Source of the DNA: Paramecium tetraurelia
Taxonomy: Eukaryota; Ciliophora; Oligohymenophorea; Peniculida; Parameciidae
NCBI RefSeq assembly: GCF_000165425.1
Contig: NW_001799624.1
Location: forward strand, 304,270-368,269
Direction: 5' to 3'
Length of the DNA stretch: 64,000 nucleotides
Below, piece by piece: positions 1-64,000 of this stretch. The notes beneath the pieces are model-generated. The model was not told the origin of the DNA. It saw nothing but the letters and a program-made list of their open reading frames with translations, and did no database searches. Position 1 is the first letter of the stretch, and each line of letters begins with the position of its first letter. A program made the translations under genes and the position numbers.

Positions 1-2
1 GA

Positions 3-687
3 GTCAAAACATTAACCGAATCAAATGACTATGCCTATACTCACTCTAACTAATCCCTCTCGGATAACAGCCCAAAACCTAAGGGACATGACAATTCCTC
101 ATAAAAACCCTTTTAATATTCTAAAAATGCCCATCATTTAGAAGAACCTCCCTAATAAAGATTCAATCCAAGGGAACTAACCTTTGGAGGCAAAGGCTAG
201 GTTAGCAAATCTCGTGATTCCAAAAATTCAAGAAGTTTGTCATCCAGCAAACTCAATGAAGCCACTGGAATTGCTCGCATCCAAGACCTTCTATTTAAAG
301 GATTGCCTATCGAGAAATTAGATTTAACCAATCAAAGTAAATTACTATATTTGATCTCTAGATTTGAATGATCTAGATCTCCTAGATCTTATCAAACTCA
401 TTAAAAAGTCTACTTCATAGATTGAAATTCTTAAATTAACCAAGAATAGAATCACTGATAATGGATTCAGCCATTTGCTAAATCTATTGCTTAAACGCAG
501 AGACATTCACACTCTCAACTTATCCAATAACGAATGCACTGAGAAATCAATAGATTTGATTGAAAGAATGATACAGCAATTGCATGGGAAAACCATCTAC
601 CTCTCAAATTGCAAACTCAGTAACTTAAATCTATTGAAGAAGAGATAGACTTCGTTGTAAAGTATGGGTGTCACTTTGTTTTTATGA
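3..687 (+). CDS. Leucine-rich-repeat protein, 3' part
   Basis: The frame is open to the window edge, so the 5' end is missing; about 219 residues are visible and end at TGA 685-687. A 25-nt intron (337-361) must be removed to pass a TGA. The second half carries ribonuclease-inhibitor-type leucine-rich repeats, with LDLTNQNLNDLDLLDL, IEILKLTKNRITDNGF and IHTLNLSNNECT spaced as successive strand-helix units. The N-terminal visible part is Ser/Lys-rich and probably disordered. LRR proteins of this type bind other proteins; the partner cannot be read from the sequence. Ciliates have many such genes, so orthology is not assignable. Confidence 0.8.
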
Positions 688-766
688 TTTTGTGTAGTAA
701 TATTATTTAGAAAAATATAACTATCCAATACGAGTTTTATGTATAATCTGGAAATAAATAAAATTT

Positions 767-3397
767 ATGATAAGACAACAATCAATAATCTCAGGAGAAT
801 ACTTGGTCTTCGATACGCATGACCTAATCAAAAAGGGACAGTACAGACAATGCCTACAGAAGATCAACCGATTGGTCTTTGATCCTCAATTGGCCAAGGG
901 TTAGCCATAATTTTTATAATTACAAATTTAGCTATGCAGAAGACTATTGCATTGTTGCAACAAAATCCTCAAGAAGTATCACAATGCCATAACAATTCTA
1001 GGTATTTCCAAAAGTTTTCAGAGAAGTCCCACAAAGTTCAATCGTTACTTAATCGCACCATCGAATTGAGTCTCTTTTACATCGATTTCCTAGAGATCTA
1101 TGCAAAAGAAAGTATTCAAAAAGATGCTTCTCCAACTGCATCTCCCTCTCCAACAATGAAAAAAAAATAACTTTTTAAAGAACTCTACGCAGAGTAGATA
1201 AGTCTTGCCCACAAAATGGAAATGTTCTTTTCCCAAGACATCGTGAGCAATTACGTTCCGAAATCCAATATCTGGTTTCATTCCCAGTGCCAGAACTGCT
1301 ATTTTTTATTAATGGAAACCCTCTTCAACACTTATCGCTTTCACAAATATAATCGAACTCCTTACGCCGCCCTAACCCTTAACCTTATCACCCAGGTCGT
1401 TGAGAATGTTACAATAACCAACAATAGATAATCATTATTCAGAGGGGAATTACAAACGTTGATAGGAAATGCATACTTTGAATTGTGTATTAATTACATT
1501 TTAATTAAGATGAGTACAATAAGGCTGATTAGTATTACATCTAATCGATTGAATAAACAATGGAGGCTGTTAGAATCATCTTGGGTGAGATTGAAAAAAT
1601 GAAAAGCAATATTGATCTCAATGCGGTTAAGATTCAATTAGCCAAATTGATCAGTTAGATTTTAGTTAATTTTGAATTGCAATCCTTGGTTAATCAACAA
1701 ATGGAAAAGTAGTAATTGACTTTTAATATAGTTATGATCGCTGCTTAGAAATCGTCTAACTCGCTGTGTATTTCAACAAGATTCTAGAACACTTCAAAAT
1801 TTGTAAGGAAGTAACTTCACAATTCGAGACAAGGAGTACAGAAATTAAAGAAAACTACAAGGATCACGTTGATGAAATTAATGAAATAAGCAGGCTGCTT
1901 TCTCACGTATTCCAAATCTCCTTAAAAGAACATCTAAAAAATAGCAAATCTTCAATTGATCTACAACAATTAAGCCAAGTTGAGCAATATGAACAAAAAA
2001 TATTTGAGAAGTACTAATACTCACAAAATAACTAAACATTTTTTATCAAAAATAGGGAAGTGCAGAAGCAATTGATGCTAGACAACGTCCTGTAATAGTA
2101 ATAGCAATCGCAATACTTCGTTAAGAATTAATCAATGAAAATATTCAAACTTAAGCACAACAGTTCTTAACATTCAATTGAGTAGCCTTCAACAAATTAC
2201 AATGATAGTCAATTACAATTGTCAAATAATAAGAATGATCAGAGTCATTTAACTCAAATTGATACATCGCATAATTCATCAATCAAAACTCAATTGAATA
2301 AGACTTTAAAAGTCAATTCCAATCATAGATAGAGTTTCCTAAGCGAATTAATTCATTTAAGAAATCAAGGATCTAAATCAGATGAAAAAGAAAAATAGGT
2401 TGAAACCGAAATCGAGAAGAACTTCAGGTAGTAAAAGGAATTACTCTTCAAAATCAGCAATAAAAGTTACTATATATTCAATATATTTAGATGCCTATTA
2501 GCCATTGGATTAAGTTGTTAAATCATATATAAATTAAAATCTTGTGAGCTATCAAAAATGCTAATCATTAGATGAAGTAAAGTAGAATGCCAAACAAATC
2601 TGCTAAGCTGAAGCTGAAGTTCACAAAGAAGTACCTATCACAAAAAGTTTATTACAAGCCAGAAAAATGACCTGCCCTTAGGGTGTTATGGTTAAGGATA
2701 AATAAGCAGAAAATGAATTCAATAAATTACTTGAATTTAATGTGATAGAATATTTTGATTTTGTTTAAACCAATAAAGATTTGGCAGTTACCAACTTAAA
2801 AGCTTAATAAGAAAATAAATAGGTTCGAATTGCATAATAGAATTTGTTCTCCGATAATTTCATTCCTAAGAAAAAACTAAATTTCATTGATTAAGAAGAA
2901 ATTAAATAAATTCAATAAGCACAATAGATAGCAGAATAAGCAGAGAATTTATTAAAAAGAACCTATGATAAAAGAAAATCAACTTAAAAATAGTCTAGAA
3001 TAGCACTTTTAAATTTCATGCAAGACAAAGTGCATAAATCCTAGAAATAAGATACTATAATACCAATGTCTTATGATTAATCATTAGATTAAGCTCGTAA
3101 TTCAATTAAAAAAGTATTATCATTGAATGAGAAACAAAAGCACAAATTTGAAGAGGAAGATCAAGAATTGAGAGAAGTAAATATTTCAATAATAATTATT
3201 AGACTGAATTGCCTTACAAATTCAAGAGATCTTTATCTGGAAGTTCAAAAAAGAAAATATAATCTAAGAGTATTTTGATCAAGAAAGAATTTGGCCATTT
3301 ATGTTCATCAACAAAAAACATCAGAGAAAAGGATTTTGGATCTTCACATAATACAGAAACAAAGATAAGAGGAATCTCATTAGATAGGATTAAATGA
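767..3397 (+). CDS. Large hypothetical protein, TPR-like middle, coiled-coil C-terminus
   Basis: Conceptual product of 834 residues from six exons: 767-899, 932-1486, 1510-1711, 1732-2465, 2491-3176 and 3203-3397. The introns are 32, 23, 20, 25 and 26 nt, and the exon lengths sum to a multiple of three. The N-terminal 250 residues are helical; the stretch around YEYNKADQYYIQSIEQ resembles one tetratricopeptide helix pair. Residues about 330-500 are Asn/Gln/Ser-rich. The last 300 residues are charged and predicted helical (EEEDQELRE, IQQAQQIAEQAENLL). No catalytic motif was seen. It starts 79 nt after the LRR gene stop on the same strand. Function unknown; a scaffold role is only inference. 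Confidence 0.72.
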
Positions 3398-3509
3398 TTA
3401 TTTCGTTTATTATTTATTTATTTTAAAAATTTTTGATTTATGTCAGACACTATACTCTGAAATCATTTTTAATTTATAACCATTGTTGCAATAAATATGT
3501 ATATATATA

Positions 3510-5448
3510 TCAATCATTTTTGTTCAGTGCATTCAAAAATTCAGTATTATCCTCCAATAAGCAAAGCAAATCCTGAATTTTGTATTTTAACTGCTTCATT
3601 ATTTATTTAGAGATTTTGCTTGCCTAATTATCATCCATTTATAATTCTGTAATTATGTGTTACTTCAATAGAAACTTTATGATGTTAATCTTTTGGTCAT
3701 CTTTTAAGGAATAAAATGCTTCAAAGTTATTCATAATTGTATCCAATGTAGAATATTACTAAATAGTTTCTGAATACTAGTCCTAAATGATATTGTTTTC
3801 AGCTTCTTCTATTTCCAAGATAAATTTGGCTGGATCTTTGTAAAGTTCTATTATATCTTCTAATTTCTGATATTTATTTATTATTTTACCTAAAATTTAT
3901 TATTATTATTAGAATACATGATATTATTTTTTAATCTACCAAATTTAAATAAGATTAATTAGCAACAACTTAATCAATTAATTACTACTCAATATCTTTT
4001 TAATCCTATAAACTGAGTTATTGGAAATGCTCCAATTCTTCAATTATTTGATTAAAACTTTAAAAATATTCTTTATCTTTTAGAATACAATTTTATGTTT
4101 CAGGTGTTTAAATTTCTTTTTTATAGAATACTTCTTCGTATAACTCACTAAATATCTTCTCATATTCATAATGCTTATAGTGAAGCTTTTAGATTTTGAT
4201 TGGAGAGTCTGAAATATTCTAATTTGATCCAAGTTGTTGATTTTCATATTCCTACAATATTAATTAAGCATCAAATGAAGTGAGTGCTAAGGCAAAACAT
4301 ACCTTAGTAGCTTTTCCATTTTATTCATTTCTTAAGACTACTGATTTTATCAAACCAAATTATTGGAAATACTCTTTCAATTATACAATAGTAACTGAAC
4401 TTTTTAAATTTGAAATGACTAGTATTCTATCATCATAATAATCTTAATTGTTGAAATGGTATCTGCAACTGAAATTTGAGAAGTTCCCACTAAAATAATC
4501 TTGAGTTGCTCTACTTTAAAATTATTCATTTATCGACAAATGCTATTAGTGAAACTATTGAAATGTTTAAGATAGAGATGAATCCACTGAATATTTTTTA
4601 AGTATTGTTGGGATACAATCTGAATCATGCTAAAAGCAAGGATGTCCTTTAATTTGGTCTGCTAATTTCATAAATTTGATGGTATCACTTAAGGTTGGGA
4701 ATACCAAAATTATGTATGGTTAATCGTTCTTCATTTTGACAAAACAATTTTTCATCTACAATTTTCTTGAATTAAAATAATCTACTATTAATAATTCCCA
4801 TATTAATTCAATAAATCTTGAGATTCCAAAAATCTATGATTCTGCCTAATTCAACTTTCTACAAAAACCCTATATTATCATTTATATCGACACTCTTGGC
4901 TAAGTCTTGTCTTTACAAGGTTGGATGATCAATATTTTTCCATTGACTTTTAATGGTTACCTCAAGTATATTTCCATCAAATCTACGGTAGTCTAAGGAT
5001 TCTTATATTCCACAAAGCCGGAACTACTTTATAGGTGCTAATTTACAATTAAGGTTTATGGTTCAAATAATTTGATTTCTTTATTTTACAATTGAAGACT
5101 TGTCCAAATTACTCAAAAAACATGGACAATTACTCTTAGGTAATATTTGAAGGTATATTATTTACAAATAAATTATTAGTTCTAAACTCATTTTAGTTTT
5201 AATCATCATGAAGTGAAATTTTGAGGATGTTATTATCAATTTTAAATTCTTTCTTTTCTAGTTAAATTTAATGAACTGATATCGAATCTGCAAATTCTAT
5301 AATTGCACTCTGTTATTCATAATATTCCTTCTTGATCTTTATTTCAAGCATTTTGCCATAGATTCTAAATGTCTCATACAATATTTCCTCGTTAACATTC
5401 TTGGATAAATTAAGGAATTACTTCAGGAAAACCGCTTACTAAAATCAT
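3510..5448 (-). CDS. Poly(A)-binding-protein-like: degenerate RRMs plus MLLE domain
   Basis: Product of about 622 residues with introns 5400-5421 (22 nt), 5027-5046 (20 nt) and 3890-3917 (28 nt). It opens with an RNP2-like strand (MILVSGFPE). A second RRM has NLFVNNIPSN and an RNP1 strand SSGFVEYKNP, and a third has RILVISNLKSSV. The C-terminus (ASKISKQIMKQ, then LLCLLEDNTEFLNAL) fits the MLLE/PABC peptide-binding fold found at the end of cytoplasmic poly(A)-binding proteins. Domain order therefore matches PABP, but the RRMs are divergent and one is poorly recognisable. Expected role is mRNA poly(A) binding and recruitment of PAM2 proteins; a specialised paralogue is more likely than the housekeeping PABP. 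Confidence 0.75.
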
Positions 5449-5560
5449 TATCAAGGAGTAAGTAATAATTTTATACAACAAAATAATATATGGATTAATT
5501 ATTCTATTCAAATTGTCATTCTTTTTATTATCCGATTAAATATAATTATCACAAATATAA

Positions 5561-7189
5561 TCAAGTCTCAAACTCATCTTCATCTTCATATATCATTTTA
5601 TCATCTTCATAGTATTTTGTTTTCCTATCAATCATTTAATTGCTTACTATGTCTTTATGTTATTGCAAGTAGTTATTGAAGTAAAAACTCCTACTTTGAT
5701 TCCATCCTTAAATTCGCCTACTTCTACAGTTTCTTATACAGTTTATTTTAGATCTACTACTACGACTACTTTCGTTGTTTCAGTGCACTTTCCACAGAGT
5801 TTATCATCTTTGAAAGTACCATCGATTCTACCTATCAATTAAAAATACTATAGTTGGTCCGAAACTTTGAGTGTTCCTTATCCATTTTTCTTTCCATTCC
5901 TAAACTATCCATAATATATGGTTTTATTCACAAAATTTTCTAAGATGCCCTCTCCATCCCTTTGATTATCTTTATATTCGCCCTCATATCAATTATATTC
6001 AATTTTCTTACTTCTCTTCAGCATTCTTAAAAGTTGCTTTCCCATTGAGCTTTCCATCCTTGAATGTGCCTTCAACTCTATTGATAATTTAATAATTATA
6101 TACTATCCATATTCCTCACTAATTAAGCACCCTTGTCCTTCATACTTCCCATTTTTCCAATAGCCATAATACCTATTTATTATTATGAATTAATACGAAT
6201 CTTTATTCTTTTTATTTGTTATTCCATATCCTTCCTACAATTCATTTTTGAAGCTCCCATCGTATCTGAATAACGATAATCTTATACCTCTCTATATTAG
6301 CCAAAATCATGATTCCACTCGAATCAATAATATATTCAAATTGATTTTGACCTTAATAGAAATGTCCCTAAAACAGTTGATTCTGAGCTAGCTTGATCTT
6401 AATTCCATAAGTAAAATGACCTTCAATAAATGCTCCATAATAGATGATATTTTAATTTTGCAATTCTAATACTCCAATTCCCTATATCTAGTTATTGCAA
6501 AATTAACCGGAGTAGTAGGCTTCTTTATCCAATTTATAGTTTATAGAATATGTGAGATCAGGATGTTCATAGACATTATATTCTAGTGGGATTTTAAGGT
6601 TTTAGATTTACTATCTAAATTCAATTGGCATGTTATATTTATAATTCAAACCATCTAGTATTTGTTGACATCCCTAATCAAAAACATCATTGATATTTTT
6701 CTTAATATCTTTTTTAATTATCTCTAGCCTCTCAATTGTAAATGTTGCCTAAACATCAAATTTGTCATAAAGAGCTTTTTTTTAATCCAATACAATAAGG
6801 AGGTATTTAGAGTTTTCATTACTCACAGAGTCCAAATTATCTGGTGAAAAATCATTCACAAAAGCTAGAAAATCAAACAATTCCTTATATTGAAGTTCAA
6901 AGGATTATTTTAAAAGACTTATATTTTGAATGAAAATGTTATTTGTTTATTCTATAGCTTAATCAAATAGACTTTTTTTATTTTAAATTTCTTAGAGACA
7001 ATTACTATTTTTGATTTCTTGAATTGCTTAGTTTAAAATTTTCTAGATCTAAACAATAGGCTTAAAGTTATATTGGACTTTATTTTACTCAAAACACTTG
7101 GAGCAACCCCATAAAATTTCTTTAGCTTGTATGCAAACGAATTCAATTTATCTTTGGTTATGACCAAAGCTTAAGCATTTCTAATTCAT
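5561..7189 (-). CDS. MORN-repeat protein with N-terminal Cys/His cluster
   Basis: About 510 residues. The start MNQKC... precedes a Cys/His-rich segment (C5, H10, C21, C31, C34 approximately) like a small B-box-type zinc site, then a helical region, then repeated MORN strands (YYSGQFCN, YDGSFKNELQEGYG, YEGEYKDNQRDGEG, YYGQFRNGKKNGQG). Introns are supported at 6266-6287 (22 nt), 6078-6103 (26 nt) and 5625-5647 (23 nt). Between FKNAEEK and YEGEYKDN the frame changes by one base near 5983-6011, and the only candidate intron there (29 nt) does not restore it; see findings. It ends at TGA with an acidic tail. MORN proteins usually sit at membranes or cytoskeletal plates. Confidence 0.7.
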
Positions 7190-7317
7190 TTAATTTATAT
7201 AATATTTATAGATAATGTATATGATTATTTTAAAATTTCCTTTGATTAGTTTGATGAAAATTGTTGTTAACTTTCAAAGGATTAAGACATGAAAATAATT
7301 ATTTATTATTAATCTAA

Positions 7318-7884
7318 ATGGAAAGAAAAATTACTACTTTTGATCTAACCATTTAAAAGAAAAAAGAGTTATAAGTAAGACTCAACAATAAAAATAACAT
7401 TATAAAACTTCAAAATTATTTAGATTAAATGAGTGGGCTGTGGAAATTTATTTATAATATTTAGAAAGGCATCAATTTCTACCTATCTAATGAAAAACCT
7501 ATATATGGAATACATTATTCCCATATAAATATTAGTTTCCAATATATTTATAATTTGTTTTGAGTTCGTTTATAATAAATTATGACAATGATATTTTAAA
7601 ATGTTGTAAATGGTTAAAAGTCTTAAGATTCTGAAATTTCAATTTTTCAAAGAATATGTCCTTAACAAGTTGGATTGTTCTAGTTTATTATTTATATTGT
7701 ATCTATCAATTTATCAATTATTCAATCCTTAATGCCATCTTTAAATTATAATTACCTATAGTTGACAGTTTTATTGAACCAAGATTAATTTGATATTAAA
7801 AATAGAAGTAAAGTTGTTAGGTTGAAAAATATTTTATTATTTAATTTAAAGGAGTTTAAATATAGAAAACAGATGGATCTATGA
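7318..7884 (+). CDS. Possible small hypothetical gene
   Basis: An ATG at 7318 opens a frame that reaches TGA 7882-7884 if a 30-nt GT...AG intron is removed in the middle, where an in-frame TGA otherwise stops it. The product would be about 179 residues, basic and Ile/Leu-rich, with no motif. It is convergent with the lectin gene, whose stop lies 25 nt further on. In A+T-rich DNA with a single stop codon, frames of this length arise by chance, so this is a weak call. Confidence 0.28.
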
Positions 7885-7908
7885 ATATAATATTATAATT
7901 TGATAATC

Positions 7909-9248
7909 TCAAATATCTAAAAAGTCTACTTTTAATATATTTTTTTAGGAGGTACTTCTATTTCTTAAGGTTTAAGCAATAGTTACGCCATTGCTAGCTC
8001 TAGTTAAGGTCAGCTCTTTATAATTGGCTTAAGCTTAGTATTTAGCATAGATATTGATTGAATTGACTGATCCATGACAATAATGGTTTAAGTTATGGAT
8101 CTGATTGGTTCCAGTGCAGCTATTACATTTATTCAACTAACTATGAACCTTTTTATTGTTTGATGGACATTTATAAAAAACATGGATAGTTACTAATTAG
8201 ATTGATTCATTAAGAACTATAGATTCTGAACCAACAGTATTAAGTACTTTATTGATCTCTAAAATTTCCAACTAAAACGCTGGTTTTAAATCTACATATC
8301 TGTCAAATAGCTTGCTAACTCTCACAGTCAAACATTCCATAGCCAAAAACTCTTAATTTAGAGTTGTTTGCAACCAAAATACTTTCATAATATTTGATGG
8401 ATAAGCACCGCCCCCTTATTAATTAATAATATTTCTTACATGTCGAGCAGTCATAATATATTGTAGTACTAGTTTTAGTAATGAAGTACTATAATCTGAA
8501 AGCATTAGTGCCAGAGTTTGTCAATTTTGTAAATGAAACCACAAAATAGTTATCTGAGATTAAGTTGTAAACTTGACTTGTGTATGAATTTGATGATGCA
8601 ATTTCATCAATATAACTGATAACTTCATCAGTTCCTAATATTACCTGATAACCAAGATAGAGTAAATTACTGTTTTTAGCAATGTTCACTGTAACCTGTG
8701 TTGTTGTTAATTCTGAAATCTAGCATAATATTCTATAATACACTCAGAGTTATATCAAGTGCCCCATTGATTCCATAAGAGTGAATGGACGCTATTGCTT
8801 TTTTAATATTAGGATTTTAAATTGAGTATTATTTAGATGCGACAGGATTGATATTTATATCGTTGATAGCCTCATTGATCACTTCTAAACGATTATCATC
8901 TATCGCAAACCAACTCAATTTATAAGTATTAACTTTTTTGGTTGGGCATGTAATTTTTATTTAAAAATCTATATAATTTAATAATCTCTAACTTGTTAAA
9001 CTGACACTTAGAATCTCTAATTTTACTGTAAACTGACTTGAGCTGAAGGATGCGAAGTCAAATATCGTTGGCACAAAAATTATTTTCGGAACATTTGCAA
9101 AGGAACCCGAAAAGGTTATTGTTTTGGATGTTGAGTACCCATTTTAACATACAAATCCTGATGTTGTGTACGAAAAATCAGCTACTTCTCCATAGGTCTT
9201 TGTGATTATTCCTTGGGTTATTGCCACCAACAGAAATTCGAGCATCAT
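7909..9248 (-). CDS. Secreted H-type lectin-domain protein
   Basis: Product of about 430 residues, introns 8720-8741 (22 nt) and 8415-8439 (25 nt). The N-terminus MMLEFLLVAITQGIITKTYG is a typical signal peptide. Two or more H-type lectin domains follow. The first has the block FSGSFANVPKIIFVPTI and then FQIKITCPTKK with LSWFAI, and the last has GGAYPSNIMKVFWLQ and VTIHVFYKCPS, the strand pattern of discoidin-C/Helix pomatia agglutinin domains. The middle repeat reads VSFTKLTNSGTNAFRL. Such domains bind N-acetylgalactosamine-type sugars. A secreted or surface sugar-binding role is likely; the ligand is unknown. A second start codon directly follows the first. Confidence 0.8.
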
Positions 9249-10082
9249 TCTAAAAAATAAACTTAATTATTAAGAATTAGAAACAGAAAGTTCGATTAGT
9301 TAATACTTAAATGAATTTATAAATTAATAAGGATCCACCCAACGAATTATTATAGAAAAAATTTGATTTTATGTTCAATTAATGTAAACACCTTTGGAAA
9401 AATGAAATCAATTGAAGAAGAATTTGAAAATTAGTGTCAAATATTTTTAGAGACCTAACTTTCAAATTGAATCATCTTTTATAGTATAATTTTATAATAA
9501 TAATAATGTTCATAAAAACTAGCTGATTGGTTGATTGAATTCATTAATAATTAATATGAACATCAAATTATTTTATTCTAGAGCACTAAAATTAACTTGC
9601 TGAATAAATAAATTAGGAACCTTTAATGAGGCATTATATTTCTTTTACCAAATTTAGTTAAATATCGCTTGAATATACTTTAAATAATGTTTGAGAGTGT
9701 TAGATGAAACAAATTAGAAGATCTAATATTATAATTTTAATAAATAAAATAATTACATAATGAATCTAAGTTTATTTTATAATTAAAGCCAAAATATAAT
9801 ATTTTAACTCGAAAAACATAATTATAGTGAAATTAATTTTACTTTTATTTTCAGATTCAAGCTATAATCATTTTAAAACAAGACATATATTTAGATAATA
9901 TTCAAGTTCGATTAATAAACTTTTAATATTCTAATAATTGTATACAACTTTTCTTTGAATTGAAAACTTAGATAGCGATAAACGATGCAGTATTTCAATA
10001 AATAAATGGGATTAAGAAATAAGAATTAGAGGATTAAATATTTTTAATTAATACAAGATTCACAATGCTTATACATAATTTT
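9249..10082. other. Intergenic, A+T-rich
   Basis: Between the divergent ends of two minus-strand genes. No frame with a coherent domain was found. A short plus-strand ATG near 9402 gives an acidic start but soon meets TGA, and no micro-intron restores it convincingly. Confidence 0.5.
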
Positions 10083-10646
10083 TCATTATTTTTTTCCTTT
10101 ATTCCAGGTACCCTCTGTTTTAGTCCCTATTCGATCTATCAAAACGCCTTTTCCGTGTTATTTGCCCTTCTTCCAAGCCCCAATGTACTTGTTTCCATTA
10201 GGCCAAGTCAATTCTCCATCGCCATCCTTTTTGTCTGCTTTGAAACTGCCTTAAGATTAAATAATTAGGAACCTTAATAAACTCTCCCATCTGGATAAAT
10301 CATTTCGCCTTATCCACTCATTTCACCATCTATCCAGTTGCCTTTATAAATTTTTCCGTCAGTCCAAAAATATTCACCATAGCCATAAAATTTTTCATCT
10401 TTGAAATTGCCATCATAGTATTAGCCATCATTCCATCTAAACAAACCTCTTCCATTTTTCTGTCCTTCCACAAATTATCCCTCAAATAGTGAACCATTGT
10501 CCCACTTGATTGTGCCTCTTCCATGCTTACAAGAATATTAAAATAGATACTGGCACATTGTTTTCCATATCCCCTGTATAGACTCCTCCATCTGGGTAAT
10601 CATAAGTTTCCTTGACCACCTTATTACTTGAACAGCAAGATCCCAT
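10083..10646 (-). CDS. Small MORN-repeat protein, probably N-acylated
   Basis: Product of 171 residues with introns 10526-10550 (25 nt) and 10250-10272 (23 nt). The start MGSCCSSNK has glycine at position 2 followed by two cysteines, the arrangement for N-myristoylation plus palmitoylation, so the protein probably sits on a membrane. The rest is about six MORN repeats in series: YTGDMENNVPHGRG, FEGQFVEGQKNGRG, YDGNFKDEKFYGYG, YKGNWIDGEMSGQG, YQGSFKADKKDGDG and YIGAWKKGKQHGKG. No enzymatic domain is attached. Similar short MORN proteins link membranes and cytoskeleton; the exact site is unknown. Confidence 0.88.
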
Positions 10647-10696
10647 TTGTGATAAGCTATTATTTATATTGAATTTATTTATTAATGATAATAAGA

Positions 10697-12044
10697 TCAT
10701 TCTAAACTATATTCGATAAGTTGATCCAATTTTAACCTCTATGTATTGAACACTCTGATGTCTTCCTAATCAGCTGCTTCCATCAAATAAGTGGCCAAGT
10801 ATTTAAGTTCTTAATCACTCTAATCGTTGTGCCATTCTAAGATGGGAATACCATTTTCAATTTGGAATCCAAAGGAATGAGCCAGATTGTCAACAATCAC
10901 CATGTCCTTCAATTGTTTATTGCCAACAATTCTCAAATCCTTAATAAAGAACCCATTCTTTGTCTCCATACAATTTCCACGAGAGAGAATTCCTAAAATC
11001 CATTGTCGTTTGGGATCCAAATAATTCACAATAGCATTAGCATAGGCAGATGAGGAGGCAGTAAAGACATAGATGGTGTACAATTGACTCATTTATTGCA
11101 AGAACCAAGCACAAAATGGCCTAATATTGAAATGAATCTAATTAATTGATAAATATTACTTTGGCTTCTTCACCATAATCTCCGAATGCAGTTACTGTGA
11201 CTTGTGGACCTTCCCTTTGAGAACAACTGTGGATCAAGGTTTCATCCAAATCCAACAACAAAGTTTTTGGCTTCACAATAACGCATTCTGGCAATTATAC
11301 CATTTTTGACTTAATAAACTTATCTGAAGGACCCTTGAGACATTTCTTAGCATATACTAAACCTCGTTGAGTGAGTTATAAAAATTTGTTAAACGAATTT
11401 TCACCTATACTTGGACCATATATCAAATGTCGAAAGGGATGATTCTTCAATTTACCCTCCTGGTGTTATTTGTTTTTCATCTATTCAACATCGGAATTCA
11501 CATCCAGTGGTTACTGTGTGTTAGAGTGTCTAGATGTAACTTCATAAATATGATGTACTTCATCTTGCTCTCCTTTGGTTTATCTGTTTTTGCATATTTT
11601 TACTGCATCTATTTTGCTTACTACTCTATATCGTATTGATCCTCATTTTATTATTGCACATGTTGCATTTACTATTGGATGGTTGTTGGCTTGTCATCAT
11701 CATCGTCATAATTGGGATCGTCGTTGTCTCCCTCAATCTTTTTTGCATTCACAAGATTACGAAATTTAGAGACTTTCTGATCTAACATTTTTCAACATTA
11801 TTTTACTTGAGGGTCCTACTTTATTATTTCGAGGCGTCTCTTTGTCGGAATCATCAGTCTAGTACCCTGTAGCGTTTTTGCTGAATTGAGACATTTTACT
11901 AGGGGGTTTGCTAACTTTTTTCAGCTGTTTCTCCTCCTCCTCCTTTTTGCTGGTTTCCTCTTCAGAATAAAACTATTTGTCGTTATTCAAATTCTTCAGA
12001 TGTCCCACTGAAGAGCTCGCCTTGAATTTGTATATATTATCCAT
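10697..12044 (-). CDS. SCP/FCP1-type CTD phosphatase (NIF domain)
   Basis: Product of 423 residues; introns 11782-11806 (25 nt), 11530-11558 (29 nt) and 11138-11159 (22 nt). The N-terminal 200 residues are low-complexity (acidic DNDDPNYDDDD, Gln-rich). The catalytic domain begins at KTLLLDLDETLIHS, which contains the DxDxT nucleophile motif of HAD-family C-terminal-domain phosphatases. It continues with FNIRPFCAWFL, LYTIYVFTASSSAYANAIV and MVIVDNLAHSFGFQIENGI, in which the downstream Asp-Asn pair is conserved. The substrate class is phosphoserine, classically in the RNA polymerase II tail; some members act on other proteins. No membrane segment or BRCT domain is present, so it is closer to SCP/Dullard than to FCP1. 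Confidence 0.9.
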
Positions 12045-12635
12045 CCCTATGATTTAAGTAATTATTTTATTTAATTTATTAATCTTATATTATTTATATT
12101 TAATATATGAGTCAACTATTTATCCACTTTTCAAAATCAAAAATTATTATTATTTTACTGATAACATTTTTATTTATTAATCAATAAATATTTACACTTC
12201 TCACTTTCTATTCAAAATTAACTTAATTCCACCATCAGCATCGAATCAAACCTATATTCACCACCCTTCCACCCCTCAAATTAATTGCAAGAAATACACC
12301 CACTAAATGCTTCTTAACATATTTTATTGTTTAACCTAATATTTCCATAATAAATATCACCAATTCAAATTAGTAATTATTGTAAATCAAATTGAGTAAT
12401 GTAATTATATAGGTCTACCCTACAAAATAATACCTCTAAATATTCTTCTTCAATTAAATACAATTTGGAATATAATGAAATATCATTAAATTTTAATCAT
12501 TTTTAATACGTTTATGAAAGTAATTAAAATATGACTGTATCTTTTTTAATTGATTTTGAAAGTAAGAATCCTATCAAAAAGAAATTCAATGCATTTTCAG
12601 AGTTAGATAAAAAATGAATGTACATAAATCATTAT
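12045..12635. other. Intergenic, no convincing gene
   Basis: Separates the start of the phosphatase gene from the end of the membrane-protein gene. The stretch at about 12190-12330 is slightly richer in G+C. Its minus strand has a 26-codon run of hydrophobic sense codons before a TGA, too short to call. Confidence 0.5.
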
Positions 12636-13617
12636 TCAAAAATTTACTCCAAACTTTGGCTGCTCAGCCATTATTTGTGTTAATTGAAATATTTGTTTGT
12701 TTATACTTATGGCCTTTTTCTATAGTTGCGCACCAACAACAAATAATGCACCTCCAATCAAATTAGTGCCAAAAACAAAGTGTTCTGATAAACGCATATA
12801 TGATAACAACTACCAGAATTGCTGGGCCTGAAAACACACCCAGAGCTCCAATGCAGAATCCATATCCAAAACAAATCACTTTTTTAGATCTTGGTGGATC
12901 TTTTTAAACTTTGCCACTCTTACAATAAAAAACGCAGGATAATATAAATTCAAGACCTACCAAACTTTCGAGAACAATAACCTTCAAAGTGAATAGAGTT
13001 GAAAATGGAATGGTTTTCCAATAAAATATTAGCAAAATAATACCTCCCATTAAAGTAATTCCTGAACCTTAACCAACACATACATAACCACACCCTCCTG
13101 GAGAATCGTATTCCTTTGTATTATCAAATTTTTTCATACAAGAGAACAGTTTTGTGCATAGTTGAAACGATAATTGTACAATTTCAACTGCAGTAAAAAA
13201 AACAAGTCCAATTAGTAGTAGCTCAGCAATTCCAAAATAAAAATCTATGATATTCTCCCAATTATAAAGTAAGGATTTATCTTAATGGATTCTCCATAGA
13301 CTAATTAAATTGACAACTATATTCATTATTCTATAAGCAACTATTCTATGAAATGTGTAAGAATATCCTCCATATATGTATTTTGATTCGACCAACACAA
13401 TAAAAACTGCAAAAACATAGTACCCTTAGATTAGTAGAGATGTAGATATTGGATCTAATTTGTTCAAATCTAAATAGTATATAATCTGCATAAGAAATAA
13501 GGCTATCTTTGCTATTTACCCTACCACAAAATCATAGTCTATGAGCTATTATTGAGAGAGTTTCTCTTTTTTCTTGTCATCGAAAACAAATTAATATAAC
13601 TGATGCAATAGAGACAT
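12636..13617 (-). CDS. Multi-span membrane protein, unknown family
   Basis: Product of 317 residues; one intron, 12810-12837 (28 nt), without which the last membrane segment is lost. There are seven or eight hydrophobic segments: IAKIALFLMQIIYYL, LIQGYYVFAVFIVLV, IVAYRIMNIVVNLISLW, IAELLLIGLVFFTA, GITLMGGIILLIFYW, VIVLESLVGLEFILSCVFY, ICFGYGFCIGALG and FGTNLIGGALFVVG. The N-terminal 40 residues are charged and probably cytosolic. No transporter signature or charged pore motif was recognised. The topology is fairly certain; the substrate and family are not. Confidence 0.75.
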
Positions 13618-14910
13618 TGCAAGTTCAAAAATATCAAAAGTTTGAGTAGTTATTTTCATTTTAAAGTATATAAAAAATTATTGGGCTATTCTATTGAGAA
13701 ACAGAATTCATGTAATTATTTATTATTTTTGGAAAAAACTAACTTTAAAATAATAGATATAATCATTACACATTACATATATTTCATGAAAATAACTAAT
13801 TGGTTTAATGCAAAAACAATAAACTAAAAAATTAAGAAATCAAATTAATTAATTAGAAAGTTTATTGATTATTGAATTGATAACATATATTATAATTTTC
13901 TTTTATATAGGCCATTATTTAAGAATACAATATTTTATTGCTATATGTTTTAAATAAATTTATAAATCATTCTTTTTAACAACATTAGAAAAATTTATAA
14001 CTGAATTATAAATTTTCTTTGCTCTGTAAAAAGCTAATTTGGTTTGTTACGTATTAAAAATAATTGAAATATTTAACTAAACTATATGTAGTTCCAATAT
14101 TTATCCAAACATCAACAGAACTACTTGTAAAGTCAACTCCTAATTACCAACTAGGCTTGAGAAATAAATAAATAAATCAAAGTATTCCTGGACAAATGAA
14201 ACAATACGAGTTTTGTGAAAAATTTTTTTGTACATTTTATGAATATGTGTAAAAAATAATTTTTATCATAATCAGGTTCTTTACATAGCATCTTTGTTAT
14301 CAAAGGTTTTGATTAGAGGTTTTTCAGTCCTTGCTCTAACCTATTTTTCATCTACAGCTTTATTAGTTATTTGACATTTAATAGTTTTTGATTACATTTA
14401 GGTTTAGATGATTAAGTTCTTCCATCTCATACCTTTTAATATAAATACAAAACATTTTACAAGACTAAATTGAATTTAAAATATTCTATAATAAATTATA
14501 TAATTTATCAATAAATTTTAGAATAATTAGGAATTTTAACGATAATAAATATAAAAATATATTTTATTATGTTAAATTTCAATTAATAAAATAGATTCTA
14601 TTCTCAATTTTATAAATTAATGATTTAATTATAAGATTTCGCTTTTGCAATAAGTTCGTTATAAACTATATATATTTGATTGCATCCAGTTTCATTTAAG
14701 AATATTTTAATTAGCATTTTAATAACAATTAAATCAAATAATATGTACTCTTTTTTTTGGTTGTATTATGAGATTTTAACCATTAAAAGGTTATATAAAC
14801 GATCTTAATTAATAAAAAGTTAAGATATAAAATTTATTAATTAAAAATCATCCAAGATATTTTCAAAATATAATTAATTATAAATAGTAATAAAAATAGA
14901 TAAGACTTAA
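13618..14910. other. Long A+T-rich intergenic region
   Basis: Very A+T-rich and repetitive in composition, with many short runs of A or T. On the minus strand near 14430-14290 there is a 52-codon open frame from ATG to TGA, but no intron or motif supports it. No RNA gene was recognised. It holds the upstream regions of two divergent genes. Confidence 0.45.
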
Positions 14911-15333
14911 ATGGAACAAATAGATTCCATTCCAGGAAAGTTATTATGCGCAATCTATATGTTATCTAAAAGCTAATAATTGAGTATTAAGCAAAAAAGT
15001 CATTTGAAAGGTATTTATAGTGTTAATTTTATTTTAGATCTTGTAATTTAATAAGATCAAAGAATGATTGATATCATCTAGGAATATCTCGAAAATAAAA
15101 ACAACAAATAGTTATTTGGATAGCTATTACAAATATCTAATGAAGAATCATTTATATCTGATGATTGTGTCTCACAGACTAGTAATTATAAGTATCGTCG
15201 TCCTCCAATGATTATCTTACACAACAAAAAGTTTGAACTGAATTTTAGAAAGTTTAGTCAAGGGTACAAGGTGAGCTCAGAAAAGTCATTAAGTTATAAC
15301 AAATAAAGACATTAGAATACATATGAGAGTTGA
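14911..15333 (+). CDS. Small hypothetical protein
   Basis: Product of 131 residues in two exons with a 27-nt intron (15011-15037) that gives an exact multiple of three. The N-terminal half is helical (LLCAIYMLSKSQQLSIK, then MIDIIQEYLENKNN). The second half is basic (NYKYRRPPMIILHNKKF). No signal peptide, membrane segment or known motif. It ends 42 nt before the stop of a convergent gene. Coding is supported by the clean intron and the absence of TGA; function is unknown. Confidence 0.65.
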
Positions 15334-15374
15334 AAATAATATTTAAATTGTATCATTTTATCTATTTTCTGATG

Positions 15375-17159
15375 TCACTCAGCACAATTCCTTAGGTTGA
15401 GAGGAGGAATACTGAATTAATCTCCATGAGCTGATTAGGCTCTATGGTGTAATGAAGATTATTTAAATGTTTAAAATTCGCTTGAGAATTTATGAGTGTA
15501 TAAGTTATATTAAACACTTCCATTTACATTTTGAGATTAATCAAATTTCCTTATCTAAAGTATCGAATTATTTAAAGGACTAATTCCGCTACTATTATTA
15601 TTGTATTTCTTATTGTCTTGATAACTGGTATCTTCTAACATGATAGATTAATGAAAAGTCCTTTCCTTCTTTAATTAATCTATAAGGTTCTTTGAAGTAA
15701 ATGAATTTTAATTTTATTGAATAGGTGCTGACTTTTTCATACTCTACACAGATTTTCGGATTACTATTTTATTTTTAATGGGATTCGAATTTAATTCATA
15801 TTTATTACTTGTACTGTTGAAACAAGCACAACTTTGATTGATATGGGGTTTGAGATAGATCCTGCAAAAATGATAATGCCACATATTTTATTAGAATTCT
15901 GGGTTCAAGCTGGTTAGTTCTTCGTACTTATCTTTGATAACGTTAAAAAACTCATTTTCTAAATTAGTATTGCACTGACTACTTACCATCAACGTTGAAT
16001 TAATGCATCTATCAATATTGTATAAATTCTTACTTTTTAGATATGTATTGGTTATAATCAATTACTGATTATTGTATATATGAATTTCTCAGCTTGATCT
16101 TATCATAAAGACTTTCGAAATTAAGTTTAAATTCATCAAAATTTTATTATTGTCGTTTAATAGTCTGGTAATCCAAAACACAAATGTTTTGATCATCCAA
16201 ATCATCAAGATTCACATTATTAAATAAAGAAGCAAATTAATTTTTTTCAATAGTGCAATTATAATATTGTTAGTATTTCAACTTTAATTAATAGACTGGT
16301 GATTCTATCAATATTATCTCTTGATTAGCTATTTTGGGTTATAAAACAAATCTTCTTTATTGTAATTTCAATTTCTCTTTGATAAATTGATAATCTTTCT
16401 TATCGCTATACCTGATAGGCTCTTCATTTTGAATTAAGCTATTGGTCATACTAATAACTGCTCCATCTTTTTTTCCATTTTATGTCGATGATCTCGTTTT
16501 TAAGTGCTCAATCAATGCGTCTGGTACAATTTTTTTAACAATCTTTTGCTTCTCAGGTGATAGTTCTTTGTTTACTAAATAAGCCAAATCATCAATATTA
16601 TCTTTCAGAATTTTTCGTGAAGATGTTAACAATGCTTTGATTAAATCAGTTATCAAATTGATCTATTATGGGATATTAATGATCATTTACATTTCCTTAT
16701 TTGATGGCCTGTTTGTGCTATATTTTTAATTGGTATTCTTAATTCATTTGTTGAAAGAACCCTTGGTGTAAATTGTAGTATTACTCTAAAAATTGATTGA
16801 GACTATTAGGAGGGGAATAAGGAAATTCAATAAAAGTTGCACTAATTAATTTCATGATATCATTGGTTTTAACAAATATATGACTAACTTTAGATATAAG
16901 CTCATACTTCATCTATTCTTCATTGTATTATTTCGTATTCCTCATTATAGTGACTATCCAATTTTCTTTTTCTGTTCTATTTTTTTCTTCCTCTTTAAGT
17001 TTACGAATGATGGCATATATTGTTGATCTATCAGATTAATTTATAGCATCTATATTGTTAATTCTAAATATTACTTTTAACTTTAAATTTGAGAATTGTT
17101 TCATTTACTTCATTTATCTTTGATTTTCTTTACATTACAGCGCCTAATAATTCATCCAT
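15375..17159 (-). CDS. Hypothetical protein, helical N-terminus, low-complexity tail
   Basis: Product of 568 residues; introns 17050-17074 (25 nt), 16663-16690 (28 nt) and 16009-16033 (25 nt), total in frame. Residues 1-150 are helical and basic (IYAIIRKLKEEEKNRTEKE, then ISKVSHIFVKTNDIMKLIS). The middle has LITDLIKALLTSSRKIL and LSPEKQKIVKKIVPDALIE. The last 150 residues are Asn/Ser-rich, with a Cys/His patch (MWHYHFCRIYLKPHINQSCAC). No known domain was recognised. It lies tail-to-head with the next minus-strand gene, 94 nt apart. Confidence 0.72.
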
Positions 17160-17253
17160 AATTGTCTTGTAATTATAAATGCAATTATATAAATTTTATT
17201 AATTAAATATAATATAAAATAATAATTGTTGAATAATGTATTATTATAATTAT

Positions 17254-18814
17254 TCATTCGCCTCCTCGTTAAACAAAAAGGGTTTATATTTTCTCGATAA
17301 ATCTTTATAAATATTATAGATTGGTCTTTTTGGACTTAATATTCTTAGTATCATAACCATTAATACTATTAACATTAATATATTAAAGAAATTTTTCTGG
17401 TGATGTTGCTATTACATTCTAGATATTATCAACTAACTCTTTAATCTCTGGAACTTTATAAAGCATATAGATGTCTGTTTGATCAAAATCTATAATTTTT
17501 TTCATTAATTATTATTCTTTATGATATTGAATTTCTTTAACTACGTACAATAAACCCTAAATTTGTTTTTTTTATTCTGGAATTTCTGATTTTTGAATTT
17601 GAATTTAAAGTTTTTCATCAACATTACTGAAGCGTTCAGTCTCTTAAAATTCTGTTTCTTGCATCTCTATCTCTTTGCATAATTTTCTAAAATTTTAAAG
17701 AAAACAAAAATTAGAAGATTTTTGAATTTCACCTGGTTTTTTATTTCTCTTTTCAATAATCCATTTAGTATCGATTTAACTCAAATCTATCCTATCTCTT
17801 TGAAGTTTTATCTATAAGTTAAGGTTAAAACTGATATCCCAATCTTTATCCATCTATTTAAACTGAGCTTTCAACTCATCAAATATAATAACTTATTTAA
17901 GAGGTTCCAGGGAAGTAGCAGAGTCACAAATGAGATGAACCAATACATTAGGAGAGTATTTAGAAAAGCAATTCCATTTGGATGTTTTTTGTATGAATCT
18001 CTAGAATTTCTCTTCTGTTTTGCATTTTTAGAATTTTTATAATATTTTTGAAATTGTCAATGTTTATGCTTATATTATCCTGCGCGTTTCAACTTCATTA
18101 ACAGATTAAATCTTATTTTTTTTTTCAGCTTTCTTTGCTTCCGGATTTTACAAAGAAGGCTATCTTTTAAATATACTTATTACATTCTAAATATCGTATT
18201 ATTAAAAAGATATCTACCCACCCAATCCAGCCTTTTACTTCTATTTATTAGATATAAACAAGCTTTTAAAATTTTTACACCTGGACTTCCGATTCTTTTT
18301 AATACTTTTGGAGTAATTCCTTTTTACAGCCTATGACTAGTTTTAATCACATTCTTCATATTTTTGCGGGTCACTTTTCATATCTTAGAATTCTTTTTAT
18401 TTTTTTTATTAAAACACCTTTTTTTGGCTTGATGTCAAATTCACACTTTTTAAAGGAATTTCATTAACGTTTTCAGGTTTTATTCCACTCTCCTAATCAT
18501 AGGATTATTCCTCTTGTTAGTCTTAGGATTCCGTTTCTTAAATCTATATTTGATCATTCTCATATTATCCATCATGCTGAAATGTAGATTGTTCAATAGA
18601 AGACTATAGGTTATATATATTTTACTTCCCCTCCATCCTTGGTAGTAATGTTTGCGTTCTTAAAATTATTTTAATGATATTCTTATTGACTTTCATTATC
18701 AGAATCATACATTTTCATCTAAGGAGGCTGATAATCATGAGTGGTACTAAAATAATGCTTCTCTTCTTGATCCTCATTCTTCTAAAATAGAGCTGTGACT
18801 TAGTCCTCACTCAT
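17254..18814 (-). CDS. Hypothetical basic protein with coiled-coil C-terminal half
   Basis: Product of 512 residues with one intron, 18604-18625 (22 nt). The first 150 residues are acidic, Gln-rich and disordered. A strongly basic stretch follows (KSIKKNRKSRCKNFKS). The rest is helical and contains WNCFSKYSPNVLVHLICDS and WDISFNLNLQIKLQRDRI. Near the C-terminus there is LLYVVKEIQYHKEQQLMKKI. No catalytic motif. The basic patch could bind nucleic acid or acidic lipids, but that is inference from composition only. Confidence 0.7.
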
Positions 18815-18970
18815 TGAATAAAATAAATAATGAATACCTGATTTTTTTTTATAAATTTTAGATATTTAAAATTTTTCTATATTTTATAAATAAAACAAGT
18901 GTTGTTAACAAAATTTATGAAATTATATTTATTATTATTGATTCAAACACTAAATCTATACCCATTAAAA

Positions 18971-20900
18971 ATGAATCAACTTTCAGAATAATCTCTTATG
19001 TTAGGAAAATAAAGCTTATAGATTATCCAAAAATTTAGGATGAACATAAATTTTTGTTATTCCATTTAACACATATTCGATAAGATGCTTTTATATCTAA
19101 AAAAATAAGATAATTGAATCAAAAGTATTTGTTCAATATAAAACTAATAATAACAATAAGGCTATATTGATATTTTAAGTCACAGTTTATTTAATCTATT
19201 TTTTTTATAGAATGAAATAAAATAAAGTTTAAATAATAACGACAAACTTAGAACTATTCTTACCATAAATAATCAAATTCAGAAAAAAAGACTTCAATTC
19301 TACAGGAGATATAGATAAGGAGAAATCATGAAATAAATGAGGATCAGTATATATATAGGTTATATAAAATAAATTTAAAGACTACTCTTTTAAAAAATAT
19401 GTTGGGAGCTTTAATATTGGAATAACAATAAGATTTGAATCTCCTCATAAATCATGGAGTTCAACAGAAAGACTCAGTTAAACAACTTGAAGTGAGTTAT
19501 CATGAGGCTGAGATGTTCCTAAACGAGTATTGGAGGATATCTTTATACACTAAAGTGAAACTGAAATCAGTAGTGTATAATCTTGGAGAAACAGAGTAAG
19601 TCGTTAAATAATTTCCACTTAACTTTTCTTACAATCTACTATTAATAATAAATTCAAACAATAAGTATTGTATATAAAAACTTTCTCAAATTATATTATA
19701 AAAATCTAAATTTCTAGAGTACCTGGTTATTTCCTTTTTAAGAGTTTCAAAATCCATAGTTGATAGCGATAGGGAAGAGCCTGCTAGTTTCTATGAGGGC
19801 ATTAAAATTCTTAAATACAGAAACAGATGCATAATTTTTTTTTTAGAATATATATAGCAATCATAAACAATCAGACGTTTGGCAACAAATTATTAAGATT
19901 TATCAAAGAGTCTCTCATAATTGATGATTAAATGAAGATAATTTTATAATTTCATATTAATATTATTTGGAGAAAAGCGATTTACTCCACTTAATTTAGC
20001 AAGTAATTAGAGAACATGACTTCTACCTAATATTTTTACAGAGAACGATATCATTTAATAGGAAAGTCCTCAAATTACCTATTCCATATCCTTTTGATAG
20101 CAATTGATTAAGCATAATCATGAAATTTATTTAGAAAACTAATTAATTTATAATTATTATGGCATTTGTTGCTCCCATTTTATCCAAATCATAGATCAAT
20201 ATTAAGTGAATATCTTATAAAAGCTATATATTCCAAATTAATTATATGTTCCAGATAAAAGCTGTTTACACTCCTAAGCATTCTAATTAAAATCAATCAA
20301 TTTTGTTATTGCCAACAATTACATGATCTTTCGAGAAATGCCCAAATATTTAATGAATATCTTTTTGATGTCAATATCATTCTCAATCAATCAATAGAAT
20401 GTATCCCCTCCTATAGAAATTAAGAACATGTCATATCTGATAGTCTAATAAATGAAGTCTTGAATTTTTTGTATCTGAATAACTCCTTACTATTAACTTC
20501 TGGCTTTTACTCTTCTCTCTGGCTCAACTGCCTATTTGTTACTGCCACTGCTGGTCTTTTATGATTCATCTTATTTTCCAACAAGCCATTAAATTTAATA
20601 TTAGTAGCTCTTTTCTGTATTATTTTAATTTTAGTTCATTCATACTTTTGAATTATATTATTATGGACAATATTTAATAGAGAGAAACCCTAGGTTTGTT
20701 TTTGAGATTTACAAGTATCTGCCAAGTTAGATGCGGAGTATTGTCTTCCAAAGATGATGTTTTGACAAAAGAAAATCATTAATGTCTTGGTAATTCTTCT
20801 ATTCTATTGATAGAAAAATGCACAAACCATCTAATCGATTCCTTCAGGAAGGTGCAAGATGCTTATAAATGATTGCATTAATATATACATATATTCATAT
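18971..20900 (+). pseudogene. Fragmented coding remnants, possible decayed membrane protein
   Basis: The plus strand shows several coding-like stretches in different frames that micro-introns do not join. They are MNQLSEQ... at 18971, a 178-codon frame starting near 19400 (with SVKQLEVSYHEAEMFLNEYW), a stretch near 20110-20330 (SHFIQIIDQYQVNILQKLY), and a hydrophobic end near 20330-20630 (LLLTSGFYSSLWLNCLFVTA). A gene with many introns that I could not place is the alternative. Order and strand are constant, which favours one ancestral gene of about 1.9 kb, now broken. No family could be named. Confidence 0.35.
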
Positions 20901-21015
20901 AAGAATCATAACTTATTTATTGTTGTTCCAAAATGTCATACAGATTTCTGGGAAGATAAATGTGAAATTCGCTTGTATTATATTATATATATATATATTA
21001 TATCAATATATTATA

Positions 21016-23847
21016 TCAATATTGTAATATGTTGACACTACCATTCTGACTTGCCAACACCAGGGCTTTGTCTTACAAGGACATCTTTGTAAATTGCTAA
21101 TCCTAATTTACAATCAAATCTGGCTGGGTCTAATAATCAGTGAATAGATATCCTAATTTGCTCTCCAACAACATTGAGAATACAGCTACGTATCCCTTTT
21201 TTGTACCTTGATAAATAGCAAGAAATTTTTACTAACGACAAGATACTTCTCACGATCAATCAATACATCTGTTACAATTCCATTGTTTTTGTCAATCTTG
21301 AAATCCAATAATTAACTAGTATTGTTGAACATCTTAATTTAAGTATCACCTACTACAAGCAAACTTGTTTTAAAAAATAGTAATTTTACTATTTTCTCCC
21401 CATTGATTTCAAATTGATTTTGTTGTGTCCAATTGCTGGTACTTATTGTAATCACTTTACCATCAACATCTCCGACTGCAATCATTGATTCATCTTCAGT
21501 GGCTGCGATATGAGTGATCTAAGCCTCCCAATCATCAATCATTTCTTCAGTGTCTTACTTAATTTGATTTTCTGAACATTCAAATTTCTTCAATGAACAA
21601 TCCCATGATCCAGTTATCAATATTTTCTTCTTCTGCAAGTACACTAAGGAACTTACAGAATTATTGAATCTTTAAACAACTTACACCTTGCTTCCATAAT
21701 TGATATTAAACACATGTATTTATGAACCCCAACTTCCAATTGCAAATATTTCATCTGGCTTCAATACAACTATCACACTTAAACAGAATTCATCTACTTT
21801 AAAGGACTTCAAGACAGTGAATTCTTTTAAATCAATAACTTTTAAGAAACCATCCTAGCCTATGGTCACTAAGAGACCTTTCTTTTCTAACACTACCATA
21901 TCAGTGATATTACTTTTTTATATATAAGTAAATACGTTTTATGTGCCTTGGAAATGACCTTGTTTGAGAATTGGTCCTTCTTATCCAAATTTTCCCAAAT
22001 CAACCCTTCTACATTAATTGGAACCTCCTCTTCCTTCTATTGTTTAATTTGTTCAATAGATTTGTAGATCATCTATCCACTTCTCAAAGCATACTTAGGT
22101 GGATGCTCAATCTTAAACAACTATTTAGGACACTATCCGAATTCATTGATCTAACATGCGATGGCTTGTCTTTCAATGGGATCTGTTAAACTACTGATCT
22201 ACACAGTGCCCTCGTAAGTTAGATAGTGAAATACTAAATTAGAATAGAACCATTACTATTGTTTGCATCGACAGCATTAGGTCCTCTTTATTTGTACCCA
22301 AAGATTAAATCAATCCAATGATGTAACTAATTGCTCACATATTCACTTTCCAAGGCCATTCGATTCAATTTCAAATATTCTTTAGCATTACTAGCCCATT
22401 TAGGTAATTTAACATCTCCAACCTTCTTTTGGTTTTGTCTGATTCCAAGATCCAAATTAAATTTGTTGACCAAAAATGAGTCATCATCTAAGAAGAATTC
22501 AGGAATCAATTCTTTTAGCGAAGTAGGATTGTTCATGATGTTTTTGAAATCTCCCTTGATACTTTTGAACAATCTGTCGGGTTTATCAAATTTTCCTGAT
22601 TGCAACTTCAACATGTATTGTGGTTTCTGTCTCACCAAATAACCAATGACGTATCCTGGAGTGGAGTAGTGAGTTCCATATAGAAACTTAGGATTAGGCA
22701 TCTCTTAATATCGATTCAGGAATTCCTTCAATCTCTTTTCGTTTAAAGCTCCGATAGGTTTTTTCAAATCACGATACGTGGATGGATTATTCAAATCCAA
22801 TGTTGTGGATTCGTAATCAATAATGATCAAAGGGAAGACAGGATATTGAGTTAAATCACTTGTGCTTCTATTGCCTGCTTGATTTAATCGCATCAAGTAT
22901 TCGAAATTTGAGATTTGCCCACTTTACCATAAATATTGCATCTTTTCCAAACTGGTTTCAGCCTCGATGGTTACTTTCCCTAAGAGGATGTAAGTGATGG
23001 ATACCTATAAGCACTTTGTAGACTTCCTCCATTCTATCTTGATTTTCAAATGCAAAATAGATGGTTTTGCCGCTATTCAAAATGATTTCCAAACCAATGT
23101 CCATCAATTCGAATCTTCTCTTGTACAGGATCTTGATCTCTTCGATAGGGATCTTCTTGCATGGTTTCAATGTCACCTTGAAGAACGGCTGGAAATAGAT
23201 GATCTTATTGGTTATGTACAAAATGCCTAAGATGATGCACAATAAAGTGTTACCCTTGGTTTGAATCAATGGCATAATTTTGCGCACCAACATCTCCTTT
23301 TGAATCAGGGGTTTCTCACTGACTGATTCTACAAAACTCATGTTGAATCTAATTTTTTGCAATTTCTCTGAATCCAATTTTTCAACTTCCCCTTCAACAT
23401 CATGTTTCTGCTGATTTATTTACAAGATCCTCTCTATCAACTCAAACACGATCTTGATGTTGTCAAACAGGGGCTCAATTTAGAACTCCATATCGATGTC
23501 ATCCAAATAAACATAAGGAGAGGGTGGTCCTTGGGTGTGAATCTCAATTATGCGTTTAATTCGAAAGCTGATACAATTCGATTGCTTCAAAGGGGTTGTT
23601 ATCATTTTGTAGAACAATTTCTGAATGGGCAACTCCTACCTCTCTGGCTCGAATATCAATGTCCGTGAACAAATGTGCACCTTTCCCCTTTCCAATCTAT
23701 TCCACTATTAAGAATGTGCTTATACCGCTCATCACCTTTCATCATGTTGACTTGACGCACCTTGGCAGAAAGATCTTACAAATACTTCTCGCTCTCCTCC
23801 AAATAATAAAGAGAGAATCGACTCTTTGACTATGTAAATGTAATCAT
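21016..23847 (-). CDS. PH-BEACH-WD40 protein (neurobeachin/LRBA family, short form)
   Basis: Product of about 893 residues; introns 23681-23705 (25), 23621-23639 (19), 22980-23004 (25), 22234-22256 (23), 21913-21935 (23) and a tentative 35-nt intron 21232-21266. The PH-like domain (residues about 160-300) precedes a full BEACH domain with [94 protein letters not shown] and [20 protein letters not shown]40 repeats follow ([27 protein letters not shown]). Family members act in vesicle traffic and membrane fission or fusion. Usual members exceed 2000 residues; this one lacks the long N-terminal region. It starts 12 nt after the phosphodiesterase stop. Confidence 0.9.
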
Positions 23848-23859
23848 TAATTATTAATA

Positions 23860-26800
23860 TCATTCAGAATTAGCAATTTATTCCCACTTCTATATTGTCT
23901 CGTCAAGATAATCAACCTGCTCCTAAAGTCTATTATCCAAATATTTGGACATCGATTGCCACAATGGTCTCACAATAAACTTAAAAAACCCAGCCTCTTA
24001 TTTAGCCATCACAGGTAACTAAAATCACTTAATTTGTGAAGAGTTACCTTTTACAAATCTTTCATGTATGGCAATTGCGGATATCCCAATTTCCCTTCCA
24101 ATTCATACTGCTATTCAAATTCTTTGTTCACTTTGAATGACCATTGCTTGGACAACTCGAATTGTTTGGCTCCTCCGGTGAAATCTGATGTATGAATAAT
24201 CATGCCACTCAACAATTTGATGTCCTCATCCTGCTATCCGAAATTGGATTCTGAGACTTTTGACTCAAAATTCTTAATCAAATTAAAGTGTTCTGTGATA
24301 TCTGTATACAAAATATTGGAGATGAACATCCTCCTGAATTTACGGAACTCTTCCCCTTTGAAACTCTATAATATATTTGTGGCTGGCACACAAAGCAACT
24401 TAAGCGACTTAGCTGCATGATGCTATTCTAAAACACTCCTGTCATGATATCTTATAGCCAAATTAGATAGACTGTTGATTTCAAAGGTGTTAGTTCTGCC
24501 TGTGTGAGACACATCGTGGCACAATCCAGATAACAATAAAGCAAATTGATTGAAGGTTGATATGATGGCAGCATTGCTCGTCTAGTGCAACTACAGGAGG
24601 ATAGCATGAACATTCTGCATCACTGAGACGCCGTGATCGTAGTTGTGGAACACATTCTTCTTCTTATTATACTTATACTCCACTTCGCTGAGGAATTGAC
24701 AGAGTGTATCTAAAGGTATATCATACTCTTTGATTAGGTTGTGATACTTCAGTATTTCCACCACAGCCAATTATTTTTACACCATTTCATCCACTGCCAA
24801 AACATTGAAGTTGAAATTATCAATATTAGGAACTGTACATTAAGTATTTAAATCCTCCATTCGCAATGAGAATTGGTGTTGAACTCCAAGTTTAGCAGGT
24901 TCAAATTACAGAATGGAATTCCTGTAATGCACAGTTTGTCTTTGTGTGGATCTCGGCTTGAACATCTGGACAACCGAATTCAAAATCTAAGGATTGTTTT
25001 ATTCTAGTTTATCAATGAATCTCATGGTCTCTTGCTGGATAATTTATTTCTGCAGTTCCTTCTACAATGAAGGGTCATTGAGATTGAATTTCTTCTGATC
25101 GTATTTAAGCCAACCTTGCTGAAAGATGATAAAGAATCCTTTAAAGTTGCGTTCTTCCATCTTCATGAACACCTGATACTGTTGATCACTGTCTCTGAGG
25201 ACATTGTGTTCTTGCAGGAAATTTTCAATGTAATTGAGCAACTCCTCGTTTTAAAACAGTTGGGAGTAGGTCACTTTGTTTTTCTTGGGATCGAAATCAA
25301 TGTTGAATTCCTTCTTTATATCTGAAGGGATGGGACGAGACAAGAATATCAATCTGCCTAACTTATCGAATTCGAAAATGAGAGTCTCTTATGATTTCAC
25401 GAAGAACTTATAAAAGGTTGTTCGATCATAACATTGTCTGATGAATTTTAGATACTTGTTAAAACTCTGAGTCAGCTACTTGTAAATCATGAGGTCAGCC
25501 TTCTTATTTAGATCCATGCCATTTATTGTAATTGATACATTCAATTCATCCTTGAATTCGAAATCCACTTATTTCTAAGTGCCATAAAAGAAACTGGGAC
25601 TACTGATCACTGACATGCCATCTCCAGAATTGATGTGACTATGCATATTATATATAGTGATAATTACATTTCAACCTAATACTTGGATTGCAAGATATGG
25701 ATACACTTCTTGATGAATAAGTACTTAGAACTTCTGATGAAAGCGATGCCGATGCCTTAGATCATGTGCGAAAGTTGAAGTGGATTAAATATTTGGACCT
25801 TGGCTTGTTTGATGGTGTCAATCAAGAAGGAAGACAATTAATTGAGATCCTCGAAGATATCGAATTCGTCAGCCAAAGCAAGGAACTCACTGATGATGGA
25901 TGTTTGATCACTAATGTGGAAACAGACAAAAACATCCTGATTATTTAATTTGATCAAATAATTCCGTTTGTACAGTTTAATCTTGAATTGTTCACTCAAA
26001 GCAGGGTAGAAGTTGCACTCATCTAGGAGTAGCACTTTATTAGGTTGAATCAATTAGGTTTCATTGTAGATCTACTTGTCGTTTGTTATGAGATATGAGT
26101 CATCAGCAGAGTAGTATGTTTGTTGTGATTGATCTTCTCGTATGTGTAAATAAGTGATTTAGTCAGCATCTATTAATTTTTTAACGAAATTTTTGACACT
26201 TTGTACTAGAATCTCATAGGATAGATTATTATCCATTAATAAGAGATGACAGTTCAAATAATCAGTGTAATGTTTCTATTTGGAATGATGATGATGAATA
26301 CCTTCATATCTGTATAGAGTGAAGTAAATTTATCCACGATTTTACAATTCTCTATTTCATCAGATTAAAAGATTTTGGTAGTAGTTGTAGAAGGTGATGA
26401 AATGGTTGTCTTTTGTATTACTTCCAAGATGCTCTTCAATTTTTCAGTTACAATCGGTGTAAGTATCTAGATGAAACCATTAAAAGGACTAAAATTACGC
26501 TTTTGTTTTCGTTCTATAGAATCGTTACAAGTGATTCATTCAAATCATCTATTTGTTGGATCAATTGTTCCTCTGTTACTTTGGCTTCTTTGCTAACTGA
26601 ATTTCGTCTAATCAAACGTATCGGACTCATTTCTATCCCAGTTGATTTGCATCTGATCTTCTACCCCTACCTTTGACGAGGAGATTGGTTTTGCTTCCTC
26701 AAAATGTTGATTATACTGTATTTGAACTCTTCGTCATCGGCATCTTATGAATAATTGTAATCCTTCACTACCTGTATTGAGAGCAATCATGTTAACCAAT

Positions 26801-26874
26801 TGCATGTCCTTGAGAGTTAGATTCACCTTTAATTGGTGCTTCTCTTTCTATGTAATCAGACATTCCTGTTCCAT
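23860..26874 (-). CDS. 3',5'-cyclic-nucleotide phosphodiesterase, class I, with N-terminal regulatory region
   Basis: Product of 956 residues; introns 26744-26771 (28), 26467-26498 (32), 26276-26301 (26), 25639-25667 (29) and 24019-24047 (29), in frame throughout. The catalytic domain is C-terminal. FHNYDHGVSVMQ carries the HNxxH metal motif. SGLCHDVSHTGRTNTF fits the class I signature HD-V-x-H-x-G-xx-N. MIIHTSDFTGGA supplies the last metal Asp, and WSFKVNKEFEQQYELEG matches the conserved E-F-xx-Q helix. Two regions before it (residues about 170-330 and 400-620) have the size and strand pattern of GAF domains, but no ligand residues could be verified. It hydrolyses cAMP and/or cGMP; specificity cannot be read here. 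Divergent from SF3A2 across 68 bp. Confidence 0.9.
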
Positions 26875-26942
26875 GTCTGAGATAATCTAGAAAAACCTTA
26901 TATAGTTGCTTAAGTGAGGGTTTGATAGCATTAATTAAATTA
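26875..26942. promoter_or_regulatory. 68-bp divergent intergenic region
   Basis: The only DNA between the ATG of the phosphodiesterase (minus) and the ATG of SF3A2 (plus). It must hold both 5' UTRs and both promoters. No TATA-type or other element could be identified with certainty. Confidence 0.5.
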
Positions 26943-27655
26943 ATGGACATGTAAAATCGACCAGGAGGTAGGACCGGTTCGGGTCCTATGGCATCAGCTG
27001 CAGATGCCAACGTCGAAAGAAGAGAACGTCTGAAACAGCTGGCCATGGAAATCATAGACCTTCAAAAAGACCCTTATTTCATGATCAATCATCTTGGTAC
27101 TTATGAATGCAAGTATACATATATTTCAAATTATAGATTATGTTTGACTCTCCATACCAATGAAGGATCGTATTTGGCACACACCCAAGGAAAGAAACAT
27201 CAATAGAATCTGTTGCGCAGAAAAGCCAGGGAGGGAAAGGATCTCAATGCGATGATGCACATGGCCAAGTAGAATCAACCGAAACCCCAGAAACACAAAA
27301 CCATCAAGATCGGACGTCCAGGGTACAAGGTCACAAGGACTGTCGAAAACACTTCTAAAGTGCTATATTTTGAGCTTTATTATGAAGACATTCAACCAGG
27401 ATTCATTCCAAAACACAGAGTTATGTCAGCCTTCGAACAGAAGATCGAGCAGCCAGACAAGAATTATCAGTATTTGATCTTCGCAGGGGAACCATACGAA
27501 AATATTAGCTTTAAAATTCCCAATCAGGAGATAGAAACACAAGTATGTATTGGGTTTTCAATTTATAGGAAGGCAAATTTCAACCCGTTTGGGATAAGGA
27601 TAAAAAAATATATTCATTAAGAGTGTAATTTAGGGAGAAGAAAAATAATAAATGA
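26943..27655 (+). CDS. SF3A2: Splicing factor 3A subunit 2 (SF3a66/PRP11)
   Basis: Product of 220 residues with introns 27113-27136 (24 nt) and 27543-27568 (26 nt). Start MDMQNRPGGRTGSG matches the family N-terminus. Diagnostic blocks follow: RRERLKQLAMEIIDLQKDPY, NHLGTYECKLCLTLHTNEGS, YLAHTQGKKHQ (a U1-type C2H2 zinc finger, interrupted by the first intron), IKIGRPGYKVT, YEDIQPGFIPKHRVMSA, YEQ-type helix and LIFAGEPYENISFKIPN. SF3A2 is part of SF3a in the U2 snRNP and helps bind the branch-point region. The Pro-rich C-terminal tail of animal SF3A2 is absent, as in yeast. In a genome with introns of about 25 nt this is an essential splicing factor. Confidence 0.96.
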
Positions 27656-27754
27656 ATTATAACATATATCATATATTATTTAATATTCATCATAATCTTC
27701 GTTTCTGATTAATCAAATTCACACATGTGTCTAAATAAAATAAACTATTTATTT

Positions 27755-28224
27755 ATGGCATTTTTTGGGAAAGTCCTATTGTTAGCAGCTCTAGCTGGTT
27801 ACAGTTTCCTTTTATTCACTGATGTCCAATTGGGAAAACAATTTGATGCTAAATATGCTGAATTTTAGAAGAATCATCATGTCAAATCAGTAATTTCCCA
27901 TTCTTATTTAAGTACATAGCTCCTGATTATTTTAAATTATTGCCAGCAGTCTTAGCCAGACAAGTTATTGCTGGACTTATTGCAAGTTCTGCATTGATGT
28001 TCTTTTGCGGATGGTAAACCCAATTCATTTAATCCTCTAGTTTAGCCTTTTTCCCAGTCGTCGGACTCCTCTTGTAAGCAGCTATAACAGCCAACCCATT
28101 AATTAACAATGATTAGTCTACTTAAATCGAATTGTTGAAAACCTTAGCCTTAGTTGGAGGATTATTGTTATGGTCATCATCCAATTGCGCAGCCAAAAAA
28201 GTAAACAAAGTCAAACAAGAATGA
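27755..28224 (+). CDS. Small membrane protein, four hydrophobic segments
   Basis: Product of 148 residues with a 23-nt intron (27890-27912). Four hydrophobic stretches: VLLLAALAGYSFLLF, LARQVIAGLIASSALMFF, LAFFPVVGLLLQAAITA and LKTLALVGGLLLWSS, and a basic C-terminus (AAKKVNKVKQE). Size and topology recall the DoxX/SURF4-like superfamily, but no signature residue proves it. The fourth segment ends in Trp-Ser-Ser. Location in an internal membrane is likely. Confidence 0.72.
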
Positions 28225-28374
28225 TAATATAATTTAGGTCATTTTAAAATTAAACAAATCTTAAGAAATACTATTTTATTATTGTAACAATCAATAGGAT
28301 ATTATATCCACATATATATATACTAATATATTAAAAAATCTAAAAATATTTTCATAATTGGATATGTGTATATT

Positions 28375-29710
28375 TCAATTCCAATCCTCATCTTTCTTAT
28401 TGCTATTTATAACCGTTTCGTATTGATTATAACAAGACTAGTGAAAAATGTATCTGTAGTTATTGATAATACAACTTTTTGGATATGAATCCTAAGCTGT
28501 TATTAACTCAAGACACAAATAACAAGTATAGTCATTGTGAATAGAGCATTGATTTTGATTTAAATTCAATAAATGGCTTTCAATCATTCTATTGCAAGCA
28601 CTGCACTTTTTTTAAGGGAAGAATGGAATATCAATTTCTTCCAAATTCTTAAATTTATCCACTTTAGGATCAGCTTTAGATTCAATCATATTTTAACAAT
28701 GAGTATTCACTCCTCCTTAACTATATTGCACTGACGAAGATACCGAATATCCCTTCAAATCTGGTATCTATTTAACAATTTAATCGATATAATTTTAAGT
28801 CGTTGGATGACCCTTTCCTTTTAGATGTTCGATTGCTACTTATACTTTTTCAGCCTGAGTGTAATAAATAGGGGTTTTATTTTCCTCTGTTACTTTTTCA
28901 TACTTTAGAATTGGTATTACTTTAGGAGAATTATTGACTTTCCTACAATATCTTAAGGTTTCTTAATAAATTCCCTTGACATTATTTTCATACATCCATC
29001 TCCCCAATGCTACTGCCTTGAATAACTACTTCAACCTATTAAAAATGGGATAGTATTTAGCTATAGTATCGTATATTTAAGTAAATTTTGTTGCAAATTA
29101 ATATGGTGCATCATTAACATCCTGGCTTACTTTATCTTGTAAGCTATTACCTACTCTTTCCATCACCCGAGCTTAACAAGCAACCTAAATATCATCAATT
29201 ATGTATTTGTTGTTAACTGAAGAATAAAAACATTGTTTTGGAACAAGCCAAAATCTGCATAACCTTCGTTGCTCTAATGATTATCCCATTTGTGAACAAG
29301 ATTTCAATCCCAACTATTGCAACTCCTATGGATATTAGAAAGGAGTCTTTCCATCAGCTTCAACACCCAGACTCATCTATTTTAATAAATAATCGGCATC
29401 AAATAGGATGGTAGCCAATTCAGTATGTTATTAGGTCTATTGAAATGCATCCTCTAGCCCATTTTTAACCTTTATTTTTAATGCTATCCCATTTTTCATA
29501 AAAATGCTTGCTAACACTTTTTTGAATGCACCCTTAACTTATAATTTTTCTTTTATATTCCTGAAATTCATCCAAGCAATAGATGATTTTGCAATTCTGT
29601 ATGTTATATTTTTTCTCTCTTTATTTATTTTCTTTAAAGTTTTATTTGAAAAAATTTTCCAATTATTTTCTGAGTTCAGATTCTTCAAGTTAGCTTAGAT
29701 AAGTCGGCAT
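28375..29710 (-). CDS. Cytosolic hypothetical protein with C-terminal Cys/His cluster
   Basis: Product of 437 residues; one intron, 29517-29538 (22 nt). After a charged helical N-terminus the body contains LATILFDADYLLKQMSLGVE, RRLCRFWLVPKQ, QVACQARVMERVGNS and YQFATKFTQIYDTIAKYYPI followed by LKQLFKAVALGRWMYEN, an arrangement found in a widespread family of unknown function. The C-terminus (KCSACNRMIESHLL, QCSIHNDYTCYLCLELI, FHQSCYNQY) has enough paired Cys/His for one LIM- or RING-like zinc-binding unit. The stop is TGA at 28375-28377. Confidence 0.72.
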
Positions 29711-29902
29711 TATAAGAAAATATTTTTGGGCTATAATTTGTCAATTAACAAGCGTACTCAATTATTTAATTCTTAATTCTATTTAATATAATTCATTTTT
29801 AATCCGTATGATTTTTAAATGATGTACTATTATAAAATTTGTTCATTTAATAGAAATTCTAATATTTTGTTAATAAATATATAATTTTTATTGATCACTC
29901 TT

Positions 29903-30957
29903 ATGGATTAGAACGAATATTAATTGGAGATGAAGAAATTGTTTGAAGAAGTTGAGCTAAGATTTGATGTAATTCTGTAATTTAAATAAAGTCTTCCTTT
30001 GAAAAAATTAATGATTAAATTAACTCAATTATTTGCGATTTGGAGAATAATTTGGATTAAAATTTAAAATGTAACTACACAGAATCAATTGTCCACTAAT
30101 AAGATATTATTTTACCATTATCAAACTTACCAGATGTTCATAATGAATAACTTAGTCTTGAGTTGATATCTTTAACGAAGTTATATAAAGAATATCAAGT
30201 GAATTAGGTGAAGATATCCTTTAATTAACAATTAGAGAAATAAGCTTCACTTTAATAATAATAAATTGATAAATTAGAAAAAGAAAAAAGACAATTAGAA
30301 GATATTATTAAATCAAAGGATCGATAATTACAATCAAAGAACTCTGGTATTGAACAACTCTAAAGTTAACTTAAATAATAATAACAAATTGAAAAATGTG
30401 AAATGGAAAAAACGCAATTAGCGATATCAAGGAAATAGAATAAAAGTTAAATTGTTCTGATTGGATTCCCAGGAAGTGGTAAAACAAAATTATATAATTT
30501 AATATGTTAAACAAAACAACCTAAAAGTTTATCTCTTAGTATTCGAGAAGCATTCCTTAAAAAAGCTGCTTACGGAAGTGGATTTCAAGTGTTATATATT
30601 CCTGACTACGGATCATGTTAAGAGATAATTATTAATGCTGTATGCACATTAAATGCCGCTTTAGAAGGCCCAATTCACTAAATATTGTTAGTAGTTAGAG
30701 CGGAAAGAGTAGAAATTATACAGGAATATTTGAAAACAATGATTGTAAAATTTAGGCGATATAGACATCTTGTAACAGTTGCTGTTACACATTGGGATAC
30801 AAATGAAACTGAGACAACCAAGAAAGCAAATGAAGAATTGATTATCAAGTTGAGCAAAAACTTTGGAATAAATTCTGTTATTTTTGTATCTAAATTTGAT
30901 ACTGGTGAAAAAGTTTGTGCTTAAATTGATTCAATTTTAAATAAATGTTAAAGCTGA
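29903..30957 (+). CDS. AIG1-like P-loop GTPase with coiled-coil N-terminus, C-terminally truncated
   Basis: Product of 343 residues with a 23-nt intron (29969-29991). Residues about 60-180 form a Gln-rich coiled coil (LEKQASLQQQQIDKLEKEK). The GTPase domain starts at IVLIGFPGSGKTKL (G1) and ends with VAVTHWDTNE (G4) and VIFVSKFDTGEKV. The G3 motif has decayed to YIPDYGS where the paralogue at 52251-53639 has DTPGYGS. A TGA at 30955-30957 stops the frame, yet the next 42 codons, in the same frame to TGA 31081-31083 (KLTEAELYSNFDLIEQ), are still clearly homologous to that paralogue (KLTDAEFYSNFELVEL). Either the gene ends early or a 33-nt intron removes the TGA. Possibly inactive. Confidence 0.62.
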
Positions 30958-31130
30958 AAATTTTGGAAACTAACTGAAGCAGAGTTATATTCCAATTTTG
31001 ATTTAATTGAATAGAAGGAAGAAGTTGAAATGGATTTAGACTTTTCAAAAGACGATGTACACTCAAAATAATTCAGATTGTGATATTTTAATAATTTTAT
31101 TATTTTAAAAATGTTTTTATCTTTTAATTT

Positions 31131-31333
31131 ATCGTGATGTCATAAATGGGCATGCTTTGGGAAATGTTTCCCCTAACCCTTCCCTGGGGCCTGAGGGACG
31201 GTGGAAGAGCTAGAGAGATCATGATGACGTCGAGAAGCAAACGATAAAACAAGGGGAAAGAAGGTGAGGTTTAAAGGTGATGGTGCCCCCCTAAACCCGG
31301 TCGAGCCTAGCTGCTCGGAGGAGGATGTTTAAT
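31131..31333 (+). ncRNA. G+C-rich island with stem-forming segments, candidate structured RNA
   Basis: About 200 bp of roughly half G+C inside DNA near 25% G+C. It carries no open frame in either strand with conserved content. Complementary segments on one strand include GTTTCCCCT with AGGGGAAA (about 85 nt apart), GGTTTA with TAAACC, and the hairpin CGAGC-CTAGCT-GCTCG. A T-rich run follows the right edge. No match to tRNA, U1-U6, SRP or telomerase template motifs could be recognised. It sits where the decayed GTPase copy has lost its zinc-binding segment. The strand is assumed. An inserted foreign fragment is the alternative. Confidence 0.4.
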
Positions 31334-31337
31334 TGAA

Positions 31338-31523
31338 TTGAATTATTATTTTTGACCATTATCAAATAAATTACGATAAGAACTAATTGATCCAGGAATT
31401 ATGGATTATTTAACTTTGGAAGTTCAATAATACGAATTGAGGGAAACCTTAAGGAAATCTTAACAGTCTTTAAGCAATTAGATAGAAGAGATAAAGCAAA
31501 AATCCAAAGTAATTAAATTATGA
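31338..31523 (+). pseudogene. C-terminal relic of the AIG1-like GTPase
   Basis: Reads RQELIDPGIMDYLTLEV, then a helical tail ending KQKSKVIKL and TGA 31521-31523. This is homologous to the last 50 residues of the intact paralogue at 52251-53639 (KELIDPGLMDYFAQEV ... KSETKVIRL). It is in a different frame from the upstream GTPase part and separated from it by the G+C-rich island. The segment encoding the Cys-rich zinc domain is missing, so the reading unit is broken. Confidence 0.75.
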
Positions 31524-32189
31524 AATTATTAATAAAAGTATTTATCAATTATAAAAATTCTGAATTGAAATTATGCTCTATCAAATTAGAGTAACACAAC
31601 AGCTTTAAAACTGAGTAGATGAATACAATCTAATTTATTAACCAAGGAGTATAGATCAAAATTCATATAATCTGATGAACATATAATTATTATACTGATT
31701 TACAAAGAATCTTGTAAAAAGATAAATGGCTATCAATTTTCTTTATTCATTCAAGAATAGTTTGAAATTTCTCCCTTACTTCTTTCCAAATCTTTTTTAA
31801 ACTGTTAAGTTTGAGTATCATAAAGATTGCTTCCATACCAGAATGCTACGTTTACATAATTTAGCATTACTATAGTATTAATAGTATTAACATATAAAAA
31901 CATAAAATCATATCACTTCTCTCATTATATTACTGCCCCTTTAAAGAATAATTGAATTAGGTTTTGAGTAGCTGGATAATATTACCAAGATCTGATTAAT
32001 TTAAAATTTAGACTAAAATTCTAAAAAATGCTCCCACTGCCTCTCAAAAAACAATTTATATATCATTGAATATAATTCATAATTGTATAGTAAATTAATA
32101 TTTTTGTTATTTTAATATCTAAATAATTAATGATAATTGGGATATCTATATAAAATAGGATTTATATTATTATATTTATAATTATTTAA
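31524..32189. other. A+T-rich spacer
   Basis: No frame with a recognisable domain. It lies between the GTPase relic and the inverted pseudogene that follows. Confidence 0.4.
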
Positions 32190-33490
32190 TATCGACACCT
32201 AAATTTTTCATCCTATATCTCCCAATCAGATAATTATTATTGATCCTATCTAATTTTATATGATATGTCTCTATATTATTCTCCTTTCTTGTACAATGTA
32301 TCCTTTATAATTCTAATTTCCTTCTCTACTATTTCTTTTTATTATTTATCATAATCTATTTAGGTTTTAAAATTCTTCATTTAATCTGCTTAAATTTGCT
32401 TGTTAATGTTTATTATTATTATTGATCTGCAATCTCATTTTCCTATTCAAATATTGTATTAGAGAAGTCAATTAATATGCGTCTACATTTTCTAACGTTT
32501 TGAACAGAGCATTATATTTATTTGAAGGGGAATCGTTTGATAAAAAGCTTAATTGTTATAAAGCAAAAGTGGCTAAATGTTTTTTGTAACTCTAACTTTT
32601 AGGATTATTCACATTAATATTAATTAACAATTAAAGCTATTCTGTTTCTTTCTAAATATCGATTTTCTTAATAATATTAATAATTCTTTAAATCATGATA
32701 CATTAAAAAAGTAAACTATTTATAATTCAATATCTCTGTTCTTTCAAACGAAACAAAAATGAAATGAATAGAATAGAATTTTTACTAAAGTAATCTCTAA
32801 AAGTTGATATTGTATTTTCACTATCTTTTTCAAAGTCAAATAATGGAGGATTATGGAACTGGTATTGATTATTGAAATTTGCTCAAAATTAGATCTCTAT
32901 CTCGAATTCTCTGTTGAAAATTTTCTTAGATTATTTTAAAAGCCTTTTTTTCCTTCTTCATCTGATAAAAACATAATTTATAGTTTTTGTTTGAATCTTA
33001 TTATTAATATGTTTAACTTATTTGATCAATTATTCTAAATTGAGACTTTTCGTAAGCAGCATTTCCTACTTAACTTTAGCTTACATAGAATGCTTTATTT
33101 TACATGTAGGGCAAATAATTACAGGAAGTTGAATTATTATTCAGCAAAATTTATACTTGAGAAAGCTTCTCTAAAACATATGAAGGCTTTGAGTCATAAA
33201 ATCATTTGCAATCATAATTTGGGCAGTATTAAAAGAAGGATATTAACTTTGACTTGTCATAACAAATTTTTTCAAATTACTTCTTTTTGTTTATAAAATT
33301 TCCCTTCTATGAGCTTCCATCGTAAAGAAATTTCAGATAGAAAATTTAAATTTGCTATTTGCAAAATTTAGGCAAAAACTTATTCTAAAAGAATGGTCTT
33401 AACATTCTTCATAATTTACTACATTCCCAAAAAAATAGCATCATAAGTATTGTTTGCATTATCATAATATTTACTCTCAAATCTGACTTT
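32190..33490 (-). pseudogene. Inverted decayed copy of the pseudo-GTPase gene at 53830-55669
   Basis: The minus strand here aligns nearly base for base with plus-strand DNA from about 54340 to 55669; long identical runs lie at 32880-32910 and in the segment 33060-33290. It carries a one-base deletion near 32917 relative to the other copy and a 32-bp insertion at 32701-32732 flanked by TA. The 5' third of the gene is not recognisable beyond 33490. The frame is not restorable by micro-introns alone, so it is called a pseudogene. Confidence 0.75.
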
Positions 33491-33969
33491 GTTGAAAATA
33501 TTTATGCATAAATTGATTCAATGTTATTTCATTTTTCAATTGAAAATGCTTAATTAACTATAAAAGGAAGAGGTACTTTATATTCACAAATAGTAAAGAA
33601 ATAGTAATTAAAATAACTAAATTTTGGTTAGAGAATTTCATGAGAAAATCTTTTGATGCATGAAGAATAAATTTACCCGCTTTGGCGACCAAAGTAGTTT
33701 ACAGGATAATAAATGAAGCACTTTTTTTCAATTTTATCAAGGCCTTATGTCTTTTTTGTTTACAATCATGGTACTTTAGATATGTAAAAACTAATTTAAC
33801 AAATCTATTGTAATTGGATCTGTGGGTTAACAAATATGGATAATTTCCTGAAGTTGATGAATACTCTTTTTTCAAAAATAAAACATTTCATAAGGATTCA
33901 CATTCAAGATTTAAAAAAAGGAATAAGCTTGCTATAATCAAAGAAGTTTCTATATTATAGAAAACTGCT
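33491..33969. other. A+T-rich, diverged remnant
   Basis: By position this should hold the 5' third of the inverted pseudo-GTPase copy and the divergent promoter, but no similarity to 53640-54340 could be followed by eye. Confidence 0.35.
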
Positions 33970-34059
33970 AAACTCTATCCTTAACCATAAGCTGATCCAG
34001 AACTTATCGATTATTTTACTCAAGAAGTTCAATAAAAAGAATTGGAAAAAAACTTATGA
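33970..34059 (+). pseudogene. Second short C-terminal relic of the AIG1-like GTPase
   Basis: Thirty codons read ADPELIDYFTQEVQQKELEK before TGA 34057-34059, matching the IDPGLMDYFAQEVPKEELRN segment of the intact GTPase. Its position and strand relative to the inverted pseudogene mirror the intact pair at 52-56 kb, so this is probably the remains of that pair's GTPase member. Confidence 0.6.
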
Positions 34060-34207
34060 AAACATAGAAATCCTTCACAATTATATGGATAATCTACTAA
34101 GACAAAGTTATAAATTATAAATTGTTAATAAAAATTATTTTATCCTGAACCCACATCATTCAAATATTAAAGAAATGATCTTATTTAATAATAAAGCAGT
34201 GTCTACA

Positions 34208-34644
34208 TCACTCCATTTAATGAACACATAAAAATATATCTTTTAACAAATAAAAAGTACTTAATTTAACATTTAGCATTGTTATATTAATAAAATGATT
34301 CCATCTTTAATCCATAGAAATTACACATGCATTTGAGTTTTTGCCAAAACAGCCATCGGCATTTATATTACAAACACTTTATACTATTTTAGCTGCTTTC
34401 CCAGGTCCTTAAAAAACGGTGACGTCATAATAAAGGTACCTAGAATTGATGTCCTCAATTATCTCAACATAGTATCTTTTATACTACTAATAATAAAAGT
34501 CCTCTATTTCTTGGTCGGACCATTATTACCCAACTCTCTTTGTTGACCAGCATAAGCTTTTTAGCTCACTCCTTGACTGGTTGCTCCTTCTTCACTTTCC
34601 AAGATGTATTTAAGAGATACATGAAATTTATCTTCCTTAACCAT
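34208..34644 (-). CDS. Small hypothetical protein
   Basis: Up to 136 residues with a 26-nt intron (34504-34529). The product starts MVKEDKFHVSLKYILESEEG and continues DFYYQQYKRYYVEIIEDINS and VFQGPGKAAKIVQSVCNINA, with a Cys-rich stretch CNINADGCFGKNSNAC. The last 40 codons are weaker; a second short intron could place the stop slightly differently. No family recognised. Coding is supported by the clean intron and regular composition in the first 95 residues. Confidence 0.6.
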
Positions 34645-35067
34645 TTACACCTTTTTAATAAAATTATAAATTTAATAATATCAAATAATAAATAGAGTTC
34701 ATTATTTTTAGATAGTAATTAAAAATCTTTTGAAAAAGATATTATTTTCATTTAATATTAATTTATCTGGGGTTTAATAATTTAAAAAATACTAGGCTAT
34801 TATATAATTTAGAATGAATCAGAGTGTTGACCATTCTAAAAAATTATTTTCAAAAGGAATTCTTTCTGAGTGAAATTGTTTCACCAAAAATCTTCTTAAA
34901 ATAATTGTTAACTCTTCTTAGAACATCTGAGATTACCTAAATGAAGATATATCGATTAATTTTATTAGCATTACACGGAGAAAGATGATAAACATATGAC
35001 ACAAATTGTACCCAAGTTATTAATATTTTAATAGAATTAGAGGTTTAGAATTTAAATAATAAAAACA
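34645..35067. other. Intergenic, divergent promoters
   Basis: Lies between the start of the small minus-strand gene and the start of the plus-strand GTPase. Apart from short chance frames, nothing coding was found. Confidence 0.45.
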
Positions 35068-36438
35068 ATGTAAAACACTACATAGATGGAAGAATTGGAT
35101 GAGATAGGTGAATCGATAATATCTGAAGTGATTTAGAGGGTTAAGAGCAACTTCACTAAATTCGAAAAATTCATGCAGAATTACAAAAACAAACAGGTTA
35201 TTCTGTTATGTGGAATCACAGGGGCTGGAAAGAGCAGCATCTATAATTGGATTTTAGGAGCTGGTTTCTAGATAGTAGAAAAGGATGGAATAGGATATTT
35301 GTAACCTACTCATACCAATGACTAAATGTACATCTCTAAAATGGGAACAAGTTCAACATCAGTTACTTAAACTACAATTTATGATTTTATTGTAGAACTG
35401 GATCATGTTCTTGTTGATTTACCTGGATTTGAAAGCACCATTGACATTTACCATAAGTTATTTATTGATTTGCTCTTTCAGAAAATAACAACATCATACA
35501 AAACTAAAATAGTGTATGTATTAGACAGTCCATAAAGAGAGTTGCAGAATAGAGGAAAGGATTTGATTCAATTCATCAATTAATAAATTGGGCAGAATCC
35601 ACATAATATATAAAACATTTCTCTGATCATTAATAAATACTCCGAAGATGATGCTGATGATGTACAAATTAAAAGAATTAAAGAACAATTGGAAGGAAGA
35701 TCTGAATTCAAATAAGGAATGCTCAAGAAGATTTACATTATACGTAGAATAAAAAACAACGAAATGATTTAAGTCGTATTCTCAACGCAGGCTAAAAAGA
35801 GTCTGATCCTCAGTTTGAATCAATCTGAAGCGATTACTCTGCAGAATTAACAAGTACCATAATTATCAAGTGGTGAGATCATAAATAACTATTTAATGTA
35901 AAAGAGCACATTCTATTTTAAGAGACTTAAAGAAATGTTCAAATAAATAAAGACGATGATAGAACAAAGGCATAATTTTTAACTCATCCCAAGTAAACAA
36001 CAAGACTCCAGTCCTAACTCATGCGTACCAGACACTATTGCAGGCTTGTATATATTATATAGCCATATGATTACCAATGAGACAACTGGATTAAATGATG
36101 ATGATGACTTCCAGAATTTTAAGAAGATCTATACATATTTTTTGCCGTATGGACAACACTTATCATGTTTTTCTTGTATGAGTGATTATGAAGACGGAGA
36201 AGTTACAAGATTCAATAGTGTTATTGATCATTTATCATAAAATTCAAACTCTCAACGACAAATGACAGATTAAATTTAAAGAGTATAGCAATAAACAAGT
36301 GTAGAATAACTTTAGAGTGTGTAAGCTCCAGAATAACCAAAGAATAAATGGATAAACATAATTGGCGATATATTTTCAGTTATTGTAATTGTCTTTGGCA
36401 AAGTTTATTGTATCTATACTGATATTAAGAAGTTATGA
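35068..36438 (+). CDS. P-loop GTPase with C-terminal membrane anchor
   Basis: Intronless, 456 residues, start MQNTTQMEELDE. The G domain starts at residue about 45: VILLCGITGAGKSSIYNW (G1), a Thr-rich switch (SSTSVTQTTIYDF), VLVDLPGFEST (G3, DxxG) and ISLIINKYSED (G4 NKxS/D-like). The arrangement and size fit the AIG1/septin-like TRAFAC class. A helical region follows, then a Gln/Ser-rich linker. The C-terminus IIGDIFSVIVIVFGKVY is one hydrophobic segment near the end, as in tail-anchored GTPases. It differs clearly from the AIG1-like pair nearby, although all three lack introns or nearly so. Role in membrane identity or traffic is inference. Confidence 0.8.
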
Positions 36439-36527
36439 GATTAACTATATTTATAAAATGAGATACATTTTACGTTTGAATATTCTCATTATTATATATT
36501 TATATCCTCTACATAAACATAAATAAA

Positions 36528-38680
36528 TCAAAAACATAATTCAAAATTATAATCAACATTAGTAACTTCTGTTAACTTTTTTAGGGTTTAAGACACTTTG
36601 GTTTTCATCCTTTCTGGTATCGAATGTTAATCCTTGCGTGTATCACTCTGTTTCGATTGTTCTTCCTGCTTCAAAACATATAGGGGATTTAATTATTTTT
36701 ATTCAGTCCATTCAACTACAAATTGGATCCACTGTTAATCTCCAAGTGTCTAACCAAATAGTGCATACATGACCATCTTCAATTCTTGTATGTCTGATAA
36801 TAATTTTTTGTTGGAATATGATTTTAATATACGTTAACATTCCTCATTGGTAACTTATTCTAATTATTATTGTAATTAAACTAGTTTCTAATTGTAATCC
36901 TTGATAGTATTATTACGCTCCGATGAGATGTTTTAATTCTTGAAGTTGTTTTCAATGGGTTCAGTTATCTATTAGTTTTCTAAATCTTAATGTTCCCACT
37001 TAATTACATGAGCAAATGAACTTGGATTGATGGGATCAATGCCTTAAACAAACACAGGTTTCTTGATAGAGACCTTGCTCTTCTTTAGCATCACCTTCAC
37101 TTAATTTTTGATCTCAGAAACATTCATCTATTGTCTTTGCGTGGTTATCTGCTATCTTGCACTAGTTGCACGTTGTAATAATTATTATTGATTGTATTTT
37201 TAAGACAATACCCTTGTCTCCTCTATATCAATCTCCAATTGAGCAGCCTATAGGAGATAATTCTTGGAAATATCATCTAAGAATTTTGGGAAATACTCTG
37301 GTTTAGCACTTTCATTGATCTTTCTCATATTCTTGATAATGCTGACCAAGCCTTCAGGAACGAGAGAGTTATTTGAATCTTAGAATTGCTTGAGGAAGAT
37401 ATCTTTAAGCAACATTTTACATCTCCTTTTCTTTTGTCTCATCTCATCGAGTTCCTTCTGAATTTGTTGTTATTTTTCACTGTTTTATTGCATCTGTTTT
37501 CTTAATGATTGTATTTCCTTTGTTCGTTATCTGATCTCCACATCCCTTTGATTTCTGATTTTCTCAATAATATCCATTAGGTTTCGTTTTTTATTTGGTA
37601 CTCCATCATTCTGCTATTCAGGTATCCATCCTTGCCTTGCCTTCTCCTCCTTGATGAAGAACTTCCTCCTTATATCCTGAACTTCTTCCTCATAACGATT
37701 CAATTCTTAAACCAAGGTGTTGTTTTCGATTCTCATTTGAAACAATATATTTTTATGTTCTTTAATCTACTATTGAAATAGTTGATAACTCTCCATCAGG
37801 GACTTAGCAGAGGTAGAATTTTGTTATTATTGGGGGATTTAGGTGGTAGGAAATGAGGTTGGTGGTCGATTGGAATGATATTTGGCCTTAGATAGGACTA
37901 CTTCGTAATCGATGTATTATGCAGGATTACTAAAGTACTCGGTTAGGCCTTTGAAGTTGTTTAATGTTCTTTGTTTCAAGGCATGAGATTGATCTCTGAA
38001 TACTTGTGTGATTTCTTCGTCCATGCGTTGTATGTTCCAATTGGTTTTGTGTTTTCTATTGATGTTCATTTCATCCAGTTTTTTGGTGACCTTTTGCAGG
38101 AGAAGACTATTGAGGATTTGTTTATTCATTTCTATTCTTACTTGATCGAGTGTCTTTAGAACATTGCCAGATTCTTTGTTGGGTCTAAGCATTTGGAATT
38201 GGACTTAGACATCATCATTGTTATCTTCAGTTTTAAAGTTGGGCAATTCAATTGGTTTCATGATTTGATTGATGATGTTGGAGTTGATTTAGGGTCCATG
38301 ATCCAAGTTGAATTCGTTCTCAATCACTTTGTTGTTGTTGTTGTTGTCACTTTGCTTGACCTATTCAAATGCATAGGACTTTTTCTTGGACATGATATTT
38401 TCATGCCATTGATCAAGTTGTTCAAGCAGAGGATCATTTTGGTTTTCTAAAAATGAGATTTAGAGAATTACCATTCTTCTTTTGATTTTTTTTATTGTCC
38501 TCCTAGGCATCTCCCAAATCAACTACATTCCTCATTCTGATTATTTTCCTGTCTTCATATTATGCATTCATTACCTCTTTGAGCTGGGTCTGTTTCTTCG
38601 AACTGGTTTTGACTCTTGGCTTTGGCCAGCAATTTCTTTGGCTTGAAGGTGGATGCAGTAGATTAAGTTACTTTTTTCAT
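36528..38680 (-). CDS. Long coiled-coil protein
   Basis: Product of 701 residues with introns 38553-38574 (22 nt) and 38447-38471 (25 nt). The N-terminus is basic (MKKVTQSTASTFKPKKLLAK). Residues about 60-330 contain charged helices (WHENIMSKKKSYAFEQVK, VTKKLDEMNINRKHKTNW). Residues 250-420 are a continuous coiled coil (QLFQQQIKEHKNILFQMRIE, RNQRDVEIRQRTKEIQSLRK). The C-terminal third is again helical. No globular domain seen. Axonemal, basal-body or cortical scaffolds have this look in ciliates, but no specific orthologue is claimed. Confidence 0.78.
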
Positions 38681-38701
38681 GGGGAATTATAAATATTAAT
38701 A

Positions 38702-40202
38702 ATGTCTCAAGATGTAGAGATAACAAAATAGAAGACTCCCTCTTTGAGCAAAAAATGGAGAGTGAAACGACAAGGGTCTATCTTGTCAGACTCGTAGAGT
38801 ACATTTGAGGACAGCAGGATCACATTGCTATTGTTTGAACAATATCGAATAGTAGAGATGACCAGATTTTGTGTGATATTTGGGACTCAAATCATAGCGA
38901 TCTTGGAAGTATGAGTGTTAATGAGGACAACATAGTACGAGTGTTCGTTTTCGGATCAATTTGCAAAAGAATTAGAGAAGGAGACCTTAACATTATTGTA
39001 CATCATATTTTTGATGACTGCTGCTGCAAGTACATGCTTTCCCCTTGCTATCGTCTAGTTTTGCTCACTCTCATTTCCTACCAAGTTCTCTTAACCTATA
39101 AGAAGAAAGCAATGGTAATCACACCTCAAGCAGGTCTCTTCGACTCAAATTTGGTGTAAGGTTTAGCCATTGAAATGCTTCTGATCTTACCAACTCCAAC
39201 TCCCTTCACTTAAATGATTCGAGTAGACTTCAATCAACGATACACAGGTGAGCTACGATTTTACTATTTGAATGAAATATTAACTTATATCCTCACGTTC
39301 AGAGTAATTCTGTTGATCAACATTACACTTAAATTTTCATCCTTTTACAGCAGTCAAATTGGCAGATTATGGTTCATATATATATTCTAATATTTAGTCG
39401 TCTCTACTCTACCGATTTCGACACTCACTTGGTGTTCAAGTTGTGCATGAAGGATCTCCCTGGCTACACACTGATGGGTCTGTTCATCACTGGAATGCTT
39501 CTCTTTGGCTACAGCATGGAGATCGCAGAGAGAGCTCTGCAAAGGAACGAGGTGCAACACAGTGTGTATAGTGTGATGACCTCTATGTGGGTAACTCTCA
39601 CCACCATTGCCACTGTCGGATATGGCGAGTTCTATCCGACTACTGATTTGGGTCGCATCTCGATGGCCATCTGTGTGTTCTGGGGTGTGTCCTACACTTC
39701 CCTCTTTACAGCAATGTTGGATTCAATGTTTGAGAGGATGAATTGTGAAGAGATGGTCTGGGCCTTGTTGGAAAAGACCAGCGCCACCAACGTCATGAAA
39801 TATCTCAGTCAGGATTTGATTGTGAGGATCCAAAAGATGAAAATTAAAAAATTACAAAATAATAACATACACCTTATTCAAGACTCTATCAATGCTCTCA
39901 AGTAGATGAAGAGGTAATACAGGAACATTGATGGCGAAGACTCCATGTCAAAAGCCAAACGAAAGTTCAAGGACATCAACTTCATGTTCCAAGAGTATTA
40001 CTTGTTACTGAAGGAATTCAAACGCCTGCAATTGATCAACACCATCAATTACCACTATGTGTGTGAGTCACATCCTAGTTGCAGTTAGAAAATAAACTCA
40101 CATCACTTGTAGACATGTGATTAACAGAGCAAAGATGAACCCATTTATTAAGATTCAGAGCAGGAAGAGTCTGATCTACTTGTGATGGAGTTTCATGTTT
40201 GA
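38702..40202 (+). CDS. Six-TM potassium channel, SK/small-conductance-like
   Basis: Product of 472 residues; introns 38909-38935 (27), 39030-39058 (29) and 39372-39397 (26). Membrane segments include TLLYIIFLMTAAA, IAEMLLILP-type and YILTFRVILLINITL, then TLMGLFITGMLLFGYSM (S5). The pore helix and filter are MWVTLTTIATVGYGEFYPTT with an intact GYG, and S6 is ISMAICVFWGVSYTSLFTAM. The C-terminal helix (LSQDLIVRIQKMKIKK ... FKDINFMFQEYYLLLKE) lies where SK channels bind calmodulin, though no IQ-type motif was confirmed. S4 lacks regular arginines, so voltage gating is unlikely. Ca2+-dependent K+ currents are known in Paramecium; assignment to one is inference. Confidence 0.88.
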
Positions 40203-40235
40203 CTACATTATATATATATTTATATGTGAAATATT

Positions 40236-41611
40236 ATGAATTAAAAACGATTTCATGAAAACAATGTCCTGTCACAACATCGAAGCGATAGAATTCAGGA
40301 ACTGGAATACGACAGAAACCACACATCCGAATCTGGAATGGGAGAGTACGACAGCATCAAGAAGGATGATCAGAATGGATTTGAGGATTCCAGAGTCACC
40401 AAGTTATTATTTGAAACTCATCGCTTGATTGAACACGTCAGATTGCAATTGCTATTAGTGATAACAGTCCTGCTCATCCTGGATGTATGACAATTATTAT
40501 ATAGTTTGATGACTAATATTTCATATAGGATTGGCAGGATAATACATTCCTATGGACAGTCTTCGCTTTGAATTGCATCCTGTTGCTCTGTACCTACCTA
40601 ACCTACCATGCCAAATTCAATTACTTTAAGGCCACTTAATTGATCCCACTCAACCTTGCATTTCATTAAAGCGATATTTTTAACCCTTTTCTGTTAGAAT
40701 TTTTGGTGTATTTGCCAATACCCAATGTATTCTCAAAAAGTAACTTAAGTCTTAACCTAGATATTCAGTTTCAATTCACACTCTATAGAGTTGATGGTGT
40801 ATTTTACTTCACTTTGAACGACTTACTCTTCCTGTGGACTTGTTTCAGAAGCCTGAATTTGATGTTCATCCTATTGCGATTGAGTCCCTTGTACAACAGT
40901 TAAGTGCATAGGTTATCATTGTATTTTGGGTTCAAAGTGAAATGGACTTTCACATTCAAATCTTTAGTAGACAAAGAACCAGTTCTAGTAATTTCTACCA
41001 TTTTTACTATATAAGTTTGTTATCTCACTTTGGCATTTTGGATAGTAGAACGTCCATACATGAGAGAGGAGAACTCCAACACAATGTTGTTGTTGAAACA
41101 CTCCTTCTACGAGACCATTCTGGCATTGATCAGATACTCATATGAAGAGTATGAACCATACACTGTCTATGGAAAAATTGTCTTATCATTCACGCAATAC
41201 TCTGGCTTTGCCACCACCTCCTTGTTAATTGCTGCCATAGCCAAACGCTTCTACATGGCCTCTAATCAATTCAATGCTTATGTCTTACTTGACAAATTGA
41301 GGGTGTCCCATGAAATGCTTGTGTTGACTCAAGCCATTGGTGAGTAATTTTATTATCTAACCAAATATCCCATAAACCCATTTACGAATGGAAGGGCAAA
41401 GGAGTGTCTGGCTATATTGAAGCAATTCTTCAAGAAAAGAAGAAATTACCAAAATACAGTTGCTGAAATGACTGATCAACTATTCAATAGAAGAATGAAG
41501 GATTTAAAATGGATCATGCAAGATTACCAAGAAATCTGTCGACTCATAAGGGAATAATAGAAAGAGATTGTTCAATGGTATTCTGATTAATAATAATTGT
41601 TTTTATTATGA
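40236..41611 (+). CDS. K+-channel-like protein lacking the GYG filter
   Basis: Product of 451 residues with one 20-nt intron (40485-40504). It begins 34 nt after the previous gene's stop and shares its layout: LQLLLVITVLLIL, LWTVFALNCILLLCTYL, FLLEFLVYLPIPNVF, LLFLWTCFRSLNLMFILL, PVLVISTIFTIQVCYLTLAF (S5), a pore-loop region, and SGFATTSLLIAAIAKRFYM (S6), then a helical C-terminus (LKWIMQDYQEICRLIREQQ). Where the upstream gene has TIATVGYGEFYP, this one has LIRYSYEEYEPY: the GYG is gone while flanking helices remain. It arose by tandem duplication and probably cannot conduct K+ by itself. A regulatory subunit is possible. Confidence 0.8.
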
Positions 41612-42365
41612 TATTATTTTACTTTCTAATTACAATGTCAAATCATTCTCAGGTGATCAATTTAGTAAGTTTGAATGTGAGAATCTTATAATAAGCGATT
41701 AACATGTGAGATATAAGTTTAGTTGATCCTCTTGTTATTTTTAAGCATTATTCAATGGTAGCTTTATGGAATTAATCGTATCAATTATACGCTGATTCAG
41801 ACTTTATTGTAATTGTGGAATTCAATAACATGATTTATTTCGTTCTCTTCTGAATATTACCTTCATTACAAATTGAAGATAAAACAAAATAAAACATTGA
41901 TTTTGATGTACTATGGAAAATCAATAACTATTACAGAATGATTGGCTAAAAATCATTCAAAATGATTTGAAAAAGAGTAAATTTAGGTTGATCATCTTGA
42001 ATTTGATGATGATCATAACAATAATAATAATAGACTAAAACATGATAAAAATCATAGAATATAGAAAAACTTAAATATGAAAGAGCATTATATTTCTTAT
42101 GGAAAAACTTTCTTATAGAATAGAAAAATAGAAAAGAGATATATCCATTTAATAAAGCAATAAAAATATATACTCAATACCTTTTTTGTAGGCTAATTAA
42201 ATAGACAAGATATATATATTAACTTAACAATATATCTCTATTCTTCAAGAATGATAGCATTTGTTTGTGCTCTTTTTGGTTTGCAGAAAGTTAAAGTTCT
42301 GAAGAAGAAATAGCCAATTCTAGTGTAATGATATATTTATATAATTAATTTATCCACAATTGAAA
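41612..42365. other. Intergenic, one possible micro-ORF
   Basis: Mostly A+T-rich. At 42251-42331 (+) a 26-codon frame with a hydrophobic, signal-like start (MIAFVCALFGLQ) and basic tail ends in TGA. At about 41912 (+) a 56-codon frame with an Ile-rich hydrophobic run exists. Neither has support beyond composition. Confidence 0.3.
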
Positions 42366-45300
42366 ATGAGCGAATAGACTAAATTTCGCATTCTTAAAAC
42401 CATTTAACCAACGTAACAGTACTAACCCACATGGCCGACTCAAAGATCTGATTCTTCCAACGAGAGACTTACTAGGTTAGAGCGAGATTCCCTCCCGAAT
42501 TTAAAAAGTTCGTAACAGTATTCCAACATTTCCTACAGGCAAGCCTAAAAGCATAAACCACTCTCTCAAGGGGTATTCGAATGATAAATCCATAGGTATT
42601 TTATGGATCTCCATTGCTTGCCCAAAATTAGTTGGAAATCATAGATAAGATGAAATGCTAAGCCCGTAATGATTTCTATGGCCAACTGAAAAGTATTGAT
42701 CCTTATCAATATCCTACACGCCTATCAGACTTGTATCTCTCCCCTAAATCACTAAGAGAGCGTAATTCCTTTGATTAATATTGAAGCTACTGTGGAAGTG
42801 CACATCCCTACCGAATTAAAAGAACCCCATCTCTCATTAGGTAATTTTAGCAGTAATCTCTCTAAGCATAACCCAAGAGATAAAATTCATAGAGGTATTC
42901 CATAGAAGTAATCTTAATTATTAATGAAGGCACGACATTAAATCGCTTGCCATTTGGGTTGATCTAATGGTGCAATAGATCATAGAGAAGTACAGCGGTC
43001 AAAAGCAAATTGATTTCTATGAAGAAGTGCAAAATGTTCTCACTCTCTGTTTAAAAGAATTAATCAGGCAAATCAGCATTGATTGCATTGAAAGGAGGTG
43101 ATGTAAATTTACAACTATATTTAGTGTGTTGTTGGAGAAGATTTGGGCACAATACGTAGAAATCAATTCAACAGTCATCAACCAAGTGGTCAACGAGAAG
43201 AAGGAAATCGAAAAACAAAATCTCAAATAAATAATGAAAACACATTAATTGTATCAATACGAAATTGATAATTTTTAAATAATAATTTCAAATCAGAAAG
43301 AAGAGTAATCCAAGCTTACAGAAAAGTTAATCAAATTAAAAGACAATGGCAAATACCTCAAGAAAACCAACAGAAACCTATAAAACACAATCAGAGAACT
43401 CAAATTCCAATTAAACGATTACACTACCTCCAATAAGTATTTACTAAATGAAGTCGAAAATCTGAAATAACAAATCAAAGAAAATGAAATTGACATCCAC
43501 AACTTCCAATAATCCTCCCAAATCAATTAAAGAGCCTCCTCTCCCAATGTAAGTGAGCACTCCCCTCTTTAATTTCCATAGCAATTCAAAATTATCTCAG
43601 CAGGTGCACATTAATCATTCAATATCGAAATTGAAGAACAATTGAAAGATGCCTTAAAAAGCGATTCAGACACTAATCTATCGAATTTCGAAGATATGCT
43701 CATGAATTAGGCTACTGATACCACTGATCTAATTGCAGTAATGAACTTATACAAAGAGTAATCCACTTAAACTTTTGCATCCAATACGCAACCTGAACCG
43801 AAGTAACTCTCTACTTATCCTACATAGATCTATACTTCTACCTGATTTTAGACATAATGTTGTCCAGACAGATTCTAGCATGAACAATGCTGTTGAAAAA
43901 GAAGTACAAACCGAACTACCCACAGAGATTCTTGAGGATATAAAAAGCGAAGAAGATCAACTATTTCAATTCCAGGAGCAACTGATTAAAACTTAAGAGA
44001 ATTATAAATAACTTATGGAAGGGGAACAATTAGATAGTCCTGATCTTAACTAAATGTCATCTCTACTATTAAGCTTAGGTGATGCTTCATCTAAAATGAA
44101 ACAAGCAATACAACACTCCAGGGAATATAGAACCAGCTTATTGCTTGTTAATAGTGCATAGAAGGATGAAAATTAAAGAAAACTTAATGAGTTACAATTA
44201 TTGGTATAATCTTAATTAATTAATTAAATAGAAAATTACTAATGAAAATCTTTAGTAAAATTTGGAATCTGCCAAAAATGAAATTATAGAATTGGAAAGT
44301 CATTTAGAACTATAAGAATAGGTAAATATTCATTAGCTATCATAGATCAACGCTAAATTGGAGAGAAAGTACAATAAAATAAAAGACAAGAAGTAATAAC
44401 TTATTGAAAAAACCACTAATTTAATCAATCAATTAACAAAAACCCAATAGTTCACCAATATAATGAAAAAGAAAGTTTAAGAGAAGAGAATAAGCAGTTT
44501 TGGTTAGATGAAATAACCTAACTCCTCCTAATCATAGAGTCAATTGCCATCAGCTTCAGAAATATCTTCGAATTTTTAATAATAATAGTTCTTATCTAGT
44601 AATCCCTCAAATCAATCATAATACCTTGTAGCTTCATCACCTAGAAGATAATAACAATTGGGTTCATAATCCAGTAGGAAATAAAATAAACCAGAGGGTT
44701 CACCTAATGGAATCATAAGGGAAGAGTTTTCAGGCTAGGAAATAAGTGCACCGAAAAAGAAGTGGAATATTTAAATTACAAATACTGAGGAGCAATAAAA
44801 GGAATCTGATAATGAGAGTGACTTGTCATAATCTTAGATTACATTCTAATAAAGTCTTTCAATAGTTTAAGATGTATTTTTATATGATTATTATATATAG
44901 GATGTCATTTCATAACGAAGTTTTGCATCAAATCGAAGGTCATCCCAACTTTAGGTACAAGCTAATTCTCCGGGAATTAATGTAATTTCAATATTGTATA
45001 TTTGTAGCAATTGAAGGCGAATAATGGAAACAATAGATAAGGACTAAAATCAGCAAAGAAGAGTGTTCCAAATAATCTGAATAATGAAAATCTAAAGGTG
45101 ATCTCGGACACTTTGAGAAAATTTCTGAATGAGGAGCTAGATAACAGTGAGGCTTCAAGCATTGATTCATCATTCTCATCCAAAATGGAGGCTTATTCCA
45201 AAAGGAAATCAGAAAGGCAACAGAAGAAGAGATAAATCACTTAAACATAAGCCCCAAGTAATTAATTGTTAAACATTTTAAGAGTTTCAAAATAGAAATA

Positions 45301-46589
45301 ATGCTGAATCCACATCTTAACTCAACTTCTAGAGATCAAAATATTTGGTTACTTTTTTGGCTGAGCGTTTTGCTAAAAATCCAAAGCTAGCCACGCCCAA
45401 GATGCAGAGGATAAATGTTTTGAAATTCATTTCACAATTCTACTGCGAGAAGATTAAGCAATATTAGAACAAAAACACTCCACTACACCAAATATGTTAT
45501 GAGCATTTTGTCAATACTTATGGATTCAAGAGTATGGCTGAACAAAAGTTAACAAATTTCTACCAATCTGTATACTTTTATAGAGAGAATTTCAGAATCA
45601 ACCTCTTTGGAAGGTAAAGATATTATTGATTGAAGATTTCTGGAATTACTGAGTCCTCTAACGTTGGATGATTTGGATATTTACATTTAGTCTTTGAAAA
45701 TTCTGGATGAAAATGAAATAGCTCTTCACATGGCATCAGTCGTAAATGAAAAAGGTGTACTAGTAACACTGGAAAAGGCTATAGCATCCTTGGATATCCA
45801 GCACTAATGCTTGGGATTGGAAATCAAGGATCGAATTATAAAGGATATACGTTCCAACACTTATGAGAGGAAGAACAAAATATGTGTGGATGTAGATTTC
45901 TTTATTAGCAAATTGTTGAATGGCTATCATTAGTACAAATTAACACATTAAGCTCACTTCGAAGAAGTATTTTATTCAGCTGACATGGATATGGATGGGA
46001 TGATAGAGTTCCAAGAGTTTCAAAAATTATATTTGCACTTTGAAATTAATTAAGGAACTTAATCAAATAAAAAGATGATTAGAACACAATTTATGGAAAG
46101 ATGTGACACTGTATCAAATGAGAGTGGGGAAAAAGCTATGTCCTTCGATCGATTTGTTACATTCTCTTTAGAAAACAATATATTTTCAGAAGAAAAGTTT
46201 TCAGTATTAATTAACTGCTATAGCATATTAGAAATTCTCAAAAAACGTTGATTCTAATGATCCAATTAAGAATTTGAATGATCTGAAGGAGAATTGGCTA
46301 AATATTTAATCGTTGTTGATGAGCAGGATAAATTTAAGTGAGCCAAACGAAGGTGATTACTATCAGAGTATAATTCAAAAGTTGGATCAAGTAATTTGAT
46401 GTTTTAATAGGATAGGCTTTGAAAAACAAGGAATTAAAAGAAAGTTTTTGGATTTCGTATAGGATCTTAGATGCAGATACGAAGGCACTTTACTTAAGTA
46501 AAGTAGCAGCTGATCTAATCCCTGAGGATTTACTTTATATTCAAGAGTTGGTGAGTGAAATTTGTGATGACAATATTGAGATTGATTGA
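42366..46589 (+). CDS. Giant coiled-coil protein with C-terminal EF-hand
   Basis: Product of 1307 residues from 13 exons; introns at 42573-42595, 42762-42786, 42908-42929, 43098-43124, 43803-43827, 44204-44231, 44322-44345, 44982-45007, 45258-45282, 45614-45635, 46204-46231 and 46391-46415, all 22-28 nt, summing in frame. Coiled coils run from residue about 280 (VNEKKEIEKQNLKQIMKTH, LKDNGKYLKKTNRNLQNTIR) to 620. A Ser/Gln-rich linker follows. The C-terminal 430 residues are globular (KYLVTFLAERFAKNPKLATP, INVLKFISQFYCEKI). They contain an EF-hand FYSADMDMDGMIEFQEFQKL with acidic loop positions intact. A Ca2+-responsive cytoskeletal or ciliary scaffold is likely; no named orthologue is claimed. 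Confidence 0.82.
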
Positions 46590-46741
46590 ATTATGTTTAT
46601 AATATATAACGAAATAATTTTCTCGTATTAAATTAATATTATAATTAGTTCATGTCATAAATCTTTTTGATTATTATAAAAAAGCATTAGTTTCTGATTT
46701 ATTCCAATAATATTGTGCATATTAATATTATTATTTTACAA

Positions 46742-48288
<1,547 letters not shown>

Positions 48289-48532
48289 AATTTCTATATT
48301 GTTATTTATTAAAAAAATAGTTGCATCATAGATGAATTTTATATAACTTATATTTAGCTTATACGCTAACTCCAAATGAATTGCCTAAGATATTGACTTA
48401 ATCTTAATTAAAGCATCAACATTACAGCATCCATATATGATCAGGTGAAGGAGACTCATGAAATTTAAAGAATTTACAATGTAAATAACTATAAGATAAG
48501 TAAATAATTATTTTCGCTTAAAATTTCTATTT

Positions 48533-48912
48533 TCATTTTCCTAATTTCTATTTTTGTCTATCAAGTTATAGACTACTCTATTATTTCTTCTATCAGAAAT
48601 AGCTTTATTCATAAATAGATAGATATTAATCTGCTCTTCCACACTCATTATAATTATTTGTCTAATTTGTCACTTCCCCTAAAATTCTTCTCTAACTATC
48701 CTTTTAAATAGCTAACTATATTTTTGCATTACAATCCTATCAATCGTGGCTCATTTATTTTCATTTATTAATATCCCTTTACCTTAATTAACAATTTCTT
48801 AAGCCGGTTCAAAATCTACTTCTTTTAATACTCTTGGAAAATCAATATTAAAACACAAACATTACATTCTAGATTCAGTAGCATTTATTTAATAGGTAGC
48901 CTTGAATACCAT
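48533..48912 (-). CDS. Small hypothetical protein
   Basis: Up to 96 residues from four exons with proposed introns of 33, 30 and 26 nt, total in frame. The product begins MVFKATYQINATESRMQCLC and contains FPRVLKEVDFEPAQEIVNQ, QKYSQLFKRIVREEFQG and EEQINIYLFMNKAISDRRNN. It looks like a compact, mainly helical domain. The many introns in a short gene lower confidence. It is convergent with the kinase gene, 244 nt away. Confidence 0.5.
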
Positions 48913-49088
48913 TTGTTCCACCCATCCTTTTTAATGTTCTACTGAATTGATGTGATTACCTCATTCCTCCCTTCTATTTACAAGTTATTGAATAGTAATG
49001 ATTTATCAAATAATAAACCTGCCTATCAAAGAAATAGTTTTTAGGGGTTTTAAAGAAAATTTTTATAAAATTTTTGTGTACATAAATA

Positions 49089-51532
49089 ATGAACAACGAA
49101 AGAAGTAATAAAAAAAGAGACAAAACATCTAATGATGTGAAAAGTCTTCTCACTTAACCAAGTATATTGTTCAATCAAAAGGTTGAGGAGAATATCGTTC
49201 ATGTATTCTAGTAATTACAACCCTTGAGGGAAGAAAATGTTGAACTTAAAAATACTATACTAGCTACCTAAACTTATTTAGAGGTATTATCGTATAGTAA
49301 TGTAGTAATAAAGAGAGAATCTATCACTAATTATCAGGGAGACTGAGAGTAGATAACTGGTGAAGAGAATAGCAGATTTTCCAACGTTGATTTCTATTTT
49401 GTAGGAGGATATGAGATCCATGTAAGAAACACTTAGGAAATGTATTTCAAACTCTAATACGTAATATAGAATCACAAATATTGACGCAATAAGCTAGCGA
49501 GTTGCTATTTTTAAATGAAGAACGTAATTCTAATTATGAACAACTCAAGATGGAGGTCTCAAAGTAATCAATAGAACAATAACATATTATCACTCGTTAG
49601 GATGAGTTAATAAAATAAAAAGATTAAACCATATATTAACTAAATTAATTGATCGAGGATGAGAACAAAAGACTTAAGAAGAATTAAAACTCACATTTTG
49701 AACTTGTAGACTCTTATAATGAGAAGTTGGAAGAACTTACCAATCAAATCAATGAAGAAATAGACAAGTAGGCATAAATGAAGATTAAATATACTTAAAT
49801 GCTGCAATAATAATAGGATGAACATCACACTCAAGTGGCTATCAAATAAGATCAATATGAATTTGCCTTGGGAGAATTGAGAAACACATATGAAAAACGT
49901 ATGGACAAATTGATTAAAGACAGTGAATTCAGAATTTCAGAAGCTAACAAAGCATCTATTAGAGCCAATAAAGAATTAGAGTAGGTAAGAAATAAATATG
50001 AATAAGAAATTTAAAAAAGTGAACAATAACTAATCATAATAAAAAATCAATAAATTCAATTATAATAGCAGCAATCCTAAACTCAATAATTAAGAGCTGA
50101 TATGTAATAACAGTCCTTGTATCTTCATTAAACTTAAGCCATGATAGCTAATCTCAAGAAAAATAATAATATCGTACTTAATGAAGAATAAATTTAATCG
50201 GAACTAAAAATACAGCAATCCTTGGAAAACTTTTATTTATCCAATCCTACGAATCACTTTTCAACTCAGACACAATATTAATAAGAAACTGAGCATCAAT
50301 AACAATAAACATCACCTACCTTGGGACCTTAAGAAGTGAGTGCATTCTCACCCGATAATGTATTCAAATTGAATTTAAAACATGCTGATTAATAAACAAC
50401 TTAAATCTCACCTATTTCTAATTTTAAACAGAGTGAAGAGAAAGTTCCCAATTTAGATTTAGATGAAGTACAAGAATCCAAAAAATAAACTAATTTAATG
50501 AAAAAACTCAGAAAGAAGCGAAATCAAAGATCTAAGAATAGAGAGGACCAATTCTATTATCATATTCATACCAATAGTGTATTAACTCCAAAAGAATTAA
50601 TTTCTGGACCATCTCCAAAGTAAAGTGAAGAAACACCACATTCTAAATTTGCTAGTGTCAACTTCACTTAAGCCTTTGCAACTCATCATTCAAATCTTAG
50701 AAGAAGAAGTAAATTACAGATTAACTTTTCAAATAATCAAATTCAAGAATAAGAGATCAATCAGGAAATTCAAACATAGGATATTTCCTGTTAAACTGAA
50801 GATTGGTTATTAGAGTATTTGATTATAAATGAAAATTAAAAAACTGTTAATACACATCCACAAGAAAGGTCGAATAGTTACTATTTTTCACCTAATAAAA
50901 AAAATCAAATAGCATCTTCCATGCTAGATAATAGTTCTAAAAATTAGCATTAATTTAGTCTTTAAATATTGCAAAGTGATTAGGATGAATTTTAGCTCTA
51001 ATAGAAGGATGAAGTCTCTATTCTAAAAGAACAAATTGCTGCACTTCAACAATAAAATCAACTTCAAGCTCATAATATAACAGATTTATAGGAAAAGGCT
51101 TTGTAAATGTAAGAAAGGATGAAAGAAAATGTAAAATAAATGAAGTAATAAATCTAAAAGAGTTCACAAGAAAACCAAACTCTTTTAAAATAACTAGAAA
51201 AACCGAAAGAGGTTATAAAGAAAAAGGTTGAATTGCAAAAGCACTTAGAAAATCAAATTTCCCAAAGTGAAAATTTATAACATTAACTAACCAAGGCTAC
51301 AGAAATTATAAAGTATTTTAACAATGAACTTGAGAATTATAAATAAATGTATAACATCTTTGGAAAAGGCACTAAATCAGAAAGATTAAAAACTAAAAAA
51401 CTGCCCAGTATTTATTAACCTTCTCCAAAAAGAAAGATAGGAGAAACAACACCCATTAAATAATCTATGTATGAAGAAGCCCAAAGATTAATCGACAATC
51501 TGTATGACATAAAATCATATAAAAGAAATTGA
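49089..51532 (+). CDS. Gln-rich coiled-coil protein
   Basis: About 794 residues. Introns at 49284-49305 (22 nt) and a tentative 49461-49497 (37 nt). The N-terminal 330 residues are coiled coil (NVELKNTILATQTYLE, LRKCISNSN, NYEQLKMEVSKQSIEQQ, FALGELRNTYEKRMDKLIKD). Residues 380-560 are Ser/Pro/Gln-rich with basic stretches (KKLRKKRNQRSKNRED). A second coiled coil follows (VSILKEQIAALQQQNQLQAH). The C-terminus (AQRLIDNLYDIKSYKRN) is helical. Gln codons are nearly all TAA/TAG/CAA. No domain identifies the function. Confidence 0.75.
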
Positions 51533-52250
51533 CAATGAAATTTGTAAAATAGTTATGTTTATACTATTAACATAAATTAAATCAAGCTTAGGATAAAAAT
51601 CCCATTATTTATTATCTGCGGTATAAATTCTTCAATATTTTATACATTCCAACTCATGATAATTGTTACCAATTCTTTTACCTATTTGTTTTTTCTCTAT
51701 TCCTTATAAATAGCAGAGATCTGGCAAAGTGTATAAGCTTTCACGACATAAACAATAATCTCTAGATGATCTGTTATTATTAAGCTCTAGCTAATATGAA
51801 ACAAAGTACAATATAGCATCTAAATCTTTTTGCTGTATTATTTAATTTAATTATAATCTTAAGATTGATCCAATTATTTGAAACGCAATTACCTCAAAAA
51901 GGACAAAGAAATTTATTTTGAAAATTAAACAAATTGATTTTGAGACTTATCATGAAGTCAGAATCTAAAATTCTTCTATTACAGTGATTATATCAAATTA
52001 AATGAATTTATATTTTTTTTTAATTTTACATTCAGAATCAAACAACCTTTGATTATAACTTAAATTATATGAAATATCATATTTTTTTTGTATGTTTTTA
52101 TCTATCATGAAATCTTCTTTATTATTAAATTACATTTAGTAAACTAGAACTCTAAGAATTTTTTAAGAACTAAAAAACGAATTTCATAAATTTTCTTGAA
52201 GATATCTCATTTTCTAAGAATTTAAAATAATTATATTATATTTATCAGTT
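51533..52250. other. Intergenic with a possible small minus-strand exon
   Basis: The minus strand from about 51860 to 51632 carries an open stretch with KDLDAILYFVSYQLELNNN and LYTLPDLCYLQGIEKKQIG, ending in TGA. No start codon or upstream exon could be fixed, so it is noted but not called as a gene. Confidence 0.35.
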
Positions 52251-53639
52251 TCATAATCTAATTACTTTAGTTTCACTTTTTGCTTAATCGACTTAACTTT
52301 AAACAGATTTTTAAGCTTTCATTAAAATATTCCTCAACTCTTCCTTAGGAACCTCTTAAGCGAAATAATCCATAAGTCCAGGATCAATTAGCTCTTTTAA
52401 TTATTAAGGTGAAAGAGCAGGAATATCAACCCAAATAATTTCTTTACCGCATCCCAGTTTTTTTTGGTTTTTTTCAGAGGGATCAACATATTTTTTAGGA
52501 TGAGTAATTTATGATTTTTACATAAAGTCTTTGTTTTCCGTATAACTTACTCCTTTATCTGATATATTAAATGTGTATCTTGAATGAAATTTATACTTTT
52601 CAAATTTGTTATCATCTTTATCAGGAAAATTTCCACAAGTTGTACCATATTAACATCCGGATACTTTTAACCAAATAAGTCCACAGTGAGGGCAGGCTTT
52701 AATAAAATTGAAAAAATGCTCTTCATTATTTTTCATTTTTTATTGAGTAAGCTTTACAATATCTTCAATATCTACCATCACAGCCTTCTTTAATTCAAAA
52801 TGAACTAGATAGGCAAGACTAGGATTTTAATGATACTCAAACAATTTAGAAAATTCTGCATTATTTTTTATTTCAAAATCTGTGATTAAGTTTTCTGCTA
52901 TTTTTTTTGTCTCTAAAGCCAAATAATGCATTATTTCATGCATTGATTTGTCTTTCTCATCAAAATCTTTAATATATTACCTTATAACATTTGCTAATTT
53001 TCTAAAGTTTTAGATTACATCTTCCTTTTTACATTCTAATTCAAATTCAATTTCATCTTATAATTCAACTAATTCAAAATTAGAATAAAATTCTGCATCC
53101 GTTAATTTAACATCTTGTGCTTAGCATCGATCCAAAATAGAATCAATTTATGCACAAATCTTTTCACCAGTATCAAATTTGGATACAAATATCACAGAAT
53201 TTATTTTATATGAAGCTGCCAACTTTCTTACTTATTCCTCATTTTTTTATATAGTTGACAAATCTGCAGTATCCCAATGTGTCACAGCAATTGTTAAAAG
53301 ATGTCTAAATCTTTAAAATTTTACAACAATGAATTTGATATAGTCTTACATTAAGTCTATTCTTTCCCATTTAACAACTATAAATATTTAATTAACTGGG
53401 CCTTCAGTTAGTGCATTTAAAACACTTACAGCATGAATAATTTTCTCCGATTTTGATCCGTAACCTGGAGTATCTAATACTCGAAATCCACTTCCAAAAG
53501 CAGCCTCTTTTAAAAATGTTTATCTCGTAAGTGACATACCTCCTGATTGTGTAGGTTAGTTTGTTTTACATATTTTATTGAAAAAGGTGGTTTTCCCACT
53601 CCCAGTGAACCCTGTAAGTACAGCCTATCTTCTACTCAT
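52251..53639 (-). CDS. AIG1-like P-loop GTPase with Cys-rich zinc domain
   Basis: Intronless, 462 residues. The start MSRRQAVLTGFTGSGKTTFF is a full G1 loop. SLTRQTFLKEAAFGSGFRV and DTPGYGSKSEK supply switch and G3 motifs, IAVTHWDTADL the G4 and VIFVSKFDTGEK the G5 region. After a helical linker, a Cys/His cluster follows: KACPHCGLIWLKVSGCQY, TTCGNFPDK and LGCGKEIIWVDIP, enough for one zinc site and unusual for AIG1 proteins. The end KELIDPGLMDYFAQEV is shared with the decayed copies at 31-34 kb. Transcribed divergently from the neighbouring pseudo-GTPase. AIG1/GIMAP GTPases oligomerise on membranes; a comparable role is inference. Confidence 0.87.
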
Positions 53640-53829
53640 TTTACTTTCTCTAATTTTTTATTTATATCATGAAATGTTTTAGAATTACTTTAAAACTCCA
53701 TTTCAATTCTATTATAAGATGGTTATTAGAAATTATATAAAAATATTCTATTAAATAGTTTATTATAGAAATTATTATCAATTTCGGTTTATAACACTGC
53801 TTTATATTTCAAAGATTAATTTTAGAAAC
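53640..53829. promoter_or_regulatory. 190-bp divergent promoter region
   Basis: Separates the ATG of the GTPase (minus) from the ATG of its partner (plus). Such spacing would allow shared regulation. No defined element was identified. Confidence 0.45.
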
Positions 53830-55669
53830 ATGGCAAGATCATTAATTATCCTATTAGGAAATGATTAAAAGGTAAAGGACTCTATTTTTTATGAATATTC
53901 TGGAATTGACAATCAGAATGAATATATTGCTTTACCCTATTCAAATCCAGTTCCAAGTAGTGTTTTTAAAGATTAATATCATAATTATCAAATACTAAAT
54001 ACTCCAAGTACAAATAAAAAAGATGAATTATATTCCCTGTGGAAAAATCTAATATCAATTTCTAAGTAGGAAAATTTGGAGTTAGCAACAATTATATATT
54101 GTTTTATGGATCCTATTATAGAGGTACATTAATTATTAAATGATTTGCACAAATAAATGGGTTTTAAATTAGATCAAAATGAAATTATACTATTAACATC
54201 ATCTGAAAATTTAGTCGATCAAAAGTGCAATTTTACAAATACCAATACTTTTTAATGTATTCAACTAAATTCAGCTAAACCACAGACCATTTTACAATAA
54301 ATTTAAAAAAAAAAATTTATAAAATTGTAAAATTTGAGGCTAAAACTTTAAAAAGAGAATAGATATTATGATATTGCAAAAGATATTTGTGATGCTATTT
54401 TTTTGGAAATACAGTAAATTGTGAAGAAAAGTTACAAATAAACAGATTTTATTAAAACCATTCTTTAAGAATAAGTATTTTCTTAGATTTTGCCAAAAGC
54501 AAATTTAAATTTCACATCTGAAATTTCTTTGTTTACTATAGAAGTTTATATTAGGGAAATTTTTTACAACAAAAAAAATGAATTCGAAAAAATTTGTTAG
54601 AACAAGTCAATGTTACAATCCTTCTTTTAATATTGGCTCAAATTATGATTGCATTTGGTTGTATGACTCAAAGCCTTAATTTGAATTAGAGAAGCTTTCT
54701 CAAATATAAATTTTGCTGAATAATAATTCACCTTCCTTAAATTATTGCCCTATATGTTAAAATAAAACATTTTATGTAATCTATAGATAAGTAGTAGATG
54801 CTGCTTACGAAGAGGTTCAATTTAGAATAATTGATCAAATAAGTTAAACATATTAATAATAAGATTCAAACGAAATACTATAAATTATGTTTTTATCAAA
54901 TGAAGAAGAAGAAAAAAAAAAGGTTTTTTACTTAATCTAAGAAAATTGTTCAACCGAGAATTCGAGATAGAGATCTAATTTTGAGCAAACTTCAATAATC
55001 AATAATAAATACCGGTTCCATAATCCTCCATTATTTGATTTTGAAAAAGATAGTGAAAATACAATAACAACCTTTAGAGATTATTTTAGTAACAATTCTA
55101 TTCATTTTTTTTTCATTTTTATAAAGTTTGAAAGAACAGATATCATGATTTAAAGAATTACTAAAATAATTAAGAAAATCTATCATTTAGAAAGAAACAG
55201 AATAGCTTTAATTGTAAATTAATGTGAATGTGAATAATACTAAAAGTTAGAGTTACAAAAAAGATTTAGTTACTTTGGCTTTAAAACTATAGAGTTTTTT
55301 TCAAACGATTCCCCTTAAGATATATGCAATGCCCTGTTTAAAACTTTAGAAAATGTAGATGCATAAAGATTTGATTTTTCTAATACAATTTTTGAATAAG
55401 AAAATGAGATTGCAGATCAATAATAATAATAAATGAAAGAAAATCTTATAAACGTTAGCAAGCAAATTGAAGCAGATTAAATATAGAAATTTAAAACCTA
55501 AATGGCTTAGGATAAAGAATAATAAGAAATATTAAACAGGGAAATTAGAGATTTAGAGGAGACATTGTATAAGAAAAGAGAATAATAAAGAGATATATCA
55601 TATAAAATTAGATAAGATTAATAAGAATTATATGATTGGGAAAGATAGTATCGAAAATTTAAGTATTGA
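53830..55669 (+). CDS. Pseudo-GTPase-like partner protein with internal Cys motif
   Basis: About 612 residues, intronless. The N-terminal part (MARSLIILLGNDQKVKDS, then YQILNTPSTNKKDELYSLW and IILLTSSENLVD) follows the G1-G3-G4 spacing of a GTPase but lacks the P-loop Lys/Ser. The middle has a CPIC pair with another Cys upstream. The second half (FFFIFIKFERTDIMIQRITK ... IALIVNQCECE) aligns with the neighbour's IFIVVKWERIDLMQDYIK ... IAVTHWD, with the NKxD/HWD residues lost. It ends in a coiled coil (LEETLYKKREQQRDISYK). The frame changes by one base within the A8 run near 54570-54577; see findings. It is not in frame without correction or frameshift. Confidence 0.7.
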
Positions 55670-56980
55670 TTTCCAATAATGATAAAAAAATATCTTTATT
55701 TTATATAAATATCTCAATTAAAAAATCTGTAAACACTATCGATTTGTATTGCCTTATTTGATATTAGAACACTTGTTTATAATGCAGTATATAAAATAAT
55801 AAATTGTTGATTTGGATTTTTTCTTGATTATATTTGAATTATTGATTCATTCATCTTCTTCATTATCAAATTTAATGCTCTTTTAGTTATTTAACATTTC
55901 TCACGGGTAAAAAAATAACCAATTTATTATAGTACAAATGCAAAGAAACAAAAATTGTTTATAATAATTTTAGACCATTTTCCATTCAATAAGAAAAATA
56001 ATCCAGAAAAAAAATTATGTATTAAGAGATAAATTTAAACCTTTAGTTTCAGGCTATGTTAACTTCAGCTTCAATCCTACTTATTATAGAGGAATGATAG
56101 TGTTAAAATGTTAATGATCAAAATTATAACAATTTTTTTTCAAATAGTTTGGAATTAATATGGTTTTGTAAATATCTAATTGAGTTTTGTAAATCTACGA
56201 ATCCTTTTGTATTTTGTGATAATTTAATTCCTATATTTCTTTAGAAGAACTTATTTTATGTAGTATTATATTTTCAATTTATATTGACACACAATATATT
56301 TCAATTAGTGCATTCTATCTCTATTATATCAATTTTTTATGATATAATCTATAATGAACACTATATGATTTGAATATATATGGAAAGTAAATATACTAAT
56401 ATTAAACATTATTGATTTAATAATCTAGAATTGGTTAAGCGCTCACCTTCCTTATTGATCAAGAGAAAATCCCTTTAGGTATGAATTTTTTTAGGTATTT
56501 GAAATAAGAATTAAATTAGAAATTAGATCAGGCCTCCTTTAAACTCATTATCATTTTTGGATATTATGAAAACAATTATGTTTTTATAAAATGTGATTTA
56601 TGTTTACATTCATCTAATTCCACAAAATTTTACTCTTCTAAGCCTCATCCCTACTCCAATAATAAACAAGATTCTAAATTTATACGTATTAAATTATTTT
56701 TCTTAATTCTATAATCATAATGTAATTAAAATTGAGCATAAATCATTTATTAATCAATTACAAATGGGGGAGCATGATATTTGCTTCAAATCATCTTCTT
56801 CCCTCCATTCATAGTATTATTTACTCTAAACATAATGATTGTTACAAAATTGACTTGTTGGATTTGATTTTAACAACCAAAATAATTTGAATTATATAAC
56901 ATCTAAAAATAGAATCAACAATGAAAAACAGATTATATAATATGTATATTGTGATATCGAAAGAAATACATGATTATGTA
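55670..56980. other. Long A+T-rich intergenic region
   Basis: No coding frame, repeat or RNA gene could be recognised in either strand. It contains one short patch of higher G+C near 56440-56480 that does not fold into a tRNA. Confidence 0.45.
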
Positions 56981-57151
56981 TCAAATTGGGTTCAATTTTT
57001 GTAGTTGCTCAGCTTCCTTAACCAGCTATTATTGCATTATCTCTAGTATTCTAATGTTTTTATCCAATTTTTCAACTTATTATGAAATCACATCGTGCCA
57101 AGGGTAAAGCACAAAAGCTTAAAAGCTTAATGCGCAGATTCCAACAAACAT
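56981..57151 (-). CDS. Tiny secreted-type protein, tandem paralogue 1
   Basis: 56 residues, intronless. A hydrophobic start (MFVGICALSFQAFVLYP) is followed by WHDVISQQVEKLDKNIRILE and a helical, coiled-coil-like tail. It aligns with the gene at 57444-57647 over 38 residues (ALSFQAFVLYPWHDVISQQV against ALCFQALVLYPCHDTISEQV). Conservation between the two copies, including the TAA codon read as Gln in the signal segment, argues that both are real genes. The hydrophobic start may be a cleaved signal peptide, placing the product in the secretory path. Confidence 0.65.
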
Positions 57152-57443
57152 ATTCACTTTAGGAAGAACCATGGTTTTTGCTAAGTTTAGTTAAATTTAA
57201 TTATTAATTTCTCTTCAATCAATTTTATGCTTTGTAGTAAGATATTTTTCCATTAATTTCTAGAAATCCTTAGTTTAGTTCTATTTTTAGATCAAACTGA
57301 TAAACACTTCTTCTCCTACTTTGATTAGTAAGCAATAACATCCATAAAATTGTCTTTTTAAGATTATTTATATTATTGCTACTATTTTTAGGATCTCATT
57401 ATTTATATTATATTTTAAAAAAAACAAATGAATAAAAATCACA

Positions 57444-57647
57444 TCAGATATTTTTTCCATTCATAATTATTCTATGCTTGATTAACTCCTAATTTCTCTC
57501 CATATGAGTTTTTAATTCCACTTCCATCTATTCCAATCTCACAATATTTTTCTCCAATTTGTCGACTTACTCGGAGATAGTGTCATGACAAGGATACAGG
57601 ACTAGTGCTTAAAAACATAAGGCAGTGAAAGCAATAGCAAAATTCAT
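57444..57647 (-). CDS. Tiny secreted-type protein, tandem paralogue 2
   Basis: 67 residues, intronless, ending in TGA 57444-57446. The start MNFAIAFTALCFQALVLYP is signal-peptide-like; CHDTISEQVDKLEKNIVRLE and a longer helical tail (MEVELKTHMERNQELIKHR) follow. It is the second member of a tandem pair about 290 bp from the first. Small secretory coiled-coil proteins make up the crystalline trichocyst matrix of Paramecium, but these are much shorter than known ones, so that role is only a suggestion. Confidence 0.68.
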
Positions 57648-58116
57648 TTTGATAATCCCCATTCAATACTCAATGGATTTATTTTAATAATTGTATATAA
57701 AATGTCAGAATATTCAGATTTATATTCAAAATAATTATATAACTGATTATTATTAGGTTGATTATTATCTTAAGATTTACACATAATCATATTTTCAAGT
57801 TTTTAAGATCTCTAGACAACATTAAAAATTCTAAATCTATAAATAGATAAATATGAATAATGATCGATAGTAATTTTCATTTATAGAATTTTGAAATTAA
57901 TATTAAATAACAGATAGTTAAGGTTGGTGTCACATTCAATCTATTACTCACTGTAAGATTTTTTAAGAAATATTTTTGAGATTCACTTTGCTTTTAAAAA
58001 ACATCTCTTATCACTTCCTCTGTTAACATTATCTTATTCAATATAATTTAAGATGTAAATACTTAATTTATAAATGAAAGAGTTAATATGAATTAACTTT
58101 GATTTATATATATATA
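57648..58116. other. Intergenic, A+T-rich
   Basis: No supported gene. An (AT)n run lies at its right edge, next to the stop of the cyclic-nucleotide-binding gene. Confidence 0.45.
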
Positions 58117-60248
58117 TCATAATATTGACTTCTAAAAATCAGATTCAACTTTAGATTATGTTTTAACTCTTTTCTTATTTTTAGTTTAATCATCCTTATT
58201 TTAAACGCTATGTAAAGGATGATAAGTATTAATAGAATCTGTCAACATAAATCCTTATATTTGATTGTCTGATAATCTATCTAATCTAGAACTCATTGAT
58301 TTAGATTTCATAAATGATTGATAATTTGATTTTATGATATCTACTTTAGATGAAATATTTGGATTCACAACTCTTACATGTTGTTTAGCAACTTTTATTG
58401 AAGGCAATTATTAAGAATCTTCTTCGTTAGACTACCTATAAGATATTTAATCTCTGTTCGTTGCAAAAGATGGGAAATTATCTACGACGGACTGATTATA
58501 GGAGATCTTTGACAGTGATATTCTATTTACTAAAATGTGGAGTTTTGGATCTATATTATTCTATTATATTTACTTTGGTTTTGCTGGCTAAAATTATTCA
58601 AATTGCTTTTCAACTCTTATCAGAAGACACTTTTAGAAATTTTCTCCTGCCAATTTTAGCATATTAAATTCTTCTTACTTTTCACCATATTATTCATCTA
58701 GTTTAGTATGTTGATCAATAATAGATTTATTTTATTCAACCATCTATTACTTAGAGAGTTTTGATTAAAAAGTAGAACGAAGGATAGGAGAAGACAAAAG
58801 TGGTTTAGCTTCATCCTTACCAAACTCATTTGCATATCTTCTTTCGACTGCTAATGCTTCTTCCTTTTTAGTAAGATAAAAGTTACACCTCTTTGTTTTC
58901 ACAATATCCTCAATCCTCTTCCTAAAAAGATAACTATTTCGTTGTTGAAGAGAATTTAAAGCTTAAAAAAATTCAGGAAATGTTTTCCTCACAATATGAT
59001 AATTCTCAAAATAATTACTATAATATATTACTTCTAAGGAAAGACAATAGCAATTACAAATAGTTAATGTTTTTACAGAGTAGTCTCTTTTTTCTTTCTT
59101 TTAGACAACTTCTGTTTCTCCAACGAAACACCCTCCTGTTAGATTGGCTAGAACTATTGTCTCTTTAATGTCTTTGACTTCCTATTTAGAATTTTAGAAT
59201 AAAGAAACTAATGTAAAATCTACATTATTTTAACTAGGGGGTTTTGGAAATTCAACATTTTATAACAATTACATTTCTCCGTCTTTTAATAGGAGGAATC
59301 CATCGGTTTCATCTCCTTATTTCCAAATGAAAAAGTTAGCTGGAAACTTGGCAGATGTAAAATACAAAATAAGTTTAGACATTTTGTGCTTAGTCATATG
59401 TGGAAACATTTTAAAAAAATAGTCTATCTTTTATTATAATGCTTTCATTCCTTTTTCTCCTACTTGCTATGTTTACTTATTAGCATTACCTTAAAGTTAG
59501 CTTTTGATAAGGATACCAATTTCAAATCAGTTAAACCGAAAATACTAGCAGTTCTAGGTTTATCATTGGTTAATGCCATTTCACCAAATATGGAACCAGA
59601 ATATTTTTAAGCTACTAACATAAACTTACAAATTCCTTAATTTGTGAAATATTTTTCGAAATTTCCTGATCGAAATAATATTAATTCAGAATCAATCACT
59701 TTTTATGGTTTAGCCTACTTTTTAATAACTTAACTATAAAATTTCATCAATTCCTCCCCTTATAATTGAGAAACAGATTCCAAATGCAATTTTTCAAGCA
59801 TTTTTAATATTCTTGGTTGAGCAGCTGCTTCGTCAGCTTCTATAGATGCTTGTTGTCTTCTGATATAGATTCCTGCCCTCCCACTTAGAACAATATAAAA
59901 TTTATCGCCAGCATCATCTACATATCATGGCAAAATCTACCAATATGAAAAACAGGAGAATCTTTGGGTATGAATTCATAGATTAGATTTTGGCAACATA
60001 ATTTTGTAAATTCCATTAATGTTTGTGTGTCAGGACAATTTTCTTTGAAAAAATCAATAACCTGAAGTATTTTGGCAATAACATCAATTTACTCTTCAGA
60101 TAAATATTGGTAATCTTGATAAATTTAGACAACAGGCTTTTTATTATTGTGATATCACTCATACTTAAAACAATTCTTCTTTTGCTATCGCTTGATCTTC
60201 CTGTTCCTTTTCAAGATCCTTGCTTAATCCTTTTTTCAGTTTGGACAT
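58117..60248 (-). CDS. Cyclic-nucleotide-binding protein with two cNMP domains
   Basis: Product of 685 residues; introns 60137-60164 (28), 59918-59940 (23) and 59467-59489 (23), in frame. The first cNMP domain (residues about 75-260) has FYIVLSGRAGIYIRR and the phosphate-binding cassette FGEMALTNDKPRTASI with Gly-Glu and Arg in place, so it can bind cAMP or cGMP. The second (residues about 270-430) has TDGFLLLKDGEMQL and GGCFVGETEVVQ but lacks the cassette Arg-Ala, so binding is doubtful. The C-terminal 250 residues are helical then disordered. No kinase, channel or PKA-inhibitor motif is attached. It sits in a window that also encodes a cNMP phosphodiesterase. Confidence 0.88.
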
Positions 60249-60315
60249 TTCTTAATTTATTATAATGACTGATTATGCTATAATTTATTCTAAAATAACA
60301 TTATATATGTATAAT

Positions 60316-62046
60316 TCATTATATCTTAGATTATAATTCTTTGATTTTATCTCCAAGATTATTACAATCTCCTTGACCTTTCCATTGTCTCTCCCAAATC
60401 TTTACTATTTCTCGTTCACTACCTCAGCACTGATATTAATCAAGAATCTCCATCTGAATATCATTGATACTTTAATACCTTAATTAGTCTGATCATGCAT
60501 ACTAATATGATAATATTGCCTTTACGGTGACTTTCATCCAATAGATCTAAACTTTAATGGTATTTGTAATAATTAAACTTATTTAAACAAAACATTGCAT
60601 AATATTTCATATCAATACTATTTCATTTTATTAATTGAAATTCTATTTCTCAAGACACAATTTTCTTAATTATTCAATCTAAATTGGTTACTTAATCCGC
60701 TTATTCAATTCAAGGTTTATTATCATTATGAATTACTCCATTTACAACTTCAATTTCTGATGAAAAGTTTATAGTCATTCCAATTCTGCTCAATTTATTA
60801 GATTGTTATATAATCACCAATTCCATTTGCTTACTCATAAAATTCTAAATTTCAATTAGACAGCTTAAAACTTTTAGACCATATATTGACAATAATAACC
60901 TCTAGCTGTAAATCATATTTATGATCATTAATACATGTTTCCGCATAAATGGGATAATAATAACTATTAATTAACTATGTCCCCTATTTCAGAAGCATAG
61001 GTATTTTCCTTTTCTTTTTTAAAAACAGATATTTTCTCATTATCTTATCTTGTCTTATGGATTCTTGAATATAAAATTCTTAACCTTGAAGTGATAATTT
61101 CCAAATTATCCTGATAAATTACTTGTAAGATGATTTTAATATTATTTCAACAACAAGCAGAATATTAAAAGCATCTAACAAGAGTATTTAAGAACTTTGG
61201 ATTTCAAAATTTAGGGTTGAGATTGTATTGATATCCCTTACCCTACTAGAGTACTTATTGAATTCTTAAATCTTTGTTAATAATATCAATAAGGTTCTGC
61301 TCAAAAGTGAGGCGAAAAAAGAGTTCTAAATCAAATAACTCTTTTAATTTAGATTAATTTCTTCAGTTTCTTACTTTTCTATATCTTATGGGCTAAGGTG
61401 GTATCAATGTAAATAAACGTTTTTTACTACTTATTTGCCTTTATATATCTATGCCTCATTTATCGAGTGAGGAGGGAATTTCCAATAAATGTTAATTGAA
61501 TTGAATGATATCTCTTAAAATACTTTTTGTTCCATTTTATTCAATTAACATTCTCTAGCGATAGATTAATTAATTTTATTCAATCCTTCTATGAAAACTT
61601 CTGACTATCATGTTTGCATTTTTCATTGTACTCTTTTTCATTTCAAATAAGGAATTCTAAACACACTTCTAGTATCACACTCAACTCTACTCTCTAAATA
61701 TTATTGTATTATTTTACCTACAAATTCTCTGCATCTGCCTTTTTGATTCCTTTGCAATTCCACTATAATGTCTATTTATATGATCCTAGAGATACAAATG
61801 TATAGGTTCTGGAATATTACAATCCCCGCAGTTGCTTATTTAAATAAACAGTCAAGCCTTAAGTAATCTGGCTAGCTTAATCTATCATTGGTTCCCATTT
61901 TTCTCAACTTATTTAAAATGCTTTAAATTTTCAGATAGGCCTGTTTTACCTCAGCTGTTGATAAATAAACCTCCTCTAACAGCCGCTATTGTTATACTTA
62001 CCGCCCATTTAGCTTTTGATTTATCTTCTAAATTTCTTTTAAACAT
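60316..62046 (-). CDS. Hypothetical gene, exon structure not resolved
   Basis: Coding-like stretches lie on the minus strand in changing frames. The start MFKRNLEDKSKAKWA joins LLEEVYLSTAEVKQAYLKIQ through a 16-nt GT...AG intron (61986-62001). Then LNKLRKMGTNDRLSQPDYLR, FHRRIEQNQLIYRQRMLIEQ, ELFDLELFFRLTFEQNLIDI and finally IVKIWERQWKGQGDCNNLGD before TGA 60316-60318. The last part may be a separate small gene with an in-frame TGA at 60424-60426. Several introns could not be placed. No domain recognised. Coding potential is fair; the boundaries are provisional. Confidence 0.45.
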
Positions 62047-62467
62047 AAATATCAATATGCTATAATAATAATCAAAACCGAAATAAGAAATAATATTATT
62101 ACTTATTTCCAAATCCTTAAGCTTAATCTATATCTATGTATTTGTAAAGAGTTTTGGATAATTATTAATTAGAATATCCAACTATATGTTTTTTTTGGTT
62201 TCTTTAAGGTACTATGCAAAGCAGTAGCTGGAGAAATATAACACTTTAAATCAAGGCTTTAAAATCTAAACTTTAAATATGTAAACAATATCTAATATTA
62301 ATAATAGATGATTAAATTGTCATAACTATCCTCCATAACATTATGTTATTTTCTTAATCAATTTTTTGTTATTTTAGAATCAAATAAATACTTAACTAAA
62401 TAGATAATAGTTCAACATTTCGAAAAATGTGAACTTAAATAATTTAATCAAGCAAGAATAAATAATA
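62047..62467. other. Intergenic, nothing recognised
   Basis: A+T-rich. No RNA gene or conserved coding frame seen. Confidence 0.45.
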
Positions 62468-63829
62468 TCACAATCTTATTCTGTTTATATCAAAAAAGGT
62501 TCTTTATGATTTTTCATCAAAAACCCTTGTTTTTAGTGCTACTTTATTTTCGTACAAACTCAAAATTGCAACATCATCCTCATTTAGTATTTGAGCTTCA
62601 TTCTCATTCTGTGTAATACCACCTTCACATTCTGATACAAAATTTTTAGGCACTTCTTTTTCATACAGAAAGTCTAAATTTAAACCTACTAGGTGAGATT
62701 TTTTTAATTCTTCCCTTGTCATATTAGCCCTAATTAAAATATAAATTCTAGATATCTCATATATAAGATTCTCAAAAGTAAGCTTTTATTCCATTTTACT
62801 TTTTGCTTTTTCATAAAATCTCTTAAATTTATCAATATCTATGTTTTCATTTCGAAATTTAACTTTTATAATCTCTCTTCTCCAATTTCTTTTAAACCTT
62901 ACTTGGTGAAATTATGGATAGTAAAATGCGATTAGATCATTGATTATTTTTTCGTTCAAATAGTAATCGTTTAAAAAGAATATCATAAATCTAATCATGA
63001 ACAATATTGAGACTATTGAACCAATATTAGCCAGTAAATCTCCTGCAGTTGGATATTCAAATATGGTCTTTATTTGATCTCCTTTCATAGCTATATAAAA
63101 AGAAGCATAAGTAACATTACCATAAGCTTGGTAACAATACTATGCTGAATTGGTTTATGATTGCACTAGTGCTCCATTTATAAATTCATTCTATTTAGAC
63201 AACCCAAATAAAAGAGAATCTTTGACTTCGTAAAAATTGCTTTAAAGAAAAATATTAAAGGTATAACAACTTGTTTCTTCAATTTGAATATAAAATTCCT
63301 ACATACTTGTTTAAACCTAACCATCGTTTGAGTTCAGTTATTTTCCTTTTATCTGCAAAACCAGATAATTTAGTGGCTAACTGAAAAACTTCTGAATTGT
63401 TTCTTCAGAGGCACAATTTTCATCCTTTTCCAATAAGTCTGGCGTGCATTTAACGATTTATACATACATTTCCGAAGTAGTCATTAAATTGCCATTCACT
63501 TTTGAAAAACCCAATTTCATTTTAGGTATTAAGAAATTATTGCCATAATATGATGTTTAATTGGATAGTCTCAATACTGTAGCATTACCGTATTCAAAAT
63601 TTTCTGTATAAATCAAGAGTGGTATCAAAACCTTCTCCTTAAAAGGATCTATCATTCCTTCTTTGTATCCTTAGTAAGTAATCTTGATAATATCATAATC
63701 AAAATCCAATAGCTCAAAGTTCGAAACATATACAAAATTAGTAATTTTAGGGCTATATTAATTAGTTTGCCATTGAAAAAACACCCAAAGAGTATACGCT
63801 AGACTTGCTGAAAAAATCATCAATGTCAT
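62468..63829 (-). CDS. Subtelomeric membrane protein, 5' end cut by the telomere
   Basis: Intronless, 453 residues from the first available ATG. It opens directly with a membrane segment (MTLMIFSASLAYTLWVFFQW), then a large region that looks extracytoplasmic with regularly spaced Cys and Asn-X-Ser/Thr sites (YGNATVLRLSNQTSYYG). A second membrane segment (LLANIGSIVSILFMIRFMIF) and a charged cytosolic tail follow. The frame stays open upstream of the ATG (GGI) into the telomere repeats, 12 bp away. Ciliate proteins of this layout normally have cytosolic residues before the first segment, so the true 5' end is probably missing. Function unknown. Confidence 0.78.
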
Positions 63830-63841
63830 GATTCCTCCAAA

Positions 63842-64000: not shown

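Follow-up and report, generated by a model that had tools for sequence, protein, structure and literature searches.

We studied two divergent genes of Paramecium tetraurelia, A and B, which we take, with a rough probability of 0.55, to represent a heterotypic GTPase pair that recurs in this ciliate, similar to septins and GIMAPs, in which the partner would regulate or scaffold A, sometimes as a pseudo-GTPase. Gene A is a GTPase with intact motifs and is under purifying selection; by homology, its neighbour has a G domain belonging to a second subfamily, followed by a tail that resembles a coiled coil by eye. Such adjacency was found at four loci whose genes have no interruption or hardly any (the window and contigs C224, C38 and C132), with decayed pairs at two further places (30-34 kb of the window and C171), and the pairing is more than chance would give.

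Location and organization of the gene pair

The window is the whole stretch of 64,000 nucleotides that was analysed (C205:304270-368269), and the genome searched comprised 69.07 Mb in 231 contigs. The window reads as coding when translated with code 6, confirming the code proposed in the first-pass annotation. The head-to-head arrangement described there was also found, with gene A in the minus strand extending to 53639 and gene B in the plus strand starting at 53830, i.e., with a gap of 190 bp. The main parts of the locus, in window positions, are:

52251..53639, minus strand: gene A, a TRAFAC GTPase with a G domain, a helical stretch and a C-terminal Cys module
53640..53829, no strand: intergenic stretch between the divergent starts of A and B (190 bp, GC 0.168)
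53830..54648, plus strand: gene B ORF1, an N-terminal alpha/beta-like region and then a helical stretch (272 codons, TGA at 54646-54648)
54634..54640, plus strand: frame change in B, which has one extra base here relative to its paralogue B' (see below), near the position of the first Cys knuckle
54641..55669, plus strand: gene B ORF2 (frame open from 54425; homologous reading begins at about 54641)

Gene A

Gene A is a single open frame of 462 codons (462 aa). Its G domain scored 30.5 bits against Pfam PF01926 (MMR_HSR1; cut-off 21.9), with P-loop and DxxG present as expected of TRAFAC GTPases. AIG1 (PF04548) gave no match to A within E 1, so that the earlier label "AIG1-like" was too loose. 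The motifs GFTGSGKT, DTPG and THWD agree with the proposal that A is an active GTPase, as predicted from its residues. The features of A are as follows:

53589..53612, minus strand: G1/P-loop, GFTGSGKT
53463..53474, minus strand: G3, DTPG (D56, T57, P58 and G59 invariant in all eight A-type rows)
53349..53372, minus strand: KWERIDLM box, the Arg93 of which is invariant in all 16 G domains aligned
53271..53282, minus strand: G4-like THWD (D123 invariant in all eight A-type rows)
52632..52694, minus strand: Cys module, CPHC...GCxxxTxCG (C316, C319, C329 and C335 invariant, 8 of 8)
52443..52454, minus strand: further Cys, GCGK (C397 invariant, 8 of 8)

The A-type alignment contained eight genes of this genome, the rows of C45 and C224 beginning downstream of the P-loop. 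By eye, the P-loop codons of the A-type gene of C224 are broken by one base. The window A gene was 32-34% identical to the A-type genes of C224, C38 and C132, and purifying selection was indicated by dN/dS values of 0.24 against the A-type gene of C45 (dS near saturation) and 0.38 against A', the decayed copy described below (dS high).

The Cys residues of the window A protein fall at CPHC, GCQYGTTCG and GCGK, and W323, K325, G328, T333 and G336 of the same region were likewise invariant in the eight A-type genes aligned. The conservation of the Cys ligands in all eight points to a putative zinc-binding module. It had been described as an insert, but it sits C-terminal, past the helical stretch and outside the G domain. 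DUF7296 gave a weak match to the Cys region, below threshold (16.9 bits, cut-off 27), and a PDB search with the module returned nothing better than E 0.59. The results point to a family of ciliate GTPases, marked by a conserved Cys module, that goes unrecognised by Pfam at its cut-offs. The single-sequence AlphaFold model of A was too poor for use (pLDDT 38.2). Pattern searches for A-type relatives (alignment A1) gave 94 matches in viral contigs and 64 in bacterial and archaeal contigs, none of them confirmed, in sets from which close records were possibly excluded.

Domains of gene B

The recognisable features of B lie in ORF2:

54746..54757, plus strand: CPIC knuckle
54908..55477, plus strand: degenerate second G domain without P-loop, DTPG or TxxD; FERTDIM kept (55127-55147)
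55418..55666, plus strand: Gln-rich C-terminal tail, coiled-coil-like by eye

The ORF2 protein alone matched the second-subfamily profile, made from seven other domains with the window B domain left out, with 72.6 bits (E 3.9e-21), and the A-type profile with E 1.2e-6. A three-row profile built from the window, C224 and C38 B domains matched the A domains at 99.6% (E 1.7e-23), with 0 of 60 shuffles as good. The second domain of B is therefore a predicted pseudo-GTPase domain, with homology to G domains and its nucleotide-binding motifs gone. Its alignment with A in the first-pass annotation (FIFIKFERTDIMIQ against FIVVKWERIDLMQD) proved to be a real match to a family-wide motif, the Arg of which is invariant in 16 of 16 domains, and the guanine-binding residues are lost as stated there, since P-loop, DTPG and TxxD are all absent. 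The same source counted two degenerate G domains in B; the second holds on the profile match given above, but the first found no support in the window protein, as 32 of 60 shuffles scored equally well against the A family. With a three-row profile of this first domain, 6 of 60 shuffles were as good. The single-sequence AlphaFold model of ORF1 presented a G-domain-like order of beta and alpha elements, but at pLDDT 44.6 it was too poor for use, and Foldseek found no match to it at E <= 0.001. Homology between ORF1 and the N-terminal regions of the partners in C224 and C38 was not detectable (42 of 100 shuffles as good).

Recurrence of the pair in the genome

Whole-genome searches with the proteins P0001, P0003, P0004 and P0005 revealed five B-type loci, all adjoining an A-type gene or its remnant: window 52-55 kb, window 30-34 kb, C224, C171 and C38. 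The C132 partner was missed by the genome searches with other partners, and was found from the neighbour of the C132 A-type gene together with a profile search. The pair at window 52-55 kb is divergent, and those of C224 (147 bp gap), C38 (A and B within one TGA-free frame), C171 (a decayed copy of C224) and C132 (gap of about 94 bp) are all in tandem. The expected recurrence of paired catalytic and non-catalytic partners was thus supported at four loci and two decayed ones, but not a conserved head-to-head layout, which is incidental.

A second, decayed copy of the pair, absent from the first-pass annotation, lies at about 30.4-34.1 kb of the window:

30439..31520, plus strand: A', a decayed copy of A type, of which two pieces match, each containing a TGA
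32134..33490, minus strand: B', decayed B copy with TGAs and 14 indels relative to B
33712..34119, plus strand: fragment of a further A-type C-terminal half, adjoining B'

Between the two pieces of A' the Cys region is replaced by a GC-rich dispersed repeat. A' is convergent with B', and the extra A-type fragment is on the other side of B'.

Four of the eight intact-looking A-type genes have a partner. Three of the eight form a tandem array in C82, where the flanks read contained no partner; for C45, the sequence on one side is masked. On the other side of the count, 18 second-subfamily genes were found (C39, C185, C49 twice, C30 twice, C6 twice, C19, C193, C48, C174, C204 twice, and the four partners of the window, C224, C38 and C132), C136 repeating C49 and all family counts being lower bounds; 4 of the 18 adjoin one of the eight A-type genes. 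The other 14 have no full-length A-type place on the same contig, and the flanks read for seven of them contained no A-type gene. Calculated post hoc, the chance of such adjacency was about 1e-10, assuming 38,000 genes, and 3e-9 if 40 second-subfamily genes exist.

Partner genes of C224, C38 and C132

The partners of C224 (699 aa) and C38 (624 aa) have about 32-37% identity between them and share one layout: an N-terminal region that lacks a P-loop, CxxC knuckles near residues 280 and 308, and a second G domain (P-loop GMGGVGKT or GKTGVGKT, plus DTPPFE) followed by a charged, Gln-rich tail. Their N-terminal region weakly resembled the A-type G domain, in collinear order (hhalign probability 2%; 1 of 80 shuffles as good), and did not resemble the second subfamily (59 of 80 shuffles as good), and their first CxxC knuckle resembled that of A (0 of 80 shuffles as good, probability 15%). 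These likenesses suggest that some partners may combine a domain of the second subfamily with a degraded module of A-like origin.

The C132 partner has 537 codons without TGA and matched the second-subfamily profile at E 4.9e-18, with no match to the A profile at E <= 1e-3. At the P-loop position it presents FISKEQDIKNK; it has NTPEF, keeps DQERNDIV, and ends in a long Gln-rich tail, with no CxxC. Since this partner is intact without a P-loop, motif loss by itself is no proof of decay, and the loss of the P-loop both here and in the window implies that a partner can exist as a pseudo-GTPase. The non-catalytic role first assigned to the partner accordingly fits the window and C132, but not C224 and C38, which keep the P-loop. 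Much the same applies to the zinc-type Cys modules attributed to the pair: they occur in A, in the partners of C224 and C38 and in part in that of the window, but are absent from the C132 partner. With an ORF1 lacking homology to the C224 and C38 proteins and a C132 partner lacking CxxC, the partners do not have one single architecture.

Two GTPase subfamilies

Trees of 16 and 17 G domains placed the A-type domains on one side of a branch with 100/100 support, and the partner domains together with seven free-standing GTPases on the other side. The partner domain being in the other subfamily, A and B are not catalytic and dead copies of one gene, and the 100/100 split likewise indicates that the pair is not a tandem duplication of one gene. 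The reading of B as a broken duplicate of A was rejected on these separate clades. A clade of all four partner domains appeared in 0% of 200 bootstrap trees (p-AU 0.166, not rejected) and one of three partner domains in 10% of 200 (p-AU 0.415, not rejected); the window and C132 domains have long branches. With no supported partner clade and two long branches, the pairing may have originated repeatedly.

In the alignment of 16 G domains, K16 and R93 were the sole invariant positions. The aligned Lys of the window B protein lies outside any P-loop, leaving R93, in the ERxDxM box, as the only credible invariant. R93 lies between G3 and G4, and by eye the C132 partner has this Arg too (in DQERNDIV).

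Integrity of gene B and alternative explanations

Gene B had been read as one protein, but it consists of two ORFs in different frames, with one base more than its paralogue B' between them. B', itself decayed, runs in a single frame through this site, and the DNA alignment differs there by exactly one base. As to an intron, 13 GT..AG removals of 15-120 nt would restore an open frame in B, two of them of 25 nt and the rest of 43-100 nt; about 98% of P. tetraurelia introns measure 20-30 nt, according to an excerpt of PMC5485702. Both 25-nt options (54421-54445 and 54475-54499) would place 54500-54634 in the ORF2 frame. Of the 20 differences between B and B' in 54499-54634, 10 fall at third positions of the ORF1 frame, whereas in 54330-54498 the differences by codon position were 6:9:6, with no third-position peak. 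An intron is disfavoured by this third-position bias, which fits the ORF1 frame and is modest evidence, and we think, without certainty, that the frame change is a one-base indel. By way of illustration of how introns appear here, a 23-nt GT..TAG intron-like stretch was seen by eye in C45.

The frame change leaves room for the explanation that an ancestral pair was functional but that the window B is a decaying gene, the 30-34 kb copy being long dead, the 52-55 kb B freshly dead and A left alone; we regard this as possible, on the unlikely side. The frame change with its TGA fits it, as do the lost nucleotide-binding motifs of the second G domain and the decayed copies in the window (30-34 kb) and in C171, and so does the nearly even distribution of B-B' differences over the codon positions of ORF2 (42:34:46), which implies weak constraint on B. 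Against it, the lesion is the only one in 1.84 kb, and TGA was found in 0 of 611 codons of the B ORF pieces, where first-order shuffles expect 5.5 + 8.7 (about 14), the pieces having been cut at the break and being open there by choice. Moreover, 13 of the 14 indels between B and B' are not a multiple of 3; with the missing TGAs, this indicates that B was seemingly coding long after B' died. The intact C132 partner without P-loop also speaks against decay, and the lesion may not be biological: the near-identical contigs C49 and C136 differ by 3 mismatches and 9 single-base gaps over 6758 bases (10 of the 12 differences inside 160 bases and at least one within an ORF), single-base indels that make an assembly error in B possible. 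The window B may thus be a fresh pseudogene or an assembly casualty.

The adjacency itself could be inherited baggage, the genes being functionally unrelated neighbours that were co-duplicated a few times. Since C224 and C171 derive from one another by copying, as do the two window copies, the independent lineages are four at most, and C224, C38, C171 and C132 do have a tandem layout in common. We consider this quite improbable, as the adjacency persists in the window despite a different orientation, and in general despite the divergence of the A-type genes and of the C224 and C38 partners (see the identities above), and both members of the pair are GTPase-domain proteins. Nor do we give much credit to partners that are self-sufficient GTPases, with A needed only as a paralogue and not as a partner: the C224 and C38 partners could be such, and the second domain of P0004 and P0005 has its own P-loop and DTPP, but this would account neither for the adjacency of A nor for the window and C132 partners that lack a P-loop, which makes it hardly credible.

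Similarity to known GTPase systems

A profile of the 16 G domains searched against the PDB matched Der first, and then septins and GIMAPs among others. AIG1 matched 5 of the 16 domains at E <= 1 (best E 1.1e-5), the A-type protein of C132 being, with 25.3 bits against a cut-off of 27, the nearest of the members listed singly. The septin family PF00735 also matched 5 of the 16 at E <= 1, and gave 15.9 bits with the G domain of A, below its cut-off of 26.2.

Like A, Der/EngA is an MMR_HSR1 GTPase, and it has two G domains in one chain, but the match is only at the superfamily level, and Der is not known to have a Cys module. With GIMAP/AIG1 proteins the pair has in common the G domain and tandem arrays, and probably also coiled coils and an association with membranes. 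The invariant Arg93 lies between G3 and G4, as does the conserved box of GIMAPs with its catalytic Arg, to which it may correspond. By contrast, a Cys module and a heterotypic gene pair such as those found here are not described for GIMAP/AIG1 in the source excerpts available. AIG genes with two AIG1 domains exist (excerpt of PMC7053062), and GIMAP7 activates GIMAP2, with which it dimerises and supplies an arginine finger (excerpt of PMC8066113). In septins, which also have TRAFAC G domains, some duplicated subunits lose GTPase motifs and activity and stay in the hetero-oligomer through the G interface (excerpt of PMC10731463). Unlike the septin pseudoGTPases, the partner described here has a G domain of another subfamily, and CxxC knuckles occur. 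Among the matches listed in a literature search, none described such a pair in its title or the start of its abstract.

Proposed mechanism

If the pairing is functional, this ciliate system contains pairs at different stages, from partners with a P-loop (C224 and C38), to an intact partner without one (C132), to a P-loop-less partner with a frame change (the window) and, lastly, to dead copies; the step from a GTPase partner to a pseudo-GTPase would then be directly testable.

By analogy with septins and GIMAPs, A and its partner would pair through their G domains on a membrane, the partner serving as a scaffold and as an activator or brake of GTP hydrolysis by A. The Arg of the ERxDxM box, kept in partners after the loss of nucleotide binding, could act in trans. 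A more specific proposal, speculative and in our opinion improbable, is that the partner serves as a dedicated subunit acting in trans, with this Arg retained while its own nucleotide site decayed (window and C132), that A would hydrolyse GTP only in the complex and on a membrane, and that the pair would form a scaffold of the GIMAP/septin type, specific to ciliates and evolving fast, perhaps for cell-autonomous defence or the control of intracellular bacteria. In some pairs, membrane anchors may hold the complex: the C224 partner starts with MGVCC and the C224 A-type protein ends with CIIS, which we assume to be an acylation and a prenylation signal, respectively.

A GC-rich dispersed repeat

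The decayed GTPase gene copy in the window, A', holds a GC-rich element of about 200-250 bp whose GC content reaches a maximum of 0.58 (50-base steps). Besides this copy, three near-full copies with 85-88% identity identified the element as a dispersed repeat:

window 31130-31340, copy inside A'
C172:232112-232304, near-full copy
C91:140504-140703, near-full copy
C230:105493-105695, near-full copy

Four partial copies (76-88% identity) were also present, and the copies have in common AT-rich flanking sequence on the 5' side as well as a tail of the TTGAA type. A search of Rfam with the element gave no matches at E <= 1. The repeat resembles a non-autonomous element of small size, or else an RNA gene not yet described.

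Other GTPase loci

In the A-type gene of contig C224, the P-loop codons contain, by eye, a one-base frame break (L037:685-800); a decayed copy of the C224 gene pair lies at C171 (L044). A second GTPase family (L045, L046, L048, L049 and L050) presented two motifs, FERTDLMKKK and, on the C-terminal side, DTIFE, and some members had an MGxxCC-like start or a hydrophobic N-terminal stretch, features by which these proteins would perhaps be tethered to membranes. Locus L046 (C49) is 99.8% identical to L047 (C136) over 6.76 kb; the differences are for the most part single-base indels, at least one of which breaks an ORF, hinting at indel errors or macronuclear variants in the assembly.

The AIG1 cut-off was passed at two places in the genome, L052 (C179) and L053 (C153), which, judged by eye, belong to a separate GTPase family. 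This family carries Cys/His clusters at the C-terminal side, and one of the two loci seemed, by eye, to encode a single chain with two P-loop-like domains.
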